DNA of 64,000 bases from Natronorubrum tibetense GA33 (GTDB taxonomy: Archaea > Halobacteriota > Halobacteria > Halobacteriales > Natrialbaceae). Location of the stretch: contig NZ_KB913017.1 in assembly GCF_000383975.1 (NCBI RefSeq), forward strand, positions 3,634,265-3,698,264, written 5' to 3'. Under the pieces are notes generated by a model. It was not told where the DNA came from. It saw only the letters and a list, made by a program, of their open reading frames with translations, and did no database searches. Both the position numbers and the translations under genes were made by a program. Shown in pieces: positions 1 through 64,000 of this stretch (position 1 is the stretch's first letter; every line of letters begins with the position of its first letter).

Positions 1-2
1 GC

Positions 3-2351
3 GTCTCGTCGGGCAGCAGCCACCGCAAGTCCTCCTCGATCGTCGGGGAGACGATGGGTGATTACCACCCCCACGGTGACAGCGCGATCTACGACACCCT
101 GGTCCGACTGGCCCAGGACTTCTCGATGCGCTATCCCCTCGTAGACGGGCAGGGGAACTTCGGCTCGATGGACGGCGATCCCGCCGCAGCGCCTCGATAC
201 ACTGAGGCGCGGATGGCCCCCGTCGCCGAAGAGTTGCTCGAGGACATCGACAAGGACACGGTCGACTTCTCGGCGAACTACGACGACCGCCTGCAGGAAC
301 CCGACGTGTTGCCGGCTGCCTTCCCGAACCTGCTGGTCAACGGCTCCTCGGGGATCGCGGTCGGGATGTCGACGAACATCCCGCCGCACAATCTTGGCGA
401 GGTGATCGACGCGACGATCGAGTTGATCGACAACCCCGACGCGACGGTGGAGGACCTGATGGAGCACGTCAAGGGTCCCGACTTCCCGACCGGCGCGAAC
501 ATCGTCGGACGGGACGCCATCTACTCGGCGTACAAGACCGGCCGCGGACGCGTTCGGGTCCGCGCCGAGTTTGAGGTCGAGGAGTGGAAAAAAGACCGCG
601 AACGGATCGTCATCACCGAACTTCCCTATCAGGCGAACAAGGCCCGAATGGTCGAGCGCATCGCCGAGGACGTCAACGAGGGCCTGATCGAGGGGGTCTC
701 GGACCTGCGCGACGAGTCCGACCGCGACGGCGTCCGCGTCGTCGTCGAGTGTAAACGCGGCGCGAACGTCGAGGTCGTCAAAAACCGACTGCTCGAGAAC
801 CATCTCGAGAAAACGTTCGGCGTCATCAACCTCGCGCTGGTCGACGGCCAGCCCCAGGTGCTCTCGCTTCGAGAGACGCTCGAGGAGTACGTCGCCCACC
901 GACGCGAGGTCGTCCGCCGCCGTAGCGAGTACGATCTCGAGGAAGCCGAAGACCGCGCCCACATCTTAGAAGGCCGGCTGACGGCCGTCGAGAACGCCGA
1001 CGACGTGGTCGAACTGATCCGCAACAGCGAGGACCGCTCCGCTGCAAGAGAGGCCTTACAGGAGGCGTACGACTTCTCGGAGGCCCAGTCCGAGCATATC
1101 GTCCGGATGCAACTCGGCAGCCTCACTTCGATGGAGACCGCCGAGATCGAAGACGAGTACGAGGAGGTCCAGGCCGAAATCGAACGCCTGACGAGTATCC
1201 TCGAGAGCGAGCAGGAACTGCTCGGCGTCATCAAGGACGAACTCCGCGAGATCAAAGACGAGTATGCCGATGACCGTCGTACCTCGATCGTCGAGGACCA
1301 GGGGACGGTCACCCACGAGGACCTCATCCCGGAGGAGGAGGTCTTCGTCGTCATGACCGAAGACGACTACGTCAAGCGGATGCCAATCGAGAACTTCGAT
1401 CCCCAGGGCCGGGGCGGCAAGGGGATCATCGGCGCGGACGTCAAGGACGACGACCGCGTCACGACGGTGTTCCGGGCGAACACCCACGACTACCTGCTCT
1501 GTTTCACCAATCAGGGCAAAGTCTACCAGCTCAAGACCTACGAGATCCCCGAGATGGGCCGCACCGCTCGAGGGAAATCGGCGGTCAACATCCTCGATCT
1601 CGACCCCGGCGAAGATATCACGGCGATCGTCGACACCGACGCCTTCGGCGAGGACGAGTACGTAACCATGGCGACCCGCCACGGGTACGTCAAGCGAACC
1701 ACCGGCGACGACTTCGAGAACATCCGGACGACCGGGATTATCGCGGCCGACTTAGAGGAGGGCGACGAACTGGTCGACGTCGAAGTCACCGACGGCTCGC
1801 AGGATCTGGTCATCGCGACGGAAGGCGGGATGACGATCCGGTTCGACGAGAGCGAAGTCCGCTCGATGGGACGAAACGCCCGCGGGGTCAATGGGATCAA
1901 ACTGCAAGAGGACGACGCGGTCGCCGGACTGGTCGCGACCGACGAAGAGGACGGACAGGCGCTGTTGACCGTCACCCGAAACGGGTACGGGAAACGGACT
2001 CGGCTCTCCGAGTACCGCACGCAGTCCCGGTACGGAAAGGGCCTGATCGACATCAAGACGGGCGAGCGAAACGGTCCCGTGACGGCCGTCAAAGCCGTCG
2101 ATGACGACGACCAACTCGTCATGATGAGCGAGCGCGGCCAGATCGTCCGCACCCGCGTCGACGAAATCTCCGAAGTCGGACGGAACACGATGGGCGTGAT
2201 CGTGATGGCCGTCGAGGACGGCGACGCGGTTGCCAGCGTCGACGACATTCCGGCGGCCGCGGCAGCCGACGCCGAGGCAGACGACGGTGACGAGGCAAAC
2301 GACGAAGTCGAGGCGGACGGCGAAGTCGAGGCGGACGGCGACGAAAACTGA
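3..2351 (+). CDS. gyrA: DNA gyrase subunit A (5' part outside the window)
   Basis: Type IIA topoisomerase subunit that breaks and rejoins DNA; with GyrB it introduces negative supercoils. The reading frame is open from base 3, so the gene begins before the window; the first visible Met at 54 is internal ([14 protein letters not shown] is a conserved core motif). The active-site Tyr sits in PRYTEARM (codon at 198). The coiled-coil linker follows, then the C-terminal beta-pinwheel with a GyrA-box-like QGRGGKG (about 1400-1430), which favours gyrase over topoisomerase IV. The last 30 residues are an Asp/Glu-rich halophilic tail. gyrB would be expected just upstream. A T-run at about 2375 may be the terminator. 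Confidence 0.97.
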
Positions 2352-2362
2352 GCGGCCCGCAG

Positions 2363-2380
2363 CAATTTTTTGCGTGTCGA
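2363..2380 (+). terminator. Probable T-rich terminator after gyrA
   Basis: A run of six T (AATTTTTTG) lies about 20 bases after the gyrA stop. Short T-runs without a strong hairpin commonly end archaeal transcripts. The neighbouring gene converges from the other side. Confidence 0.4.
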
Positions 2381-2468
2381 AGCGCCGTCGAGCACAGTAG
2401 GCGAGCGGAGCGTCGGTGGATACTCTCGAGTACGGGGTAAGTTATGAAGAGTCGAAACTGTGGGCGAC

Positions 2469-3002
2469 TCAGTGTGCAGGCTCTTCGGCAGGCGCGACCA
2501 TGTCTTCGATCCGCAGGATGAGAATGTTGTTGGTGTCGTCCTTGCCGTCGACGCGGCCCTCGATGACCAGTTTCGACAGCGGCGTCGGGCCGACGGTGAC
2601 CGAATCGTCCTCGTGAATCTCGCCCATCGAGCCCTGCATGTGAATCTCGGCGCGGCAGAGTTCGGGGTGGTGGACGCTCGAGAGATCGATCTCCTCGACG
2701 ATGACGTCCTGGACGGGGTTACCCTCGTGCTCGAGCGGGACGGAGGCCGGATCGTCCATCTGCTGGATCTCGAGGGCCTCGTAGGCTGCGGCGGTCGGCT
2801 TGTAGCCACCTTTCGGGCCTGGTACACCCTCGACCAGCTGCAAGGCCTTGAGACTCTGCATCTGGTTGCGGATCGTTCCGGGGTTCCGGTCGACCTGGTC
2901 GGCGATATCCTCGCCTTTGATTGCGGATTCGGACTCCTTGTGGAGATTCGTCAATGCGCGGAGGATCTTCTTCTGGCTGGGGGTGAGTTCGATGGATGAC
3001 AT
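2469..3002 (-). CDS. Winged-helix transcriptional regulator with uncharacterised C-terminal domain
   Basis: 177 aa. Residues 1-70 form a winged helix-turn-helix (LTPSQKKILRAL, then DQVDRNPGTIRNQMQSLKAL and GPKGGYKPT). This N-terminus closely resembles that of archaeal HTH-CBS regulators, but no CBS repeats follow. The remaining 100 residues (VQDVIVEEIDLSSVHHPELCRAEIHM and on) form a compact beta-rich domain of unknown ligand. It converges on gyrA. Target genes cannot be told from the sequence; a role as a DNA-binding regulator is secure, the rest is not. Confidence 0.8.
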   Translation of the reverse strand: MSSIELTPSQKKILRALTNLHKESESAIKGEDIADQVDRNPGTIRNQMQSLKALQLVEGVPGPKGGYKPTAAAYEALEIQQMDDPASVPLEHEGNPVQDVIVEEIDLSSVHHPELCRAEIHMQGSMGEIHEDDSVTVGPTPLSKLVIEGRVDGKDDTNNILILRIEDMVAPAEEPAH

Positions 3003-3142
3003 ACTTTATTGTTCGTAATTGATTTCCTTAAACCCGACGGGTACGCCGGGCTGATATGCTCAGATTTTGCTGTTTGAACCAGCCATAGTAAGGCGTTTGG
3101 ATTTGTCATCCGCCGCTCGCTCCGGCCGACGATGCTCGGCGA

Positions 3143-4075
3143 TTACGTCGGAACCAGCCAGCCCTCGAGGACCACGTCGGTGAGCACGTCCTCGAGGAGG
3201 AACATCAGGACGAAGCCGAACGAAAACGTCGCGGCGTTGACTCGGGTGATGACGGCTTCGGCATCGAATCGGATGAGTTCCGCGACCTCGATGAGCACCT
3301 GGAGGATCGCACCGATCGCGATGGCGTAGAACAGGACCGCGAGCAGATTGGACTGGGCGAAGCTGCCGACCCAGCCGCCGAGAATAACGGTGCCCCCCGC
3401 GATGGCACCCATCGCGACGAAGTGATACAGCGGGGGCGTCGCCCTGTCGCGAGCGACGGCGGCGACGATGGTCGGGCCCTCCATCACGTTGTGCATCACG
3501 AACGCCAGAACGAGCAACATCACCAGCGACGCGTCACCGGCCACGTAGGCGACGCCGATGCCGAGCCCTTCCCCGAGACTGTGGAGGCCGAGCGCGAGCG
3601 CGACCAGATAGGCGATCTCGAGGCCGCTTTTTTGTTGGTCGGCCATCTTGCGCTGGCGCCACTCGCTGGCAGCGTACATGACGAGGAACGTCCCCCCGAC
3701 GCCGACGATGGCCAGCGCGGCAGCGAGACCGGTACTCTCGGCGGCAGCGCTGTACTCGAAGACCTCTTCGGTCATCTCGACGGCGATGAACACGAGGACA
3801 CCGGCAGCGAGCGCCATGAAGGCGTGTAAATACCGCGGATCGAGATTGCGAATAAACGGGAACCAGAGCATCCCAATCAACACCGGAATGATACCGGCAA
3901 TCGCCCCGATTATCGTCAGCATCCAGAGCATATCGGCCGTGCTCGCTTCGTCCACGCTTCCGAGGTCGCCGAACGGCGAAGTGAGATAGAGCGCTCCGAA
4001 AATCGCCCCGAATACGAGGAGAGGACCGATCGCTAACAGCCAGCGAGGCAGGTCGTGTATCGACCGATCCGTCAT
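3143..4075 (-). CDS. ZIP-family divalent metal transporter
   Basis: 310 aa, about eight membrane segments. It carries the paired ZIP metal-site motifs in the middle helices: HSLGEGLGIG (H165, E169) and HNVMEG (H195, N196, E199). ZIP proteins carry Zn, Fe or Mn into the cytoplasm; the substrate here is not certain. A purine-rich ribosome-binding site (GGAGGTGA) lies 8-15 bases before the ATG. The promoter holds an inverted repeat just after the TATA box that also occurs before the adjacent DtxR-type repressor gene, so metal-dependent repression by that neighbour is likely. Mn or Fe would fit that regulator family better than Zn; this is inference. Confidence 0.9.
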   Translation of the reverse strand: MTDRSIHDLPRWLLAIGPLLVFGAIFGALYLTSPFGDLGSVDEASTADMLWMLTIIGAIAGIIPVLIGMLWFPFIRNLDPRYLHAFMALAAGVLVFIAVEMTEEVFEYSAAAESTGLAAALAIVGVGGTFLVMYAASEWRQRKMADQQKSGLEIAYLVALALGLHSLGEGLGIGVAYVAGDASLVMLLVLAFVMHNVMEGPTIVAAVARDRATPPLYHFVAMGAIAGGTVILGGWVGSFAQSNLLAVLFYAIAIGAILQVLIEVAELIRFDAEAVITRVNAATFSFGFVLMFLLEDVLTDVVLEGWLVPT

Positions 4076-4126
4076 CGCAAACCGTCACCTCCAGAAACAC
4101 AAACTCGAGTCGTCATTACACAGTTA

Positions 4127-4150
4127 TTAGGTCCGTCTAAACTTATACCT
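4127..4150 (-). promoter_or_regulatory. ZIP gene promoter with overlapping putative metal-repressor operator
   Basis: On the minus strand a TATA-like GGTATAAG (about 4141-4149) is followed directly by the inverted repeat TTAG-N6-CTAA (4127-4140). A repressor bound here would block the initiation region. The same arrangement with closely matching sequence lies before the DtxR-family gene at 4922-4935. Confidence 0.6.
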
Positions 4151-4167
4151 TTTCCACGCGCTTTCCG

Positions 4168-4182
4168 TTAGATCGAATCTAA
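4168..4182. promoter_or_regulatory. Palindrome TTAGAT-CGA-ATCTAA, second putative repressor site
   Basis: A perfect 6-3-6 inverted repeat in the gap between the ZIP gene and the DtxR-family gene, upstream of the ZIP TATA box. It keeps the TTAG...CTAA ends of the two promoter sites, with a 7-base centre instead of 6. Confidence 0.45.
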
Positions 4183-4228
4183 ACAAAATTCTCGATCGGC
4201 TTCTTGTAGGAATATGGTCCGTCTCGTA

Positions 4229-4909
4229 CTATTGTTCGACCTCTGCCCCTCGAGCCACGCGCACGTGGTGTGCGACGGCGTCGGGGAGCGAGACCGATTC
4301 GTCGTGCTCGCTCGAGCGCGCGGTGATCATCCCGAACGGTGCGACCTCGACGATCTCGAGTTCGACGCCGGGTTCGACGCCGTGGTCGGCCAGATAGGAG
4401 AGGACGTCCGCGTCGCGGTCGGCAACCTCCTCGACGACGACGACGTCGCCCTCCTCGAACTCGGTGACGGATTTGCCATCGGGACGCTCCGGCGGCTCGA
4501 GGTCGGCGCTGGGGATCGGCGAGCCGTGGGGGTCGACCGTCGGCTGGCCCAGCGCGTCCGCGACGCGGGCCTCGAAATCCTCGCTGATGTGGTGTTCGAG
4601 CCGGTCAGCCTCCTCGTGGACCTCCGCCCAGTCGTAGTCTAAGTGTTCGGTGAGGTAGGCCTCGAGCAGCCGATGGTGGCGGACGACCTCGAGGGCGACG
4701 GTCTCGCCCTCGTCGGTCAGCGTGACGCCGCGGTACTTCTCGCGGTCGACGAAGCCCCGTTCCTCGAGTTTGTCGAGCATGCTCGTGACGGTTGGCGACG
4801 TGACATCCAACTCCTCGGCGATAGCCGACGTCTTGATGCGCTCGTCAGTCTCGCGCTGGAGCTGGTAGATCGCCTTGAGGTAGTCTTCCATCACGTCGCT
4901 CAGCATCAT
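4229..4909 (-). CDS. DtxR/SirR/MntR-family metal-dependent transcriptional repressor
   Basis: 226 aa with the full three-domain layout of the family: winged helix (1-60; SAIAEELDVTSPTVTSMLDKLEERGFV), metal-binding and dimerisation domain (about 61-140; metal ligands in EVVRHHRLLE and HEEADRLEHHIS), and a C-terminal FeoA/SH3-like domain (about 150-226). Such proteins sense Fe(II) or Mn(II) and repress uptake genes when the metal is abundant. It follows the ZIP transporter locus in the same orientation, and a TTAG-N6-CTAA site sits in its own promoter, suggesting autoregulation. Two ATG codons in a row start the gene; the first is listed. Confidence 0.92.
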   Translation of the reverse strand: MMLSDVMEDYLKAIYQLQRETDERIKTSAIAEELDVTSPTVTSMLDKLEERGFVDREKYRGVTLTDEGETVALEVVRHHRLLEAYLTEHLDYDWAEVHEEADRLEHHISEDFEARVADALGQPTVDPHGSPIPSADLEPPERPDGKSVTEFEEGDVVVVEEVADRDADVLSYLADHGVEPGVELEIVEVAPFGMITARSSEHDESVSLPDAVAHHVRVARGAEVEQ

Positions 4910-4921
4910 CTTGTTCGAGGT

Positions 4922-4945
4922 TTAGCCCCGTCTAACCCTAAATCT
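4922..4945 (-). promoter_or_regulatory. Putative autoregulatory operator and promoter of the DtxR-family gene
   Basis: TTAG-N6-CTAA at 4922-4935, 12 bases before the start codon and next to an AT-rich TATA-like element (GATTTAGGG on the minus strand). It matches the ZIP-promoter site in 8 fixed positions and in a shared CCGT centre. Confidence 0.55.
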
Positions 4946-4995
4946 GTCGCCGTCTCGATCGTCAGCATCAAATCGCCCCGTCGTAAACTGGACGT

Positions 4996-5916
4996 ATGGG
5001 CACGACTGTCAGAATTATCGGTGCGCCGATGGACTACGGCGCGGATCGCCGCGGAGTCGACATGGGACCGTCCGCTATCCGGTATGCGGGACTGGCCGAC
5101 AGACTCGAGCGGGCGGGGGTCGATCCGATCGACGCGGGAGACCTCGATATCCCGCGGGCCGAAGAACGGGACCCGGACGCCGGCGGCCCGAATCGGGGGA
5201 ACGCGAAGTTCCTCCGGGAGGTCGAAGACGTCTGTACGCGCCTGAGCGATCGCGTCGCGCAGACGCTCGCCAACGGCGAATTCCCGCTCGTCGTCGGCGG
5301 CGACCACTCGGTTGCCATCGGATCGATGCACGGTGCCGCTCGAGACGCCGACCTCGGCGCGATCTGGTTCGACGCCCACGCCGACCTGAACACGCCGGAG
5401 ACCTCGCCCAGCGGAAACGTCCACGGGATGCCCCTCGCCGCGACGCTCGGCCACGGCGCGTTCGCGGAGATGGAGTGGGCCACCGCGCCCCGCGTCCGAG
5501 AGGAGTCGATCGCGTACGTCGGCCTTCGCAGTATCGATGAGCGCGAACGCGAACTCGTCCGAGAAAGCGAGATGACGGCGTTTACGATGGCCGATATCGA
5601 CGAACGCGGCATGACGGCCGTCGTCGAGGACGCACTCGACGTCGCAACGGACGGCACCGACGGCGTCCACGTCAGTCTCGATCTCGACTGGCTCGACCCC
5701 AAAGCGGCCCCCGGCGTCGGGACGCCCGTCCGCGGCGGCGTCACCTATCGGGAAGCCCACGCCGCACTCGAGACGGTCTCCGAGCGACACGATAGCGAGG
5801 GAGTCCTCCGATCGATGGATGTCGTGGAAGTAAACCCGATCCTCGACGAAGGGAACGAAACGGCGACGCTCGGGGCCGAACTGACCGCGAGCGCGTTCGG
5901 AAACCGAATCCTCTGA
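4996..5916 (+). CDS. Arginase (ureohydrolase family)
   Basis: 306 aa. Hydrolyses L-arginine to ornithine and urea with a di-manganese centre. All metal ligands are visible: GGDHS (H104), DAHAD (D126, H128, D130) and SLDLD (D229, D231). The signature after DAHAD, LNTPETSPSGNVHG, is the arginase version rather than that of agmatinase or formiminoglutamase. Divergent from the metal repressor with only about 85 bases between start codons; since the enzyme needs Mn, shared metal control is conceivable but not shown. It would feed arginine catabolism. Confidence 0.9.
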   Translation: MGTTVRIIGAPMDYGADRRGVDMGPSAIRYAGLADRLERAGVDPIDAGDLDIPRAEERDPDAGGPNRGNAKFLREVEDVCTRLSDRVAQTLANGEFPLVVGGDHSVAIGSMHGAARDADLGAIWFDAHADLNTPETSPSGNVHGMPLAATLGHGAFAEMEWATAPRVREESIAYVGLRSIDERERELVRESEMTAFTMADIDERGMTAVVEDALDVATDGTDGVHVSLDLDWLDPKAAPGVGTPVRGGVTYREAHAALETVSERHDSEGVLRSMDVVEVNPILDEGNETATLGAELTASAFGNRIL

Positions 5917-6033
5917 ACTCGGAACCTGTCAGGAGCTCGATTTTCCGGAGGGCGTACACTGAGGGGTGAGAACACGCCACAACTTGATGCGCGTTCCAAC
6001 ACCTTTGTATCGTAGTGTATCTGACTGTCGAAT

Positions 6034-7188
6034 ATGACTGAGAACGTCGTCGTGCTCGGCGCGGGCTATGCCGGTGCTGGTGCGATCAACAAGCTCCAAT
6101 CGGAGCTCGGGGGCAACGCGCGGCTAACGTGGATCGCAGACGTCGACTATCATCTCGTCTTGCACGAATCTCACCGCGTGATCCGTGATCCGGATGTCCG
6201 TTCGGACATCACGTTCCCGGTCGAAGACATCGCCGACCCGTCGACTCGGTTCATCCAGGACGAAGTCACCGGCCTCGACGTCGACGAGCAGGTCGTCGAA
6301 CTCGCCGACACCGACGACGTCGACTACGACTACGTCCTCGTCGGCCTCGGCAGCCAGACCGCCTACTACGGCATCCCCGGTCTCGAGGACCACTCGCTGA
6401 CCCTGAAGAGCCTCGACGACGCCCTCGAGATTCACGAGGCCGTCAAAGAAGCCAGTCAGGCCGCAACCCGCGGCGAACCCGCACAGGTCGTCATCGGCGG
6501 TGCCGGTCTCTCGGGCATCCAGACCGCCGGCGAAATCGCCGAGTTCCGCGACAACCACCGCGCGCCGATCGAAATCCACCTCGTCGAGGCGCTCGAGGAA
6601 ATCTTCCCCGGTAACGATCCGGAAGTACAGCAGGCGCTGCGCGACCTGCTCGAGGAGGCTGGCGTCCAGATCCACACGGACGACCCGATTACGGAAGCGA
6701 AGGAAGACGTCATCGAGTTCGACGAGGGCGAACCGCTCGAGCACGACGTGCTCGTCTGGACTGGCGGCATCACGGGTCGCGACGCGATGGACGACGTCGA
6801 CCTCGATAACGAACACAACCGCGTGAACACGGAAGCGAACTTCCAGACCTCCGACGAGCGCGTCTTCGCCATCGGCGACTCGGCGATCATCGACCAGGGC
6901 GACCGGCCCGCACCGCCGACCGCACAGGCCGCCTGGCAAGCCGCCGAGGTTGCCGGCGAGAACATCTCGCGTGCCATCGAGAACCGTCCCCTCAAGACCT
7001 GGGAGTACAACGACAAAGGGACCGTCGTCTCCGTCGGCGAGAAAGCAGTCGCTCACGACGTGCAGATGCTCCCCGTCGACACCTTTGGCGGCTTCCCCGC
7101 GAAGAACCTGAAAAAGATGATCGCCGCCCGTTGGATTGCGGACATCACCTCCTGGAACGTCGCCCGCAAGTCCTGGTCGTCGCTATAA
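6034..7188 (+). CDS. ndh: Type II NADH dehydrogenase-like FAD oxidoreductase
   Basis: 384 aa. Two Rossmann folds: FAD-binding VVVLGAGYAGAGA at residues 5-17 and NAD-binding VVIGGAGLSGIQTAGE at 152-167. The C-terminal FAD signature ERVFAIGDSA lies near 275-285. This is the disulfide-oxidoreductase fold of single-subunit, non-proton-pumping NADH:quinone oxidoreductases, which pass electrons from NADH into the membrane quinone pool. The C-terminus has an amphipathic, Lys/Trp-containing stretch (KNLKKMIAARWIADITSW) suited to membrane attachment. Monocistronic. A sulfide:quinone reductase is less likely because the characteristic paired cysteines are absent. Confidence 0.85.
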   Translation: MTENVVVLGAGYAGAGAINKLQSELGGNARLTWIADVDYHLVLHESHRVIRDPDVRSDITFPVEDIADPSTRFIQDEVTGLDVDEQVVELADTDDVDYDYVLVGLGSQTAYYGIPGLEDHSLTLKSLDDALEIHEAVKEASQAATRGEPAQVVIGGAGLSGIQTAGEIAEFRDNHRAPIEIHLVEALEEIFPGNDPEVQQALRDLLEEAGVQIHTDDPITEAKEDVIEFDEGEPLEHDVLVWTGGITGRDAMDDVDLDNEHNRVNTEANFQTSDERVFAIGDSAIIDQGDRPAPPTAQAAWQAAEVAGENISRAIENRPLKTWEYNDKGTVVSVGEKAVAHDVQMLPVDTFGGFPAKNLKKMIAARWIADITSWNVARKSWSSL

Positions 7189-7293
7189 GCCGGCCACGCC
7201 CCAGTTTCGAGCGCTCGAGTCGATCTTTTCACAGGCCTGGTGGATCCCTTGCGTTGATACCGTCTACACGTACCGTAGGGTACGCGCGCCGCC

Positions 7294-7950
7294 TCAGAAG
7301 CGTCCGTCGAGATAGCTCCGTGCGAGCGTCGCCTCCGCCTTCCGCAGGTGGTCGCCGGCCGTACTCGTCGCGATTCCCAACTCGTCCGCGATGTCGCTTA
7401 TGGTCCCCTCACGTGGGATTTCGTAGTAGCCGACTCGCTCGGCGGCCGCCACCGTCGCTCGCTGTCGCTCGGTCAGTCCGATACGACCGTCGGTCGGCCC
7501 CATCGAAGTCACGGCCTCGAGTTCGACGGCGAACCCGTCGGGGAGTTCGTCCACGACGGTATCGACGTCAGCGGCGGTTCCCAACACCTGTATCGTGAGC
7601 CGACCACCAGGGAGGAACGTGACCGGCGGCACGGCGACGAGGTTCGTTGCCGTGAACGCGTTGTACAGCTCCCGATCGCTCTCTGTGGGAGTATCCCTGA
7701 CGTAGAGATACAGTTCGCCGGCCCGACCGTCTACCAGTTCGTACTCGCGGATCGACGCCGTCTCTCGGAGCGCGCGCTCGTATACGTCACGGTCGGCGAG
7801 CACGCGAAACACCAGCGCGATGCGCTGCTCGCCCGTGACGTTCCACTCGAGTAGCTCGCTCCGGTGAACCGCCTCGTGGTCGTCGATCAATCGATGCATC
7901 GGATGTTGGGCCCACTCTGGCATCCGGATCGCCACTGTAAACGAACGCAT
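7294..7950 (-). CDS. Bacterio-opsin-activator (Bat)-type HTH regulator
   Basis: 218 aa. The C-terminal 60 residues are the HTH_10 domain of Bat-like haloarchaeal regulators: LTERQRATVAAAERVGYYEIPR, then ISDIADELGIATSTAGDHLRKAE. The N-terminal 150 residues form a beta-rich domain seen in many short Bat relatives, without a recognisable PAS or GAF domain. Divergent from the P450 gene, with 82 bases between starts and a shared TATA-like element, so it is a good candidate to control that gene. Its own mRNA would start at or beside the ATG. Confidence 0.88.
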   Translation of the reverse strand: MRSFTVAIRMPEWAQHPMHRLIDDHEAVHRSELLEWNVTGEQRIALVFRVLADRDVYERALRETASIREYELVDGRAGELYLYVRDTPTESDRELYNAFTATNLVAVPPVTFLPGGRLTIQVLGTAADVDTVVDELPDGFAVELEAVTSMGPTDGRIGLTERQRATVAAAERVGYYEIPREGTISDIADELGIATSTAGDHLRKAEATLARSYLDGRF

Positions 7951-7965
7951 ACCGATACCAACGGG

Positions 7966-7982
7966 TTTAGCTTATAAATAGA
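7966..7982. promoter_or_regulatory. Shared TATA element for the divergent Bat-type regulator and P450 genes
   Basis: TTATAAATA at 7972-7980 reads as a TATA box on both strands. On the minus strand it is about 25 bases from the regulator's ATG (7950), predicting a leaderless transcript. On the plus strand it predicts initiation near 8003, which rules against the GTG at 7994 and supports ATG 8033 as the P450 start. Confidence 0.55.
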
Positions 7983-8032
7983 CGGATAGATCCGTGACAA
8001 CGACGAGGGGTTCGGGCCACCGATCCGCTGCT

Positions 8033-9478
8033 ATGAGCGAGGAGACACGCGCTTCCGCGACGACCGACACCGCGTCCACCGCCGACGATCACGGCGACCC
8101 CAGCAGCGCCGACGGCGACCGAACGGATCGTCCGAAACCGCTGCCGGTAATCGGCAACCTCCACCAGATAACTGGCGACCCGCTCGGATTCTTCGACGCG
8201 GCGCGTGGACACGACCTGCTGCCCTACCGGATGTTCACCGACCAGTGCTACGTCGTCGCCCATCCCGAAGGGGTCCAGGCCGTTCTCGTCGATGACGACG
8301 ACGCGTATCGCAAGGGGGAGATGATGCAACGACAGATCGGGAGCCTCCTCGGCGACGGAATCTTCCTCGCCGAAGAGGGCGACTGGCAGGACCAACGGTC
8401 GACGATGCAACCCGCGTTCTACCGAGAGCGGATCGCCGGCTACGCCGACACAATGACCGAAAAGTCCGCGACGATGGCCGACGGATGGACGGACGGGCAA
8501 GTCGTCGACGTTGCGGAGGTCTCGAGCGAGCTTACCCTCGCCGTTCTCGCGGACACCCTGCTCGGAATCGATCCCGGGTCGGATCGGGACATCGTCGCTC
8601 ACGCGGCGGATGCGATCGCCGCGAGATACGACTCCCGGCGCGTCGGCGCGTTCCTCCCGGAGTGGATCCCCTCGCCGACTAATCGTCGCTACCGGCGGGC
8701 GCTCGCGGATCTTCGCCGGACCATCGATCGGATTATCGACGACCGGCGAACCGCTATCGAGGAGGGGAGCTACTCCGGAACGGATCTCCTATCGATGCTC
8801 ATCGCCGCCACCGCTGACGGCGGTATGGACGACCAGACGCTTCGAGACAACGTCGTCACGTTCCTGTTCGCCGGCCACGAAACGACGGCACTCGGCCTGA
8901 CCTACGCGCTCCACTCGCTCGCGACCGAGCCCGACGAACAGGCGAGCGTTCGGGACGCGGTCGACGAATTTGGCGACCCCGTGATCGATCCGGACGGCGC
9001 GGCTGCACGCGACGCGCTTCCAGCCGTCGATCGCGTCGTCGACGAGACGCTTCGGCTGTATCCGCCGGTACACGTGTTCTTTCGCGAGCCCGCCCGTTCG
9101 GTCGACCTGCTCGACACTCGAGTCCCGGCGGGAACCGTCCTCGCGCTGTCGCCGTGGACGTGCCATCGAGACCCGCGCTGGTGGGAGAACCCCGAGGCGT
9201 TCCGTCCGGATCGCTGGGAGACATCGACGGGAGACGGGAGAAACGGTGGACCGGCGTCGAAGTCGTCTCGTCCGGAGTATGCGTACTTCCCGTTCGGCGG
9301 GGGCCCACGCCACTGTATCGGAATGCGCTTTGCGCTGCTGGAACTCCGACTGACTCTCGCCGTGTTGCTCTCTCAGTACCGGTTCAGTCCGGTCACCGAG
9401 ACGCTGTCTTTTGCCCCGAGCGCGACGCTACAGCCCGACGGGCCGGTTCGACTGCGAGTCGACACTGACTCTCTTTGA
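8033..9478 (+). CDS. Cytochrome P450 monooxygenase
   Basis: 481 aa from ATG 8033; a GTG 39 bases earlier is possible but lies before the predicted transcription start. Heme-thiolate oxygenase. Visible landmarks: I-helix oxygen-activation motif AGHETT, the ExxR motif in ETLRL, and the heme-binding loop FGGGPRHCIG with the axial Cys at about residue 428. No membrane anchor, so it is a soluble class needing a separate ferredoxin and reductase; none is adjacent. Substrate unknown; haloarchaeal P450s of this type resemble CYP families acting on terpenoids or fatty acids, which is inference. Control by the divergent Bat-type gene is plausible. Confidence 0.93.
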   Translation: MSEETRASATTDTASTADDHGDPSSADGDRTDRPKPLPVIGNLHQITGDPLGFFDAARGHDLLPYRMFTDQCYVVAHPEGVQAVLVDDDDAYRKGEMMQRQIGSLLGDGIFLAEEGDWQDQRSTMQPAFYRERIAGYADTMTEKSATMADGWTDGQVVDVAEVSSELTLAVLADTLLGIDPGSDRDIVAHAADAIAARYDSRRVGAFLPEWIPSPTNRRYRRALADLRRTIDRIIDDRRTAIEEGSYSGTDLLSMLIAATADGGMDDQTLRDNVVTFLFAGHETTALGLTYALHSLATEPDEQASVRDAVDEFGDPVIDPDGAAARDALPAVDRVVDETLRLYPPVHVFFREPARSVDLLDTRVPAGTVLALSPWTCHRDPRWWENPEAFRPDRWETSTGDGRNGGPASKSSRPEYAYFPFGGGPRHCIGMRFALLELRLTLAVLLSQYRFSPVTETLSFAPSATLQPDGPVRLRVDTDSL

Positions 9479-9626
9479 GACGACCGCCACGTTCAGGTCG
9501 GATTCAGCGAGGTCGACACTTTTCAGGCGATGCGACGCCCGGGATCGCTCCAGCCAGGTTGATCGCGGCCGAATCCGGTCGTGTTCGACTGGACGGAACC
9601 GTCTCTGCTCGCGTTCGCGCTCCGTC

Positions 9627-10178
9627 TCAGTCTCCGGTTTCGCCGTCGTCGCTCGCTCCGGTGTCGTCGGTGGTCGGCGATCCCATCGGCTCGGCCGGAA
9701 CGCCCGCAACCGTCGTCTCCGGCGGCACGTCCCTCGTCACGAGCGAGTTCGCCGCGACGCGCGCGTCCGCACCGATTTCGACCCCCGGGAGTACGATGGC
9801 TCCGGCACCGATCATCGCCCGTTCGCCGATCCGGACCTCTCCCGTCCGATACTCGTCCTGCAGGAACTCGTGACAGAGGATCGTGGCGTCGTAGCCCACG
9901 ATCGCTTCGGCTTCGACGGTGATCAGTTCGGGCCAAAAGACGTCCGGCGTGGCCTCGAGTCCCCAGGAGACGCCCGGTCCGACGGTGACGCCGAGCCGTC
10001 GGAGGAGCCAGCGTTTGAGTCGAAGACTCGGAGAGATTCGCACGAGCCAGACGACGACGTACGAAATTGCGACTCGAAGCGGGCTTCGAGCGCGGGTCCA
10101 GTCGGCGAGCGAGTTCCCCGGTCCCGGCGTTGGATGGCGCCGGACGCGGTCGTGGCGGGACGGCGTCTCGTCAGTCAC
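9627..10178 (-). CDS. Left-handed beta-helix (hexapeptide) acyltransferase
   Basis: 183 aa from a GTG start at 10178; the frame stays open to 10406 but the upstream part is low-quality sequence unlike the family. Residues about 55-165 show imperfect hexapeptide repeats (VGPGVSWG, IVGYDATI, IGERAMIGAGAIVLPGVEIGADARVAANSLV) ending in VAGVPAEPMG, the typical end of maltose/galactoside O-acetyltransferase-like enzymes. It probably transfers an acetyl or other acyl group to a sugar or antibiotic-like acceptor. The C-terminus is an acidic tail. Natural substrate unknown; no sugar-pathway neighbours. Confidence 0.82.
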   Translation of the reverse strand: MTDETPSRHDRVRRHPTPGPGNSLADWTRARSPLRVAISYVVVWLVRISPSLRLKRWLLRRLGVTVGPGVSWGLEATPDVFWPELITVEAEAIVGYDATILCHEFLQDEYRTGEVRIGERAMIGAGAIVLPGVEIGADARVAANSLVTRDVPPETTVAGVPAEPMGSPTTDDTGASDDGETGD

Positions 10179-10404
10179 TGGCTGGTGATATGACCCATCA
10201 CTACATGAAACCGCCCGGTCGTCGTCTAGGTCAGCGACTCGAGGACTCGGTGGCGAATTCGACACCGGTCGTTTCGTATTCGCCACCAGCGGATATCGAA
10301 CCGTTCGGTCGCCCCCGACGGTTCCTTTTGAGACTATCTCACACAATCCGTTACAGACGTAACGATGATTATAATAAACAGTCGCCGTTCGTTGATGGTT
10401 CGAC

Positions 10405-10483
10405 AATCATATAATATAGTTGGACACCCAACCAGTTAGGCCTAATCGTTGTTTTAGATGGCATCATTGTGTCAAGCACAATG
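10405..10483 (+). promoter_or_regulatory. Promoter and nested inverted repeats before the small DUF7344-like gene
   Basis: ATATAATATA at 10409-10418 is a likely TATA box. After it come GTTGG-N4-CCAAC (10419-10432), the perfect palindrome TTAGGCCTAA (10436-10445), and CATTGTG-N5-CACAATG (10465-10483), whose right arm contains the ATG. Three inverted repeats in 65 bases suggest operator sites or a structured leader. Confidence 0.45.
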
Positions 10484-10822
10484 TCGCTCCAACGGGATAC
10501 GCTCGAGCCGGAAACGGTCTATTCGCTGCTCGCCAACCGAGTCCGCGGGTATTTGCTGAGCTATCTATCGGCCACTAACCGTACGACGGTGCCGGAAGCC
10601 GCCCGGCGGATCGCCAACTGGCAACGCGAGGCGACGGCAACGACGTTCGAATCGGATCGGACGGCCGTCCTCGTCCAGTTGATCCACAACCACTTGCCGC
10701 GGCTCAGTCAGTACGATATCGTCGAGTACGACCGCACGACCGAGGAGATTACCCCCGGATCGAACTTCGAGGCGGTAGCGCCGTACGTCTCCGACCTCGA
10801 GATCTCGGTGGATCACCAGTGA
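10481..10822 (+). CDS. Small HTH-like haloarchaeal protein (DUF7344-like)
   Basis: 113 aa from ATG 10481 (an in-frame GTG at 10469 is also possible). Pattern LEPETVYSLLANRVRGYLLSYLS...VPEAARRIANWQRE...VLVQLIHNHLPRLSQYDIVEYDRT: four helices plus a wing, as in the winged-helix DUF7344 family that is common in haloarchaea and usually thought regulatory. The assignment to that family is from memory of the pattern. It precedes and converges on the Nmad3 gene; the multiple inverted repeats over its start suggest autoregulation. Confidence 0.7.
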   Translation: MSLQRDTLEPETVYSLLANRVRGYLLSYLSATNRTTVPEAARRIANWQREATATTFESDRTAVLVQLIHNHLPRLSQYDIVEYDRTTEEITPGSNFEAVAPYVSDLEISVDHQ

Positions 10823-10826
10823 CGCG

Positions 10827-11642
10827 TTAGGCGGCTTCGATAGCCGCGTCGTCGACGGTCCGCTCGCCGGGGACGCCGACACGCCGGCGGAACGCATCCC
10901 CGGAGATCCCGCAACGATAGGCCGGCTTATACATCATATTTTCGCCACCAGCACGGACGTCAAAGGCGCTCGCGACCGGCTCTCGTAGATAGTACTGCGC
11001 CCGTTGGTTCCCCGACTTGACGTAGTACTCCGACAGCCGAATTGGGTGTCGGTCGAAGAGGCCGCCGGGTTCGCAGCCGTCGATCAGCACGACCGGTTTC
11101 TCGAGGTAGCACTCGCCGTCGCGGGCGCGTTTGGTGTGGGCGTTGTCCGGATGTGCTGCGAGAATTGACTCGCGTTCGTCCTGAGCCATATCCGGCGTGA
11201 CGACGTCGACGCGGTCGACTGTGAAGTAGCCGATCAGGTAGCGATGAGCGCGGTCGCCGTCGGGGCGGCGCAGGCCGGCGTAGAAGCCGACGATGTCGCC
11301 CGACTCGAGTGCGCGTAGCCTCGAAACGTAGCCGCTGGTGCGGTGTTCGCCGTAGGTCAGGGCCTCGAAGTTGGGATCGTGATGAAACGGCCAGGACTCG
11401 AGTTCGCCACCGGTGACTGTCCGGTCGGCGTCGCCGATCGGTTGGGGTGTGATCCGGCTCGTGAGGTCTACGGCGGTTCCGTCAGTCGCGCGGAGGTCCC
11501 ACGAACCGAGCGTGGCGCTCTCGTCCGTCTCGCAGGTCTTCTCGGGAATCGGGACGTACTCGAAGCGTCCGTCGTCATACAACGGCGCGAGGGCCCCCAG
11601 ATTCGTGCTATCCGCACCGACACCGGCCAGAACCACCGTCAT
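10827..11642 (-). CDS. Nmad3-domain protein (putative nucleotide modification)
   Basis: 271 aa. The opening VVLAGVGADSTNLGALAPLYDDGRFEYVPIPE matches the pattern of the Nmad3 family, named in comparative work as a domain associated with DNA base-modification gene sets and mostly found in phage and accessory loci. A conserved centre (FHHDPNFEALTYGE, GDIVGFYAGLR, YLIGYF) fits an EVE/PUA-like fold reading modified bases, but the reaction is not established. The end contains YYLREPVASAF and a short basic segment. Its only neighbours are a small HTH-like gene and a pair of small membrane genes, so no modification operon is visible. Chromosomal Nmad3 genes are widespread in haloarchaea, so it may be ordinary there. 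Confidence 0.75.
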   Translation of the reverse strand: MTVVLAGVGADSTNLGALAPLYDDGRFEYVPIPEKTCETDESATLGSWDLRATDGTAVDLTSRITPQPIGDADRTVTGGELESWPFHHDPNFEALTYGEHRTSGYVSRLRALESGDIVGFYAGLRRPDGDRAHRYLIGYFTVDRVDVVTPDMAQDERESILAAHPDNAHTKRARDGECYLEKPVVLIDGCEPGGLFDRHPIRLSEYYVKSGNQRAQYYLREPVASAFDVRAGGENMMYKPAYRCGISGDAFRRRVGVPGERTVDDAAIEAA

Positions 11643-11771
11643 TACTCGTCCGTGGGGATGGCTGGGACGTAAAGCCGACGGTCGTGGGAGCGAAAACGCG
11701 GATTCGACGAACGGGGGATGATGTGGTAGTGGTGTCGGGTGCAGGGGCTCCAGATCGCTCGAGCCCAGTCG

Positions 11772-12029
11772 CTACCGGGCCGATGATCGAGCCGAGTAGA
11801 ACAGGGGAACGAGCAAGACGAGGAAGAGACATCCCATCACGGCGCTCCCGATCCAGATCGCCGATGGCCACGTTTCGGGGACCACGCCTGCCAACTTGAG
11901 CACCCAGAGGAGGCTGTAGCCACCGACGACGACGAGCGAGCAGACGTAGAGCCGGAGTCCCCAGCCGACAACGTGGTACAGGGTCGTTTTCGTCACCTGT
12001 GGTGGGACCAACTCCTCGAGCCCGAACAT
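11772..12029 (-). CDS. Small two-helix membrane protein, function unknown
   Basis: 85 aa with two hydrophobic segments (about residues 25-48 and 57-78) joined by a short PETWPS loop, and an Arg-rich C-terminus. Starts 7 bases after the stop of the frameshifted gene upstream, so the two were probably one operon. No family recognised. Confidence 0.65.
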   Translation of the reverse strand: MFGLEELVPPQVTKTTLYHVVGWGLRLYVCSLVVVGGYSLLWVLKLAGVVPETWPSAIWIGSAVMGCLFLVLLVPLFYSARSSAR

Positions 12030-12036
12030 TAGAGTC

Positions 12037-12290
12037 TCACCGTACGATCGAAGACGCGCGTTTCTGCATCGACGTCACCTCGAGGGTGACGAACCCGTCG
12101 GCTCCGTCCTGTACCAGCGTGGTGGTCCCGATCGCTGCTTTCGGTTCGGTCTCGCCCTCGAGATCGTTCTCGTAGCCGATCGGGACCGTCCCCACGGCGG
12201 CCGAACAGAGCACCGCTACCCGACGAGGAGCAGTCCGGCGGCGACGGGATTGATGGCGCGGTCGACCGGTAAGTCAAGTGGGAGACGCAT
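12037..12290 (-). pseudogene. Frameshifted small secreted or membrane protein gene
   Basis: Reading from ATG 12290 gives MRLPLDLPVDRAINPVAAG-LLLVG and then a stop at the GGG TAG junction. One base over, the frame continues VAVLCSAAVGTVPIGYEND and on to a stop at 12037. Adding one G in the GGG run restores a single 84-residue protein with one N-terminal hydrophobic segment and an acidic extracellular-type domain ending VTLEVTSMQKRASS. Codon usage is normal on both sides of the break, so it is a recent mutation or a sequencing error. It lies directly upstream of the two-helix membrane gene. Confidence 0.65.
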
Positions 12291-12820
12291 CGATTTCGAT
12301 ACCTGTAGCCAGTCACGGCAGTACGTGCGCTTGAATCTATTCGCGGCGAGTGGGACGCGAGGGCTCGAAGGCCACACGGGCGTGTTGTCCCTCGAGACTC
12401 GGCGGTCGACCTCAACGGACCCTCACGTTTCTCCGTCTGTCCGACTGCTGGCTCTGCGCGCGAGATCGCGCTCGAGTCCTGCCGTCCGCGAACTCATCTG
12501 GAAGGACCGGTCTCACGATCAGTTTCTCCTCACAGTGACCGCCCACCGTCAGCCTCGAACTCGTGCTCGATTCAGCGGGTTCGAATCGGTAGCCGAGCCG
12601 GAGCGTGCCTCTGACAATTCGTCGTTCGACTCGGCAAATGACCAGCGGTCGTCAGTTGTCATAGTTCTGTAGGCTGACTGGTAAGCGCTGTTAACGGAAT
12701 ATCTGCCAGCGGTTCGAATTTCTCGCCCCTCGAGCGAACGGCGAGCGTTCGTGACGGATGAGTGCTGGCTAGCTTGATTGTGGGCGTTCGACTCTCGAGG
12801 TTGTACTGATCGCTGTCCAC
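12291..12820. other. Non-coding stretch, 530 bases
   Basis: I see no convincing gene. A 37-codon minus-strand segment from ATG at about 12660 (MTTDDRWSFAESNDELSEAR...) is the best short frame, but has no recognisable relative or clear promoter. Likely decayed sequence, as the flanks hold a frameshifted gene and a zinc-finger remnant. Confidence 0.4.
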
Positions 12821-13021
12821 TCACACATCGGCCTCACCCCCGTGGTGACCGTCGGTCGTCTCCGGATCGGGAATCCCAACGTCGACACCAGCTGCGGACC
12901 CGCGAGTCAGTCGGCGGTACAAGTCACACTCCCCACAGCGGTGGGCTTGGTCGTTGTTGTCGCCGTAGACAGCACCAGAAGCGGTCCGAAACGTACGCTC
13001 CGCAGTGTTCGCACGTGCTCG
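12821..13021 (-). pseudogene. Remnant of a small zinc-finger protein (DUF7563-like)
   Basis: One frame gives TCEHCGAYVSDRF (13015 downward), then the coding signal shifts frame to GAVYGDNNDQAHRCGECDL and YRRLTRGSAAGVDVG..., ending at 12821. The two CxxC pairs (CEHC, CGEC) and the GSAAG tail are typical of short haloarchaeal CxxC zinc proteins. The frames do not join and there is no start codon upstream (a TGA lies a few codons before), so the gene is broken. Family naming is from pattern memory. Confidence 0.55.
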
Positions 13022-13173
13022 AGGTATCCGTCGACGGTCACGGTGCGATCGTCACGCCGACCACCTCCGAACGGTCTGTCGGCTACGTGGTAATATACTG
13101 AAACCGAGAATTGGATTTTCGGTACGCTCGAGGGTGCGAGCGGCTAGGATTTGAACACTTAGATAATTTCGAG

Positions 13174-13187
13174 TGGGACCACCGAGG
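13174..13187 (-). repeat. Partial tRNA-Pro 3'-end copy (outer)
   Basis: TGGGACCACCGAGG matches the last bases of the tRNA-Pro gene at 14194-14264 with one change, in the same orientation. Its left flank (GGATTTGAAC at about 13147) also looks like a fragment of a tRNA T-arm. Confidence 0.5.
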
Positions 13188-13224
13188 ACTCGATTCGCTC
13201 GTCCTCCCATTTTCGCGTCGCGAT

Positions 13225-13280
13225 GCAGCAGTCGCTTCGCTCCCTTGCTTGCCTCGTCGCGAAAAGTGGGACCGCCGAGG
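13225..13280 (-). repeat. Direct repeat of the tRNA-Pro 3' end and its downstream flank
   Basis: TGGGACCGCCGAG at 13267-13279 is an exact 13-base copy of the tRNA-Pro 3' end. The preceding 40 bases (CAGCAGTCGCTTCGCTCCC...GTCGCGAAAAG) align with the sequence next to the real tRNA at about 14154-14193 with roughly 80% identity. The VapBC pair lies between the two copies, as in an element integrated at a tRNA 3' end. Confidence 0.65.
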
Positions 13281-13384
13281 TCAACGACTCTCTTTTTGCG
13301 GACGCAATCTCGATTTCGTCTCGTCTCGAATGCTCTCGAGTACCGCTGGTGGTCCCATCGTGTCCGAAAAAGATATGCGATCTC

Positions 13385-13398
13385 TATACATATGTATA
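13385..13398. promoter_or_regulatory. 14-base perfect palindrome before vapB
   Basis: TATACATATGTATA ends 3 bases before the vapB ATG. It is AT-rich in a GC-rich region and perfectly symmetric, as expected for an operator bound by a dimeric ribbon-helix-helix antitoxin; it may also supply the TATA element. Confidence 0.55.
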
Positions 13399-13401
13399 AC
13401 C

Positions 13402-13626
13402 ATGAGCACCGACAGGAAGTCGATCCCAGTTTCGATCCCGGAAGGGTTGGTCGACGAACTCGACGAACTCGTCGAGGAAGGAAAGTTCGGTTCACGATCC
13501 GAGGCGCTGCGATACGGCGCACGGCTGGTCGCACGCGAAGCACAACAGAAACGGCTGCACGAACGAACGTCGAGAACTGCCGAACAGGATATCGAGGATC
13601 GACTGGAGAGAAAGCGTGTACGTTGA
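13402..13626 (+). CDS. vapB: VapB-type ribbon-helix-helix antitoxin
   Basis: 74 aa from ATG 13402. The N-terminus SIPVSIPEGLVDELDELVEEGKFGSRSEALRYGARLVAREA is a textbook CopG/RHH DNA-binding fold: beta strand, two helices, and a G(S/R)RSEA turn. The basic C-terminal tail (QQKRLHERTSR...ERKRVR) would wrap the toxin. It overlaps the PIN-domain gene by 11 bases, the usual antitoxin-toxin arrangement. The palindrome at 13385-13398 is the likely autoregulatory operator. Confidence 0.88.
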   Translation: MSTDRKSIPVSIPEGLVDELDELVEEGKFGSRSEALRYGARLVAREAQQKRLHERTSRTAEQDIEDRLERKRVR

Positions 13627-14002
13627 TACCGACGTCGTTCTCGCCGTTCTGAAGGCAGACGATTGGCTCAGTTCGGCCGTCGATCTCGAGAAGATTCCCG
13701 ATCCCAAAACGTCCGTCGCGACCTGTATCGAGGTACAGTACGCGATGCAGGACGAATGGGATCGAGAGCGTCGGACAACGGTTCACGAACAGCTCGCAGA
13801 CGAGGGAGTTCAGCTTGTTCCTCTGCGTTTCGAGCACATCGACGCCGGCTCGACGTTGCAGCGAGCATACGAACGGCTGAATCTGTTCGATGCCGTTCAC
13901 CTCGGTGTTGCTACGGTTCTCGACGAGACGGTCGTTTCGACTGATACGCTGTACCCGGAGATCCAGGAAATAGAACACATCGACCCGCGCGACCTCGAGT
14001 AA
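13616..14002 (+). CDS. vapC: VapC-type PIN-domain ribonuclease toxin
   Basis: 128 aa from a GTG start. PIN fold with acidic metal-binding residues: D4/D6 in YVDTDVVLAVLK, E39 in ATCIEVQYAM, D92 in NLFDAVHLGVA and D110 in VSTDTLY. VapC toxins cut RNA (often tRNA or rRNA) and are held inactive by the RHH antitoxin. Translationally coupled to the antitoxin. The pair is enclosed by partial tRNA-Pro 3' ends, suggesting it came in or is maintained as a small integrated module. Confidence 0.88.
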   Translation: MYVDTDVVLAVLKADDWLSSAVDLEKIPDPKTSVATCIEVQYAMQDEWDRERRTTVHEQLADEGVQLVPLRFEHIDAGSTLQRAYERLNLFDAVHLGVATVLDETVVSTDTLYPEIQEIEHIDPRDLE

Positions 14003-14075
14003 TGGTCGTAGTAGCAGCGTAGCTGGACTATTGCTCGAATTGGAGTGATTAGGATTGACCGTCAGCGATACCTCT

Positions 14076-14106
14076 CTTGCGTTTGCGTCGTAAAAAGTGG
14101 GACCAC
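14076..14106 (-). repeat. Partial tRNA-Pro 3'-end copy (inner)
   Basis: GCGTCGTAAAAAGTGGGACCAC resembles the tRNA-Pro 3' boundary (GCGTCGTGAAAATGGGACCGC) and lies about 95 bases from the real tRNA. With the copies at 13174 and 13225-13280 it makes a nested set of scars on the same side of the tRNA. Confidence 0.5.
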
Positions 14107-14193
14107 GGTCGCAGCGAAACTACTCCCTACTCCCATTTACCCTCCTCACATCACAGCGGTCGCTCTGCTCCCTCGTTCGTTGCGTCGTGAAAA

Positions 14194-14264
14194 TGGGACC
14201 GCCGAGAATTGAACTCGGGTCCTACGGACCCCATCCGCAGAGGATACCACTACCCCACGGTCCC
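14194..14264 (-). tRNA. tRNA-Pro (anticodon GGG)
   Basis: 71 bases. Acceptor stem GGGACCG pairs with CGGTCCC and the discriminator base is A; no encoded CCA. Anticodon stem TGCGG/CCGTA frames the loop ATGGGGT, giving anticodon GGG. T-loop GTTCAAT with stem CCGAG/CTCGG. No intron. It serves CCC/CCU proline codons and is flanked on its 3' side by partial copies of its own end. Confidence 0.93.
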
Positions 14265-14363
14265 GCATCTTGGTGGAGGTCCGTCTGCCGTTTAAGCGTG
14301 TCGTTTCGGGTCGACTGCCGGCGCGAAAACGGCTTCGACGGCCGAACACAAGCCCCATCGACC

Positions 14364-15284
14364 TCAGACCAGCACGCGCTCGAGCGACACCACAACCCCG
14401 CGATCCGCATCGGCATCGCCCACGAACTCCCCGAGACACACGGCGGCCTCGTTCGGCGTGTAACACGCGACGAGATCACCCTCTGTTACACCAGCATCGA
14501 CCGCGAGCACGCCCGGTGCGTAGACAGGTGCGCCGTTGGCCACCTCTCGAGCCGCGTTCTCCGCGATCGTGATCGACGGAATATCCTCGAGAATTCGTTC
14601 GGCCGGATCGACCGCCTCAAAAAGGGGGTCGGGATCGTCGTCCTCGACCCAGAAAGCGAGCGCGTCCAAGAAGTCGGACGTGCTGTGGAGGTCGCTGTCG
14701 TCGAACGGGGTCGTGGCCGAGCGACGCAGGTGGCCCATGTGGCCGCCCGTCCCGAGTGCGAGGCCCAGATCGTGACAGAGCTTGCGGACGTAAGTCCCGC
14801 TCTCGCAGCGAATCCGCAAGAGGACCTGCCGCTCGTCGGTTTCGAGCACCTCGAGATCGTATATTTCGCGGACGCGCAGGCGTCGCGACACCGCGCTCTT
14901 GCGCGGCGGCTTCTGGTAGATCGGCCCCTCGAACTCGGCGACGACCGACTCGACGTCGGCCGGCACCGGTGCGTGACACTCGAGGACGGCGATGTACTCC
15001 TTTGAACCCTCGAGGAAAACCTGTGCCAGACGAGTGGCCTCGCCGAGCATGAGCGGCAGACAGCCGGTCACCTTGGGATCGAGGGTTCCGGCGTGGGCGG
15101 CTTGCTCGAGCGTCGCATCGGCGCCGCGTTCGGCGAGCGTCTCGGCGACGGAGTCGCGTAACCAGCCGCTTACCTGGTGTGAGGAGGGGCCGGGCGGCTT
15201 GTCGAGGTTGACGACGCCGAACGTGAGCAGTTCTACGGGTGAGCGGTCGTCGGGCGGGCCACGGAGACGAGGACGATCAGCCAT
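14364..15284 (-). CDS. cbf5: Cbf5/TruB, RNA-guided pseudouridine synthase catalytic subunit
   Basis: 306 aa. Converts uridine to pseudouridine in rRNA, guided by box H/ACA RNAs with Nop10, Gar1 and L7Ae; it also modifies tRNA U55. The catalytic Asp is D69 in HAGTLDPKVTG. Further family motifs: NLDKPPGPSSHQV (26-38), GPIYQKPP and CESGTYVRKL. The C-terminal PUA domain spans about residues 215-300. It starts 3 bases after the cmk stop, so it is co-transcribed with cmk, part of the adk-DUF106-cmk-cbf5 group often found beside secY in archaea. Confidence 0.95.
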   Translation of the reverse strand: MADRPRLRGPPDDRSPVELLTFGVVNLDKPPGPSSHQVSGWLRDSVAETLAERGADATLEQAAHAGTLDPKVTGCLPLMLGEATRLAQVFLEGSKEYIAVLECHAPVPADVESVVAEFEGPIYQKPPRKSAVSRRLRVREIYDLEVLETDERQVLLRIRCESGTYVRKLCHDLGLALGTGGHMGHLRRSATTPFDDSDLHSTSDFLDALAFWVEDDDPDPLFEAVDPAERILEDIPSITIAENAAREVANGAPVYAPGVLAVDAGVTEGDLVACYTPNEAAVCLGEFVGDADADRGVVVSLERVLV

Positions 15285-15287
15285 GGC

Positions 15288-15863
15288 TCAGAACTCGTAC
15301 TCGATCGGGATGGATGCCTGTCCCTCGTCGCCTGCAGCCTCGTACTCCCCGACGGCGGTGACGAGCATGTCGAGCACTGCGTCTGGCTCCCAGCGAGCCG
15401 TGTTCACCGAGAGATCGTAGATCGTCAAATCCTGGATATCGATGTCGTAATACTCCTGATAACGCTTTGCCTCACTGGCTTCGCGTGCCTGGGTCTCCTC
15501 CGTTGCACGGGCGGGGTCTTTCGCTTCCCGCTCGGCGATCCGTTCGCCGCGAACCCGTGCCGGTGCATCGAGCCAAAACCGGAAGTCGGCCTGCTCGCCG
15601 GCCAACCAGCCCGCGAGACGGGACTCGAGGACCAGATCGTCCTCTTCGACGGCGATTTCGCGGAGCCGACGGTCTAGATCGCGGTCGATCTGGGCGTTCT
15701 CCTCGGCGAGTTTGTTGAACTCGAGGGGCGTGTAGCCGCGCTCGTCGGCCAGTTCCCGGAAGATGTCGCCGCCGCTGACGTGATCGAGGTCGAACGCGTC
15801 GGCGAGCAACTCCGCAGTCGTGCTCTTCCCGCTCCCTGGCGGGCCGGAGACGGTGAGTAACAT
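15288..15863 (-). CDS. cmk: Cytidylate kinase, archaeal type
   Basis: 191 aa from ATG 15863; upstream in-frame codons to 15956 do not fit the family. Phosphorylates CMP/dCMP with ATP. Begins [20 protein letters not shown], with the P-loop GPPGSGKST near residues 7-15, then [16 protein letters not shown] and the AMP-kinase-like LID region ([20 protein letters not shown]). Short archaeal form lacking the bacterial insertion. It sits between DUF106 and cbf5 on the same strand. Confidence 0.93.
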
Positions 15864-15989
15864 AGTCGAACTGCGCGGTGACTGGTAAAATGGGTTTTGA
15901 ATCGCTTGACGGAGCACGAACGTCTCGCCGAGCGAGAAATCATCGAACAGACGCAAAGCCGAACTGTCGAGATCTACTTCTCGAGGGCT

Positions 15990-16934
15990 TTAGGCCCCGG
16001 ACGGCGTCATATCGATATTTAACGCCTTCCGCAACAGTTGCGTAAAGCCCATCGAGCACAGGAAGTACCAGACAATCCAGGCCGGCATCGGACCGAGCAG
16101 GCCGGCGTTCCAACTCGTTTCGCCGATCAGCGGCATGACGACGGTGCCGTCGATACCCACGCCGTGGATCTTCCAGTACATCCAGAGGAACAGCGGAATG
16201 GTAAAGAGCATGATCCAGACCATCGGCCGCAGCTGCTCTTTGAACATGCCGAGGTTCTCCGCCATGGCCTCCATCTGTTCTTCGCGGACCTTCTCGAGTT
16301 CGTCGTCGAGACGCTCGATTTCGGCCTCGCTCGCGCCGCGCTCTTCGGCCTCTTTCTTGGCCTCGCGAGCGTCTTTCTGTTTCTCCTGCATTGCCTTCAT
16401 GCGCTGTTGGTACTTCCCCATGATCTCGGGGTTCATGAGGTTCGCCTGCAGGAGCGTCGAGTACAGCCCCGTTAGCAGCGCCACCGAGAGAATTACGCCG
16501 TAGAACGGGAGCGCAGCGTCGAGTGGTCCCAACGCCATGTCGAGGGTTCCACCGACCGTATCCCGAACGGACTCGATCCAGTAGCCGAACATCAGTAGGA
16601 GTGAGCCCACGCCAGCCAGTTTGTCCCACTGCGACCACGACGATTCTTCGGCGTCGATATCGACGTCGGTGTCGTAACTCTTGGTGTCACCGTCGCCGTC
16701 GAGCGCCTGGTCGTAGGCCTCGCGATCGGTGATCTCGAACCCTTCGTCCCCGTCGACTAATACTCCTTTTTCGATCAGCCGGCCCCATTGTCCGCTCGTA
16801 AGCTCCTCGCGGACGTCGGCCCACTCGACTTCGCCCCCGTTTCGATCGGCCGCCTCGCGAATGGCCTCGAGAGCGTCCGTCATCGAAGAATCCTCGCGGA
16901 CGAGGTCGTTGATCTTCTCCGCTGTACGCGTCAT
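15990..16934 (-). CDS. DUF106/EMC3-like membrane insertase of the Oxa1 superfamily
   Basis: 314 aa. A 100-residue cytoplasmic N-terminal helical domain is followed by membrane helices at about 110-128 and 145-165, a long charged coiled coil (about 170-230; KYQQRMKAMQEKQKDAREA...) and two more helices (about 240-260, 280-300). This is the layout of archaeal DUF106 proteins, related to YidC/Oxa1/EMC3/TMCO1 insertases that help small membrane proteins into the bilayer; the coiled coil contacts the ribosome in relatives. Its usual partners (adk, cmk, cbf5) are adjacent, though an unrelated gene separates it from adk here. Confidence 0.9.
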   Translation of the reverse strand: MTRTAEKINDLVREDSSMTDALEAIREAADRNGGEVEWADVREELTSGQWGRLIEKGVLVDGDEGFEITDREAYDQALDGDGDTKSYDTDVDIDAEESSWSQWDKLAGVGSLLLMFGYWIESVRDTVGGTLDMALGPLDAALPFYGVILSVALLTGLYSTLLQANLMNPEIMGKYQQRMKAMQEKQKDAREAKKEAEERGASEAEIERLDDELEKVREEQMEAMAENLGMFKEQLRPMVWIMLFTIPLFLWMYWKIHGVGIDGTVVMPLIGETSWNAGLLGPMPAWIVWYFLCSMGFTQLLRKALNIDMTPSGA

Positions 16935-17103
16935 CTGTGTTGGGCTAGGGTACGTTCGGTATACAAGTGTTTATCTTCGGCCGGCACTCGAGCGAGCCAC
17001 CCGGAATCCCGTTGCACCCGACAGCTAATTACAGCGACAGTTTTCCGTTGGGGTCCGTAATCGTGGCTCCGAACGCGCTACTCGCCGAAAATACCGCCTG
17101 TGA

Positions 17104-17120
17104 ACTAATATAAACGATTT
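17104..17120 (+). promoter_or_regulatory. Probable promoter of the DUF7289 gene
   Basis: AATATAAACG at about 17107-17116 is a good TATA box 58 bases before the start codon, in a locally AT-rich stretch. Confidence 0.5.
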
Positions 17121-17174
17121 GGAAATATTTGATCTACCGGCATTACTATTATCCGTATTGTCAAGATACCGTTC

Positions 17175-18662
17175 ATGAGTATTCCGTTCGGGCACGGGGC
17201 AATTACACCGTCACGGAGGGGCCAATCGACGGTGCTAGGGATCGTCCTGTTGATCGGGATGGTCGCGGCCGGCAGTATCGGCGTATTGCTTGTCGCAGGG
17301 GAGGCCATAGGTAGTGCAGAACAACAGTCTGAGCAGGAACAGATTGAGCAAGCCTTCATCGAACTAAGTCATAGCATTTCTTCATCGACATCTGCCAGTG
17401 ATGTCTCACAAACGATGGAATTACACGCCGGTGAACATGGAGCAATCGCACACCACGATTCAGCAACCTACAAAATCTGGACCGAGAGCTATAATGAAGA
17501 CAACAAATCACACGTAGCAAATGGCTCAATTGGGACGATTGAATATGAAGCCGATGATGGGACGAAAGTCGCTTACGAAGGGGGCGGCGTCTTTCAAGAA
17601 ACGGGGGAGCGAACACAAATACTCTCCGCACCACCCATTAACTATGACCACAGGACTAATACACTCTCGTTCCCCGTTTTCGGACTCACTGAAGATCAGG
17701 AAATTAGTTCTGGTGACGTGACGATTAGTCAAACAAATGTAGAACGAGAGCCAGTTAATCACGTGGAAGACGACCACGTTTTTGTCGAGATTGAAAGTGA
17801 GTACTGTCGTGGCTGGGAACAATATTTCACAGACCAATCACACGACACAAGCATTCAAGAACCATGTTACGATGCTGCAAACGACGACGGGAAAGTGAAA
17901 GTCAGGCTAGGATACGATAACATAGAAGATGCGTTCTCTTCAGGTACAGCGGTTCCTAGTGAGGAACATATTGGATCGGGGACCGGAAGTGGACATCCCC
18001 TCGATAATGTTGATGAAACTAGGTTTACTCCACTTGACGATACGATTGACCAGTTGAGAGAGGACTTTAAAGAGAACGCATCTCGCAATTTAGATACTGG
18101 GGAGTCTAATTCCGGTGGTGAATACTTCGCTGAGGAACTTAACGGATCGTATGATTTTCAGTTAACAGATGACGATGCAATCGTTGTCGTCAATGATAGC
18201 GTGACAACTGACAATGGTGGAATCACTGTATCTAACTGTGACGGCGGTGAACACAGTTTAAAAATATATGCAAAAGGTAACTTTTCCCTTTACGACGACG
18301 TGAAACCAACTGGTGAGTGTGAGGGTGAAGACGTGGACACGATCCAGATGTACGGAACGTCAACATCGACTGTGGACTTCCACGATTCAAGCAGCACGTT
18401 CCATGGGTTACTCTACGTCGCGAGTGAGGAATTCAATCCCGACGATGGCGAGTACCAAGTTGATTTCAGTGGTGCCGGCGGAGTTACTTTCAGGGGAGCA
18501 ATAGTTGCAAACTCCATCTACTTTGATTCGGCAGCCAATGAGGTAGAGCCGGAGGGAATAGATAATTCCGAAATTGATGTAATTCCTGAAGGATACGAGC
18601 CTGCGCCTCAGCTAACCTACCTCAACATCGCCGAGCACCAAATAGAGATCAAGAACGACTAA
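17175..18662 (+). CDS. DUF7289-type pilin-like membrane-anchored protein
   Basis: 495 aa. The N-terminus SRRGQSTVLGIVLLIGMVAAGS resembles a class III (type IV pilin-like) signal: Arg-Gly, a presumed cleavage point before Gln17, then a hydrophobic helix (about 19-42). SAEQQSEQEQIEQAFIELSHSISS follows, as in haloarchaeal DUF7289 proteins encoded with adhesion-pilus genes. The remainder is a large extracellular domain with many Asn/Ser/Thr and two possible disulfide Cys pairs (C225/C247 and C355/C379 regions). Codons are strikingly AT-richer than in the flanks (AAT, AAA, TCA, GAT frequent), pointing to transfer. It splits the adk and DUF106 genes on the opposite strand. No prepilin peptidase or pilus ATPase is nearby. 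Confidence 0.78.
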   Translation: MSIPFGHGAITPSRRGQSTVLGIVLLIGMVAAGSIGVLLVAGEAIGSAEQQSEQEQIEQAFIELSHSISSSTSASDVSQTMELHAGEHGAIAHHDSATYKIWTESYNEDNKSHVANGSIGTIEYEADDGTKVAYEGGGVFQETGERTQILSAPPINYDHRTNTLSFPVFGLTEDQEISSGDVTISQTNVEREPVNHVEDDHVFVEIESEYCRGWEQYFTDQSHDTSIQEPCYDAANDDGKVKVRLGYDNIEDAFSSGTAVPSEEHIGSGTGSGHPLDNVDETRFTPLDDTIDQLREDFKENASRNLDTGESNSGGEYFAEELNGSYDFQLTDDDAIVVVNDSVTTDNGGITVSNCDGGEHSLKIYAKGNFSLYDDVKPTGECEGEDVDTIQMYGTSTSTVDFHDSSSTFHGLLYVASEEFNPDDGEYQVDFSGAGGVTFRGAIVANSIYFDSAANEVEPEGIDNSEIDVIPEGYEPAPQLTYLNIAEHQIEIKND

Positions 18663-18669
18663 TTGTCGA

Positions 18670-19305
18670 CTACGCCGCGTCTTCGATCGTCGCTTTCACT
18701 TCTTCCCAGACCTCGTCGGGTGCCTGTTCACCGTTGACACGCTCGAGCGACCCCTTCTCCTCGTAAAATTCGATAACCGGCTCGGTGTTCTCCCGGAACA
18801 CGCGAAGCCGTTCCGTGACGGTCTCCTCGGTGTCGTCGTCGCGCTGCTCGAGTCGGGCCTCTACGTCGGGATCCTCCGGCGGGTTGTACTCAATGTGGTA
18901 GATATCACCGGTTTCGGGATCCATCCGACGACCGGTGAGTCGGTGGACGAGTTCGTCCTCGCCGACGTCGAGGTAGAGGACGACATCCAGTTCGGTCATC
19001 CCCTCAAGTTCTTCGGCCTGCTCGATGTTTCGCGGGTAGCCATCGAGGACGAAGCCGCCGGCCTGGGAGAGGGCCTCGTCGACGATAGCGTTGACCACGT
19101 CGTCGGGAACCAGTTCGCCCTGGTCCATGTACTCACGCGGCGTATCGTACTCCGTGTCCATCTCGGAGATATCCATGTCCTTGTTCGCGCGGAGCGCGTC
19201 GCCGGTGGTGATGTGTTCGACGTCGAACTCCTCGGTGATCTTTGCACTCTGGGTCCCTTTGCCTGCCCCGGGCGCCCCCAGGATCAGAATTCGTGGCTGT
19301 GCCAT
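18670..19305 (-). CDS. adk: Adenylate kinase
   Basis: 211 aa. Interconverts ATP + AMP and 2 ADP. P-loop GAPGAGKGT (10-18), AMP-binding GYPRNIEQAEEL, and LID region TGRRMDPETGDIYHIEYNPPED without zinc cysteines. Bacterial-like long form, normal for haloarchaea. On the same strand as DUF106-cmk-cbf5 but separated from them by the opposite-strand pilin-like gene, so it must now be transcribed alone. Confidence 0.97.
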   Translation of the reverse strand: MAQPRILILGAPGAGKGTQSAKITEEFDVEHITTGDALRANKDMDISEMDTEYDTPREYMDQGELVPDDVVNAIVDEALSQAGGFVLDGYPRNIEQAEELEGMTELDVVLYLDVGEDELVHRLTGRRMDPETGDIYHIEYNPPEDPDVEARLEQRDDDTEETVTERLRVFRENTEPVIEFYEEKGSLERVNGEQAPDEVWEEVKATIEDAA

Positions 19306-19364
19306 ACTCGCACGTTCACCGGCGTCACATAAAGGCTTAAAGAAACGGGCACATCTACCGCAGT

Positions 19365-19832
19365 ATGACGCGTTTCGAAGCGGCCGATCCGGCGGAACGA
19401 CGAACGTTGTACGTCGATGCCATCACGGCGCATCGACGTCGAGGGAGCGAGTTCTTGACCCTCGAGGTCGACGCCGAAGTGTTCGAGACGGACGGCAACG
19501 ACGGGACCTTCGAAGACGACGATGGGGATGAAAACGACGAGGGCGTCAGCAACGGACTCGATCCGGAACTCGGTCTTCCTTGGATCCAGTTCGGCGACGG
19601 AACGATCAACGTCGACTGTACGGATACGGAGCTCGAATCCCTCAAAACCGTCCTCGGCGAGTTCCCGGCGTTCAAGATCGATGAGATCCACCGGCCGGAC
19701 GACGCCGAAGGGGTCAACGTTCGTATCAGCGCGAAAGCGGATCCCAACCGAATCGCCCAGTGTCTCGACGCAATCTTCCAGCGGGTCTACGATCTCCCGG
19801 CTGACGTTCGTATCTGGGTCGTGGAGATCTGA
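19365..19832 (+). CDS. Conserved haloarchaeal protein of unknown function
   Basis: 155 aa, acidic, no membrane segment. A variable Asp/Glu/Gly-rich insert (EDDDGDENDEGVSNG) sits in the middle. The ends look structured: RFEAADPAERRTLYVDAITAHRRRGSEFLTLEV, and FPAFKIDEIHRPDDAEGVNVRISAKADPNRIAQCLDAIFQRVYDLP. Divergent from adk with 59 bases between starts. I do not recognise the family; the coding pattern and halophilic composition make it a real gene. Confidence 0.8.
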   Translation: MTRFEAADPAERRTLYVDAITAHRRRGSEFLTLEVDAEVFETDGNDGTFEDDDGDENDEGVSNGLDPELGLPWIQFGDGTINVDCTDTELESLKTVLGEFPAFKIDEIHRPDDAEGVNVRISAKADPNRIAQCLDAIFQRVYDLPADVRIWVVEI

Positions 19833-19880
19833 TTTCCGGCAATCGTCACACTGACTCGAAACTGAGAATCGAGACGCCGG

Positions 19881-20177
19881 TTACTCGATCGAGAGCGTGC
19901 TGTCACCAGCACCCTCCCCGTCTTCGCCCTCATCCCATTCGAGTTCGAACTCGAGTCCGAGTTCGCCCGGTCCGTCGGGCGCCGAGCTCGAAGTTTCTCG
20001 CTCGGCTTTGATCTCGAACGTCGGCTGAGCGGGCGGGTTCATCGTCACCGACTCACCACCTGCCTCGAGCGAGATTGAGTCACCGCTCTCCAGACTGTCG
20101 GCAACGGTTCGAAGGTAGTCGGCAATCTCGTCGCGTTCCATCCGCTGCTCGAACTTAAAGAGGACCTCTTCTGGCAT
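19881..20177 (-). CDS. amphi-Trp domain protein
   Basis: 98 aa from ATG 20177, chosen because MPEEVLFKFEQRMERDEIADYLRTVADSLESG is the canonical start of this small family. Then SISLEAGGESVTMNPPAQPTFEIKAERET, an acidic C-terminus and ELEWDEG, the part carrying the family's conserved Trp. The family is frequent in haloarchaea and some bacteria; no biochemical role is known. Monocistronic, converging on the gene at 19365-19832. Confidence 0.85.
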   Translation of the reverse strand: MPEEVLFKFEQRMERDEIADYLRTVADSLESGDSISLEAGGESVTMNPPAQPTFEIKAERETSSSAPDGPGELGLEFELEWDEGEDGEGAGDSTLSIE

Positions 20178-20594
20178 ATCCAACCGTACGTGACCAACTG
20201 TATAGAACGTTCCGGAGAATATCGTTAAAAACGTGGCCCGTTTTCGGCAATAGCACGGGAGCGCGCGCGAGCGAATTACCACGTGGTATGACGGGGGTTG
20301 ATGTGTCGGTGCAGTTTTTTCGCGATCTGCGATCCGAACACGTTCGCTTTCAGTCGGACATTCCTCGGATTGGTGTCCGATCCAAGACACGATTTGGGAC
20401 CCACAGCGATAGAAAAAAGGTCTCTCCCCCAAAGCGAATGTTGAGGGACTGAGAAACAGTGGCAAGGGTCACCGTAATCGAACGGCGATATCCGCGGTAG
20501 CAGTGGACGACGAGACCGATTCAATCGGGCCGTTTCCAAATAGATAAGTGCCCCCGGCCATCATCGTCCGACATATAAGCGGTATACAAACGAG
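20178..20594. other. Intergenic region upstream of coxB
   Basis: 417 bases with no gene I can support. It holds TATA-like elements at about 20540 (ATAGATAAG) and 20574 (TATAAG). The first fits a coxB start at 20595; the second would favour an internal start at ATG 20628. Confidence 0.5.
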
Positions 20595-21653
20595 GTGAAT
20601 ACAATCTTCAGCGCACTTACGACTCCGATGCAGGTGCAGACGCGCGTAGACGTGTTCGAGAGCATCTTTCAGGTGTTTCTCGCACTCGGAACGCTCGTCG
20701 GTGTTGTCGTCGTCGCGTACACCTTGTACAACGCGTACAAGTATCGCGATACTGACGACGCGAAAACCGACGATTCGCTGCCAACGCTCGGGGAGTTACC
20801 GACAGGCGGAGAGGGTGGAAAAAAACTGTTCCTATCGTTCGGTATCAGCGCCATTATCGTTATTTCGCTGGTAATCTGGACGTACGGAATGTTGTTGTAC
20901 GTCGAGGACCCGCAGGACGACTTCGAGGAGGAACCGATCGATGTTGAAGTCGTCGGCGACGGCTTTGCCTGGTCCTTCGAGTACGAAAACGGTGCTTTAG
21001 AGAGAGGGACGATGACCGTTCCCGAAGATTATCCGGTGGCAATCCAGGTGACCTCTGGCGACGTCTGGCATACCTTCGGGATCTCCGATCTCCGCGTGAA
21101 AGCGGACGCGATCCCGGGCGAGTACGACGAAACGTGGTTCATCGCCGACGATGCCGATGAGGACCACCGAATCGAGTGCTTCGAACTCTGCGGTGACCAG
21201 CACACGCAGATGGACGGTACCGTCGAGGTACTGCCGGAAGACGAGTTCGAGACCTGGCTCGACGAACGTTTCCACCTGGATATTAGCTTCGAAGACCCGG
21301 AGGGTGAGCCGATCAACGACACCGGCGACCTCACGCTCGAACTCGTCCACCAAGAGAACGACGAGTTCGATGAGGATCTCGCATACTCGTACACCGAAGA
21401 GGACTTCGACAACGACACGATCTCCATCGAGGATATCGAACAGGGTGGCGAGTACGATCTGGTAATCGAATTCGAAGAAGAGGAGTTCGAGACGATCGAG
21501 GACGAACTCACCATTACCAGCCCGTCGAGCGAGACCTACACGCTCGGTGAGGAAGACGAAGACGAGGACGAAGAGGACGATGACAACGACGAAGACGAAG
21601 AGAACGACGAAGAAGCGGACAATGACGACGAGGAAGGAGGTGACGACGAATGA
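20595..21653 (+). CDS. coxB: Cytochrome c oxidase subunit II with acidic C-terminal extension
   Basis: 352 aa from GTG 20595. Two membrane helices (about 22-46 and 77-102) precede the periplasmic-side cupredoxin domain (about 115-215). The complete binuclear CuA site is present: H159, C195, E197, C199, H203, M206 (in VWHTFG and [14 protein letters not shown]). Residues 225-315 form an extra beta-sandwich-like domain ([20 protein letters not shown], with a repeated [13 protein letters not shown] pattern) and the last 45 are nearly all Asp/Glu. Both are additions to the usual length of about 220-250. The subunit accepts electrons, in haloarchaea probably from a halocyanin. A strong ribosome-binding site near its 3' end serves the overlapping coxA-coxC gene. 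Confidence 0.95.
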
Positions 21654-24124
21654 GTGACCTTCCACCAATGACGTCCGTCAAGCGCTGGCTCGTCACGACG
21701 AACCACAAGGACGTCGGGATCCTCTATCTAGCGACGGCGCTGTTCTTCCTGTTGCTGGGTGGCGTCCTCGCACTGATCTTCCGTGCACACCTGTGGGAAG
21801 CGGGCGGTACGGGACTGCTCACGGGCAACGAGTTCAACCAGGCAGTCTCCGCCCACGGGTTACTAATGGTGTTCTGGTTCCTCTCGCCGTTCGCGGCCGG
21901 CTTCGCGAACTACTTCGTCCCGCTGCAGATCGGGGCGAAAGACCTCGCGTTCCCGCGACTGAACGCCCTGAGTTACTGGTTCTACCTGTTCTCGGGGATC
22001 CTCATCGCACTCTCGTTCTTCCAGCAGGGAACGTTCGCTGGTGGCTGGACGATGTACGCGCCACTGAACGTGCCGACGTACACGCCTGCGATGGAGGCGA
22101 CGACCGGGAGTAACGCGACGGTTCTCGCGTTGCTGCTGTTCGTCTTCTCGATCACGCTCGGGACGGTTAACTTCATGACGACGATTCACCGCTCCCGTGC
22201 GGAGGGCCTCGGCCTCTGGAACATGCCGTTGTTCACGTGGTCGTGGCTGCTGACGGTCTGGATGATGCTGTTCGCGTTCTCAGCACTGCTCGCTGCACTG
22301 CTGTTACTATCGATCGACCGGCTCTTCCTGACCCAGTACTTCGCAACCGATCAGGGATCGGGTCTGCTGTGGGCACACCTGTTCTGGTTCTTCGGCCACC
22401 CAGAGGTCTATATCGTCTTCTTCCCCGCGCTGGGGATCATGTTCGAGACGTTCCAGACCTTCTGTGGTCGACGACTCGTCGGTCGGAAGTGGGTCATCAT
22501 CTCGATGGTACTGGTGGCCGTCCAGTCCTTCCTGGTCTGGATGCACCACATGTTCCTGACGACGATCAACCTCGAGATCAAGACGTTGATGATGGCAACG
22601 ACCATCGGGATTTCGTTACCGTTCGACCTGATGGTCTTCGCGCTGATCTACACGATGGTCAAGGGACGGGTTCGGTTTACAACGCCGTTCCTCTTCAGTC
22701 TCGGTGCGCTCGTGTTGTTCATCCTCGGCGGCATCACCGGAGTCTTCCTCGGAGCCGTCGTGCTGACCTACGAGTTCCGTGGCACCTACTGGGTCGTCGC
22801 TCACTTCCACTACGTGATGGTCTCCGGCGTGACGGCGTTGATCGCTGGGCTCTACTACTGGTGGCCGAAGATTACCGGGAAAATGTACTCCGAGACGCTC
22901 GGAAAACTGAACTTCGCGGTCTACTTCATCGGCTTCAACCTGCTGTACTTCCCGATGTTCCTCGCCTGGGAGACGCCGCGGCGCGTCTTCGACTTCAGCG
23001 AGGGCATGGAGATCTACCACCAGCTGGCGACCGTCGGGGCGTTCGTCCTGGGCGCGTCGTTCTTGATCATGTTCTACACGTTCGCGAAGAGTTGGATTTC
23101 GGGTCCCGACGCACCCGACAACCCGTGGGAGTTCTCCCGCACCGCCGAGTGGGCGATTCCCTCGCCCCCACCGCTCGAGAACTGGGGCGGCCGACCGAGC
23201 TACGCCAGCGGCCGACTCGAGTTCGTCGAGGATTCGAAGGCAGCTACCGACGGCGGCGTCGCCACCGCCCACGGTGAAGCGACGGCAGCCGAAACGAGCC
23301 ACGAAGAGGAACACGCCGACCACGCCAGCATCTGGCCGCTCGGTATCGGATTCGGAATGTTCGTGTTCTTCCTCGGACTGACCGGAATGACGCCGTACAT
23401 GATCGATTTCGCCTCGGAGCGCGGACTCGAGGGTATCGGCACAGCAGCCGAGACGAACATCATGTATCCGCTCATTACGGTGCTCGGCGTGGCGATCCTC
23501 GGGGTCACGCTGTTCAAGTTCGGCATGGAGGAGTTCCACGCGCCAGAGATGGCCATCGCCGAGCGCTGGCCGTTCGAAGGCGTCGGCAACACGAAGTTCG
23601 GTGTCTGGGTGTTCCTGGCGTCGGACGTCGTCGTCTTCGGGGCGGCGATCGGGGCGTTCGTCTTCATGCGCCTGCACATGGGCTGGGGTAACTGGGAGAC
23701 GATTCCCTTCGCCTCTTGGCCCGGCTTGCTGAACACCTACGTGTTGCTCACCTCGAGTTTCACGGTCATCATGGCGCTCGTCTTCGCAGAGCGCCAGAAC
23801 AAGAAGGGGCTGCTCGGTGCCATGGGTGCGACGCTCCTTCTTGGACTGACGTTCATGGGTGTCAAGGCCTACGAGTACAACTACAAGTTCCAGATCGGCG
23901 AGTACTGGTGGACGAGCATCGAGCACTCCGTTTACTTCGTCACGACGGGGCTGCACGCACTGCACGTGATCCTCGGATTGCTCATCGCCGTCTTCATGAT
24001 CTACCGGATCATCAGCGTCGATGCCTACCTCGAGGACCATCGGCCGGTCGAGTTCTTCGGACTCTACTGGCACTTCGTCGACATCGTGTGGGTCTTCCTG
24101 TTCCCACTGTTCTACCTGATGTAG
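21650..24124 (+). CDS. coxAC: Fused cytochrome c oxidase subunits I and III
   Basis: 824 aa; overlaps coxB by 4 bases (ATGA) after a GAAGGAGGTGA ribosome-binding site. Residues 1-490 are subunit I: low-spin heme ligands H69 and H387, CuB ligands H250 (GHPEVY, with the cross-linked Y254), H299 and H300, and heme a3 ligand H385 (AHFHYVM). A linker (about 490-555) joins subunit III, residues 560-824 with about seven helices ([43 protein letters not shown]). Reduces O2 to water while pumping protons. GHPE marks an A-type D-channel end, yet the K-channel position (TGIK in typical A1 enzymes) reads PFDL. Distinct from the separate subunit genes of most bacteria. Confidence 0.95.
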
Positions 24125-24161
24125 CGGCCATCCGCTACACGGGATTCGAACGCCTTTTTTG
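24121..24161 (+). terminator. Hairpin plus T-run after coxA-coxC
   Basis: GTAGCGG-CCAT-CCGCTAC (24121-24138) is a perfect 7-base stem that includes the stop codon. A CCTTTTTTGG run follows 15 bases later. The nearby GGATTCGAAC resembles a tRNA T-arm but has no tRNA around it. Confidence 0.55.
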
Positions 24162-24485
24162 GAGCCAACGTTCGCTTCGAGCGATAGCCAATCGCCACGC
24201 TGAGTCGGATCCGTCCGGAAATCGTTTCCCGACCGAATGGTCTCGGTCAGCTACCCACCGTAGCTACGCGACCAGTCGCTCACGCGTCGGCGAGTGACGA
24301 TTCTGCTCCGCCCGGACGGTACCTGTGACTCAGTCGGGAGCATGCCGACCGATCACGGACCGTACGCTCGTCGATCTCAGGGGCTGTCAGGGCACACGAT
24401 GTTCGGAAAAGTCACTGAACGCCCGTCTCCTGTCCGCAAGAACGGTGGGTCGAGAGCGCGTGTGCGGACGAGGTGTTCCCGCCGG
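24162..24485. other. Intergenic stretch between convergent genes
   Basis: About 320 bases with no supported gene or repeat. Confidence 0.4.
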
Positions 24486-26189
24486 TTACCGCTCGGTCTC
24501 TCGAGAGACCGAACGCGCGGCGACCAGTGCGACGGCAGCGACGAACACCACGATAACCGACACTCCAGCGGCGAAAAGTTGGCTGTAGGGTGCCGTCGTC
24601 TTCGATTCCGTTTCGGTCGTGCCATCTGCCGAATCGGTATCGATCGCCTCGCGAGTGTCGACGAGTGCGTTGGTCGCAGCCTTCGCGTCGACGATGCCGT
24701 GCCCGTAGCGCGTGTCCATCGTGTCCGCGTCCGCGCCGTCGGGTTTCCAGGTCGTCCCGTAGAGTGCCGTCGAGATCTCTTCGGCCGTCGCATCGGGTTC
24801 GGCCGACAACATTAGTGCGACCGTTCCCGAGACGTGTGGCGTCGCCATCGAGGTGCCCGGCATCGGCTGATAGCCGCCGCCGGGGACCGCGCTGAAGACG
24901 GCGACACCGTGTGCCACCACGTCGGGGACGACGTACGACGACGGCCACGACGCTTGCTCGTGAGTCCAGTCGCTTCGGTTGATCGTTTCGCCGCCGGAGA
25001 AGGAAGCGACGGTCCCGTCCGTGTGAACGGCGCCGACGCTGATCGCTTCGTAGACGTTTCCGGGCGAGTTGGAGGTTTCCTCGCCGTCGTTGCCGATCGC
25101 TGCGACGACGACGGCACCGCTATCGACGGCGTTTTGCACCGGATCGATCAGTGGGCTGTGTGTGCCCGTCGCCCCGAGACTCATACTGATCACGTCCGCC
25201 TCCTCCTCGAGCGCCCACTCCATGCCGGCGATGATCTGTGCGAACGAGCCGCTAGTCTCGTTCAAGACGAGTCCGTGGAGCAACTCCGCGTCCGGTGCAA
25301 CGCCGATCTGTGCGCCGCTCGCGGCGTTGCCCGCGACCGTCCCGCTGACGTGCGTGCCGTGGGTACCGGAGTCGTACGGCGTCGACCCCTCGACGCGCTC
25401 GCCGGCCGCGTCGAACTCGGCCCACCCGCCAGGATACGTCGGATCCGACGGATCCTCCGTATAGAGGTCGATCGAGGGATGATCGGCGTCGACGCCGGTG
25501 TCGAGAACGGCAACTCTAACGCCGTCGCCGCGAGTGTCGTACGACTCCCAGACCGCCGGCGCATTCAGTTGAGCGATACCGGGTGTCGTCAACTGAGTCG
25601 TCCCGCTAATTTCGTCGCCGTCGACCGGCATCTCCGCCGTACTACTCGTCCCGTCGACCGTCGGCTCCTCGGGAACGGAGAGCTCGAAGTTCTCATGGAC
25701 CGCTTCGACGGGGTCGACGGCCGCGAGAATTTCGAGGGTCTCGAGGTCGATCCGATCGGCATCGATCTCGAGGAGGACGGCGTTGGTCAGCCAGAACTCC
25801 GATTCGACATCGACGCCGGGCGTGTCGGCGACGTGCTCGAGGAGCGACTCCTGTGTCTCCGCGGCGTGGGTCTCGAGGAGCCGTTCGGCCTCTGCCTCGG
25901 TCGCGTCCGCGGGGATGGTCGCTTCCTCGAGTCGGAGCACGACCTCGATCGTTCCGTTAGCCGACTTGATGGAGTCCTCGACGTCGGTGTAGATCGCGGC
26001 GTCCGCCGGGTCAGCCGTCTTCTGAAGCTGAACTGCACTCGTTCGGTCGCCGTCAACTGCGGTCCGCTCGAATCCACTGCTTGCAGCGAGCGCGGGGGTG
26101 AGCAGCGCCGTCGTCAGCAACAGACAGACGAGCGCAACGGTGAGAATACGAACGGTCCCGGCAGACGGGACCGCACGGTGTGCCGCCAT
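24486..26189 (-). CDS. Secreted subtilisin-family (S8) serine protease, membrane-anchored
   Basis: 567 aa. Signal peptide at residues 1-36 (TVRILTVALVCLLLTTALLTPALA), I9-like inhibitor propeptide (about 60-170), then the S8 catalytic domain with D230 (VAVLDTGVDADH), H277 (GTHGTHVSG), oxyanion N367 (AIGNDG) and S447 (PMPGTSMATPHVSG). A Thr-rich spacer and a C-terminal helix (about 535-555) with RSVSRETER end the protein, so it is tethered rather than released, unlike classic halolysins with a C-terminal PPC/CTD domain. Degrades extracellular protein or processes surface proteins. Downstream of a membrane protein and a tiny membrane gene on the same strand. Confidence 0.92.
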   Translation of the reverse strand: MAAHRAVPSAGTVRILTVALVCLLLTTALLTPALAASSGFERTAVDGDRTSAVQLQKTADPADAAIYTDVEDSIKSANGTIEVVLRLEEATIPADATEAEAERLLETHAAETQESLLEHVADTPGVDVESEFWLTNAVLLEIDADRIDLETLEILAAVDPVEAVHENFELSVPEEPTVDGTSSTAEMPVDGDEISGTTQLTTPGIAQLNAPAVWESYDTRGDGVRVAVLDTGVDADHPSIDLYTEDPSDPTYPGGWAEFDAAGERVEGSTPYDSGTHGTHVSGTVAGNAASGAQIGVAPDAELLHGLVLNETSGSFAQIIAGMEWALEEEADVISMSLGATGTHSPLIDPVQNAVDSGAVVVAAIGNDGEETSNSPGNVYEAISVGAVHTDGTVASFSGGETINRSDWTHEQASWPSSYVVPDVVAHGVAVFSAVPGGGYQPMPGTSMATPHVSGTVALMLSAEPDATAEEISTALYGTTWKPDGADADTMDTRYGHGIVDAKAATNALVDTREAIDTDSADGTTETESKTTAPYSQLFAAGVSVIVVFVAAVALVAARSVSRETER

Positions 26190-26246
26190 GATACGCCAAC
26201 TGGGTAGTCACCGAATAAAGAGATTCTGGAGATCGAACTAATCCGT

Positions 26247-26414
26247 TCAGCCGGCCCGGACGAGCCCGTAGAGGAAAGTGAACATGAAGGAGGCCAGAAA
26301 GACGGTGACGGCCGGTTTGAGATGGAGCGGGAAGAGCTCGTGCTCCTCCGTCGTGGCGCTGTCCTCGAACGCCGGTACGTCGTACTCATACGCCGTGACA
26401 GCTTCCGGATACAA
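26247..26414 (-). CDS. Small single-helix membrane protein (start uncertain)
   Basis: 55 aa if read from TTG 26414; there is no ATG or GTG in the frame, which opens just after a TAA. Sequence pattern: acidic N-terminus (VTAYEYDVPAFEDSATTEEHE), then FPLHLKPAVTVFLASFMF-TFLYGLVRAG, a clear membrane helix with a Lys/His-Leu lead. It begins about 40 bases after the stop of the polytopic membrane protein and reads the same way, so it may be an accessory subunit. No family recognised. Confidence 0.45.
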   Translation of the reverse strand: MYPEAVTAYEYDVPAFEDSATTEEHELFPLHLKPAVTVFLASFMFTFLYGLVRAG

Positions 26415-26453
26415 CTGCCTGGCGGCTGGGATCGTTTATCGGACCGAGACGAT

Positions 26454-27857
26454 TCAGCCCGGTACGTAGACCGGTTCCGTAGCGGGCATCGAGAAGAGAT
26501 ACAGAGTCACCATGGTAAAAAAGACCATAACGACGATGAAGGGGTACTGACTCCGGATCGCTTGTAGCTTCCCGGGGAACAGTTCGAACGAGACGGCGTG
26601 GGAGATCCAGACGGCGAGGATATGGCCGATCAGGATCCCGGCGATCTCGACGTAGCCGAACCACGATGTCAGCGCGTACTGGGTCGGGTTCTCGGGCGGG
26701 TTCAACGGGGCAGCCATCGTATCGACGAGCGACGGCCACAGCGAGATCGAGAACCCGATGTAGTGGGCGAAGTGATAGCCGGCCGCGATGGCGAGCAGCG
26801 GCGGCGCGAACCGGAGGGCGAGATAGCGCCGCGAGAGCCGCGTCTCGGCGCGCTTTCGAGTGATAGCGGCCGCGAACCAGTACACCGTCCAGAAGAGGAC
26901 GAAGCCGGCCAGCAACAGCCCCAGATAGACGATCTGGGGCGGGATCCCGAGGGCGACGAGCAGTTCGACGGTTCGAACACCCGGCTCGGTGGCGATGAAG
27001 CCGCTGTAGGTCAGCTCCCAGACGAGCACGAGGACGAACGCGACCAGCGAGACGTCCGTGACCACGTCGTCGTCGCCAAGCCTCGAGCCGGGATAGCGAA
27101 CCTCGAGCCCGTCGTCGGTCCGCTGTAGGGGAGCGACTGCGCCGTAGAGACGGAACCAGACGGAGATCGGATCTCCATTCCGAAACCATGTCTCGGGGGA
27201 GAAAGTGACGGCCCCGGCGATCGTCAACGCGGAGTACGCGAGGACCACGACGGCGAGTGCGCGCGCCGAACTGCTCAACGGCATGAGTAACTCGAGCCAG
27301 ATGAGCGCAAGGAGCGTGCCCACGGCGGGCCAGGAACCGAGCCATGCGGGGTAGGTGGCGTCGCCGTTCGGGAGGAAAAGGGCGATGCGTCGCCACGGGT
27401 TGAGCGCGCGCCACGGACTGCCGACGGTGTAGGCGATGATCGTCAACAGCGCACGGCCACCGACCAACGTCAACAGAACCGCGGCGCTGAAGTTGCCGAG
27501 CTGGGGACCGACGAGGCCGACGACGACGATGAACACGAGGGCGGCGACGCCGAGCGTTCCGAGCAACAGCGAGCCCACTGCCTCGAGACGCGCCGTGGGG
27601 AACACGACCGTATCGTCGTGGTAGCTGGCGATGACGTCGCGGTCGATCACCAGCATCGTCATCAGCGCCGACGCGCCGATGACGCCGCCGCCCGTGGCGA
27701 GATACAGCCACGCCGGGACCGACGTCTCGCCGCTTTGTTCCGAGAGTCCGACGGCGACGTTGCTCGCTGCGACGATACCAGTGCCGACGGCGAGCGCGGC
27801 GAGTACGAACGCACAAAGGATGCCGGTTCGCCGACGGAGGGCCCGACGTCCACTCAT
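26454..27857 (-). CDS. Polytopic membrane protein resembling 'fenitrothion hydrolase'-annotated proteins
   Basis: 467 aa from ATG 27857 (an ATG nine codons earlier is also possible). About eleven hydrophobic segments. The C-terminal half (AGYHFAHYIGFSISLWPSL, then LTSWFGYVEIAGILIGHILAVWISHAVSFELFPG and VVMVFFTMVTLYLFS) resembles actinobacterial proteins carried in databases as fenitrothion hydrolase; that name comes from one enzyme and is probably misleading here. The His residues in HFAHY and GHILAVWISHA within helices could bind a metal or heme. It lies among oxidase genes (coxA-coxC, the subunit IV gene), so a role in respiratory-complex assembly or copper handling is possible; this is inference. 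Confidence 0.7.
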   Translation of the reverse strand: MSGRRALRRRTGILCAFVLAALAVGTGIVAASNVAVGLSEQSGETSVPAWLYLATGGGVIGASALMTMLVIDRDVIASYHDDTVVFPTARLEAVGSLLLGTLGVAALVFIVVVGLVGPQLGNFSAAVLLTLVGGRALLTIIAYTVGSPWRALNPWRRIALFLPNGDATYPAWLGSWPAVGTLLALIWLELLMPLSSSARALAVVVLAYSALTIAGAVTFSPETWFRNGDPISVWFRLYGAVAPLQRTDDGLEVRYPGSRLGDDDVVTDVSLVAFVLVLVWELTYSGFIATEPGVRTVELLVALGIPPQIVYLGLLLAGFVLFWTVYWFAAAITRKRAETRLSRRYLALRFAPPLLAIAAGYHFAHYIGFSISLWPSLVDTMAAPLNPPENPTQYALTSWFGYVEIAGILIGHILAVWISHAVSFELFPGKLQAIRSQYPFIVVMVFFTMVTLYLFSMPATEPVYVPG

Positions 27858-28024
27858 TGCTCGAGCGTTAGCCCGTGGCCCCATCTACGTGTCGTTTTCG
27901 ACGACTGCGTACCCGAAGATGTTCGCCGAGCGCTACGTTGCGCGAGGGGGACAGGCCCTCACCAAACGATCATGACCGATCGTATGAGGAAGGTATAAGT
28001 GGCCGTCCTCCACAAGGTACACCA

Positions 28025-28285
28025 ATGGCTGACGTTCGGACATACACCCTCATATACGTCGTACTGCTGGTGTTGGGGACCGCCAAGTTCGTCTTCTTCG
28101 AGATCGATATCCCCGAGTCGATGGCAATCGGCGCGACGATGGTTCTCGCGGTCGTCAAGTCGCTGCTGATCGCCGGCTACTACCAGCACCTCCGAGAGGA
28201 ACCGCGTTCGATCACCTACATGATGCTCATCGCCGTATTCATGGTGTTCCTGCTGACGGTTGCAGCAGGTTACTCCATCCAGTAA
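28025..28285 (+). CDS. Cytochrome c oxidase subunit IV-family small protein
   Basis: 86 aa, three membrane helices (about 8-26, 32-52, 62-83). The pattern VVKSLLIAGYYQHLREEPRSITYMMLIAVFMVFLLTVA is that of prokaryotic CoxD/CtaF-like subunit IV proteins, which stabilise heme-copper oxidases. Start ATG 28025. Divergent from the large membrane protein and about 3.9 kb from coxA-coxC, so probably expressed separately but part of the same complex. Confidence 0.88.
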   Translation: MADVRTYTLIYVVLLVLGTAKFVFFEIDIPESMAIGATMVLAVVKSLLIAGYYQHLREEPRSITYMMLIAVFMVFLLTVAAGYSIQ

Positions 28286-28918
28286 GCGACTCTGATCGTC
28301 GTTTTCCGCTCTCTTCTCCCGGGCGTTCGTCTTCGTTTCCTGTTGTGCATTTCGTTCGAAGGAACCAGCGGTTCGGCAAATTCGGTCCCACTTACCAGTC
28401 CTCGAGATGAGCGATCACGCCGACTCCGTTCCGCTATTGGATCGATCGAACGGGTGATCGTCCCGAATCAGCCTCGGTTCCGACTGTCGTCGCGGTTCGA
28501 AATGTATCGTCCCCTCTGAAGGGGAATCGAAATGTCCGCTGTCGTCGCTAGCGACTGGTGCTATCGAACAGCGTGTTTCTGAAACGTTCCCAGTCACGGT
28601 TGTCCAATCGGTACAACCCGGCTCTCGAGTTCGCGACGGAGCGCACAATTGCCGGTACCGGTGGGTGAGAAGATTAGTTGGCCAATATCCGCGAGACGGG
28701 GCGATTCCATCTGCGCCGACAGCCCGGTCTCTAGTCACTGCGTCGGGGTTGCGGTCAAGAGGGAGGGCATACGGACGAAATCGCGGCGCCGTTGGACACG
28801 TTACGAAAGCGTAGAGAGGTTCGGTCAGTTGCCGTGATGATTCTGCACAGCGGACTCGAGTGGAACGAGACGGATGTCGCTACCGAGTCGAAAATAACGG
28901 AGAAAGTCGAGAGAGTCG
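28286..28918. other. 633-base intergenic region
   Basis: No gene or RNA I can support. A minus-strand open frame at 28415-28738 lacks any recognisable domain or promoter. The secY transcript ends into this region; no strong terminator hairpin is evident. Confidence 0.4.
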
Positions 28919-30379
28919 CTATTCGCGGCCGAACATCTGGCGCATCATCGGGTGCATCTCCATCATCTGCTCTTCGGCGATCTCCTCGTACAGCTTGTAC
29001 GTGATGGAGACTGCCAGCAGCAGACCGGTCCCCGTGACACCACCGACCGTCCCGAGCATGTTCGCCCAGACGGCCAGCAGGCCGACGAGTGCACCGCCAA
29101 TGACGGTCACTTGCGGGATGTACCGCTCCATGACCTTCTCGATGACGCCGACGTTCTGTCGGAAGCCGGGAATCTGCATCCCGGAGTTCTGGATCTGGCG
29201 CGCGGTTGCCTTGGGACCCATGTTGGTGGTCTCGACCCAGAAGATGGCGAAGATCGCCCCGCCGATGACCATGAACGTCAGGTCAACGGAGATGCGGATC
29301 AACACCATCCACGCGTCCTGAGTGACGGCACCGGTCCACCACATCCAGTCCTGTGGCGAGTAGATCGGCGCGGTGTAGTAGAAGAACCCGCTAACGGGCT
29401 CTTCACCGGAGTAGTTGCCCAGCCACGTGGGCATCCCGGCCCACTGACTGTTCAGGATCTGCCCCATGAACTGAATGTTCGCCTGTAGCGCGCGAACGAG
29501 GATCATGGGCAGGACGCTCGCGTAGATGAGCTTCACCGGGAAGCGACCGCGAGCACCCTTGACGCGGGCGTGACTGAGCGGAATCTCGACGCGCACGGAC
29601 TCCGCGTAGACGACGATACTGAAGATCAGCAGCGTCGTCAGCAAGGCGACGATCTGACCCTCGCCAAGCAAGAGCGTGTAGAGTCCGTCACCGGAGACGA
29701 GCGATCCAGTCTCAATCTGGCCGGTGAGGATCCGATACCAGTCGTAGAAGAACCCGTCGGCGCTGGGCTGGATGAACCCGGTGACGAGTCGCTGGCTCAC
29801 GCTGGCGATAATGAACAGCCCGATCCCGCTGCCGATCCCCCACTTACTGACGACCTCGTCCATATACAGGATGAGGATCCCGCCAATGAAGATCTGGGTA
29901 AACATCAGCACCTGGATCTCGGTTTGTCCGAACTCGATACCGCCGAGAGCCAGTGACTGCTGAGCTGGCAGGAAGCCGCCGGCGAACACCATCGGGAGCG
30001 CAGTCAGCGCCGTCATGATGATGACGAGCAGTTTCTGCAGCCCCTGGTAGAGCACCTGGTCCCGTGGATCGTCCGTGTCGAGACCGAGCAGGTTGGCACC
30101 ACCGAGCAGCTGTAGGACAATGCTGGCGGTGACGATCGGTCCGATACCGACCTGCATCAGCGACCCCATCTCGCCGGCGAGCACCGAACGGAACTCGCCG
30201 AAGATGTCGGTCGCCTCTCCGCCCTGCAACCCGAGCAAGGCGATGTTCGTCAGGAAGAAGTACAACACGAGGATCCCCGCAGTCCACGCCAGCTTGCGCT
30301 TGAAGGGAACGTGTCCCTCCGGACGGCGGACTGCAGGCATCCGCGTCAAGACCGGTTCAGCGGCTTCCTTCCATCCCAT
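28919..30379 (-). CDS. secY: SecY, protein-conducting channel subunit
   Basis: 486 aa, ten membrane helices. Main pore of the Sec translocon, exporting unfolded proteins and inserting membrane proteins with SecE and Sec-beta. Family signatures: TNIALLGLQGG after helix 1, GANLLGLDTDDPRDQVLYQGLQK, and MGPKATARQIQNSGMQIPGFRQN in the cytoplasmic loop that docks the ribosome. Compared with non-halophilic archaea it has a longer extracellular loop (about 320-360, NSQWAGMPTWLGNYSGEEP...). Last gene of the ribosomal supercluster, 3 bases after L15. Confidence 0.97.
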   Translation of the reverse strand: MGWKEAAEPVLTRMPAVRRPEGHVPFKRKLAWTAGILVLYFFLTNIALLGLQGGEATDIFGEFRSVLAGEMGSLMQVGIGPIVTASIVLQLLGGANLLGLDTDDPRDQVLYQGLQKLLVIIMTALTALPMVFAGGFLPAQQSLALGGIEFGQTEIQVLMFTQIFIGGILILYMDEVVSKWGIGSGIGLFIIASVSQRLVTGFIQPSADGFFYDWYRILTGQIETGSLVSGDGLYTLLLGEGQIVALLTTLLIFSIVVYAESVRVEIPLSHARVKGARGRFPVKLIYASVLPMILVRALQANIQFMGQILNSQWAGMPTWLGNYSGEEPVSGFFYYTAPIYSPQDWMWWTGAVTQDAWMVLIRISVDLTFMVIGGAIFAIFWVETTNMGPKATARQIQNSGMQIPGFRQNVGVIEKVMERYIPQVTVIGGALVGLLAVWANMLGTVGGVTGTGLLLAVSITYKLYEEIAEEQMMEMHPMMRQMFGRE

Positions 30380-30382
30380 ATG

Positions 30383-30880
30383 TTAGTCCTCGTTCTGTTC
30401 GTCGTCGGCTTCTTCGTCCTCGGCCGCTGCGGCCTGCTGTGCTCGTTCCGTGAGCACGGCCTCGCCGCCGGCAGCCTCGAGTTTCTCCGCGGCGGATTCG
30501 GAGAAGTCGTCTGCCGTGATCTCGAGGGAGTTTCGAACCTGCCCCGAGCCGAGAACCTTCACTTTGTCGACCTCGTGTCCGTCTTCGACGACGTCGCGAG
30601 CGTCGATCGCGTAGCCGTCGTCGGTCTCGTCTGCGAGATCGTCGGCGACGTACAGGATCGCGTCCTCGTCGAGTTTCTGGACGTCGATCTCTGCGACCTC
30701 GTCGCGGATGTTCTGCGGTCGCTTGAAGCCGTGTTTGCCCTTCGGTTCGTAGTTGTGGAACTCGTGTTTGCTACGTCCAGCACGGCCGCGGCCACCGCGA
30801 TGGCCCGCACCGCGTCGGTTTTTGTGGGTGCCGCCGCTGTGGGTGCGCGATCCGCGCTGGCGTCGTTTTTTACTCGTCAT
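30383..30880 (-). CDS. rpl15: Ribosomal protein uL15
   Basis: 165 aa. Large-subunit protein. The Arg/Gly-rich start (KKRRQRGSRTHSGGTHKNRRGAGHRGGRGRAGRSKHE) is the extended tail that threads into 23S rRNA; the globular part ends NSLEITADDFSESAAEKLEAAGGEAVL. An acidic tail (AAAEDEEADDEQNED) is the halophilic addition. Sits between uL30 and secY. Confidence 0.96.
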   Translation of the reverse strand: MTSKKRRQRGSRTHSGGTHKNRRGAGHRGGRGRAGRSKHEFHNYEPKGKHGFKRPQNIRDEVAEIDVQKLDEDAILYVADDLADETDDGYAIDARDVVEDGHEVDKVKVLGSGQVRNSLEITADDFSESAAEKLEAAGGEAVLTERAQQAAAAEDEEADDEQNED

Positions 30881-30882
30881 GG

Positions 30883-31350
30883 TTATCGCATCGATTCTAG
30901 CAGGTCGTTAATCTGCGCTGTTGTATGCTTTCCGAGTTGGCCGCCTTCGACAGTCGGCTTCTTGATGCCGTCGTGGCCGCCTCGTGGTGGGTGCAGTCGA
31001 AGCGTCGGCGACAGACCCTGCTCGCGCAGCGTCGTCTCCTCTGCCAGCAGTGCCTCGGCGAGTTCACCGAAATCGTCGAAGTCGGTGTTCTCCGCGAGCC
31101 ACTCCTCGTCGACGTCTGCTTGTTTGCCCTCGAGGGGCTCCGCTCGCTTCACAAGCAGGGTCTCGAGGACGTCGGCGTCCGGTTCGCCGACGGCGACGTA
31201 GTCGTTGACCTTCGAGATCATCCCCTGATAGGCGTCGGTCTCGGGGACGAGGGTACAGTGGTTGACGCTGTGAATGTTGAGCATCTCCAGGGTGTCCTGG
31301 ATATCGGCATTGCGGTTTACCTCACCGCGTACTTGCACGATCGCTTTCAT
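30883..31350 (-). CDS. rpl30: Ribosomal protein uL30
   Basis: 155 aa, the long archaeal/eukaryotic (L7-like) form. [34 protein letters not shown] is the conserved ferredoxin-like core; [19 protein letters not shown] closes the archaeal C-terminal domain. Its start overlaps the end of the uS5 gene by 4 bases. Confidence 0.96.
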
Positions 31351-32000
31351 TGGTCAGCCACCTCGGCTTCGTCTTCTCGGCCGTGTTGCTGGGGCTGGCG
31401 CGATTGCGATGCGTTCTCGAGTGCGTTGAACGTCGCCTTCGCGAGATTCACGGTCGTTCGAGTGTTGCCGTGACTCTTGGTCCATGCGTTTTCGATGCCG
31501 GCCAGTTCGAGGACGTGACGGACGGTGTCGCTCGCAGCCAGTCCGAGCCCTTCGGGCGCGGGAATGACCTCGACCTCGACGGAGCCGGCTTTGCCGGTCG
31601 TCTTCCGGGTCAGCGAGTGTGGCCGATCCGAACGGTCCTCCCAGGAGCCGGAGCCGCGTGGCACCTGGATGATGTTCAGCTTCGCGATACCGATCGCCTT
31701 CTGGATGGCGGAGCCGACCTGATCGTCTCGGCCTTCCGCGTAGCCGACGTAGCCGTCGCGGTTACCGACCGCGACGACACACCGGAACTTCACGCGGCGT
31801 CCGGAGTCGGTCATCCGCTGGACCATGTTGATGTCCAGCACTTCGTCGTCCAGTCCGGGAAGGAGCTGGTCGACGATCTCGGGTTCCTTCAGCGGGAGTC
31901 CCGAGGCGAGAGCGGTCGCCATATCGTCGATCTCGCCCTCTTGGACCTTCCGACCGAGACGGGTGACGGGTTCCCATCCGCTGTCGTTGTAGTTGCTCAT
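31347..32000 (-). CDS. rps5: Ribosomal protein uS5
   Basis: 217 aa. Small-subunit protein important for decoding accuracy. [31 protein letters not shown] is the double-stranded RNA-binding S5 domain and IVQPRGSG-like [12 protein letters not shown] the following loop. Overlaps uL18 upstream by 4 bases and uL30 downstream by 4 bases, so translation is coupled along the operon. Confidence 0.96.
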
Positions 32001-32545
32001 TCGAGAATCGCCTCTCGTACCTCGTCGAAGTGTTCTGGGAGATCAGCTGCGTCGAACTCCCCGCTGTACAGCGGCTCGTCGAGCTGTTCGGCGTACTCGG
32101 CGATGTGTTCGCCGCGGGTACGCGACCAGTCTGCGAGCACGCTATCGTTGTGCGGAATCTCGAGGCCTGCGTCGATGGCCCCTTCCTGCACTGCGAACAC
32201 CTTGTTCCCGGGCGTGGCCGTGTTGAGACCGATGTCGAGGACCGCCTCCTCGAGACCGGCGTCGACGGCTCGTTTGCCGGCCAGCAGGCCGGTCAGATAC
32301 GCCGCGGAGATGTTGGATGTCGGGGCTTCCCAGCCGTACTCCTCCAAGTCGCTGGAGTGTGCGCTTGCGAGCGTCTCGTCTCCCTGAGGTCCGGGAGTGA
32401 TCAGCTGCGCCGTAGTGTGCTTGTTGCTCTTGCGAGCGACGAGGCGGGGCTTTCCCGATTTCAGCAGGCGCAACCTCTGGTGGTAGTCCGTCCGGACCTC
32501 ACGGCGACGCCGCATCGGTACCTTATATCGTGGTCCTGTCGCCAT
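31997..32545 (-). CDS. rpl18: Ribosomal protein uL18
   Basis: 182 aa. 5S rRNA-binding protein of the central protuberance. [31 protein letters not shown] is the conserved N-terminal RNA-contact region, followed by the Rossmann-like L18 core ([26 protein letters not shown]). Start abuts the eL19 stop. Confidence 0.96.
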
Positions 32546-32994
32546 TATTGGTCACCGTAGGTTTCGTCGATGTAGTTCAACAGGTACTGGACGCTCCGGA
32601 ACTCCCCGCCGCCAGCCTTCTTGTAGAGCTGTCGGTACTGCGTGGGCGTCAGCTCGCCCGAATCGCGGAGTTCACGCAGCTTCCGTCGCTGTGCGCGAAT
32701 CTTGTTCTGCCATTGGTCTTTCTCGTTCTGGCGTGCGCCCTTCTTGCCGCGGCGCTTGCCCGGCCCTTTCTGGTGTCCGTACGCGCGCTTCTTGTTGCGC
32801 TCACGGGCACGGCCGCGAGAGTTGCCAGAGGCGTCGTCAGCCTGAATGCGACCTTCATCGACGAGGTCGCGGATCTCGTCGCGAGTGATCGCTTCGGCAA
32901 TCTCCGACTGGGCGTCGGGATCGAGCCAGACGCGGTTCTGACCGACATCCAAGACGTCGGCTGCGAGTCGCTTCTGTGCGCTCAGATCAGTCAT
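32545..32994 (-). CDS. rpl19e: Ribosomal protein eL19
   Basis: 149 aa. Archaeal/eukaryotic large-subunit protein with a long basic helix ([32 protein letters not shown]) that crosses between 23S domains and reaches the small subunit. N-terminus [22 protein letters not shown] is diagnostic. Overlaps the eL32 gene by 8 bases. Confidence 0.96.
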
Positions 32995-33727
32995 TGGATT
33001 CCACCTCGACTTCTTCGTAGGTCGGGTTCAGGACGCGAACGCCCTGTTCCTCCGCTTGCTCTTCGATCCGTTCGCGCTTGCGCGCGCCGACCGAGGAGGC
33101 GATGCGGACCGCTTCGTGAGAGCCGTCGACACCCTCGAGGTCGTTCGTGTTCTCGACGTAGACCTCGTCGAAGCCGCTGGGATGTTTCCCTCGCACGGCT
33201 TCTGGCGTGCGGTAGCCGGCCTGGACCTTGGGGCCCTTGCCTTTGATACCGCGGCGCTGTTTCGACAGCTGCCCGCGCGGGCGGCGCCAGGACTCCGGCG
33301 TCCGCTTTTTCTTGTGGTAGTCCTGTCGGTTGAACTGCGGTTTCCCTTCGCTCTGCCGGCGGCCGAGGAGTCGTTCCTCGTCGTCGGAGAGGTCGGGCGT
33401 CTTCTCGGTCAGCCCGCGGGGCTGCAGTTCGGTCTCGACGTCTTCGACCGCTTCGGCTTCCTCGTCGACGCCTTCGTCTTCGATTTCGGCGTCGGTCTCT
33501 TCGGAAACCTCGAGGTCGCCGACGTCGGCTTTGATACGGGCCGCGAGTGCGTTCCCGACACCTTCGGCTTCGGCCAGGTCGTCCTGGTCTGCCTCTTTGA
33601 CGTCCTCGATGGACTCGAATCCGGCGTCGCGCAGGGCTTCTGCCTTGCTCGCACCGACGCCGCTGATGTCTTCGAGCTCCTGGGGCTCGTCTTCGGCCGA
33701 GTTGTCTTCGGGTTCTTCGTCTGCCAT
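32987..33727 (-). CDS. rpl32e: Ribosomal protein eL32 with N-terminal helix-hairpin-helix extension
   Basis: 246 aa, about twice the size of eL32 elsewhere. Residues 12-75 contain a helix-hairpin-helix-like domain ([29 protein letters not shown] and [17 protein letters not shown]), then an acidic linker (about 76-110). The eL32 core is residues 115-246: [39 protein letters not shown] and [13 protein letters not shown]-like [13 protein letters not shown]. The extension is a known halophile feature, probably binding rRNA. Sits between uL6 and eL19. Confidence 0.95.
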
Positions 33728-33730
33728 CTA

Positions 33731-34264
33731 TCAGGCACCTCCTTTGGCGGGTTTCTCGGTGATGTAGACCCCGTCCTGGAAGACGCGGGTGTCCTTGTCG
33801 TTGACGCGTGTCAACTGCTCGATGTCTGCCGCCGTCTGGCCGACGTCCTCCTTGTTCGGACCGGAGAGGACGAGCCGTTCGTCGTCGACGGAGACGTCGG
33901 TCTCACCGTGGATAGTCGTACGTCGCGGTGCCTTTTCGCCGAGGAAGTTCTCGATGACGACGTCGTCACCCTCCACGCGGACCTGCATCGGGAAGTGAGA
34001 GTAGAAGACTTCCATCTTGTACTCCCAGCCCGTGGTCACGCCGTGGAAGGCGTTACGGACGTGGCTCTCGAAGGTGCCAACGGTCGCGTTCGTTTTCGCG
34101 TCCTCGTTGTCGCTTTCGATCGCTACAGTGTCGTCTTCGAGTTCGACGGACACGTCGGGGTACCAGAGACGTCGCGTGACGTTGCCCTCTGGACCGTCGA
34201 CGGTCACGTCGAGGTGGTCGATCTCGACGGATACGTTTTCGGGAATTTCCAGTTCGACTCGCAT
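33731..34264 (-). CDS. rpl6: Ribosomal protein uL6
   Basis: 177 aa. Two tandem alpha/beta domains contacting 23S helix 97 near the factor-binding site. N-terminus RVELEIPENVSVEIDHLDVTVDGPEGNVTR is typical; the second repeat ends RVNDKDTRVFQDGVYITEKP. Follows uS8 by 2 bases. Confidence 0.96.
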   Translation of the reverse strand: MRVELEIPENVSVEIDHLDVTVDGPEGNVTRRLWYPDVSVELEDDTVAIESDNEDAKTNATVGTFESHVRNAFHGVTTGWEYKMEVFYSHFPMQVRVEGDDVVIENFLGEKAPRRTTIHGETDVSVDDERLVLSGPNKEDVGQTAADIEQLTRVNDKDTRVFQDGVYITEKPAKGGA

Positions 34265-34266
34265 GG

Positions 34267-34659
34267 TTAGTAGACGTATGCGATCACCTGGCCGCCGATT
34301 CCCTGCTCACGAGCCTCGTAATGGCTCATGATGCCGCTGCTCGTCGTCACGACGAGCGCACCGAAACCTCGAGCGGGGAGATAGCGCTTCTCCCACTTCT
34401 CGAAGTCCTCGGCACCTGCGGCGTAGCGGGGCTTGACGGGGCCACACTCGTTGATCGCTCCTTTTAGTTCGACCTCGAACTGACCGGCTTTACCGTCGTC
34501 GACGTACTCGAAGCCGTCGATGTACCCGCGGTCGTAGAAGACCTCGAGTACGCTGCCGATCTCGTTCGAGGCGGGCGTTACCTCGTGGGACAGATGTCCC
34601 ACACTCTCGGCGTTATCGATTCCCGAGAGCGCGTTGCTGAGTGGATCGTTTCCGGTCAT
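34267..34659 (-). CDS. rps8: Ribosomal protein uS8
   Basis: 130 aa from ATG 34659; the frame is open further upstream but that part overlaps uS14. Binds 16S helix 21 early in 30S assembly. [19 protein letters not shown] starts the family and [20 protein letters not shown] is its C-terminal RNA-binding signature. Confidence 0.96.
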
Positions 34660-34660
34660 G

Positions 34661-34849
34661 TTATCGATACTTCTTGAATCCCATATCACGAGCGATTTCG
34701 CGGAAACACTGGCGACAGAGGTTGATGTCGTACTTACCGACGAGCCCCTGTTTGCGGCCACAGCGCTGGCAGGCCGCTTCCTGCCCAGTGCGCTTTGCGG
34801 CATGTTCGCCCGTTTGCTCGCGTTCTACGTCAGTTTCAGTTTCACTCAT
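34661..34849 (-). CDS. rps14: Ribosomal protein uS14, zinc-binding form
   Basis: 62 aa. Two CxxC pairs (CQRC, CRQC) bind one zinc; [24 protein letters not shown] is the invariant C-terminus. An N-terminal acidic extension of about 20 residues is a halophilic addition. Overlaps uL5 by 8 bases and precedes uS8 by 1 base. Confidence 0.96.
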
Positions 34850-35387
34850 CGTCTGCCTCCTCGACGTTCACGTCGAAGTTCGCCTCGAGGAAGCGAATAG
34901 CGTCCTCGGGGGTGAGTCGGTGGTTCGACGGGATCGACCGGTTGGCCTTGTCGCGTTTGGCCACGCGGTAGCCCGGCCGGACCAGATTGACCGTCACGTC
35001 CATGCCGTAGATACCGACGTTCGGGTCGTACTCCTGGCTCGGGAACTCCGTGTGTTCCTCGACACCGAAGCTGAAGTTGCCGGTGTCGTCGAACTGCTTT
35101 GCGGAGAGTTCCGAGAGCGGCAGGGACTTCTCGAGGAAGTCGTAGGCGTCCTCGCCGCGGAGGGTAACCTTCGTGCCGATCGGGTCGCCCTGGCGGATAC
35201 CGAAGTCGGGTTCGGTCTTTTTCGCCTGGGTACGAACGCTCTGCTGGTTCGTGACCGCCTGGATGATGTCTTCGGCTTTCCCGAGTTCGCGGCCACCGCG
35301 GCCGACGCCCATGTGAACGACGACTTTCTCGACGCGGGGTTCGCGCATCTCGTGGAACTCGCCGTCGGATCCGGCTTCACTACTCAT
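34842..35387 (-). CDS. rpl5: Ribosomal protein uL5
   Basis: 181 aa from the third of three consecutive ATG codons (35387), which best fits the family start [19 protein letters not shown]; the first two overlap the eS4 end more deeply. Binds 5S r[38 protein letters not shown] is the conserved RNA-binding region. Overlaps the eS4 stop by 8 bases. Confidence 0.94.
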
Positions 35388-36084
35388 CATCATCACCCGT
35401 GAAGTTCTCGTCGATAACGACGATGTACTCCTGAATCGTCTCGAAGCCGTCGTCGTCCGTATCGACACCGATCGTGTTCGGGCCGCTGCCCGGCGTGATG
35501 TCGATCGCGTCGATCTCGCCGATCTTGCCGCCGTGGTTGCCACGGACGGCCGTCACGAGCGCACCCTCTTCGAACGGGAAGTGGGCGACGATGGATTTGT
35601 CCTCGTTGTCGACGACGATCGAGTCGTCCGAGTTGTACTCGTTTTCGTCGTCGACGATGACGTTCGTGCCATCGTGGAGGGTCAGCTGGGTCTTTCCACC
35701 GGGAACCTGCTGTTTGCCCTTAATCTTGCCGAGGCGGCTTCCGGCGGCCTCGGCGTCGATTTCGGTCAGCGCGAGCCGACCGCCTTCGTCGGGGAAGACG
35801 CGGTAGTACTCCTCTCGGCCGGGGAACGCAACGATGTCGAACATGCCGATTGGGCGCTGTTCGTCGTTGATCGGTTTCCCGTTGACGAGGATCGCATCCT
35901 CGGAGAGGGCGTATCGTGCTTCTTTCTTCGAGTCGACGTAGCCGAGTACGTCCCGCAGCAAGACGACGAGCGGCACGCCGTCCTTACCGTGCGGTCCAGC
36001 GCCGGCTTTGACCGTGAAGGTCTCCGTCTTGCGCTCGACCGGCCAGGACTTCGGTACTGACAGTCGTTTCTGGTGTTTCGTCAT
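35380..36084 (-). CDS. rps4e: Ribosomal protein eS4
   Basis: 234 aa. Archaeal/eukaryotic small-subunit protein with S4-like RNA-binding domain ([26 protein letters not shown]), central domain and a C-terminal KOW-like segment ([19 protein letters not shown]). [18 protein letters not shown] is its diagnostic N-terminus. Overlaps uL24 by 4 bases. Confidence 0.96.
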
Positions 36085-36437
36085 TCGCTATCACCTTCGA
36101 GGCGTGCCTCACGACGCTCGTCCTCGAGATTGAGGTCGGTAAGACGGACGTTCGAGGGGGCAAGCGGTCGCGGCACTTCTTCGCCGTCTGCCGTCTCGAC
36201 CGTCACGCCCTCGACGTGGATCGTTCCGTCCTCGAGGATCGCGCGGAGGACTTCGCCCGTTTCGCCGGCGTCGTCGCCGCGCATGACCTCGACCGTGTCT
36301 CCCGCGTTGACGCGGGTTCGACGGGTGTCGTACTCCTCGCGGAGGTCGTCGGACAGCGTCGCGTGAAGCTGCTTTCCTCGCTTGTGCAGCGGTGCACGCG
36401 CAGTCTCGTTTCGCTGTTTGGTTGGTTGTTCGCTCAT
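36081..36437 (-). CDS. rpl24: Ribosomal protein uL24
   Basis: 118 aa. Assembly-initiating large-subunit protein. The KOW motif [21 protein letters not shown] is at about residues 48-68. [25 protein letters not shown] is the archaeal N-terminal extension. Starts 3 bases after uL14. Confidence 0.96.
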
Positions 36438-36440
36438 TGT

Positions 36441-36839
36441 CTATACGATCATCGTTGCGGTAGAGGCGATTGCTCCGAAGCGCTCTGCGACTTCGCGAGC
36501 GATCGGGCCCTTGATCTCCGTCCCGCGGGGCTCTTCGTTCTCGTCGATGATGACGGCCGCGTTGTCCTCGAACTTCAGGCGCGTGCCGTCGGGCCGGCGG
36601 ATCGATTGCCGCTGGCGGACGACGACGGCCTCGAGGACCTGACGGCGCATCTCGGGGGTACCCTTGGTGACCGAGACGGTCACTTTGTCACCGATTCCCG
36701 CCTTCGGCTGGCGGTTCTTGGTGCCGTGGTAGCCCGCGACGCTGATGACTTTCAGCTCACGTGCGCCGGTGTTGTCGGCACACGTGACCAGCGACCCCTT
36801 CTTGAGTCCCTGGGTGACGTCGGCTTTCAGTGCCTCCAT
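36441..36839 (-). CDS. rpl14: Ribosomal protein uL14
   Basis: 132 aa from ATG 36839, which overlaps the uS17 stop as TGATG. Forms an intersubunit bridge. [25 protein letters not shown] and [26 protein letters not shown] are the family signatures. Confidence 0.96.
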
Positions 36840-37282
36840 CACTCATCACCCTCTTCATCGTCGCTCTCGGCGCTGAGGTCTTCGGCCGAGAGCTGTGGGT
36901 CCGGCTCCGCTTCGCCGGTGAGTTCGGCGACGTCCTCTGCCGTCGCTTCCTCGGTTACTTCGACGACCACGTGCGATTTCGTCTTCGACAGTGGTCGGGT
37001 CTCTGCGATCTTGACCGTGTCACCGACCGAGAGTTGCTCGAGCACGCCCGGCACATGTGCCGGAACGCGCGAGCGACGTTTCATTTGACGGTCGTACTTC
37101 GGAACCGTCACGTCGTACTCTCGCTCGACGACTACGGTCTTGTCCATGTCCGTCGAGACGACCTGCCCTTCGAGGATCTGTCCTCGAACGGGAAGCTCGC
37201 CGTAGAACGGACACGTCTCGTAGTCGTATTCCTCCGGGTTTTCGGGTTCCGGAGGGGTTTCAACGTCTAGTCCTATTGCCAT
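36839..37282 (-). CDS. rps17: Ribosomal protein uS17
   Basis: 147 aa; core OB-fold at about 30-110 ([42 protein letters not shown] and [22 protein letters not shown]). The C-terminal 35 residues are an acidic extension absent from many archaeal homologues. The start overlaps the end of the RNase P gene by 10 bases. Confidence 0.95.
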
Positions 37283-37737
37283 GGTGAGTCACCATTCGTT
37301 TCCGTGCGTCGGGCGGGTCGTGAGAGCAGCCGCGATCCATCGACCGTAACGTAGGCCACGTCCTCGCCAGCAACGTGGCGGTGATCCCGCGAGGGGTCAT
37401 CGCCACGACAGCCGGCGGCATCGCCGCCGGCTCCGTCCGACTCGTCCGATTTCTCGGACGGGTCGGGTTGAGTATCGGCCAGTTTGGACGCAGTCCCCGA
37501 GGACTTCTCGTCCCCGGCGGCTTCATCTGTGATCGCGAACTCGAACGTCGAGCCCGACTTCGGCACCATCAACACCCGAGACTCGCCGTCGTCCCGAACT
37601 TCTATCGAGAGGGTGTTCGTCGTCTCGATGACGACGCGTCCCTCGAGGCCAACCCGCGAAGCGTCGTCGCTCTCGACGACTCTCACGGGAAGCCCGTTGA
37701 GTTCGTGTCGGGGCAGGGTCTCGGGTGTCAGTGCCAT
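37273..37737 (-). CDS. rnp1: RNase P protein component 1 (Rpp29/Pop4)
   Basis: 154 aa. Protein subunit of archaeal RNase P, which removes tRNA 5' leaders. The Sm-like beta-barrel is split: TPETLPRHELNGLPVRVVESDDASRVGLEGRVVIETTNTLSIE and VLMVPKSGSTFEFAI form the first part (1-72), and VAYVTVDGSRLLSRPARRTE the last (128-147). In between lies a 55-residue Asp/Ser/Gly-rich insert without hydrophobic pattern. Position between uL29 and uS17 is the conserved archaeal location. Confidence 0.92.
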   Translation of the reverse strand: MALTPETLPRHELNGLPVRVVESDDASRVGLEGRVVIETTNTLSIEVRDDGESRVLMVPKSGSTFEFAITDEAAGDEKSSGTASKLADTQPDPSEKSDESDGAGGDAAGCRGDDPSRDHRHVAGEDVAYVTVDGSRLLSRPARRTETNGDSPWQ

Positions 37738-37744
37738 TGTTGTA

Positions 37745-37957
37745 TTACTCGTCGTCCAGGTCGCCTTCTTCTCGCTGGATCGTCTTGACCCGAGCGATCG
37801 TCCGGCTCAGTTCGCCGATGCGGCCCGGATTCTCCGGGGCACCACCGGCGGCGAGGACGGACTTCTGGTTCAGCAGCTCCGTCTCGAGTTCCTCGAGTTC
37901 CTCTGTGCGTTCCGCGGGGGTCATGTCGCGAACCTCTGCGACGTGGAGGATCGCCAT
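37745..37957 (-). CDS. rpl29: Ribosomal protein uL29
   Basis: 70 aa, a helical hairpin at the polypeptide exit tunnel that contacts [34 protein letters not shown] and [19 protein letters not shown] are typical. The start overlaps the last base of the uS3 stop. Confidence 0.95.
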
Positions 37958-38928
37958 CAGGCGTCACCTCCCTCGTCTGCGTCATCCGCGTCCTCGACAT
38001 CCGCTTCGTCGGCCTCGGCTTCCTCCTCGTCCATCTCCGCGACGAGTTCCTCAGCCTCGGCTTCGACGTCCTCCTCGAGTTCGTCGAGGTCTTCCTCGAT
38101 CGGGGATTCGTCGGGAATGTCGACGTCTTCCTCGTCGGCCTCGACTTCCGCTTCGATGACCTCCTCGACGTCTTCTTCCTCGAGTTCGGGCTCGGGTTCG
38201 ACGGCATCCTCGGCAGGGGCTTCGGCGCCTTCGTCGGCGGCCTCGGCCTCCTCGGGCTCACCCTCAAGCAGTTCCTCGACACCTGCGGCCTCGTTGGCCT
38301 CGACGGCGTCGGGAACGATCTCTGCGGGGTCCATATCTTCGTGGACACCGAAGTCGTCGGGCAGTTCGGCTCCCGGCGGGATGATCTTGACGTCGACCCC
38401 GATGGTACCGAGTTTCATCACTGCGACGCCCTGACCGTGGTCGACGACCTCTTCGGCGGGTTCGCCGTTGTGCTTGATGTAGCCGCGGTTGAACTTCTCA
38501 ACGCGCGAGCGGGCACCGGTGACCTTTCCGGAGAGGACGATCTCGGCGCCAAGCGCGCCAGCATCCATGATTCGGTCGATCGTCGTGTGACCGGCCTTCC
38601 GGAAGTACCAGCCACGCTCGAGTGCGTTAGCCAGTCGGTCTGCGACGATCCGTGCGTTGAGGTCGGGTTCGTCGACCTCTTGGACGTCGATCTGTGGGTC
38701 CTCGAGGTTGAACTTCTCCTCTAAGGCCGTCGTGACCTTCCGGATGTTCTCGCCACCTTTGCCGATGACCATCCCGGGCTTTTCGGCCTTGAGGACGATC
38801 TGCGTACCCATCGGCGTCTTGGCGACGTCCATACCACCGTAGCCCGCGCGGCCGAGCTCTTCCTGGAAGAACTCGTCGATCTGGGACCGCTGAAGGCCGT
38901 TTTCGATGAATTGGTGTTCGTCAGCCAT
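37957..38928 (-). CDS. rps3: Ribosomal protein uS3 with long acidic tail
   Basis: 323 aa. KH domain in residues 20-95 ([26 protein letters not shown], with the GxxG loop GKGG) and S3 C-terminal domain to about 205. The last 115 residues are almost wholly Asp/Glu/Ala, far beyond the usual length; similar shorter tails occur in other haloarchaea. Lies at the mRNA entry tunnel. Adjoins uL22 with no gap. Confidence 0.95.
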
Positions 38929-39407
38929 TAGTTATCGTCCTCCGTTTCTTCGTCGACTTCCTCGACGACGATCTCGACGTCGACCTCCGGCGTGTTCCAG
39001 GCCGAGGCACGCCCCATCGCGCGGGGCTTGCGACCGACCGATTCGCCGACCTTGTGGGCGGCGATGTGGACGATCTCCATCGATTCGCCGTCGAAGCCCT
39101 GGTGGTCAGCGTTCGCCGCGACGTTCTCGAGCAGGTCGAGGAACTCGCCCGAAACCTTCTCGGGGTACTTTCCTGCGTCCCAGCCGTCGATGTCGGAGCG
39201 GTGACCCGCACCGGTGTTGTGGGACTTGAACGGAACGGACTGCTCTTCGTCGATGACGTCCTGAAGGAAGGCCTGTGCGTCCGCGACGGTTCGGCCCTTC
39301 AGTTCGCGAGCGACCTCCTTGCTGTGCTTGTTGCTCATGTGACGCTCCCGAAGCATCGCTTTCGCGGTCTTGTCCGGGTCGGCGTCGACTGAGTAGTTGA
39401 TTCCCAT
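38928..39407 (-). CDS. rpl22: Ribosomal protein uL22
   Basis: 159 aa. Lines the exit tunnel. [39 protein letters not shown] is the archaeal start; [27 protein letters not shown] is the tunnel loop. Acidic C-terminus. Confidence 0.96.
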
Positions 39408-39414
39408 ACGATGA

Positions 39415-39837
39415 TCACTTCAGTGGGACGAACTTCGAGGAGCGAGTCGCACCGATCCCTGCCTGTCCGTGTTCGACGGAGTTGCGGGTCAGCTGGAACT
39501 CGCCGAGATAGTGTCCGATCATCTCGGGCTCGACGCGGACGCGCTCGAACGACTGTCCGTTGTAGACCTCGAAGGTCAAGCCAACGAACTCCGGCAGGAT
39601 CGGCATATCCCGCAGGTGCGTTCGGATCGGCGCGTTCGCCGTCTCCTCTTCTTCTTTCTCGCGGGCCTTCTCGAGCAGCTTCTGCTTCTCGACTGAGAGG
39701 CCGCGTTCGATACTTCGCCGCTTTCGAGCGGGCAGCAGTTCTGCGACTTCGTCGATGTCCAGATCCTGCAACTCCTCGAGCGTGTGACCGCGGTAGGTGA
39801 ACTCACCTTCGCGGCCGGTTCGGTACTCCTGACTCAT
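39415..39837 (-). CDS. rps19: Ribosomal protein uS19
   Basis: 140 aa. Small-subunit head protein near t[38 protein letters not shown] is the archaeal N-terminal part; [28 protein letters not shown] is the conserved core. Overlaps uL2 by 4 bases. Confidence 0.96.
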
Positions 39838-40556
39838 TTGTTTCCACCTCGGCCGGTACGGCGCGAGGAAATGTCACCAACCTTCCGTCCCGGCGGGGCA
39901 TCCCGCGAGACGGACTTGGGTTTGCCCGGGTGCTGTCGGCCACCGCCACCGAACGGGTGGTCGACGGCGTTCATCGCGACACCACGGACGCGAGGGTATT
40001 TCGTCCCCCGTGCCTTCATCTTGTGATACTTGTTCCCGGCTTTGACGAACGGTTTCTCCGTTCGACCGCCGCCGGCGACGACGCCGACGGTGGCACGGCA
40101 CTGTGGATCGAGGCGTTTGACCTCACCGCTGGGAAGCTGGACGACCGCAGCGTTGCGGTCGTGGGTGACCAGATCCGCGTTGACGCCGGAGGCCCGGGCG
40201 AATCGACCGCCGTCGCCCTGGTTCGCCTCGACGTTACAGACCGGAATTCCTTCGGGGATCTCCGCGAGCGGGAGCGTGTTGCCCGGCTTGATCTCCGCGG
40301 AGACGCCGACCTGAATCTCCTCGCCGACGGAGATGCCCTCAGGTGCGAGGATGAGTCGCTGGTCGCCGTCGTCGAATTCGACGGCGGCGATCGGCGCGGA
40401 TCGCGCCGGGTCGTGTTCGATATCCACGACCGTTCCGCGGACGAGGTCGTCGTCCTCCTGTTTCTTGTGGTCGAGCTTCGCCTTGTAGCGGTGTGACGGG
40501 GCACGGAACGTCGGGCCACCGCGACCGCGTCGTTGTCCCTGAATACGTCGTCCCAT
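39834..40556 (-). CDS. rpl2: Ribosomal protein uL2
   Basis: 240 aa. Needed for subunit joining and peptidyl transfer. [25 protein letters not shown] starts it; [21 protein letters not shown] carries the conserved His of the peptidyl-transferase region. Two bases after uL23. Confidence 0.97.
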
Positions 40557-40558
40557 CT

Positions 40559-40813
40559 TCAGAACACCCCGATTCGCGAGGCGACTTCCTGTGCGTCGTC
40601 GTCCTCGGAGAGTTTGATGATCGCTTTCTTTTTGCCTTTCATCGTCACTTGCGTGTTGATGTCAGCGACGCCGACGTCGAACCGCTCCTCGACGACATCC
40701 CGAATTTCGGGTTTGGTGGCGTCGGGGTTGCAGATGAACTGGAGCTTGTTCTCGAAGTCCATGTCGTTCATGGCCTTCTCGGTCACGAGGGGGTGCTCGA
40801 TGATCGAACTCAT
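40559..40813 (-). CDS. rpl23: Ribosomal protein uL23
   Basis: 84 aa, short archaeal form at the exit tunnel and SRP docking site. IIEHPLVTEKAMNDMDFENKLQFICNPDATKPEI is typical. Overlaps uL4 by 4 bases. Confidence 0.96.
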   Translation of the reverse strand: MSSIIEHPLVTEKAMNDMDFENKLQFICNPDATKPEIRDVVEERFDVGVADINTQVTMKGKKKAIIKLSEDDDAQEVASRIGVF

Positions 40814-41562
40814 CGGTCTGCCACCTCCTCGAGTGCGCTCTCGGTCCAGACGGTCAGTCGACCCGGCTGTGCGCCGGGTGCGAGCTCTTCGGCGTTGACC
40901 TCCGCAGCCGTCGTCACGTCGGCACCAGCGAGGTTCCGGGCCGCACGGGACGGGCCGGACTCACTGGCGGTGACGAACAGAATCGACGTCGGCGTCTTGT
41001 ACTTCCGGCCACGGGCTTTCCCCTGTCCGGATCGGACGCTCCGACCTTCGTCGGCGCGTTCGATGTCGTCCGCGAGACCGGCGGCCTCGAGGAACGAGAC
41101 GACTTCCTTCGTCTTCTGGAGGTCTTCGAACTCGTCGCTCACGACGACGGGAATCTCCGCGTCGTCGTCGAACTGGTGGCCGCGCTCGGCGACCAGGTCG
41201 GCGTCCGTCGTCGCCGCGATGGCGCTACGGACGGCGAGTTTTTTCGCTTTCGTGTTGATCGAGTCGGACTGGTCCTTCTCGGCCTTCGGTGGGTGTGACT
41301 TCCGTCCTTTGATCGCCTGGGGGACGCGTCGTGCGCGGCCGTCCTGACGTGGAACGTGAGCCATCCCGCGACCGCTACCGAACGATTCCGCGGGCGTTCG
41401 CATGCCCGCGAACTCGTCGGCACCGTAGGCCTGTTTTCGGTTTGCCTGGGCGACGCGAACGGCGCGGGCGATCAGGTCCGGGCGGTAAGTGGTCTCGAAG
41501 ACCGCCGGGAGCTCGATCGAGCCCGCGTCGTCGCCGTCCAGGTCTCGTACTGTTGCTTCCAT
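40810..41562 (-). CDS. rpl4: Ribosomal protein uL4
   Basis: 250 aa. Tunnel protein with an extended loop (YGADEFAGMRTPAESFGSGRGMAHVPRQDGRARRVPQ). Core helices and C-terminal part (ITNAESGPSRAARNLAGADVTTAAEVNAEELAPG-like pattern) match the archaeal L4/L1e family. Three bases after uL3. Confidence 0.96.
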   Translation of the reverse strand: MEATVRDLDGDDAGSIELPAVFETTYRPDLIARAVRVAQANRKQAYGADEFAGMRTPAESFGSGRGMAHVPRQDGRARRVPQAIKGRKSHPPKAEKDQSDSINTKAKKLAVRSAIAATTDADLVAERGHQFDDDAEIPVVVSDEFEDLQKTKEVVSFLEAAGLADDIERADEGRSVRSGQGKARGRKYKTPTSILFVTASESGPSRAARNLAGADVTTAAEVNAEELAPGAQPGRLTVWTESALEEVADR

Positions 41563-41565
41563 GTG

Positions 41566-42585
41566 TTATCCCTGGTTAGATGCGGTGGAGACGTAGCGTA
41601 CCTCGGGATCGAGGCGCGGCTGGTCTCCGGGTCGGATCGCCGGGCGGAAGCGCACGAGGCGCTTGTTCGGCCCGGGGAGCGAGCCCTTGATCAGCGCGTG
41701 CGGTCCGTCGACTTCGCCGTAGTTGACGAAGCCACCGTCGACCGTCGCGTCTGCGCCGTCGCCGATATCGACGAGGCGTTTGTTCAGTTCCGTCCGCTGG
41801 TGGTAACCGGTCTGTCCCTGCTGTGGGACCGTCGACCGAACACGGGACGGGTTCCACGGACCGAGGTTCCCGATGCGGCGCCGCCATCCCTGCCGGGCGT
41901 GCTTGCCCTTTCGTTTCTGGACGCCCCAGCGTTTGACGGGGCCCTGGGTCCCTTTCCCTTTCGTGACACCGCTCGCGTCGACGTACTCGCCCGCGCGGAA
42001 CACGTCGTTCATGACGTGCTCGCCGCCGTCTGCGACGGTCTCGAGGGCGAAGTCGACGCGATCCTCGACGGAGCCGCCGCCGACTCGCGTCTCCATCACG
42101 TCCGGTTTCTTCTTCGGCATCGAGGGAATGCTCCCTGGAACCGTATGCGTGATAACGCGAACGTCGTCGACGCGTCCTTCTTCGAGGTAGCCCCGAAGCT
42201 CGTCTTCGGCGGCGTCGGCGTCGTAGTCATCACCGGGGACGTCGAGGACGCGATCGAGTTCGGTAACGAACTCGTCGGTCCAGACCTCGGTGACCGGCTT
42301 CATGCCGTATGGCGTTGCTTCGTACGCTCGTAGTGCGACCGCGCGCATCGGCGGCGTCTCCACGATCGTTACGGGGACGGTCTGTTCCATCCCCTCGGTC
42401 GGCGAGTTCGCTTTATCGTCGACCATAACGACGTGGGTCATGCCGGCCTTGTAGCCCGCGAATCCCTGGAGCGTTGGCTGTCCGTCGTCGTCCGGCCACG
42501 AGTTAAAGCGTGGGACCTCGCTGGTCGCACGCTGTCGTGGGCCGAACCCGAGTGAGCCTTTGCGTGGTGAATTTGCTTGTGGCAT
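41566..42585 (-). CDS. rpl3: Ribosomal protein uL3
   Basis: 339 aa, archaeal/eukaryotic long form. FAGYKAGMTHVVMVDDKANSP near the start, and GVTKGKGTQGPVKRWGVQKRKGKHARQGWRRRIGNLGPWNP is the conserved central loop reaching the peptidyl-transferase centre. First ribosomal gene of the operon; a SPOUT methyltransferase-like gene precedes it by 4 bases. Confidence 0.97.
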   Translation of the reverse strand: MPQANSPRKGSLGFGPRQRATSEVPRFNSWPDDDGQPTLQGFAGYKAGMTHVVMVDDKANSPTEGMEQTVPVTIVETPPMRAVALRAYEATPYGMKPVTEVWTDEFVTELDRVLDVPGDDYDADAAEDELRGYLEEGRVDDVRVITHTVPGSIPSMPKKKPDVMETRVGGGSVEDRVDFALETVADGGEHVMNDVFRAGEYVDASGVTKGKGTQGPVKRWGVQKRKGKHARQGWRRRIGNLGPWNPSRVRSTVPQQGQTGYHQRTELNKRLVDIGDGADATVDGGFVNYGEVDGPHALIKGSLPGPNKRLVRFRPAIRPGDQPRLDPEVRYVSTASNQG

Positions 42586-42589
42586 TCTA

Positions 42590-43462
42590 TCACTCTCTCA
42601 GTGAGAGGGGAGCGAGCGAGGCGAACAGAGCCTCCTCCGTTCGCACGACCTCGCTTCCCTGGTCCGGAACCGTATTTAGCCAGAGGTCGAACCCCGGATC
42701 GGCAGTGGGTTCGACTCCGTCGTCCGCGTCGCCCGTTCCATCCGCGGGGGCGACAGCGGAAGCCTCGATGTCGAGGATGTCCGGCAGCCCTCGTTCGGGC
42801 GCCCCGAACGCGACGGTCATCCCGTCCCGTTCGACGCGTCCGGCCAACGTCTCGAGCCGCCCGACGGTGAGATTCTCACCGAACCGGGAAGCTGCGATAC
42901 GGACGCCGGCGTCCTCACGGCCGAGTGCTGCGGAGAGGTCCGTCCGCTCGACCGACAATCCCGGAAGGGGATCGTCGACGAGTTTCGCCCGGACCGGTCG
43001 TCGCGAAGAGATCCTGACGGTCACGCGCTCCCCCTCTTCGACCTCCATTTTCGGAGGAACGTTGAGGGAGATCGGGTGTTGCAAGCCGCAATTGACCCGG
43101 ACGCGCCCTTCAGGTCCGACCTCGGTCACGATTCCTTGTCTTGACGACCCCGAACCGTCAGATTCGGAGCCGGTCTGTGACATGGCGCGGAGCGGCGGCA
43201 GGATGCCCGCATACTCCAGTTCGTCCCGCATCCCCCATGCCTCGTTGCGGAGGTATGGCGGCGTTGCGGCGTACCGCAAGACGGTGCTTACGAACCCGCC
43301 GTCGAATCGCCCGGTTTCGCCATCCCGGTCGGGATAGACGATTAGGCGATCGGCCCGGAAGATCGTCGCCGCGCGGGCGACGTATCCGAGTTTGCGAGTT
43401 GCCTCGCGTTTGTCCTCGGCTTCACGGGTGAGCGACGACGGGACGAGTATGCTGACGGTCAT
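42590..43462 (-). CDS. SPOUT-family putative RNA methyltransferase (C9orf114/DUF171-like)
   Basis: 290 aa. TVSILVPSSLTREAEDKREATRKLGYVARAATIF-RADRLIVYPD opens the alpha/beta-knot domain and VSTVLRYAATPPYLRNEAWGMRDELEYAGILPPL is diagnostic of this family. An OB-like insertion (QGIVTEVGPEGRVRVNCGLQHPI) follows. The C-terminal knot region has VAFGAPERGLPDIL, expected to bind S-adenosylmethionine. Conserved upstream of rpl3 in archaea. Human and yeast relatives are reported to methylate rRNA N3-uridine; the target here is unproven. Confidence 0.88.
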   Translation of the reverse strand: MTVSILVPSSLTREAEDKREATRKLGYVARAATIFRADRLIVYPDRDGETGRFDGGFVSTVLRYAATPPYLRNEAWGMRDELEYAGILPPLRAMSQTGSESDGSGSSRQGIVTEVGPEGRVRVNCGLQHPISLNVPPKMEVEEGERVTVRISSRRPVRAKLVDDPLPGLSVERTDLSAALGREDAGVRIAASRFGENLTVGRLETLAGRVERDGMTVAFGAPERGLPDILDIEASAVAPADGTGDADDGVEPTADPGFDLWLNTVPDQGSEVVRTEEALFASLAPLSLRE

Positions 43463-43768
43463 GCCGAAACGCTTCGGCGCCGCGTCACTAGACTGTAGCG
43501 ATGTGTTGCCGGTAATGTCTTAAAAGGGTAGCGGATTCGATCCCGGCTGTGAACGGCTCACACCCGCGAATTCGTGTGTTACAGCCACACACTCTGTCGA
43601 AGTGATAGATGCGTGATCGATTTCCGGAAAAACGGGTTTGTTAGGGCGGGTGCGGGGACTCGAGAACCGACAGCAGGCAGTCGGACATCGTCATGTGCCG
43701 GCATGCCGATGTCGGGTCGATTCGCAACCCTTATACATCCCTCCGGGTGTACATTAGAGTGTAGCAGG
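43463..43768. promoter_or_regulatory. Divergent promoters: ribosomal operon (minus) and tRNA-Gly (plus)
   Basis: On the minus strand a CTTTTAAG element (about 43519-43527) gives a leader of roughly 30 bases before the SPOUT gene, so this probably drives the whole ribosomal operon. On the plus strand CTTATACATC (43730-43739) is a TATA box about 31 bases before the tRNA-Gly 5' end. Confidence 0.6.
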
Positions 43769-43839
43769 GCGCTGGTAGTGTAGTGGTATCACGTGACCTT
43801 GCCATGGTCACAACCTGGGTTCAAATCCCAGCCAGCGCA
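43769..43839 (+). tRNA. tRNA-Gly (anticodon GCC)
   Basis: 71 bases. Acceptor stem GCGCTGG/CCAGCGC, discriminator A; anticodon stem TGACC/GGTCA around loop TTGCCAT gives anticodon GCC. T-arm CTGGG-TTCAAAT-CCCAG. No intron, no encoded CCA. Its 3' half is repeated four more times downstream, marking it as an integration target. Confidence 0.95.
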
Positions 43840-44202
43840 CTTCTGCGGCGAACAACTCCGACGAGCACCGCGTAGCGTGTGCTCGTCACTCGTGAGCCGT
43901 GAAGTCGCTCTGGGTTTGAATCAGGTCAGTCGCAGCGCCGATCGGAGGGAGGCGACCGTCTGACCGTGGTTCAAATCCCAGCCAGCGCATTTCTCTGAAC
44001 ACAACACCACGAGCATTGCGTAGCAATGCGAGTATCCGTGTTCGGAGAAATCGTTCTTGAATTTGAATCAGACTGAGGTTCTGCGAGCGTAGCGAGCAGG
44101 TTCTCAGGCGTGGTTCAAATCCCAGCCAGCGCATTTCTACGGCGAACAAACTCGTGAGCGACAGAAATCGTCCTATATTTGAGTCATGGTAGTCTCGTCA
44201 GT
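43817..44202 (+). repeat. Tandem repeats of the tRNA-Gly 3' end with diverged spacers
   Basis: The 22-base tRNA-Gly 3' end (GGTTCAAATCCC then AGCCAGCGCA) recurs exactly at 43968-43989 and 44112-44133, at 151- and 144-base steps. Each copy is followed by a related spacer: a hairpin built on GCGTAGC (for example CATTGC-GTA-GCAATG), an AAATCG-like block and TTTGAATCAG. This looks like successive duplications or decayed att sites. Reading frames here that repeat MRWLGFEPR are only the reverse strand of the tRNA end. Confidence 0.8.
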
Positions 44203-44829
44203 TTATTCTGTATTATGATCGGTTCTAACGTGACCAGGATACGAGGTCGGGGTGATTTCGATGTTAGCCTCCGGGTCTATCGTGTCGATCCAGAGCTCTT
44301 CAGTCGGAGTAATGAAGATCGAAGTGCCGGCCCATGATGGAGCGGTGTCGCTCGTGATTTCCCATTCGAACGTTTCCGTATACCCCGTTTCCAGTTCGGC
44401 TTCCACCTCGTATGTTCCGCGTCGCTGCACCAGATTGGAGAGTACAGCGAGATACAGATGGTTCTCAACCGTTTCGGAATATACCTCCTCGGGTTGGGAG
44501 TCGTCCATGAACCGCACCGTTAGGTCAACGTCGTACTCGTCCCCAGTCACATTGTAGACTTGAAGTTGGGCAGCTGAGCCGTGTTCTGAGACTGTGACGT
44601 TCTCACCGTCATCGGAACTCTTGTACGGATCGTCGGCACCAACGAGAGTGATCCAGTCGTACGGGATTCGCATGTGGAAGTTCGAGTCAACAAAATGCAC
44701 TACCGTAGGATTGTTTCTACCGGTACTGCTTCCACACCCGTGACCGTATTCTTCATCTTCTCGTACTCCGCCCATCGATGACTCGTCTTCACACCAGTGC
44801 TTCGCTCTCCCGCTGATGGAGGTGGTGAA
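44203..44829 (-). pseudogene. C-terminal half of a lipoprotein gene split by the TnpB element
   Basis: The frame is open from the end of the insertion element (TTC codon at 44829) through about 208 residues to 44203; the apparent ATG at 44775 is internal. It reads FTTSISGRAKHWCEDESS, then GHGCGSSTGRNNPTVVHFVD, IRIPYDW-like MRIPYDWITLVG, and a beta-rich end (QLQVYNVTGDEYDVDLTVRFM, YEVEAELETGYTETFEWEI). This has the look of a secreted haloarchaeal domain. Same strand as the truncated lipoprotein on the other side of the element, so the two were probably one gene of about 330 codons. Function unknown. Confidence 0.6.
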
Positions 44830-44832
44830 TCA

Positions 44833-44853
44833 CCCCGCCCTCAAGGGGCGGGG
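44833..44853 (-). ncRNA. Right-end hairpin, probable 3' part of the TnpB guide (omega) RNA
   Basis: 8-base GC stem with a 5-base loop overlapping the tnpB stop codon. In this family the RNA covering the tnpB 3' end and element right end guides TnpB, with the guide segment taken from the flanking DNA; by that rule the guide here would be read from the lipoprotein sequence below 44827. Confidence 0.45.
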
Positions 44854-46079
44854 CTTCCCGTTTCTACGACGTGACTTGCAGACACTCGCTGGAAATCAGC
44901 GGTGTCCGTAGCGGTCACAGTCTCCACGGGCGTTGATTCGGGCCATCCCAGCCCTAATTCAGCAAAACCGCGCTTCAATACGTTCATTGCCGCGTTCGCA
45001 TCCCTATCCGTCTCAAATCCACACGATGGACATGAGTGTTCACGAACCCAGATTGGCTTCGCTGTCTCCACACCACAACACGCACACTCTTTCGTTGTTC
45101 CACGAGCAGGCGCTTGCACGACGTGTGTACCGTACAAGTCGCCCTTGTATTTGAGCAAAGTGATGAACTGTCGCCACGCCACATCCTGCTTGTTCCGAGC
45201 ATTCTCGTCCCCTTGAAGCATACCAGCGACGTTGAGGTCTTCCACGAACACGGCGTCGTACTCTGTGACGAGCCACGTCGTCAACTTGTGCTGGTAGTCA
45301 AGTACCTTCCGGCGAATCTTCCGTTTTACCTTGGCAACTGTTCGGCGTTGTTTCTCGTAGTTGTTCGACCCGTGTTGCTTCCGGGAGAGTTTGCGTTGTT
45401 CGCGGCGGAGTCGTTCGTATTCGTCTTCGAGGTCGAGCCAATCCACTGTCTTGCCGTCACTCGTGTGGATGTAGTTGAGGATCCCAAGGTCGATTCCCAC
45501 GCTGTTGCTCGCGTCGAGTGAGTCTAACGCGGGTTTCTCGGGAACGTATTCGTCGTCGGTTTCGAGGCTGAATGAGACGAACCACTCGCCAGTCGTCTCC
45601 TTTTTCAGCGTGACTTCTTTGATAGTAGCGTGGTCAGGGAGTGGTCGGTGGTAGCGAATCTTCACCCAGCCGACTTTACTGAATCGCACGTAGGCGTACC
45701 CGTCGCGCCCCCTCTTGTTATCGAGGTCGAAGCCTGACTGGTTGTACGTGACACTTCGGTACTCGCTGGGTGATTGCCGTTTGAGCCACCCGACTTTCTG
45801 TCCCTTCTTTTTCTTTTTTCGAAGGTTCGAGAGGTTTCGGTGGAAGCGTGCGACGGTGGCTTGAGCAGCTTTTGAGTGTAACTCGCTGAACACGGGCCAC
45901 TGTCGCTTCCACTCGGGAAGCTTGTTGTTCTGGGCGTATTCGCTTGGTTTGTCGTCGGGACTGTTCGTGTAGTCCCATTTGACGTGGTTGTAGAGTTGGC
46001 GATGAACGTTGATGTGATGTTCAGCAGCCATCGCTACCTCGTTGCTTGGGTAAGCGCGGTAACGGTGGCTGTGTTCCAT
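44841..46079 (-). CDS. tnpB: TnpB, RNA-guided DNA endonuclease of an IS605-type element
   Basis: 412 aa, full length. RuvC-like catalytic residues are intact: D197 (VGIDLGI), E280 (VFVEDLNV) and D360 (TDRDANAAMNV). The zinc ribbon uses C332/C335 and C350/C353 (CACC, CPSC). N-terminal wedge-type region and basic bridge (NLRKKKKKGQK) are present. TnpB proteins are guided by an RNA from the element's right end and cut the empty donor site, favouring element retention. No transposase TnpA is encoded, so movement would need one in trans. Sits inside a lipoprotein gene. Confidence 0.93.
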   Translation of the reverse strand: MEHSHRYRAYPSNEVAMAAEHHINVHRQLYNHVKWDYTNSPDDKPSEYAQNNKLPEWKRQWPVFSELHSKAAQATVARFHRNLSNLRKKKKKGQKVGWLKRQSPSEYRSVTYNQSGFDLDNKRGRDGYAYVRFSKVGWVKIRYHRPLPDHATIKEVTLKKETTGEWFVSFSLETDDEYVPEKPALDSLDASNSVGIDLGILNYIHTSDGKTVDWLDLEDEYERLRREQRKLSRKQHGSNNYEKQRRTVAKVKRKIRRKVLDYQHKLTTWLVTEYDAVFVEDLNVAGMLQGDENARNKQDVAWRQFITLLKYKGDLYGTHVVQAPARGTTKECACCGVETAKPIWVREHSCPSCGFETDRDANAAMNVLKRGFAELGLGWPESTPVETVTATDTADFQRVSASHVVETGSPAP

Positions 46080-46153
46080 CGCTGTCTACGTGTTTGACCC
46101 GTTTTTACTTATTAGTGTGTATCTGGGGCTTCCTATCGGATTCATCCCCGAGG

Positions 46154-46528
46154 TCAAGCCTCGGGGTATTCTCCTGTACCGCTGATAAAATAGTAGCCGT
46201 GGTCAGTTTCTCTCAACAATTCGATTGCAAGTGGTTTGATACTGAGTTCGACAACGTCTCGATCGTCAACGCTGCCCACGTGGCCTTCGTGGTGTTCACT
46301 CACATCTTCCCCAAGCAATTCGTTGTAGATCCGGTGCTCTTCGTACATTTCGACGTACGATTGAGCCGAGTCTCGGTCCACTGATTCGGGTGGCTCCGGC
46401 ATCTCCTTGAGTTCGTCGTAGACGTGAACATCTTCTGGGGCCGTGTAATTTTTCCCGCCTGGATCTTGTTCTGACAGGCATCCTGCGAGTAGCGCTGGGG
46501 TGAGTGCGAGGAGGGCACGACGCTGCAT
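46154..46528 (-). pseudogene. N-terminal part of a lipoprotein gene, truncated by the TnpB element
   Basis: Starts MQRRALLALTPALLAGCLSEQDP: a short signal with lipobox LAGC at about residue 17. The mature part (DELKEMPEPPESVDRDSAQSYVEMYEEHRIYNELLG..., ending GYYFISGTG) looks like a secreted haloarchaeal domain. The last codons, EYPEA and the stop, are encoded by the left-end hairpin of the insertion element, so the natural protein was longer. The continuation lies at 44203-44829. A secreted truncated product is possible. Confidence 0.7.
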
Positions 46529-47330
46529 ACCCGTTATTTTGTAGGCTTGTCAATAAGTATTCATGACCAGTCGTAGCTGTTCCGTCTGTGTCCTGTGCGT
46601 AGCGTAGGGACCTACGCGAAGACGGAGACAAACAGGGCATCATGGTCGAATAGTACTGCACCGCACCAGAATTCCTCTCGCTGTCGTGTCGTCTTATCTA
46701 CTATTGGGCCAAACTCTTTCCGTGCGGCTAATTCCGCTTATTGTTGTCTCTGTGGAGGCCTATCAGACCCCTCAGCCAGCGCATTGCTGTCGCGAACAAA
46801 TCCGCAAGCGAGAACGATAGAAATCGAATCTGGATTTGAGGTAAACGACTCGCACACAGCGAAGTGAGCATACCTAGACGTCGTTCAACTCCCAGCCAGC
46901 ACGCGTATCTAATGATTACTCGTGGATCCGGCAACTATTCTCGAGCCCGAGCTCCCTCCCTCGAGAGGCACAACCGAGAACCAAACTGGCCATCGAGGCA
47001 GTGAACGACTGATTACGTCGGAGATTGTGAAGAACAGTGGCGTGTGACCGTCTCAAAGAGTTATTTCGCTACGAGGCGATATCGGCTCGCTAACAGGCGA
47101 AGACGTCGTTTTTAAAGTGGAACGACAAGTCTACGCTCGGTAACACGTGATTGTACTGACGGGACGACAGAAATATCCGCAGAACTCACCATCAATAAGA
47201 GGATACTATCCGACTGATCGAACAGTTCCCACAGGTCTTGGGTCAAAATCAGTAACCAATACCGCCTGCGATTGGCTTTTATAGCGTGGCTTGCTACGGG
47301 TAAATGGACAATTGAACTCGTGATTTAGCA
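46529..47330. other. Gene-poor stretch with tRNA-Gly 3'-end remnants
   Basis: About 800 bases without a supported gene. It holds two more partial tRNA-Gly 3' ends (about 46773-46783 and 46883-46904) and, near its end, the TATA-like TTTTATAGCG (47276-47285) that probably serves the HalOD1 gene. The rest shows no structure I can interpret. Confidence 0.5.
46773..46904 (+). repeat. Distal tRNA-Gly 3'-end copies
   Basis: CAGCCAGCGCA (46773-46783) and GTTCAACTCCCAGCCAGCACGC (46883-46904, about two changes from the tRNA end) flank a spacer with CGCGAACAAATCCGCAAGCG and AGAAATCG...TGGATTTGA. That spacer matches the type following the tRNA-proximal copies. They mark the far edge of the island at about 3.1 kb from the tRNA. 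Confidence 0.65.
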
Positions 47331-47684
47331 ATGCAAACTGAACTCCCTACCGCTGACGATGCGAACGACCTCCAGTACGACCAGACCAACGACCGCTACG
47401 TCTTCCACCACGATTTCGAAAGCACGGCGACGATCACTACGACGATCGTCCACGCCATCGCCTCGATTGCGGACACCGACGTCTCCCAGGGCGAGTTCTC
47501 TCTCTACGACAGCGTCGACCCGGACGCGCTCGATCGCATCTTCAGCAAGAAGGCCGACGGCACCGAACGCTCCGGCGGTCACATCGCCTTCACCGCGCTC
47601 GAGCACGAGGTGTACGTCTACGCGAACGGCGACGTCATCGTCTACCCGCCGACGGAGACGAGCCGCCACGGCCAGCCGAGCTGA
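47331..47684 (+). CDS. HalOD1 output-domain protein
   Basis: 117 aa. YDQTNDRYVFHHDFESTATITTTIVHAIASIADTDVSQGEFSLYDSVDPDALDRIF is the haloarchaeal output domain 1 pattern, a small domain found alone or at the end of sensory regulators and thought to act in signalling. LEHEVYVYANGDVIVYPP closes it. No HTH or receiver is attached. Monocistronic, just outside the tRNA-Gly island. Confidence 0.85.
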   Translation: MQTELPTADDANDLQYDQTNDRYVFHHDFESTATITTTIVHAIASIADTDVSQGEFSLYDSVDPDALDRIFSKKADGTERSGGHIAFTALEHEVYVYANGDVIVYPPTETSRHGQPS

Positions 47685-47840
47685 ACGCGACCCCTGTCCG
47701 TTCCCGCCGCTCTCTACTCCCCCGTTTTTCGACGCTCGAGAGCCGTCTGTACGTCACTGTTGCGGATCGATCCGCCTGAACCGACGACCCGAAATCCGCA
47801 TGGAACGGGTTTAGGGGTCTTCACCCCGTCAACAAAATCG

Positions 47841-48155
47841 ATGACCGTAATCGCACTCCTGAGCGTCGCACCGGTGGTCGAGGGGAGCATGTCCGGCGAG
47901 ATCGCGAAGGCCGTCGAGGCGCTCGAGGCGTACGACGTCGAGTACGAGACGAATCCGATGGGGACGGTAATCGAGACGGACGACATCGACGAACTCTTCG
48001 CGGCCGCACAGGCGGCCCACGAAGCGGTCGACCACGATCGCGTCAGCACCGTGTTGAAGATCGACGATAAACGGAACCGAGACACGAACGCGGCGGCAAA
48101 AGTCGAGGCCGTGGAGGGGCATCTCGGTCGGGCAGCGACGAACACGGACGAATAA
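47841..48155 (+). CDS. MTH1187-family thiamine-binding protein
   Basis: 104 aa from ATG 47841. Small ferredoxin-like fold: TVIALLSVAPVVEGSMSGEIAKAVEALEAYDVEYETNPMGTVIETDD and DELFAAAQAAHEAVD, ending with DKRNRDTNAAAKVEAVE. Members of this family (YkoF/MTH1187-like) bind thiamine or related pyrimidines as tetramers; a transport or scavenging role is inferred. No thiamine gene adjoins it. Confidence 0.85.
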   Translation: MTVIALLSVAPVVEGSMSGEIAKAVEALEAYDVEYETNPMGTVIETDDIDELFAAAQAAHEAVDHDRVSTVLKIDDKRNRDTNAAAKVEAVEGHLGRAATNTDE

Positions 48156-48240
48156 CGGCGAGTACCCGCGTAGAAATCTCGCACTCGAAGGTGGTGACGG
48201 GACACTCGAGCGAGAAGAGAGTGAAGACGCGTCTCGTACT

Positions 48241-48319
48241 ATCTGCTGTACGTCATTTCCGGGGGGACCGAGATCTCTTGGGTCCCACCGGTACATCGGT
48301 ACAGCAAACCGTCTCAGGC
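48241..48319. repeat. Inverted-repeat element, copy 1, at the usp stop codon
   Basis: TGCTGTAC at 48244-48251 and GTACAGCA at 48299-48306 bracket a GC-rich core containing CGGTGGGACC (minus-strand reading). The reverse complement aligns over about 80 bases with copy 2 at 55715-55800. The right arm begins 8 bases after the usp stop codon, exactly as in copy 2. Confidence 0.7.
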
Positions 48320-48757
48320 GGGGACAACCTTGACCGGCCGATCCGTATCGAGGATGACGGACTGGGCGACGCTGCCGAACAGGACCTTCCCGACGGGTGA
48401 CTGTCTGCGGGCACCGACGACGAGTTCGTCGACATCAAACGTGTTTGCGACGTCGACGATGGCCGCAGCGGGATTGCCGGTTGCCGTGTGAACGGTGGTA
48501 TCGACGCCGGCCTCAACCAGTTCTTCGACGGCCAGCGAGATCGTTTCGACCGGGTCGTCGATGTCGTCGACCGAGAGATCGGACCGAATCTTCCCGATCT
48601 CCACGTCGTCGTCGCTGTCGGCAAACTCGAGTTCTTTCCTGACGTGCAGCAGTTCGACGGCGACGTTGTCCGCTGCGTTCGGCAGATCGAGAACGGCCTC
48701 GACCTGTGCGCTCACTCGGTCTGGTTGTTCGTCGATCGGGACGAGTACTGTGTACAT
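48314..48757 (-). CDS. Universal stress protein (UspA family)
   Basis: 147 aa from ATG 48757. Rossmann-like UspA fold: MYTVLVPIDEQPDRVSAQVEAVLDL at the start and VDELVVGARRQSPVGKVLFGSVAQSVILDTDRPVKVVP at the end. The ATP-binding signature G-x2-G-x9-G(S/T) is present in altered form (GARRQSPVGKVLFGSV). Probably a nucleotide-binding stress protein. Divergent from the HMA-domain gene with about 100 bases between starts; its stop codon touches a repeat element. Confidence 0.9.
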   Translation of the reverse strand: MYTVLVPIDEQPDRVSAQVEAVLDLPNAADNVAVELLHVRKELEFADSDDDVEIGKIRSDLSVDDIDDPVETISLAVEELVEAGVDTTVHTATGNPAAAIVDVANTFDVDELVVGARRQSPVGKVLFGSVAQSVILDTDRPVKVVPA

Positions 48758-48860
48758 GGTCGAACGAACAGTCCAATCACATATCAAACCACCCATTGGA
48801 ACACCTGCGTGGGAATCGAAGACGGAACGTTCTATTCGGTGTGGGGGCCTACGCACACGT

Positions 48861-49070
48861 ATGGAACAAACGATACTCGAAGTTACCGGCATGGCGTGTG
48901 ATGGCTGTGAAGCGACCGTAGTCGAGGCTCTCGAGGCCATCGAGGGGGTCTCGTCCGTGACGGCGGACCACGAGGAGAACGAGGTTCGCGTCGAACACGA
49001 CGGGGCGACCGTCGACGAAGCGACGGTCAGCGGGACGGTCGAAGCGGCCGGCTACGAGGTCGTCGCCTAA
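48861..49070 (+). CDS. Heavy-metal-associated (CopZ-like) metallochaperone
   Basis: 69 aa. Complete HMA domain with MACDGCEATVVEALEAIEGV; the Cys pair in GMxCxxC binds Cu(I) and GYEVVA is the usual end. Carries copper to a P-type ATPase or a regulator, neither of which is adjacent. Divergent from usp. Confidence 0.9.
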   Translation: MEQTILEVTGMACDGCEATVVEALEAIEGVSSVTADHEENEVRVEHDGATVDEATVSGTVEAAGYEVVA

Positions 49071-49147
49071 GAGACGGCGGAAACGGTTCCGATAGCCGGG
49101 AGCGCGAACTACCAAACTGTTTTACGACGGAGAGCGAACCAGTGGCT

Positions 49148-50080
49148 ATGGAGAGTCTCAATCGGATGGCGATCGAGTTGGTCGACGAGGCCCTCGAGTA
49201 CGCCGAAGAGCTGAATATCGGCGGCTACGACCTCGAGAACGAGGCGAGCGTCCTCGACTTCGGCCTCGAGTTCGACGGGGGGATCGAAGCCGGACTGTTG
49301 CTGACGGAGATCCAGACGGCGGGGATGGCGACGCCGAGTCACCGACTCGGCGAACTCGGTGGAGCACCGATCCCGTTCGTCGAGCTCTCGACGGATCAGC
49401 CGGCCCTGTCGCTGCTCTGCTCACAGAAGGCGGGTTGGGAAGTGATGACGGAGGACTTCGAAGGACTGGGCAGCGGCCCTGCCCGAGCGCTCGTCGCCGA
49501 GGAAGAGGAGTTTCACCGCGTCGGCTACACGGACGCCTTCGATCTGACGGCGCTGGCTGTCGAAACCGAACAGGACCCAACCGAAGCCGCGGCCGAACAC
49601 GTCGCAGACCTCGCGGAGGTCGAGACGAGTGGGGTCTTCCTGCTTGCCTATCCGACCGCGAGCCTGGTCGGGAGCATCACAAACGCCGCCCGGACGGCTG
49701 AACTGGCGACGTTTCGCCTCTCCGAACTGGGCTACGACCCGCTTGATATCGTTTCGGCGACGGGTCGAGCGCCAGTGGCCCCCGTTGCCGCGGACGAACG
49801 AACGGCGATCGCTCGCACGAACGACGCCATCGCCTACGGCGGGACGGCCCACCTCACGGTTCGTGAGGACGCCGACATCTTCGAGGACGTGCCGTCGACG
49901 GCTGCCGAGGGTCACGGACGGCCGTTCGGCGAGATTTTCGACGACCTCGAGTGGGAGTTCTCGGAGGTCCCCTCGGATCTCTTCGCGCCCGCGAAGGTGA
50001 CGATCGACGTGATCGGCGGACCGACGTACGTCCACGGCGAGACGGACGAAGCGTTGCTCGTCGAGTCGTTCGACCTGTAG
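49148..50080 (+). CDS. mch: Methenyltetrahydromethanopterin cyclohydrolase
   Basis: 310 aa from ATG 49148 (an in-frame GTG two codons earlier is an alternative). Interconverts methenyl- and formyl-carrier C1 units; in haloarchaea, which use folate-type carriers, its physiological cofactor is debated. Family motifs: NRMAIELVDEALEYAEELNI, FDGGIEAGLLLTEIQTAGMA, and DDIVSATGRAPVAPVA-like DIVSATGRAPVAPVAADE near residues 205-220. A conserved small gene follows by 2 bases. Confidence 0.93.
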   Translation: MESLNRMAIELVDEALEYAEELNIGGYDLENEASVLDFGLEFDGGIEAGLLLTEIQTAGMATPSHRLGELGGAPIPFVELSTDQPALSLLCSQKAGWEVMTEDFEGLGSGPARALVAEEEEFHRVGYTDAFDLTALAVETEQDPTEAAAEHVADLAEVETSGVFLLAYPTASLVGSITNAARTAELATFRLSELGYDPLDIVSATGRAPVAPVAADERTAIARTNDAIAYGGTAHLTVREDADIFEDVPSTAAEGHGRPFGEIFDDLEWEFSEVPSDLFAPAKVTIDVIGGPTYVHGETDEALLVESFDL

Positions 50081-50082
50081 CC

Positions 50083-50592
50083 GTGCAGTTCAAACCGGTT
50101 CCCGAACCGCCGAGTGATATCGAGGCTATAGGGCCGATTCTCGAGGCCGTTCCCTCCGAAGCCGGGGCCGTCGACGACTGTTGTCAGCATCTCATAGCGG
50201 AGACGTCCCTCGAGAGCCGAAGCGAGGCCGAGACCTGGCTCGTCTTTCTGCGGGCGCTCGAACTCGTGACCGAGGAGCCGGCAGGCTATCGTCGACGTTC
50301 GGACGCGAAGGGCATGATTGATGGCGCATCGCCGAATTCGGACCGACTCCAACGGGCGTTTCGAGACCGCGTCTACGGGGCAGATTCGGTGCTCGAGATC
50401 CTCGAGCGAGCCGAGACGCCGCTTTCCACCGAGGAGGCCGGTGCCGAATTCCGTCAGCGGGCGACTGCTTCCAACCGTCGGAGCAACGTCGGTCGAAATC
50501 GGCTCGATGACGGCGATCGCGTCAATCGGCTGCTCGAGTGGACAACGCTGTTGGGACTCGGAGACCGAACCGACGACGGTCGGTACAGGTAG
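50083..50592 (+). CDS. Conserved haloarchaeal protein coupled to mch, function unknown
   Basis: 169 aa from GTG 50083, 2 bases after the mch stop, so co-transcribed and probably translationally coupled. Helical and charged: EAVPSEAGAVDDCCQHLIAETSLESRSEAETWLVFLRALELVTEEPAGYRRR resembles a helical bundle or degenerate winged helix. No membrane segment or catalytic motif. I do not recognise a family. Confidence 0.75.
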   Translation: MQFKPVPEPPSDIEAIGPILEAVPSEAGAVDDCCQHLIAETSLESRSEAETWLVFLRALELVTEEPAGYRRRSDAKGMIDGASPNSDRLQRAFRDRVYGADSVLEILERAETPLSTEEAGAEFRQRATASNRRSNVGRNRLDDGDRVNRLLEWTTLLGLGDRTDDGRYR

Positions 50593-50721
50593 CCGTCACT
50601 GCGGGTTCCACTCCGGTATACGCGGTCGCCGGTAACTCCGTCAACGAACCGCTTCCGAGATAGTTTGCGCTCGAGACCGAGTACCAAAAAGCATTTTACA
50701 GTCGCTTTCCCGCATTATCCT

Positions 50722-50949
50722 ATGCTCGAGAATGTCGTACTACAACAAGGTGGTGCCGCCTTCGCCTTTCTCTTCTTCATCGTCTTCACGGTCATCTTTC
50801 TCGCGATGGTCGTGTGGGTCTACACCGACGCGGAGCAAAACAGCGACCACCCCGCGTTTCTCTGGGCGATCGTCGTCTTCCTCGCGCCGGTGTTGGGGCT
50901 CGTCCTGTACTTCCTGCTCGGACGGAACGCCCGCAGGAGTCAGTTTTAG
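50722..50949 (+). CDS. PLDc_N-type small membrane protein
   Basis: 75 aa from ATG 50722. Two membrane helices: GAAFAFLFFIVFTVIFLAMVVWVYTDAEQNSDHP then AFLWAIVVFLAPVLGLVLYFLLGRN. The VWVYxDAxxRS/N...PxLWAxVVFLxPVLGLxLYFLxGR pattern is the phospholipase D-nuclease N-terminal membrane module, here alone. Function unknown; possibly a scaffold. Confidence 0.85.
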   Translation: MLENVVLQQGGAAFAFLFFIVFTVIFLAMVVWVYTDAEQNSDHPAFLWAIVVFLAPVLGLVLYFLLGRNARRSQF

Positions 50950-51045
50950 CGCCGGTATCTGCGGTCTCGCGAAACGACTGCCGGTCCGCGGCCGCTCGAG
51001 GATCGACCGGCCGATTTTACCCGCTCGCGCTCGAGGTCGTACTCG

Positions 51046-51441
51046 ATGACCGACCGCGCGCTCAACTTTCGAGCAATCGTCGCGTCGATACGGAACGACG
51101 CGGAGTCGACCGCCGAATCGACCACGATCGTCGACGCGACCGGAACCGATCCAGTCGACGTCTGTCAGGCGGTGTATCGGCGCCTCGGAGAGCACACCGA
51201 CCACGCCGACTGCGAGTTCTACATGAGCCTCAACACGCGTCGCGAGATGGAACGCGGGCTCGTGAAACGCGGCCCCGAAGCCGCCTCGCTTGACTTTCTC
51301 GAGCGACAGATCCGAACCGACGTCTCGATGCCGGACGAGACGGTGCTGTTCATGGAACCCGACGCAGTTACGCTCGGCGGCACGATCACCGGCTCGTCGC
51401 CGATCGGGGTGGGGACGATCTCGAAGACGGAATCGGCCTGA
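51046..51441 (+). CDS. Conserved haloarchaeal protein, function unknown
   Basis: 131 aa, acidic, soluble. NFRAIVASIRNDAESTAESTTIVDATGTDPVDVCQAVYRRLGEHTDHADCEFYMSL then SMPDETVLFMEPDAVTLGGTITGSSPIGVGT. An alternating alpha/beta pattern without a motif I can assign. Faces the convergent GTPase gene with 14 bases between stops. Confidence 0.75.
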   Translation: MTDRALNFRAIVASIRNDAESTAESTTIVDATGTDPVDVCQAVYRRLGEHTDHADCEFYMSLNTRREMERGLVKRGPEAASLDFLERQIRTDVSMPDETVLFMEPDAVTLGGTITGSSPIGVGTISKTESA

Positions 51442-51455
51442 AAACAGGTTGTCAG

Positions 51456-53060
51456 TCAGTCCATCGGGTGGACCTTGGTCACCGTTCCGACACCCTTGCT
51501 CCGGCCTTCGCGGAAGACGAACTTCTGGCCCTCCTCGACGAGGTACGGGCGGAACTTAAATCGAACCGTGGTTTCGCCGGTGTCGCCAGGGAGGAGCCGC
51601 CCGTCGTCGGGGTGGAAGGCAGCGGCCTCGCCGATCGTCTCGAGGTGGACGACGGGTTCGTAGCCGTCGCCGATTCGCGTGGGATGGTTGAGCACCATCA
51701 CCTCGGCTTCGAACTCCCGGACCGGTTTCGGATCGGCCTCGCGGGGCAGGAGGACCATCCCGCGCTCGATGGCGCTCTCTTTGACGCCTTTCAGCGCGAT
51801 GCCGACGATGCGGCCGGCCTGAGCCTTGTCGACGCGGTGGTAGTGCATCTCGATCGAGCGGACCTCGACCTCCTGGAACCGGCCGTCGGGCATCGGCCCC
51901 AGTAGGAGTTCGTCGCCGGCCTCGACTTCGCCGGACATCACCGTCCCCGAGGCGACCGCGCCGACGCCGGTCACCGAGTAGCTCCGATCGACGTACATCC
52001 GGAATTCGCCGGTGTCCTGGGAGGTTTTCGGTAACCGATCGAAGAGTTCGTCCAGCGTCTCGAGGCCGTCCATCGTGATCGCGCTCGTCTCGACGATCGG
52101 GACGACGCGGTCGCCGATCTCGTCGATCGCGGCGTCGACGCCGTGGCGGGCGACCCGCAGCGGCGACTTCTCGACCTCGCGCAGGAGTCGTTCGACCTCG
52201 CGTTCGACCTCCTCGACGCGCTCGTCGTCGACGGCGTCGGTCTTGGTGATCGCGACGATGGTCGGGAGTTCCGTCGCGAGCAAGACGCCGAGGTGTTCGC
52301 GGGTGGTTCGGGTCGGCCCGTCGTCCGCGGCGACGACCAGCAGGCCGTAGTCGAGTTTCTGCCCGACCAGTCCCCGGATCGTCGTCCGGAGCCACGGCTC
52401 GTGCCCGACGGTGTCGACGAACGAGACGAGTCGATCTGCCTCCTCGACGACGGCTGCTCGATCCGCCTTGCGGTTCGGGTTACCGACCCGAATCGGGCCG
52501 CCATCCTCGTCGAAGCCGTACACGGCGTAGGAGAGGTCCGCGGAGAGTCCGCGCTCGACCTCGTGGGGTTGGACGTCGAGATAGGCGCGCGTGGCGCCGT
52601 CGCCGTCGTCCGGCTTGCCGGTTACGAGCGACCCGACCAGCGTACTCTTCCCGTGGTCGACGTGACCCGCGGTACCGACGACAACGTGTTCGTCGTCCGT
52701 CTCGAGGACGCCGCCTTCCCGCACCTGAGCGAGGCCCACCAACCCGTCGTTGATCCCCCACGTCTGAACGTCGTCGATGTGTGCGTCGGCCTCCTCGGCC
52801 AGCAAGGAGAGGACGTCCATCGTCTCGGAGAAGGTGTCGGGATCGATGCCGGCGAGTCCGCCGTCGTCCGTCACGCCGACGACGTACGTCGCCTCGCCGT
52901 CTCCCGAGAGAATTCGGTGTCGGAGTTGCGCGGCCAAACTCTCTCGGCGTCCACCCTCGAGGTGAACGTTACGTGACAGTCGTTCCTTGAACTCGACGTT
53001 GCCACCGTCCTGTTCACCACGGTCCAGGGCTCGCTCGAGGAGAGCCCGGTCACGGCTCAT
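51456..53060 (-). CDS. GTPBP1-like translational GTPase
   Basis: 534 aa from ATG 53060 (an ATG nine codons earlier is possible). An N-terminal domain of about 120 residues (VEFKERLSRNVHLEGGRRESLAAQL) precedes an EF-Tu-like G domain: G1 GHVDHGKST, G3 DTVGH, and G4 as TKTD in place of NKxD. Domains 2 and 3 follow (DRSYSVTGVGAVASGTVMSGEVEAGDEL, HYHRVDKAQAGRIVGIALKGV), ending VFREGRSKGVGTVTKV. Archaeal members of the GTPBP1/2 group are uncharacterised; eukaryotic ones act in ribosome rescue and mRNA turnover. Binds GTP and probably the ribosome. Confidence 0.9.
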   Translation of the reverse strand: MSRDRALLERALDRGEQDGGNVEFKERLSRNVHLEGGRRESLAAQLRHRILSGDGEATYVVGVTDDGGLAGIDPDTFSETMDVLSLLAEEADAHIDDVQTWGINDGLVGLAQVREGGVLETDDEHVVVGTAGHVDHGKSTLVGSLVTGKPDDGDGATRAYLDVQPHEVERGLSADLSYAVYGFDEDGGPIRVGNPNRKADRAAVVEEADRLVSFVDTVGHEPWLRTTIRGLVGQKLDYGLLVVAADDGPTRTTREHLGVLLATELPTIVAITKTDAVDDERVEEVEREVERLLREVEKSPLRVARHGVDAAIDEIGDRVVPIVETSAITMDGLETLDELFDRLPKTSQDTGEFRMYVDRSYSVTGVGAVASGTVMSGEVEAGDELLLGPMPDGRFQEVEVRSIEMHYHRVDKAQAGRIVGIALKGVKESAIERGMVLLPREADPKPVREFEAEVMVLNHPTRIGDGYEPVVHLETIGEAAAFHPDDGRLLPGDTGETTVRFKFRPYLVEEGQKFVFREGRSKGVGTVTKVHPMD

Positions 53061-53182
53061 GTAGAGCGGTAGCTGCTCACATGGCAAAAGCCTTCCCGTG
53101 GGTTGTTAACACGAGACACGACTGTGTCGAATAGTAAAACCCACGCAGAACGTCGAACGGTCCGTGAGCCGACCGTCAACCG

Positions 53183-53659
53183 TCACTCCTCGACGTGAAT
53201 GTACCCGAGCATCCGGCGCGGGTGGGGTTCACAGAGGTACTCGTGCATGTTGCTGTTCGCCTCGAACTCGAGTGTCGCCGCGTCGCCGCGGCTGTGAATG
53301 TCGGCCGTTCGGAGACCGCTGACCACCCGGTTGTCCTCGTTTCTGATCGCGAGATTGTGGTTGACACCGTCGGCGTTCTCCCACGTCAACTCGTACTCGT
53401 TGCCGTCGAACAGGAGCAGCGTTGGGTTGCGAATGCCGTCGATAAGATCCGGTTCGGCGCCTTCCCAGCCGCCGGTGTACCCCATCAGCTGAATCTCGTC
53501 GACATCTTCCCAATCGTCCGGGTTGAGGGGCTGTTGCCACTCGTTGTCATCGTCTCCGCCATCGTCACTGCTGCTGGTACAGCCGGCAAGGCCCGCTGTG
53601 AGCGCGGCTCCGGAAACGGCGAGTGCGCGACGCCGACCTACGGACCTGTGGTTGGTCAT
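53183..53659 (-). CDS. Lipid-anchored cupredoxin (halocyanin-like blue copper protein)
   Basis: 158 aa from ATG 53659. The N-terminus VGRRRALAVSGAALTAGLAGC has a twin-arginine motif and lipobox (Cys27), so it is exported folded and anchored outside. After an acidic linker the plastocyanin-like domain has the type 1 copper ligands H101 (GVNHNLAI), C143, H146 and M150 (YLCEPHPRRMLG). It could carry electrons between quinol-oxidising enzymes and a terminal oxidase such as CoxB. Shorter than classical halocyanins and with an unusual CEPHPRRM spacing. Confidence 0.88.
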   Translation of the reverse strand: MTNHRSVGRRRALAVSGAALTAGLAGCTSSSDDGGDDDNEWQQPLNPDDWEDVDEIQLMGYTGGWEGAEPDLIDGIRNPTLLLFDGNEYELTWENADGVNHNLAIRNEDNRVVSGLRTADIHSRGDAATLEFEANSNMHEYLCEPHPRRMLGYIHVEE

Positions 53660-53792
53660 ACGCGTCCAGTAGAACGTGACCATCTTAAATCCTGATGTGA
53701 ACGCGTCGGACGCTGAAGTTACCGGGTGGCCCGCTGTCCCCACGGGACCGTTCCAGCCCCGGTTTCAAGTCGATCCGGACCGTACGATCGGT

Positions 53793-53972
53793 ATGAGTGT
53801 CAGTGGTCTCTGTCAGATCTGCGAGTCGCGCCCGGCCCAGAAGCGGTGTGCGAACTGCGGCACGCTCGCGTGCGATGTTCATTTCGAGGATCCGAAGGAA
53901 CTGTGCGTCGAGTGCGTCGCACAGGCCGATCCGAGTCGCCAGTCGGACGACGTCGACATCCACCGATTCTGA
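53793..53972 (+). CDS. Small Cys-rich zinc-binding protein
   Basis: 59 aa. CQICESRPAQKRCANCGTLACDVHFEDPKELCVECV has four CxxC-type pairs and one His, enough for two zinc sites in a B-box or HIT-like arrangement. Haloarchaea encode many such microproteins, some affecting biofilm or swarming; the role here is unknown. The next gene starts 6 bases after its stop. Confidence 0.82.
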   Translation: MSVSGLCQICESRPAQKRCANCGTLACDVHFEDPKELCVECVAQADPSRQSDDVDIHRF

Positions 53973-53978
53973 TTCATC

Positions 53979-54260
53979 GTGACATCCATCCGTGATTTAC
54001 TCGGCGAGTCCCTGGCCGTCGGCGAGCAGTTCTGCCTCCGTCTCGAGGAGCGGGACGGAATTCTCGTCGCCGACCACCCGCACGACTCGAGTCCGATGGA
54101 CATCGCCGTCGTCGAGGGTCTGGAGCTGCTCGAGGAGCGACCGCCGTCCGACCCGGTCAGGGTCGAACTCCTGAGAAAACGAGTCGACGGGCGAATCGCC
54201 GGCCGCGTCGTCGGACTCGATTGCGACGATTCGCCGAACGAAGACGGCAACCGAGATTAG
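53979..54260 (+). CDS. Conserved small haloarchaeal protein, function unknown
   Basis: 93 aa from GTG 53979, probably co-transcribed with the zinc protein. DLLGESLAVGEQFCLRLEERDGILVADHPHDSSPMDIAVVEGLELLEERPPSDP then VELLRKRVDGRIAGRVVGLDCDD. Soluble and acidic, no motif recognised. The end overlaps the pyrF stop by 4 bases on the opposite strand. Confidence 0.72.
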   Translation: MTSIRDLLGESLAVGEQFCLRLEERDGILVADHPHDSSPMDIAVVEGLELLEERPPSDPVRVELLRKRVDGRIAGRVVGLDCDDSPNEDGNRD

Positions 54261-55105
54261 TCGCGGTACTGATTGAGCCGCTTTTTCAATCGCTTCGCGG
54301 CCTGCCCGCTCGCGTTCGCGAACTGCTCGCCGTCGTCTCGCGGCTCCGCCGCTCGACTGTCCGAGGCGCTTTGCGCCTCGCTGTCTTCTCCGGCAAAAAT
54401 GATTCCACGAGAGGAGTTGACCAGCCCGACGCCGTTCGCGAGTCCGAACTCGACCGCGGCCTCGGCGTCGCCGCCCTGTGCCCCGATACCGGGGACGAGG
54501 AAGGGGAGATCAGGTACCTGTTCGCGCAGTTCCTCGAGTTCCTGGGGCTTCGTCGCGCCGACGACGAGCCCCACGTTGTCGTTCTCGTTCCAGAGGTCGG
54601 CCAGCGCGGCCACGCGCTCGTAGAGTGGTTCGCCGGTCTCGAGTTCGAGGTCCTGTAAGTCGGCTCCGCCGGGGTTCGAGGTCCGACAGAGGATGAAGAC
54701 GCCGGACTCCTCGTCGGCCAGAAACGGCTGCAGGGAGTCCCGACCCATGTACGGGTTGACGGTGATCGCGTCCGCGGTCTCGAGCAACTGGGCGTACTGA
54801 CGGGTGGTGTTGCCGATATCGGCCCGTTTTGCGTCCAGCAGAACGGGCACATTCTTCCCGTGTGCGTACGCGATCGTCTCTCTGAGGGCGCGCCAACCGT
54901 CGGAGTCCTCGTAGAACGCGGCGTTGGGCTTGTAGACTGCGGCGTGTTCGTGGGTCGCGTCGATGATTCGCCGGTTGAACGCCCAGCGAGGCAGGTCGTG
55001 TTCCCGTAAGTGGTCGGGAATCCGTGATAGATCGGGATCGAGACCGACGCTGACGACGCTGTCGACCGTCCGAATGCGGTCGTGCAGCCGATCGAAGAAG
55101 TTCAT
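54257..55105 (-). CDS. pyrF: Orotidine 5'-phosphate decarboxylase
   Basis: 282 aa from ATG 55105. Last step of UMP synthesis. The catalytic D-K-x2-D is DAKRADIGNT (D91, K93, D96); substrate contacts in SVGLDPD (19-25) and VGATKP...VPGIGAQGGD. Belongs to the longer OMPDC subgroup, with a C-terminal acidic insertion (EDSEAQSASDSRAAEPRDDG). Monocistronic. Confidence 0.95.
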   Translation of the reverse strand: MNFFDRLHDRIRTVDSVVSVGLDPDLSRIPDHLREHDLPRWAFNRRIIDATHEHAAVYKPNAAFYEDSDGWRALRETIAYAHGKNVPVLLDAKRADIGNTTRQYAQLLETADAITVNPYMGRDSLQPFLADEESGVFILCRTSNPGGADLQDLELETGEPLYERVAALADLWNENDNVGLVVGATKPQELEELREQVPDLPFLVPGIGAQGGDAEAAVEFGLANGVGLVNSSRGIIFAGEDSEAQSASDSRAAEPRDDGEQFANASGQAAKRLKKRLNQYRD

Positions 55106-55342
55106 ACCTCCGAATGGTCCTGCGGCGGTCGAAAAGGTTGCTATCCCATACGATGACAGTAGCCCGTTGATTTCGGACACCCATCCTGTTAACAGACACC
55201 ACATACTGGCGGTAAGACGCCCAATTCGGGCGGTATATGGGTTCACTCGAGCGCAGTGACCAGTTGCCACTCGGTTCCGGGCAAGTCACCTCCAAATACT
55301 TTAGACATCAGGTACTTCGGTACTATAATCGTCGGCTACAGT

Positions 55343-55627
55343 ATGGCTATTCGAACCAACGAGAAATCTAACTCGCGTCTCGGTCGACTTCGAGACCGGA
55401 TCCGTTCGACGCTGTTTGCTGGACGGAACGCGACGGCGGACGACGCCCTCGATCACGAGTCGGCAGCCGAGCAGCGGCCGACGAACCCGGACGCGCCCGG
55501 CAATCTCTTTCACTGCTCGACCTGTGGAAACGTCTACATCGACTCCGAGAAAAGTAGCTGTACCGCGTGCGAGGAGGACGTCGAGCAAGTGTCGTCGACG
55601 CTCGAGTCCTCGCCAGTTCGTCACTGA
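55343..55627 (+). CDS. Small zinc-ribbon protein
   Basis: 94 aa from ATG 55343. A basic N-terminus (SRLGRLRDRIRSTLFAGR) is followed by one zinc ribbon, FHCSTCGNVYIDSEKSSCTACEEDV (CxxC...CxxC). Pattern of a haloarchaeal family of short zinc-ribbon proteins; nucleic-acid binding is possible. Ends near an inverted-repeat element. Confidence 0.78.
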   Translation: MAIRTNEKSNSRLGRLRDRIRSTLFAGRNATADDALDHESAAEQRPTNPDAPGNLFHCSTCGNVYIDSEKSSCTACEEDVEQVSSTLESSPVRH

Positions 55628-55714
55628 CGCCGACCCGAGTGAGCCATTCAGCCGTCCGATTCGACCAATCCTACTCCTTTCGAGCGTCCAGTCCGATCGG
55701 ACCTCGAGGAGGCT

Positions 55715-55802
55715 CATCCGGTTTGCTGTACCGAGTTCCCGGTGGGACCGCAGGGTGGATCGCGATCCCGGCGAAACTGATGTACAGCAGACCGTATCAG
55801 GC
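55715..55802. repeat. Inverted-repeat element, copy 2, at the VOC-gene stop codon
   Basis: TGCTGTAC (55724-55731) and GTACAGCA (55782-55789) lie 50 bases apart; the arms extend to 14 bases (CCGGTTTGCTGTAC against the reverse of GTACAGCAGACCGT, one or two changes). The right arm starts 8 bases after the VOC stop codon. Aligns with the reverse complement of copy 1 at 48241-48319. Confidence 0.7.
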
Positions 55803-56216
55803 TTCGAGTACTTCGATCAGGTTCCCCTCCGGATCGCGGAGGAACACGATCGACGTCCCGCTGGCCGTCGTCCGCGGCTCGCTGATCGTCGTCACGTCGT
55901 CAGGGAGGCCCGCGTAGAAGGAGTCGAGATCGTCGACGGAGAGGCCGACGTGTGTCGCACCGGGCTGGTTGAGCCCCGCGGCCGGCGAGTCGCTCGCTTC
56001 GGGATCGTACTCGACGAGTTCGATTCGGATCCCGTCCGCCTCGAGGTGGGCGAACTCGCCGCGGGCGTCTTCGACGCCGACGGCGTCCGAGAACGCCTCG
56101 CCCTCGACGCTGAACCGATCGGCGACGGAGAGACCGAGCACGTCTCGATAGAACGGCAGCGTTTCCTCGAGGTCGCTAACGGTGATACCGACGTGGTGTG
56201 CGCTGAGAGTCGTCAT
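55797..56216 (-). CDS. VOC-family (glyoxalase/dioxygenase fold) protein
   Basis: 139 aa from ATG 56216. Two beta-alpha-beta-beta-beta modules: LSAHHVGITVSDLEETLPFYRDVLGLSVADRFSVEG and ATHVGLSVDDLDSFYAGLPDDV...IVFLRDPEGNLIEVLEA. Metal ligands H8, E66 (RIELVEY), H88 and E136 fit a glyalase I/epimerase-type site. The substrate cannot be told; glyoxalase I, methylmalonyl-CoA epimerase or fosfomycin-resistance relatives are all possible. A methylglyoxal synthase is encoded 6 kb away. Confidence 0.85.
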   Translation of the reverse strand: MTTLSAHHVGITVSDLEETLPFYRDVLGLSVADRFSVEGEAFSDAVGVEDARGEFAHLEADGIRIELVEYDPEASDSPAAGLNQPGATHVGLSVDDLDSFYAGLPDDVTTISEPRTTASGTSIVFLRDPEGNLIEVLEA

Positions 56217-56292
56217 TAGCTGGACCGTACCGGCCCGCAGGAAAAACGGTTCCGGCTGGCGAATCGGTTTTCTCACCGCTCGAGACTGCTGT

Positions 56293-58161
56293 TCACGGTT
56301 CGCCGACGTCGAGCGTCCAGTTACCATCGGCCTCGACGTCGATCCAGGAGACGCCGCTCGCGCCGGCCGATCTCGAGGCATCGAACTCGCCGCGTTGGTT
56401 GACGAGTTGTTCCCAGCCGCCGTCCGCACCGTAGCCGTCGACGACGAACGCGCCGTCGCCGTCGTGAGTCACGGAGAGGGTGAGACCGTCGTCGGCCCAC
56501 AGCGGACCGACGAATCCGGATCCCGATCCGGACGCTTCGATCGGAGGCTCCTCGAGGTCGTCGCCGTGGACGGCGGGCTGCTCCAGTTCGATCGACCACG
56601 GGCCGTCTGCGTCGACGACGATCTGGTACGTTCCGCCGCCGACGGGCACCATCGACTCGCCCTCGGTGACTCCAGCCGTGGTACTGAGCCGTTCGTTGGG
56701 GAGATCGCCATCGACCGGTATCAGCTCCGCGGCGAACGTGCCATCGCCGTCGTGAGTGAACTGTGCCGTGACGATTCCCTCGTCGAGATCGAACGCGTCG
56801 GATTCGTCCGTTCCGTCTCCGTCGAACGAATGGGATCTCCCCGCCTCGAGGATCGTCCCGTCCGGCTTCCCTCCGGATTCGTCCCCAGTTCCGCGGTCGA
56901 TATCGTCCATCCCGTCGACGATATCGGAGGGCGTGATCACGTCGAGACCACGGTTTTCGATGTGATCGAGCAGGTGTTCGAACTCCTCGAGCGACATACT
57001 GTTGCTCCCGGCGTCCCCCTCGACGATCCGGGGGATCCGAATCACGGTGAGCTGGCGGTACTGATCACAGAGGTTGATGTGTCGTCGAACGCCGTTGTGG
57101 AGCGCGGGACCCCAGATCACCGGGGTCATATGGGTCCCGGTCGGCGGCGCGCCGGTTGGACAGCTGCCGAACAGGAAGCCCGACTCGTGGTACTCCCGGA
57201 CGATTTCGTGGGTCTCCGGCGTCATGCTGCGCCAGTCCGGGGCGAAGAAGTGACGCGAGCCGTCGTCGAAGCCGCGATCCGCGAGGGAGTCCCGCGTGCT
57301 CTCGACGACCGTCCGCTGTCGCTCCGCGGGCTGTTCGGTGAGGTCGCTCTCTCCCCGCGGATACGAACAGACGTCCCAGCCGCGGTCCCGAAGCTCGTGT
57401 AACTCGTCGATCCCCATCCGCCCCTGCCCGCCGATGCGCCCGGGATCGACCGGGACCGCGGCGGCCCAGCCCCGTTCCTCGAGCAGTTCGGCTGCGAGAT
57501 CGTAGTGCGAGTCGTGTCCACCGTAGCACGCGAGGATCGCCTTGCCGTTGTCGACCGCCTCTGTTCGTCGGAGGTCGTCGACCAGCAGCCGGGTCGGGCC
57601 GTCGTCGGGTCCGACCGCGATCACGTTCAATCGGGTGACGTTCGACAGATCCGGCTCGCCTTCCGGCTTGTGTTCGTAGCCGCAGTCGAGGCGAAACCAG
57701 CCGTCGTAGCCGTCGGGGACCGCACGAACGGTGTTCAGCCGTTCGTCGCGGGTCGGTGCGATAAACTCCACGACGATCTGCGTCGCGGATTCCGGCTTGA
57801 CCGCGAGCGAGGTATCCCACCCCTCGAGGTCGAGTCCGTTGGAGAGGCCGATGGTTATCCCGGCAGTCCGGTCGTCGCCCTCGATGACTGCCGCTTGCGA
57901 GCCGGTTCGCGCCTCGTCTGGAGCGGCCTCGAGTCGCCCATTTCGGACGCCCCAGCGGTCGAGATCCTCGAAATCGTCGATGACCTCGCCGGAGTCGATC
58001 GCGGGCCACGTCGACCCGTGGCCGTTCGTTCCGTTCCCACCGCCCTCCTCGGCGGAGTCGTCGGTTCCGTCGCCGGAGAGGAAGTCGAGGCAGCCGGCGA
58101 GCGCGGTCGACCCGACGGCGAACGTCGCCAGTGCGTGACGTCGTGAGAGATCGTGGTCCAT
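56293..58161 (-). CDS. Exported polysaccharide deacetylase-family lipoprotein
   Basis: 622 aa. SRRHALATFAVGSTALAGC has a twin-arginine-type start and lipobox. Residues 55-205 form a carbohydrate-binding-like beta sandwich (DDFEDLDRWGVRNGRLEAAPDEARTGSQAA...). The NodB-like deacetylase barrel follows (about 210-420: ILACYGGHDSHYDLAAELLEERGWAAAVPVDPG, FFAPDWRSMTPETHEI). The NodB DD/H metal motif is not obvious, so catalysis is uncertain. The C-terminal 190 residues hold two more beta domains with repeated FTHDGDGTFAAELIP / VTHDGDGAFVVDGYG. Acts outside the cell on surface glycan. Divergent from the AlkP/carbamoyltransferase genes. Confidence 0.85.
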   Translation of the reverse strand: MDHDLSRRHALATFAVGSTALAGCLDFLSGDGTDDSAEEGGGNGTNGHGSTWPAIDSGEVIDDFEDLDRWGVRNGRLEAAPDEARTGSQAAVIEGDDRTAGITIGLSNGLDLEGWDTSLAVKPESATQIVVEFIAPTRDERLNTVRAVPDGYDGWFRLDCGYEHKPEGEPDLSNVTRLNVIAVGPDDGPTRLLVDDLRRTEAVDNGKAILACYGGHDSHYDLAAELLEERGWAAAVPVDPGRIGGQGRMGIDELHELRDRGWDVCSYPRGESDLTEQPAERQRTVVESTRDSLADRGFDDGSRHFFAPDWRSMTPETHEIVREYHESGFLFGSCPTGAPPTGTHMTPVIWGPALHNGVRRHINLCDQYRQLTVIRIPRIVEGDAGSNSMSLEEFEHLLDHIENRGLDVITPSDIVDGMDDIDRGTGDESGGKPDGTILEAGRSHSFDGDGTDESDAFDLDEGIVTAQFTHDGDGTFAAELIPVDGDLPNERLSTTAGVTEGESMVPVGGGTYQIVVDADGPWSIELEQPAVHGDDLEEPPIEASGSGSGFVGPLWADDGLTLSVTHDGDGAFVVDGYGADGGWEQLVNQRGEFDASRSAGASGVSWIDVEADGNWTLDVGEP

Positions 58162-58484
58162 GTTTGCCGTTCCTACGAACGGTCACCCTTTGGTGATGGT
58201 GCCGTTAAGCGAGGTTTCCTCGAGCGGGAGTTTACGAGCCCGCGTTCGCACCGCGGTGAGGGCGTTTATAGAGGTGTTAAACACCCGTTCAGGCGGTCAA
58301 CGGGTCGCCGAACCGTCGGGAGAACGTCGCTCGCTCGCGTCTCTCGGTGCGGGTGTGAAACCGAACGTCCGACGGTGGAGTGCCAGTTTTACTCGATATT
58401 AATAATCACCCCTCGACGCCGATGCTCGCGTATCTGATGGAACGGAACGCGGGAACCGAAGGAGAACGGACGGATCGCAATCGG
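58162..58484. promoter_or_regulatory. Divergent promoter region of the glycan cluster
   Basis: Contains TTTATA (58265-58270), which reads as a TATA box on either strand, the inverted repeat GGTGTT-A-AACACC (58273-58285), and ATATTAATAATC at about 58396 that would fit the plus-strand AlkP gene. Both flanking genes could share control through the inverted repeat. Confidence 0.4.
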
Positions 58485-60095
58485 ATGGACGCACTACTCA
58501 TCGGGATCGATGCCGGCTGTCCGTCGGTGTTCGACCGACTGTCGGACGAGGACGTGATTCCGAACCTGCAGGCGCTACTCGATGCGGGCGCCAGCGGCCC
58601 GCTCGAGTCACAGATTCCGCCGTGGACGCCGAGCGCGTGGCCGTCGCTGTTCACCGGCGTCAACCCCGGGAAACACGGCGTGTTCGGCTTCACCGGGTTC
58701 GACGGCTACGATTTCCACGTCGTGAAAGGCGACGACGTCCGCGCACACCGGCTCTGGACGCTACTCGACCAACACGATCGCTCGAGCGTCGTCGTCAACG
58801 TTCCAGTCACCCACCCACCGGACGAGATCGACGGCGCGATCGTCCCCGGGTTCATCGGCCCGGAGGATCCGCCCTGTCACCCCGAGGGGATCCTCGACGA
58901 CGTTCGCGAGGAGATCGGGGAGTACCGCGTCTACCCGAAGTACTCGCGGGGCGACGAATCGCTATCGGACGCCGAGAAGATGGACGAGTACTGTTCCCTC
59001 GTCGAGATGCGCGGCGAGGCGTTCCAGTACCTGAGCGGGCGGTTCGAACCGGACTTCGGCTTTCTCCAGTTTCAGAAGACCGACACCGTCTTCCACGAGT
59101 TCGACGGCGAGTGGGAGAAAGTCAAACAGGTCTACGCCGCCGCCGACGAGCAGATCGGCGCGGTGCTCGAGGCGTGTAACCCGCGACAGGTGTTCGTCGC
59201 GAGCGATCACGGGATGGGGCGCTACGAGAAGCCGGAGTTCCGCGTCAACGCCTTCCTCGAGGACGCCGGCTACCTCGAGACGACGCTGGGCGGCAAGGGA
59301 ATGCCCACGTGGAACGTGATGCGAGACGACCTCCGGGACGGCGAACAGGCAGAGGAGTGGGAGCCGAACACCGTGGAGCGACTCGCCGCGCACTTGGCGA
59401 GCGTCGGACTGACGGCGCATCGAATCGGTCGCGTGCTGGACCGACTCGGCCTCTCGGAGTTCGCGAAAGCCCACGCTCCGGACGGCGTCGTCCGAACCGG
59501 AAACGAACAGGTCGACTTTGCGAACTCTCGAGCGTACGTCCGCGCGCGGACCGAACTCGGCGTTCGGCTGAACGTCGAGGGCCGCGAGCCGAACGGGCAG
59601 GTGCCACAGGACGAGTACGACGAGGTCAGGGCGGCGCTCATCCGGGACCTCGAGTCGGTGACCGCACCCGACGGTGAGCCCGTTTTCCAGACGGTCGCCC
59701 CTCGAGAGGAGTTCTTCGAGGGGCCGTACGCCGATCGAGCGGTCGATATCGTCACGATCCCCACCGACTTCCAGCACTTCCTCTCGGCGCAACCGGCCGA
59801 CGAGTACTTCGCCGAGACGACGGAGCCCTGGAACCACAAACTCGACGGGATTTTCGTCGCCAGCGGAGAGGGGATCGACGCCTCGCGGCCGGTCGAGGAC
59901 GCCCACCTGTTCGACGTCGCGCCGACGATTCTCGCCGCGCTCGACGTACCCTACAGCGACCGAATGGACGGACGCGTGCTCCCCGTCGTCGAGCCGACCG
60001 AGTCCACGAGCTATCCGGAGTACACGGCATCGAAGCGGACGACCATCGATTCCGCGGTCGAGGGCCGACTCGAGGACCTCGGCTACGTCGAGTAA
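58485..60095 (+). CDS. AlkP-superfamily type I phosphodiesterase
   Basis: 536 aa from ATG 58485, chosen because MDALLIGIDAGCPSVFDRL is the family start; ATG 58437 or 58422 are upstream alternatives. Zinc-dependent phosphatase/phosphodiesterase fold: D9 (IGIDAG), nucleophile region TPSAWPSLFTGVNPGKHGVFGF, FVASDHGMG (metal D/H pair) and the C-terminal WNHKLDGIFVASGEGI with the last metal His. No signal peptide, so cytoplasmic. Enzymes like this hydrolyse nucleotide sugars or other phosphodiesters and often sit in archaeal glycan loci. A carbamoyltransferase follows by 117 bases. Confidence 0.9.
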   Translation: MDALLIGIDAGCPSVFDRLSDEDVIPNLQALLDAGASGPLESQIPPWTPSAWPSLFTGVNPGKHGVFGFTGFDGYDFHVVKGDDVRAHRLWTLLDQHDRSSVVVNVPVTHPPDEIDGAIVPGFIGPEDPPCHPEGILDDVREEIGEYRVYPKYSRGDESLSDAEKMDEYCSLVEMRGEAFQYLSGRFEPDFGFLQFQKTDTVFHEFDGEWEKVKQVYAAADEQIGAVLEACNPRQVFVASDHGMGRYEKPEFRVNAFLEDAGYLETTLGGKGMPTWNVMRDDLRDGEQAEEWEPNTVERLAAHLASVGLTAHRIGRVLDRLGLSEFAKAHAPDGVVRTGNEQVDFANSRAYVRARTELGVRLNVEGREPNGQVPQDEYDEVRAALIRDLESVTAPDGEPVFQTVAPREEFFEGPYADRAVDIVTIPTDFQHFLSAQPADEYFAETTEPWNHKLDGIFVASGEGIDASRPVEDAHLFDVAPTILAALDVPYSDRMDGRVLPVVEPTESTSYPEYTASKRTTIDSAVEGRLEDLGYVE

Positions 60096-60212
60096 CATAC
60101 TCATGAGACCCGAAACAGTCCCCTACCCCACGACACTGAAAACGGCCGCTCGCCGTTCGACCCTCCCGATGAAACGACACGACCACACCCGACTCCGCAG
60201 ACGAACCAACAC

Positions 60213-61946
60213 ATGAGCTACACCCTGTCATTCAAGCCGGCGATCGACCTCTACGGCCAACACGATCCGAGTGCGGCGTTGTTCAAAGACAGCGAACTTC
60301 GCTTCGCGATCGAGGAAGAGCGCCTGACGCGGGACAAACACGCGGTCGACACCTTCCCCGAGCAGGCGATACGCGCCTGTCTCGAGTACGAGGGGATCGA
60401 GCTCGCCGACATCGAGAAGATCGTCCTTCCCTACGATCCGAAACTCCGGCGAAAGATCACCCCTCACTACCTGAAAAATACCAGCCAGCTGGAGGGGACG
60501 CTACGGAAAGTCACGCACCTCCGGAACGTCGTCAGGGATCAGTTCGTGGCGTCGGTTATGCCGACCCGAATCGTCGAATCCCGGCTCCAGCGGATCGGAA
60601 CGCCGGTGCCGCCGATCGAGTGTCGCTCTCACCACGAGTGTCACGCTGTGAGCGCGTTCCACCCGTCGACGTTCGAGGAGGCGCTGGTGGTGACCATCGA
60701 CGCGAAAGGGGAGTACGATTCGACCGTCGTCTGGCACGCCACCCCCGACGGACTCACGCGCGTGCGTACGTACGAACACCCCAACAGCTGGGGCCTGTTC
60801 TACGCCGCGATCACGAACTACCTCGGCTATCGGATGTTCAACGGCGAGGGGAAAGTGATGGGACTCGCCCCCTACGGCGAGGACAACCCCGAGATCGAGC
60901 GCCGACTGCGGAAGACGATCGATACCGGCGTCGACTACGACGTGACGGCGCTCACCGGTCGCTGGGGAACGGAACACGGCGTGGCCGCCCTCGAGGAGCT
61001 GTTCGGCCGACCGCGGTCGACCGACACTGACGAGTTCGACCAGTTCGAGAAGGACCTCGCACACACAGCACAGAAACTCCTCGAGGAGTCCGTCACGGAG
61101 ATGGTCGGCACGTACGTCGACCGCGTCGGGACCGGAAACGTCGGCCTGGCCGGCGGCGTCGCCCTCAACTGCAAGCTGAACAAGGCGGTCAGGGAGCACC
61201 CGGCCGTCGACGAGGTATTCGTCCAGCCCGTTGCTCACGACGCCGGGCTCGCACTCGGCGGCGGCTGGATCGATCGATCGCCGTCCGAGGTCGATCCGAT
61301 GACGACCGTTTACTGGGGCCACGAGTACGCAACCGCCGAGATTCGGGAACTCCTCGAGACGAACAAGATCGAGTACGCCGAACCGGACGACCTCGAACGG
61401 CGGGTCGCCGAACGCATCGCGGACGGCGCGCTCGTGGGCTGGTTCCAGGGCCGCTCCGAACTCGGGCCTCGAGCGCTCGGCAACCGAAGCATTCTCGCGG
61501 ATCCACGGACCGAAGCGTCCCGCGACCGGGTGAACCGGTTCGTCAAACACCGCGAGGAGTGGCGGCCATTCGCGCCGTCGATGATCGAGTCGGCTGCCGA
61601 CGAGTACCTGGAGAACGCGACGACCAGCCCGTTCATGATCGACACGTTCGACGTGCGACCCGACCGTCGGGACGACCTTCGAGCAGTGGTTCACCCGGCT
61701 GACGACACCACGCGAGCACAGACCGTTCGCGAGGACCAGAACCCGCGGTACTACCGGCTGCTTCGCGAGTTCAAGGACGTGACCGGCGTCCCGGTACTCC
61801 TCAACACGTCGTTCAACGACCACGGCGAACCGATCGTCGACACGCCGACCGAGGCGCTGAAGGACTTCTTCGGAATGGGCCTCGACGTGCTCGTCCTCGA
61901 GGACTGTCTCGTCGAGAAATCCGGCTCGAGCGACGCGCTGCCGTGA
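60213..61946 (+). CDS. Carbamoyltransferase (NodU/TobZ/CmcH family)
   Basis: 577 aa. The N-terminal Kae1/YrdC-like ASKHA domain (1-360) carries HHECHAVSAFHPS (HxxxH metal site), TIDAKGEYDS and LAGGVALNCKLNKAV; the C-terminal domain (about 385-570) has WFQGRSELGPRALGNRSILADPR and FRPFAPSM-like WRPFAPSMIES. These enzymes form carbamoyl-AMP from carbamoyl phosphate and ATP and transfer the carbamoyl group to a hydroxyl, usually of a sugar. With the AlkP enzyme and polysaccharide deacetylase, decoration of a surface glycan or secreted metabolite is likely. Substrate unknown; no glycosyltransferase within the window. Confidence 0.92.
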   Translation: MSYTLSFKPAIDLYGQHDPSAALFKDSELRFAIEEERLTRDKHAVDTFPEQAIRACLEYEGIELADIEKIVLPYDPKLRRKITPHYLKNTSQLEGTLRKVTHLRNVVRDQFVASVMPTRIVESRLQRIGTPVPPIECRSHHECHAVSAFHPSTFEEALVVTIDAKGEYDSTVVWHATPDGLTRVRTYEHPNSWGLFYAAITNYLGYRMFNGEGKVMGLAPYGEDNPEIERRLRKTIDTGVDYDVTALTGRWGTEHGVAALEELFGRPRSTDTDEFDQFEKDLAHTAQKLLEESVTEMVGTYVDRVGTGNVGLAGGVALNCKLNKAVREHPAVDEVFVQPVAHDAGLALGGGWIDRSPSEVDPMTTVYWGHEYATAEIRELLETNKIEYAEPDDLERRVAERIADGALVGWFQGRSELGPRALGNRSILADPRTEASRDRVNRFVKHREEWRPFAPSMIESAADEYLENATTSPFMIDTFDVRPDRRDDLRAVVHPADDTTRAQTVREDQNPRYYRLLREFKDVTGVPVLLNTSFNDHGEPIVDTPTEALKDFFGMGLDVLVLEDCLVEKSGSSDALP

Positions 61947-62048
61947 CGAGGGTCGACTCCACGCGCCGTCGCGTCAGGACGCCCCATCGCGTCGGGCAGC
62001 CCGTTTGTGGAGGTAACGTTATCCCTTCGCCGGATGACCATTCGCCGT

Positions 62049-62417
62049 ATGACCCGCGTCGCGCTCATCGCTCACGACGAAAAGAAGTCGGAACTGATCG
62101 AATTCACGCAGGCTCACGAAGCCCAGTTGCGGGAGTACGACCTGCTCGCGACCGGGACGACCGGCAAGCGACTGATGGAGGCGACCGACCTCGAGGTCGA
62201 GCGCAAGGCGTCGGGACCGCTCGGGGGCGACCTGATGATCGGCTCGGAGGTCGCCGAGGGGATCCTCGACGGCATCGTCTTCCTCCGGGATCCGCTGCGC
62301 GCCCAGCCCCACGAGCCCGACATCTCGGCGCTGTTGCGGATCTGCGACGTGCACGACACGGCGCTGGCGACGAACCTCGCGTCCGCGGAGTTTTTGATCG
62401 AAGGGCTGTCCGACTGA
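62049..62417 (+). CDS. mgsA: Methylglyoxal synthase
   Basis: 122 aa from ATG 62049; upstream in-frame ATG codons do not fit the family. Converts dihydroxyacetone phosphate to methylglyoxal and phosphate. Active-site motifs: HDEKK (H9, K12), TGTTGKRL (phosphate binding), SGPLGGD (catalytic D61) and [29 protein letters not shown] (H88, D91). In haloarchaea this may feed aromatic amino acid synthesis, as proposed from comparative work; the family identity is certain, the pathway is inference. Confidence 0.95.
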
Positions 62418-62421
62418 GTGG

Positions 62422-62665
62422 CTACTCGTCGGTGTCGCTCAGGAGAACCCCCGGATAGAGCTGGCTCGGAATCTCGAACGCCGGTTCGTACTCGTCGAGA
62501 TCGGCTCGCCGGATCACGACTACGGAGACGTGGACGAGCGAGTAGGCGACGAGAAACGAGCAGCTCGCCACTTCGGCCAGCAGTTCGATGATCGCCCCGA
62601 CATACAAGCCGGCGTCGATCAGAAGCGCCGTCACGTCACCCGTGGCTACGACGGCTCGTCGGACG
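62422..62665 (-). pseudogene. Remnant of a second APC permease
   Basis: The frame reads DVRRAVVATGDVTALLIDAGLYVGAIIELLAEVASCSFLVAYSLVHVSVVVIRRADLDEYEPAFEIPSQLYPGV and ends soon after. It aligns residue by residue with the last helices of the neighbouring permease (RRFRTPHRAVLATGGVTT..., LAEVASFSFLVSYALIHVTVVVVRRAEPENYEPDFEMP). It starts exactly at that gene's stop codon, has no own start beyond an internal GTG (62634), and lacks ten helices and the UspA domains. A leftover from a tandem duplication followed by deletion. Confidence 0.7.
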
Positions 62666-62668
62666 TCC

Positions 62669-64000
62669 TCACCTCGACAATCGTTCCACGATTCCCTCTC
62701 GGACCGATCGGTGAATGTCGTACTCGCCGCGAACCAGCGCCACGTTTCCGTCGGCCCGACTGACGACCCGATCCGCGACCGATCCCCAGAGGATCTTCGA
62801 GACGGACCGTTTCTCCGAGACGCCCAGACAAACGGTGTCGTACTCGTCGATATGCTCGAGAATCGCCGTCTCGATATCGTCGCCGACGATGACCTTCGAC
62901 TCGTACGTTCCGTCCTCGAGGCCGGCGGTCTCGGCGACGTGCTCGATCATCCGTTGACCGCGTTCCTGCGGGCCGATCGGGTCGTCACCCTCCGCTCCGT
63001 CCTCGGCGGTTTGCTGTACGTTCAGTAGCGTTGGTGTCGTTCCTTGAAGCGACGCATACTCGTATGCGCGACGCGCCGCGATGGGTGCGTGCGGTCCGGG
63101 ACCCGCCAGTGCGACGGTCGAGCCGATCTCCCGGTCCGCGAGGTTCACGATCGTGACCTCGCACGGCGCGTCCTTGATAACCGGGTCGACGGTCGATCCG
63201 AACACGTAGTCTCGCTTCCGTCGTTTCCCGTGCCAGCCGAGGAGCACGTGATCCGCCTCTTCCTCCTCGACAACCGACAGGATCGTTCGCCCGACGTCTC
63301 GACCGACGATCGCGCGGGTACGCAGATTGACGTTCAGTTCGCCGGCCGCTTCGCGTGCGCTCCCGAAGAGTTCCCGTTGCCGTTCGACGCGTTCCTCTTC
63401 GAACTGGAGATTCTGTTCGAGCGCCGTCTGCGGGGGAACTCGGATCACGTTCACCGCGACGATCTCGGGCGTCCCGGCTTCGGTGTGCGTTCGGGCGGTG
63501 GCTGCGGCAAGACGCAACAGCTCCGACTGCGTCTCGGGATTCGCAATCGGAACGACGATCCTGTACGCATCGGTCGATTCGCCGGCTCTGTCTTCGGTGC
63601 CGACGATCGCATCACCGACCAGCTGGTCGTCGTCGACGCGCGGTCGAACGTAGCCGGCGTACCACAGCAGGCTGAGCGTGATGATGCCGGCTCCGATGAG
63701 TACGACGACCGTGTCCATCTGCGAGATGACGACGAACGACAGTGCGACGCCGACAATCGGCACCGCCGGATACAGGGGCGTCGGCATCTCGAAATCCGGC
63801 TCGTAATTTTCGGGTTCGGCCCGCCGGACGACGACGACGGTGACGTGGATGAGCGCATAGGAGACCAAGAAGCTGAAGCTCGCGACCTCGGCCAGGTACT
63901 CGATAAACGCCTCGCCAACCCAAAGACCAGTGATAATCAACAACGTGGTCACGCCACCAGTCGCTAACACCGCTCGATGCGGCGTACGGAACCGTCGGTG
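62669..64000 (-). CDS. APC-family permease fused to UspA domains (N-terminal part outside the window)
   Basis: At least 443 aa visible; the frame runs past the window end (RRFRTPHRAV before the visible GTG), so the start and most helices are missing. The visible part has the last helices of an amino acid/polyamine/organocation permease (LAEVASFSFLVSYALIHVTVVVVRRAEPENYEPDFEMPTPLYPAVPIVG...). Two cytoplasmic UspA domains follow (about residues 135-280 and 285-430). UspA signatures: VLLGWHGKRRKRDYVFGSTVDPV and TVCLGVSEKRSVSKILWGSVADRV. Such fusions import cationic or neutral amino acids with nucleotide-dependent regulation, by inference. Confidence 0.9.
   Translation of the reverse strand, partial: HRRFRTPHRAVLATGGVTTLLIITGLWVGEAFIEYLAEVASFSFLVSYALIHVTVVVVRRAEPENYEPDFEMPTPLYPAVPIVGVALSFVVISQMDTVVVLIGAGIITLSLLWYAGYVRPRVDDDQLVGDAIVGTEDRAGESTDAYRIVVPIANPETQSELLRLAAATARTHTEAGTPEIVAVNVIRVPPQTALEQNLQFEEERVERQRELFGSAREAAGELNVNLRTRAIVGRDVGRTILSVVEEEEADHVLLGWHGKRRKRDYVFGSTVDPVIKDAPCEVTIVNLADREIGSTVALAGPGPHAPIAARRAYEYASLQGTTPTLLNVQQTAEDGAEGDDPIGPQERGQRMIEHVAETAGLEDGTYESKVIVGDDIETAILEHIDEYDTVCLGVSEKRSVSKILWGSVADRVVSRADGNVALVRGEYDIHRSVREGIVERLSR

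What the first reader, a model, noticed from the sequence alone, without database searches (positions are those of the whole stretch)
43817..46904. tRNA-Gly island with five copies of the tRNA 3' end and no integrase
The 22-base tRNA-Gly 3' end is repeated exactly at 43968 and 44112 and in degenerate form at 46773 and 46883, all in the same orientation, with related spacers (GCGTAGC hairpin, AAATCG block, TTTGAATCAG). The first two steps are almost equal (151 and 144 bases), which a single integration would not produce. Either several elements integrated and were lost, or the tRNA end plus spacer is itself a repeating unit that amplifies. The spacer resemblance between near and far copies favours one recurring element family.
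Basis: partly seen in the sequence, partly recalled or inferred. Interest (0 to 1): 0.75.

Follow-up and report, generated by a model that had tools for sequence, protein, structure and literature searches.

The report
Mobile hairpin cassettes after haloarchaeal tRNA genes
The repeated tRNA-Gly ends are one case of a previously undescribed family of small two-hairpin DNA cassettes that sit behind many tRNA genes of salt-loving archaea, each ending in a copy of that tRNA's own 3' end, and that come and go between closely related species.

Summary
About half of the tRNA genes in this Natronorubrum-group genome (22 of 45; 23 of 43 in a close sister; 0 of 33 in six non-halobacterial genomes) are followed within 250 bp by a copy of their own T-arm 3' half. 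The copy ends a ~95-180 bp unit made of hairpin A, then hairpin B. B's left arm is complementary to that tRNA's T-loop and T-stem, and its right arm is the tRNA 3'-end copy.

Units stand singly or in arrays, with the best copies next to the tRNA (17 arrays to 0). Neighbouring units are no more alike than random ones, which rules out simple tandem amplification. Between sister species about 96% identical at the window locus, whole units are present or absent exactly at the tRNA end at five tRNAs. A and B modules are exchanged separately, with breaks at the inverted T-loop arm. Hairpins favour the tRNA-sense strand and carry GNA triloops.

Ordinary integrase islands at these tRNAs look different and sit between tRNA and array. 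Best reading: non-coding mobile cassettes using the T-loop as recombination site, probably as folded single-stranded DNA. The enzyme is unknown. No description was found in the open-access library.

The parts
43769..43839 (+). tRNA-Gly(GCC), host gene of the array; its last 20 nt TTCAAATCCCAGCCAGCGCA are the repeated sequence
43840..43989 (+). Unit 1 (150 bp): hairpin A, inverted arm, hairpin B, exact copy of the tRNA 3' end
43840..43904 (+). Hairpin A of unit 1 (CTTCTGCGGC...GCCGTGAAG, inner hairpin tip CCGCGTAGCGTG; the tip is inverted in the sister genome G005)
43910..43920 (+). Inverted arm CTGGGTTTGAA, complementary to the tRNA T-loop and T-stem 3' strand
43970..43989 (+). Exact copy 1 of the tRNA-Gly 3' end (right arm of hairpin B plus acceptor 3' strand)
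43990..44133 (+). Unit 2 (144 bp): hairpin A of another type (TTTCTCTGAACAC...GTGTTCGGAGAAA), inverted arm, B hairpin GACTGAGGTTCTGCGAGCGTAGCGAGCAGGTTCTCAGG, exact copy
44056..44067 (+). Inverted arm of unit 2 (CTTGAATTTGAA)
44114..44133 (+). Exact copy 2 of the tRNA-Gly 3' end
44134..46783 (+). Disrupted third unit: degenerate A hairpin and inverted arm (44134-44183), ~2.6 kb with three ORFs, remnant copy CAGCCAGCGCA at 46773-46783; the stretch 44147-46850 is missing in sister G005
44203..44775 (-). ORF of 190 aa, no Pfam match; with 46154-46528 probably parts of one gene split by the insertion element
   Evidence: the single-gene reading is inference
44841..46079 (-). TnpB (IS1341/IS605 OrfB type, PF01385 and PF07282), no TnpA beside it; a later insertion, not part of the units
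46154..46528 (-). Lipoprotein-like ORF of 124 aa, N-terminal part
46784..46903 (+). Distal degenerate unit: A hairpin, inverted arm CTGGATTTGA, B remnant, copy with 3 mismatches (46884-46903); the flank after it is shared with sister G005

Best explanation
A family of non-coding mobile cassettes specialised for tRNA 3' ends in Halobacteria. Each is about 95-180 bp and reads: hairpin A; a T-stem/T-loop sequence in inverted orientation; a variable hairpin core; then a direct copy of the host tRNA's 3' end, whose T-loop closes hairpin B. SHOWN from sequence: the architecture, concentration at tRNA 3' ends, tRNA-matched arms, a sense-strand bias of the hairpins, polarity (best copies nearest the tRNA), whole-unit presence/absence exactly at the tRNA end, and separate exchange of A and B with breaks at the inverted T-loop. 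INFERRED: a cassette circle (A - inverted T-loop - B - direct T-loop) recombines with the T-loop of a tRNA gene or resident cassette at either core. Recombination at the direct core adds a unit at the tRNA end; at the inverted core it inserts B'-copy-A' between a resident A and B. The outer T-stem arms stay behind, so a B core can move to another tRNA and still appear with matching arms. The strand bias and GNA triloops suggest that the substrate is folded single-stranded DNA of the tRNA-sense strand, handled in trans by a recombinase not yet identified (tyrosine type more likely than Y1/HUH type). The tRNA stays intact because its 3' end is restored.
For: Own genome: 27 of 45 tRNAs show copy plus inverted arm, and complementarity covers T-loop and T-stem and falls to chance beyond position 12. 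A-motif: 16 of 19 genome matches lie 0-300 bp after a tRNA on its strand; one B core occurs 7 of 7 times right behind tRNAs, at five tRNA genes of the own genome. 23 A-motif loci beside tRNAs in public genomes are all Halobacteria. Whole-unit differences exactly at the tRNA end between sisters: Met, Leu(TAG), Val(CAC), Arg(GCG), Cys. A kept and B replaced at Phe, Arg(TCT), Ala(CGC); A replaced and B kept at Ser(TGA), Thr(TGT). Only 5 of 20 tRNAs with parsed units in both species keep the same unit. Polarity 17:0. Sense strand more stable: B 125:26, A 108:39; B orientation 518:2. GNA loops 35% vs 0.6% in controls. A-arm covariation 8.3 vs 5.97 pairs, 0 of 2000 re-deals. Neighbouring units not alike.
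Against: No enzyme was linked to the units and no circular form has been seen. Tyrosine recombinases and Y1 transposases are present in unit-rich and unit-poor genomes alike. Most sister differences can also be read as deletions between short direct repeats in a larger ancestral array; which lineage gained or lost was not polarised with a third species. Double-stranded circles of ~100 bp are an unlikely recombinase substrate, hence the single-strand inference. Sequences in the strand and loop statistics are related, so those p values are too small. A transcribed RNA hairpin would also give a sense-strand bias.
Confidence: 0.5

Rival explanations
1. No dedicated enzyme: homologous or microhomology-mediated recombination and gene conversion among the many short T-arm repeats shuffles, deletes and occasionally spreads hairpin modules between tRNA loci.
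For: All breaks lie in short repeats (T-loop, inverted T-loop). The whole-unit and module differences can be drawn as deletions between direct repeats of a larger ancestor, e.g. Gly and Phe arrays. Arms common to all tRNAs allow conversion between loci.
Against: Deletions alone cannot sustain arrays; the repeats are only 12-20 bp; neighbouring units are dissimilar; polarity is strict (17:0); units sit almost only at tRNA ends.
Confidence: 0.25
2. The units are functional RNA: 3' trailers of tRNA transcripts (terminator, processing or regulatory hairpins), kept by selection and occasionally duplicated.
For: Sense-strand bias, covariation, fixed position right after tRNAs; hairpin part of a copy outlives the acceptor part (Tyr, Gln, Ser, Thr).
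Against: Absent from about half of the tRNA genes of the same genome; turned over at 15 of 20 tRNAs between sisters; does not explain copying of the unpaired acceptor strand; GNA triloops rather than GNRA/UUCG loops.
Confidence: 0.12
3. IS200/IS605-like (Y1/HUH) mini-elements: single-strand circles with two hairpins whose target is chosen by base pairing between an internal guide (the inverted arm) and the tRNA T-arm.
For: Two hairpins, one strand, no coding capacity, like PATEs; Y1 genes in all five genomes tested.
Against: PATEs do not duplicate target, whereas units end in a 20-nt copy; only 2-3 Y1 genes per genome, two of three broken in the own genome.
Confidence: 0.1
4. Remnants (attR scars) of successive integrated islands at tRNA-Gly.
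For: Direct repeats of a tRNA 3' end are the classic island mark.
Against: Narrow 95-180 bp size range, same two-hairpin content at about half of all tRNAs, real islands have other ends and longer duplications.
Confidence: 0.03

Closest known systems
Integron gene-cassette arrays (attC sites recombined as folded single strands by IntI)
   Same: Tandem cassettes added next to a fixed site, imperfect hairpins conserved in structure more than sequence, one orientation, strand bias (integron facts from established knowledge)
   Different: No gene in the cassettes, anchor is the tRNA T-loop rather than attI, core GTTCAAATC does not fit GTTRRRY, arrays present at many tRNA genes at once, no linked integrase
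Palindrome-associated transposable elements (PATEs) and IS200/IS605 elements of haloarchaea (PMC3119063)
   Same: Short, non-coding, hairpins near both ends
   Different: PATEs cause no target duplication and are dispersed; these units end in a copy of the tRNA 3' end and were found almost only behind tRNAs
tRNA-targeted integrative elements with XerC/D integrase (PMC8371274, PMC7921747)
   Same: Direct repeat of a tRNA 3' end, tRNA stays intact
   Different: Kilobase size with integrase, 30-55 nt duplications, no A/B hairpins; they insert between tRNA and its cassette array
REP/BIME palindromic repeats of bacteria
   Same: Extragenic small palindromic modules in variable combination
   Different: Not tied to tRNA ends and without tRNA-matched arms (REP facts from established knowledge)
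Palindromic motif 10 bp downstream of Methanopyrus kandleri tRNA genes (PMC5217627)
   Same: Hairpin-forming motif behind about half of the tRNA genes of an archaeon
   Different: Short fixed palindrome, no tRNA 3'-end copy, no arrays, reported as specific to M. kandleri

Membership tests
Integron cassette array | attC core sites RYYYAAC / GTTRRRY | tested here: not met
   Cores read GTTCAAATC and GATTTGAAC/A; position 4 is C, not R
Integron cassette array | IntI-type integrase gene next to attI | tested here: not met
   No integrase ORF in the interval; the nearest tyrosine recombinase genes of the own chromosome are at 3404255 and 3982308, far from the window array at 3678033
Integrative island scar (att repeat) | Repeat flanks kilobase element with integrase; ends shared with islands | tested here: not met
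   Units of 95-180 bp; genuine islands have other ends
PATE / IS200-IS605 derivative | No target duplication | tested here: not met
   20-nt tRNA 3'-end copy at the end of each unit; definition
PATE / IS200-IS605 derivative | Moved by a Y1 transposase | not testable with these tools
   Y1 genes exist in the genomes, no link to the units
Ordinary tandem repeat / satellite | Neighbouring units more alike than distant ones | tested here: not met
   A 0.60 vs 0.52, B 0.59 vs 0.58
CRISPR array | One constant repeat with unique non-repeated spacers | tested here: not met
   Repeat differs with each tRNA; the 'spacers' are reused structured modules
Rfam RNA family | Match to a curated family | tested here: not met
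   Only tRNA and an L4 leader match in the window

The most novel reading that the evidence does not exclude
Haloarchaea carry a class-wide, integron-like but gene-free recombination system that uses the near-universal tRNA T-loop as its attachment site and adds single-stranded hairpin cassettes behind tRNA genes with polarity.
Probability: 0.35. Interest if true: 0.92.

Novelty: categorically new. Interest (0 to 1): 0.8.

Why it matters
About half of the tRNA genes of these organisms carry a fast-changing, structured, non-coding cassette that annotation leaves blank or calls a partial tRNA. If the mechanism holds, it is a second natural case, besides integrons, of cassette recombination on folded single strands, with a target (the T-loop) present in every tRNA gene. 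It gives a ready test system in genetically tractable haloarchaea. It would also explain the 'partial tRNAs adjacent to the full tRNA' reported in passing in Haloferax (PMC7921747).

Tried and rejected
Scars of integrated islands: rejected after reading two real islands. In-situ tandem amplification: rejected. Viral or plasmid origin: the A motif in viral contigs is never beside a tRNA; a B core gives one viral hit, in unrelated sequence with no tRNA on the contig piece, and another none; the only plasmid hit is the tRNA-Gly region duplicated on the N. bangense megaplasmid. Units as a conserved RNA family: no Rfam match. Identifying the enzyme by presence: Y1 and tyrosine recombinases occur in every genome tested, so not discriminating; a chromosomal XerC/D-like protein shared with the sister (L444) is a lead only. 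Literature: the M. kandleri motif and Haloferax partial tRNAs are the only related mentions found; most subscription journals were not searchable.
Full report
CHECK. The window is a haloarchaeal chromosome (Natronorubrum group: the same-genus genome G006 has contig lengths equal to the N. bangense records). tRNA-Gly(GCC) lies at 43769-43839. Its last 22 bases recur exactly at 43968 and 44112 and in degraded form at 46773 and 46884. Chance gives none. Spacing is 150 and 144.

ANATOMY. Units from many relatives show one plan. Directly behind the tRNA comes hairpin A, usually TTTCT-stem-GARCAA-n-CGYGA-stem-AGAAA, sometimes with a second hairpin inside. Then comes a short linker ending in an inverted T-arm sequence such as CTGGATTTGAA, then a variable palindromic core, then a direct copy of the last 20 bases of the host tRNA. 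Inverted arm and copy pair, so B is a long hairpin whose right foot is the tRNA's T-loop and T-stem. In the own genome complementarity covers positions 1-12 of the 20-base end, i.e. T-loop plus T-stem, and falls to chance in the acceptor part. The arms follow the tRNA: TTCGAAT tRNAs have ATTCGAA arms, TTCAAAT tRNAs have ATTTGAA arms. At Leu(TAA) both arms of the hairpin carry the other T-loop version than the tRNA itself, a paired change.

SPREAD. I fetched all tRNA loci found in the own genome. By a lenient test 27 of 45 have copy plus inverted arm; by a strict test 22 of 45 have a copy within 250 bp, against 0.05 expected in shuffled sequence. By the strict test the sister G005 has 23 of 43, a sample of six other haloarchaeal genomes 6 of 33, and six genomes of the same phylum outside Halobacteria 0 of 33. 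An A-motif scan of public genomes gave 23 loci beside tRNAs, all Halobacteria, at 11 kinds of tRNA. A strict A motif was found in only 2 of 148 phylum genomes, both haloarchaeal; a looser one exceeds its reversed control mainly in the own family and some others. So the family is richest in the own family and patchy elsewhere in the class. In the own genome 16 of 19 A-motif matches lie within 300 bp behind a tRNA on its strand. One B core occurs seven times in the two sisters, always right behind a tRNA.

MOBILITY. G005 is 95.7% identical over 5.4 kb up to and into the tRNA-Gly array. Yet of 20 tRNAs with parsed units in both, only 5 keep the same A and B. Five tRNAs show a clean whole-unit difference starting at the tRNA 3' base. 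Met: own +106 bp, the sister flank follows the tRNA directly. Leu(TAG): sister +129. Val(CAC): own +181. Arg(GCG): own +136. Cys: sister +101. Elsewhere only one module changed. At Phe the first 76 bases including the inverted arm are identical and B is new, and a B like the sister's sits after an inserted copy and A. Ser(TGA) and Thr(TGT) kept B and changed A. tRNA-Gly of the window shows the same kind of shuffle, and its A-hairpin tip is inverted relative to the sister. In arrays the copy nearest the tRNA is never worse than the last one (17 better, 17 equal, 0 worse). Neighbouring units are not siblings.

STRAND. Folding favours the tRNA-sense strand for B (125:26) and A (108:39), and related B cores are in the same orientation (518 pairs against 2). 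Loops closing B are C-GNA-G in 88 cases on the sense strand; among perfect hairpins GNA makes 35%, against 0.6% in control DNA of the window. d(GCGNAGC) is known, from established work on DNA hairpins recalled here and not looked up, as an unusually stable DNA triloop; the RNA counterpart is not. I take this as a hint for single-stranded DNA, not proof. A arms covary: 8.3 of 10 pairs against 5.97 when arms are re-dealt, 0 of 2000. Sequences are related, so p values are indicative.

NOT ISLANDS. Two kilobase elements with XerC/D-type integrase inserted at arrayed tRNAs (8.1 kb at tRNA-Gly, L334; 6.9 kb at tRNA-Leu, L335) duplicate 30-55 bases, have no A or B at their ends, and lie between the tRNA and its older array.

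MECHANISM. The data ask for recombination at two cores per unit, the direct T-loop at the tRNA end and the inverted T-loop inside. A circle of A, inverted core, B and direct core would insert a full unit at the tRNA end, or B-copy-A inside a resident unit; both kinds of arrangement are seen. Because the T-stem arms lie outside the cores, a B core can move to another tRNA and still appear with matching arms, which explains one B core at two Val, two Ser and one Thr tRNA. The enzyme is not identified. Loss between short repeats certainly can happen too, and a purely homologous account is the main rival.

KNOWN WORLD. Papers mention partial tRNAs next to full ones in Haloferax gibbonsii and a different palindrome behind M. 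kandleri tRNAs. Nothing describing these units was found in the open library searched, which lacks most subscription journals. A review notes that an archaeal XerA binds stem-loop att structures weakly, a lead for the enzyme. I rate the kind as categorically new because every membership test of a known kind that could be run failed; the mechanism is open.

IN THE WINDOW. Units 1 and 2 are intact. The third holds 2.6 kb with a TnpB insertion, apparently inside a lipoprotein gene, missing in the sister. The distal unit is the old end of the array, shared in position with the sister.

Noticed in passing
43014-43113 (-): Rfam L4-Archaeoglobi leader (RF03135, 74.7 bits) lies inside the RNA methyltransferase-like ORF 42590-43462 rather than in a leader; possibly a coding-sequence match.
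   Followed up: no
L009, L045, L046: Natronorubrum bangense carries the ribosomal protein operon plus tRNA-Gly pair and its units on both the chromosome and the 828-kb plasmid.
   Followed up: partly
43840-43904 and L044: The tip of hairpin A is exactly inverted between sister species (CCGCGTAGCGTG vs CACGCTACGCGG) while the rest is nearly unchanged.
   Followed up: partly
43886-44149 (-): Antisense ORF containing RWLGFEPR, a spurious protein made from tRNA 3'-end copies; likely source of false annotations.
   Followed up: no
L444 (G000:C1:56500-59500): XerC/D-like recombinase of 383 aa with a near-identical counterpart in the sister (L445); candidate enzyme, untested.
   Followed up: no
L015 unit 3: A unit of another build (CTCCCACTTTTTCCGAGG...), also seen behind tRNA-Gly(CCC) of G047 (L440): perhaps a separate cassette type.
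   Followed up: no
44841-46079 (-): TnpB without TnpA, apparently inserted in a lipoprotein gene inside the disrupted third unit.
   Followed up: partly
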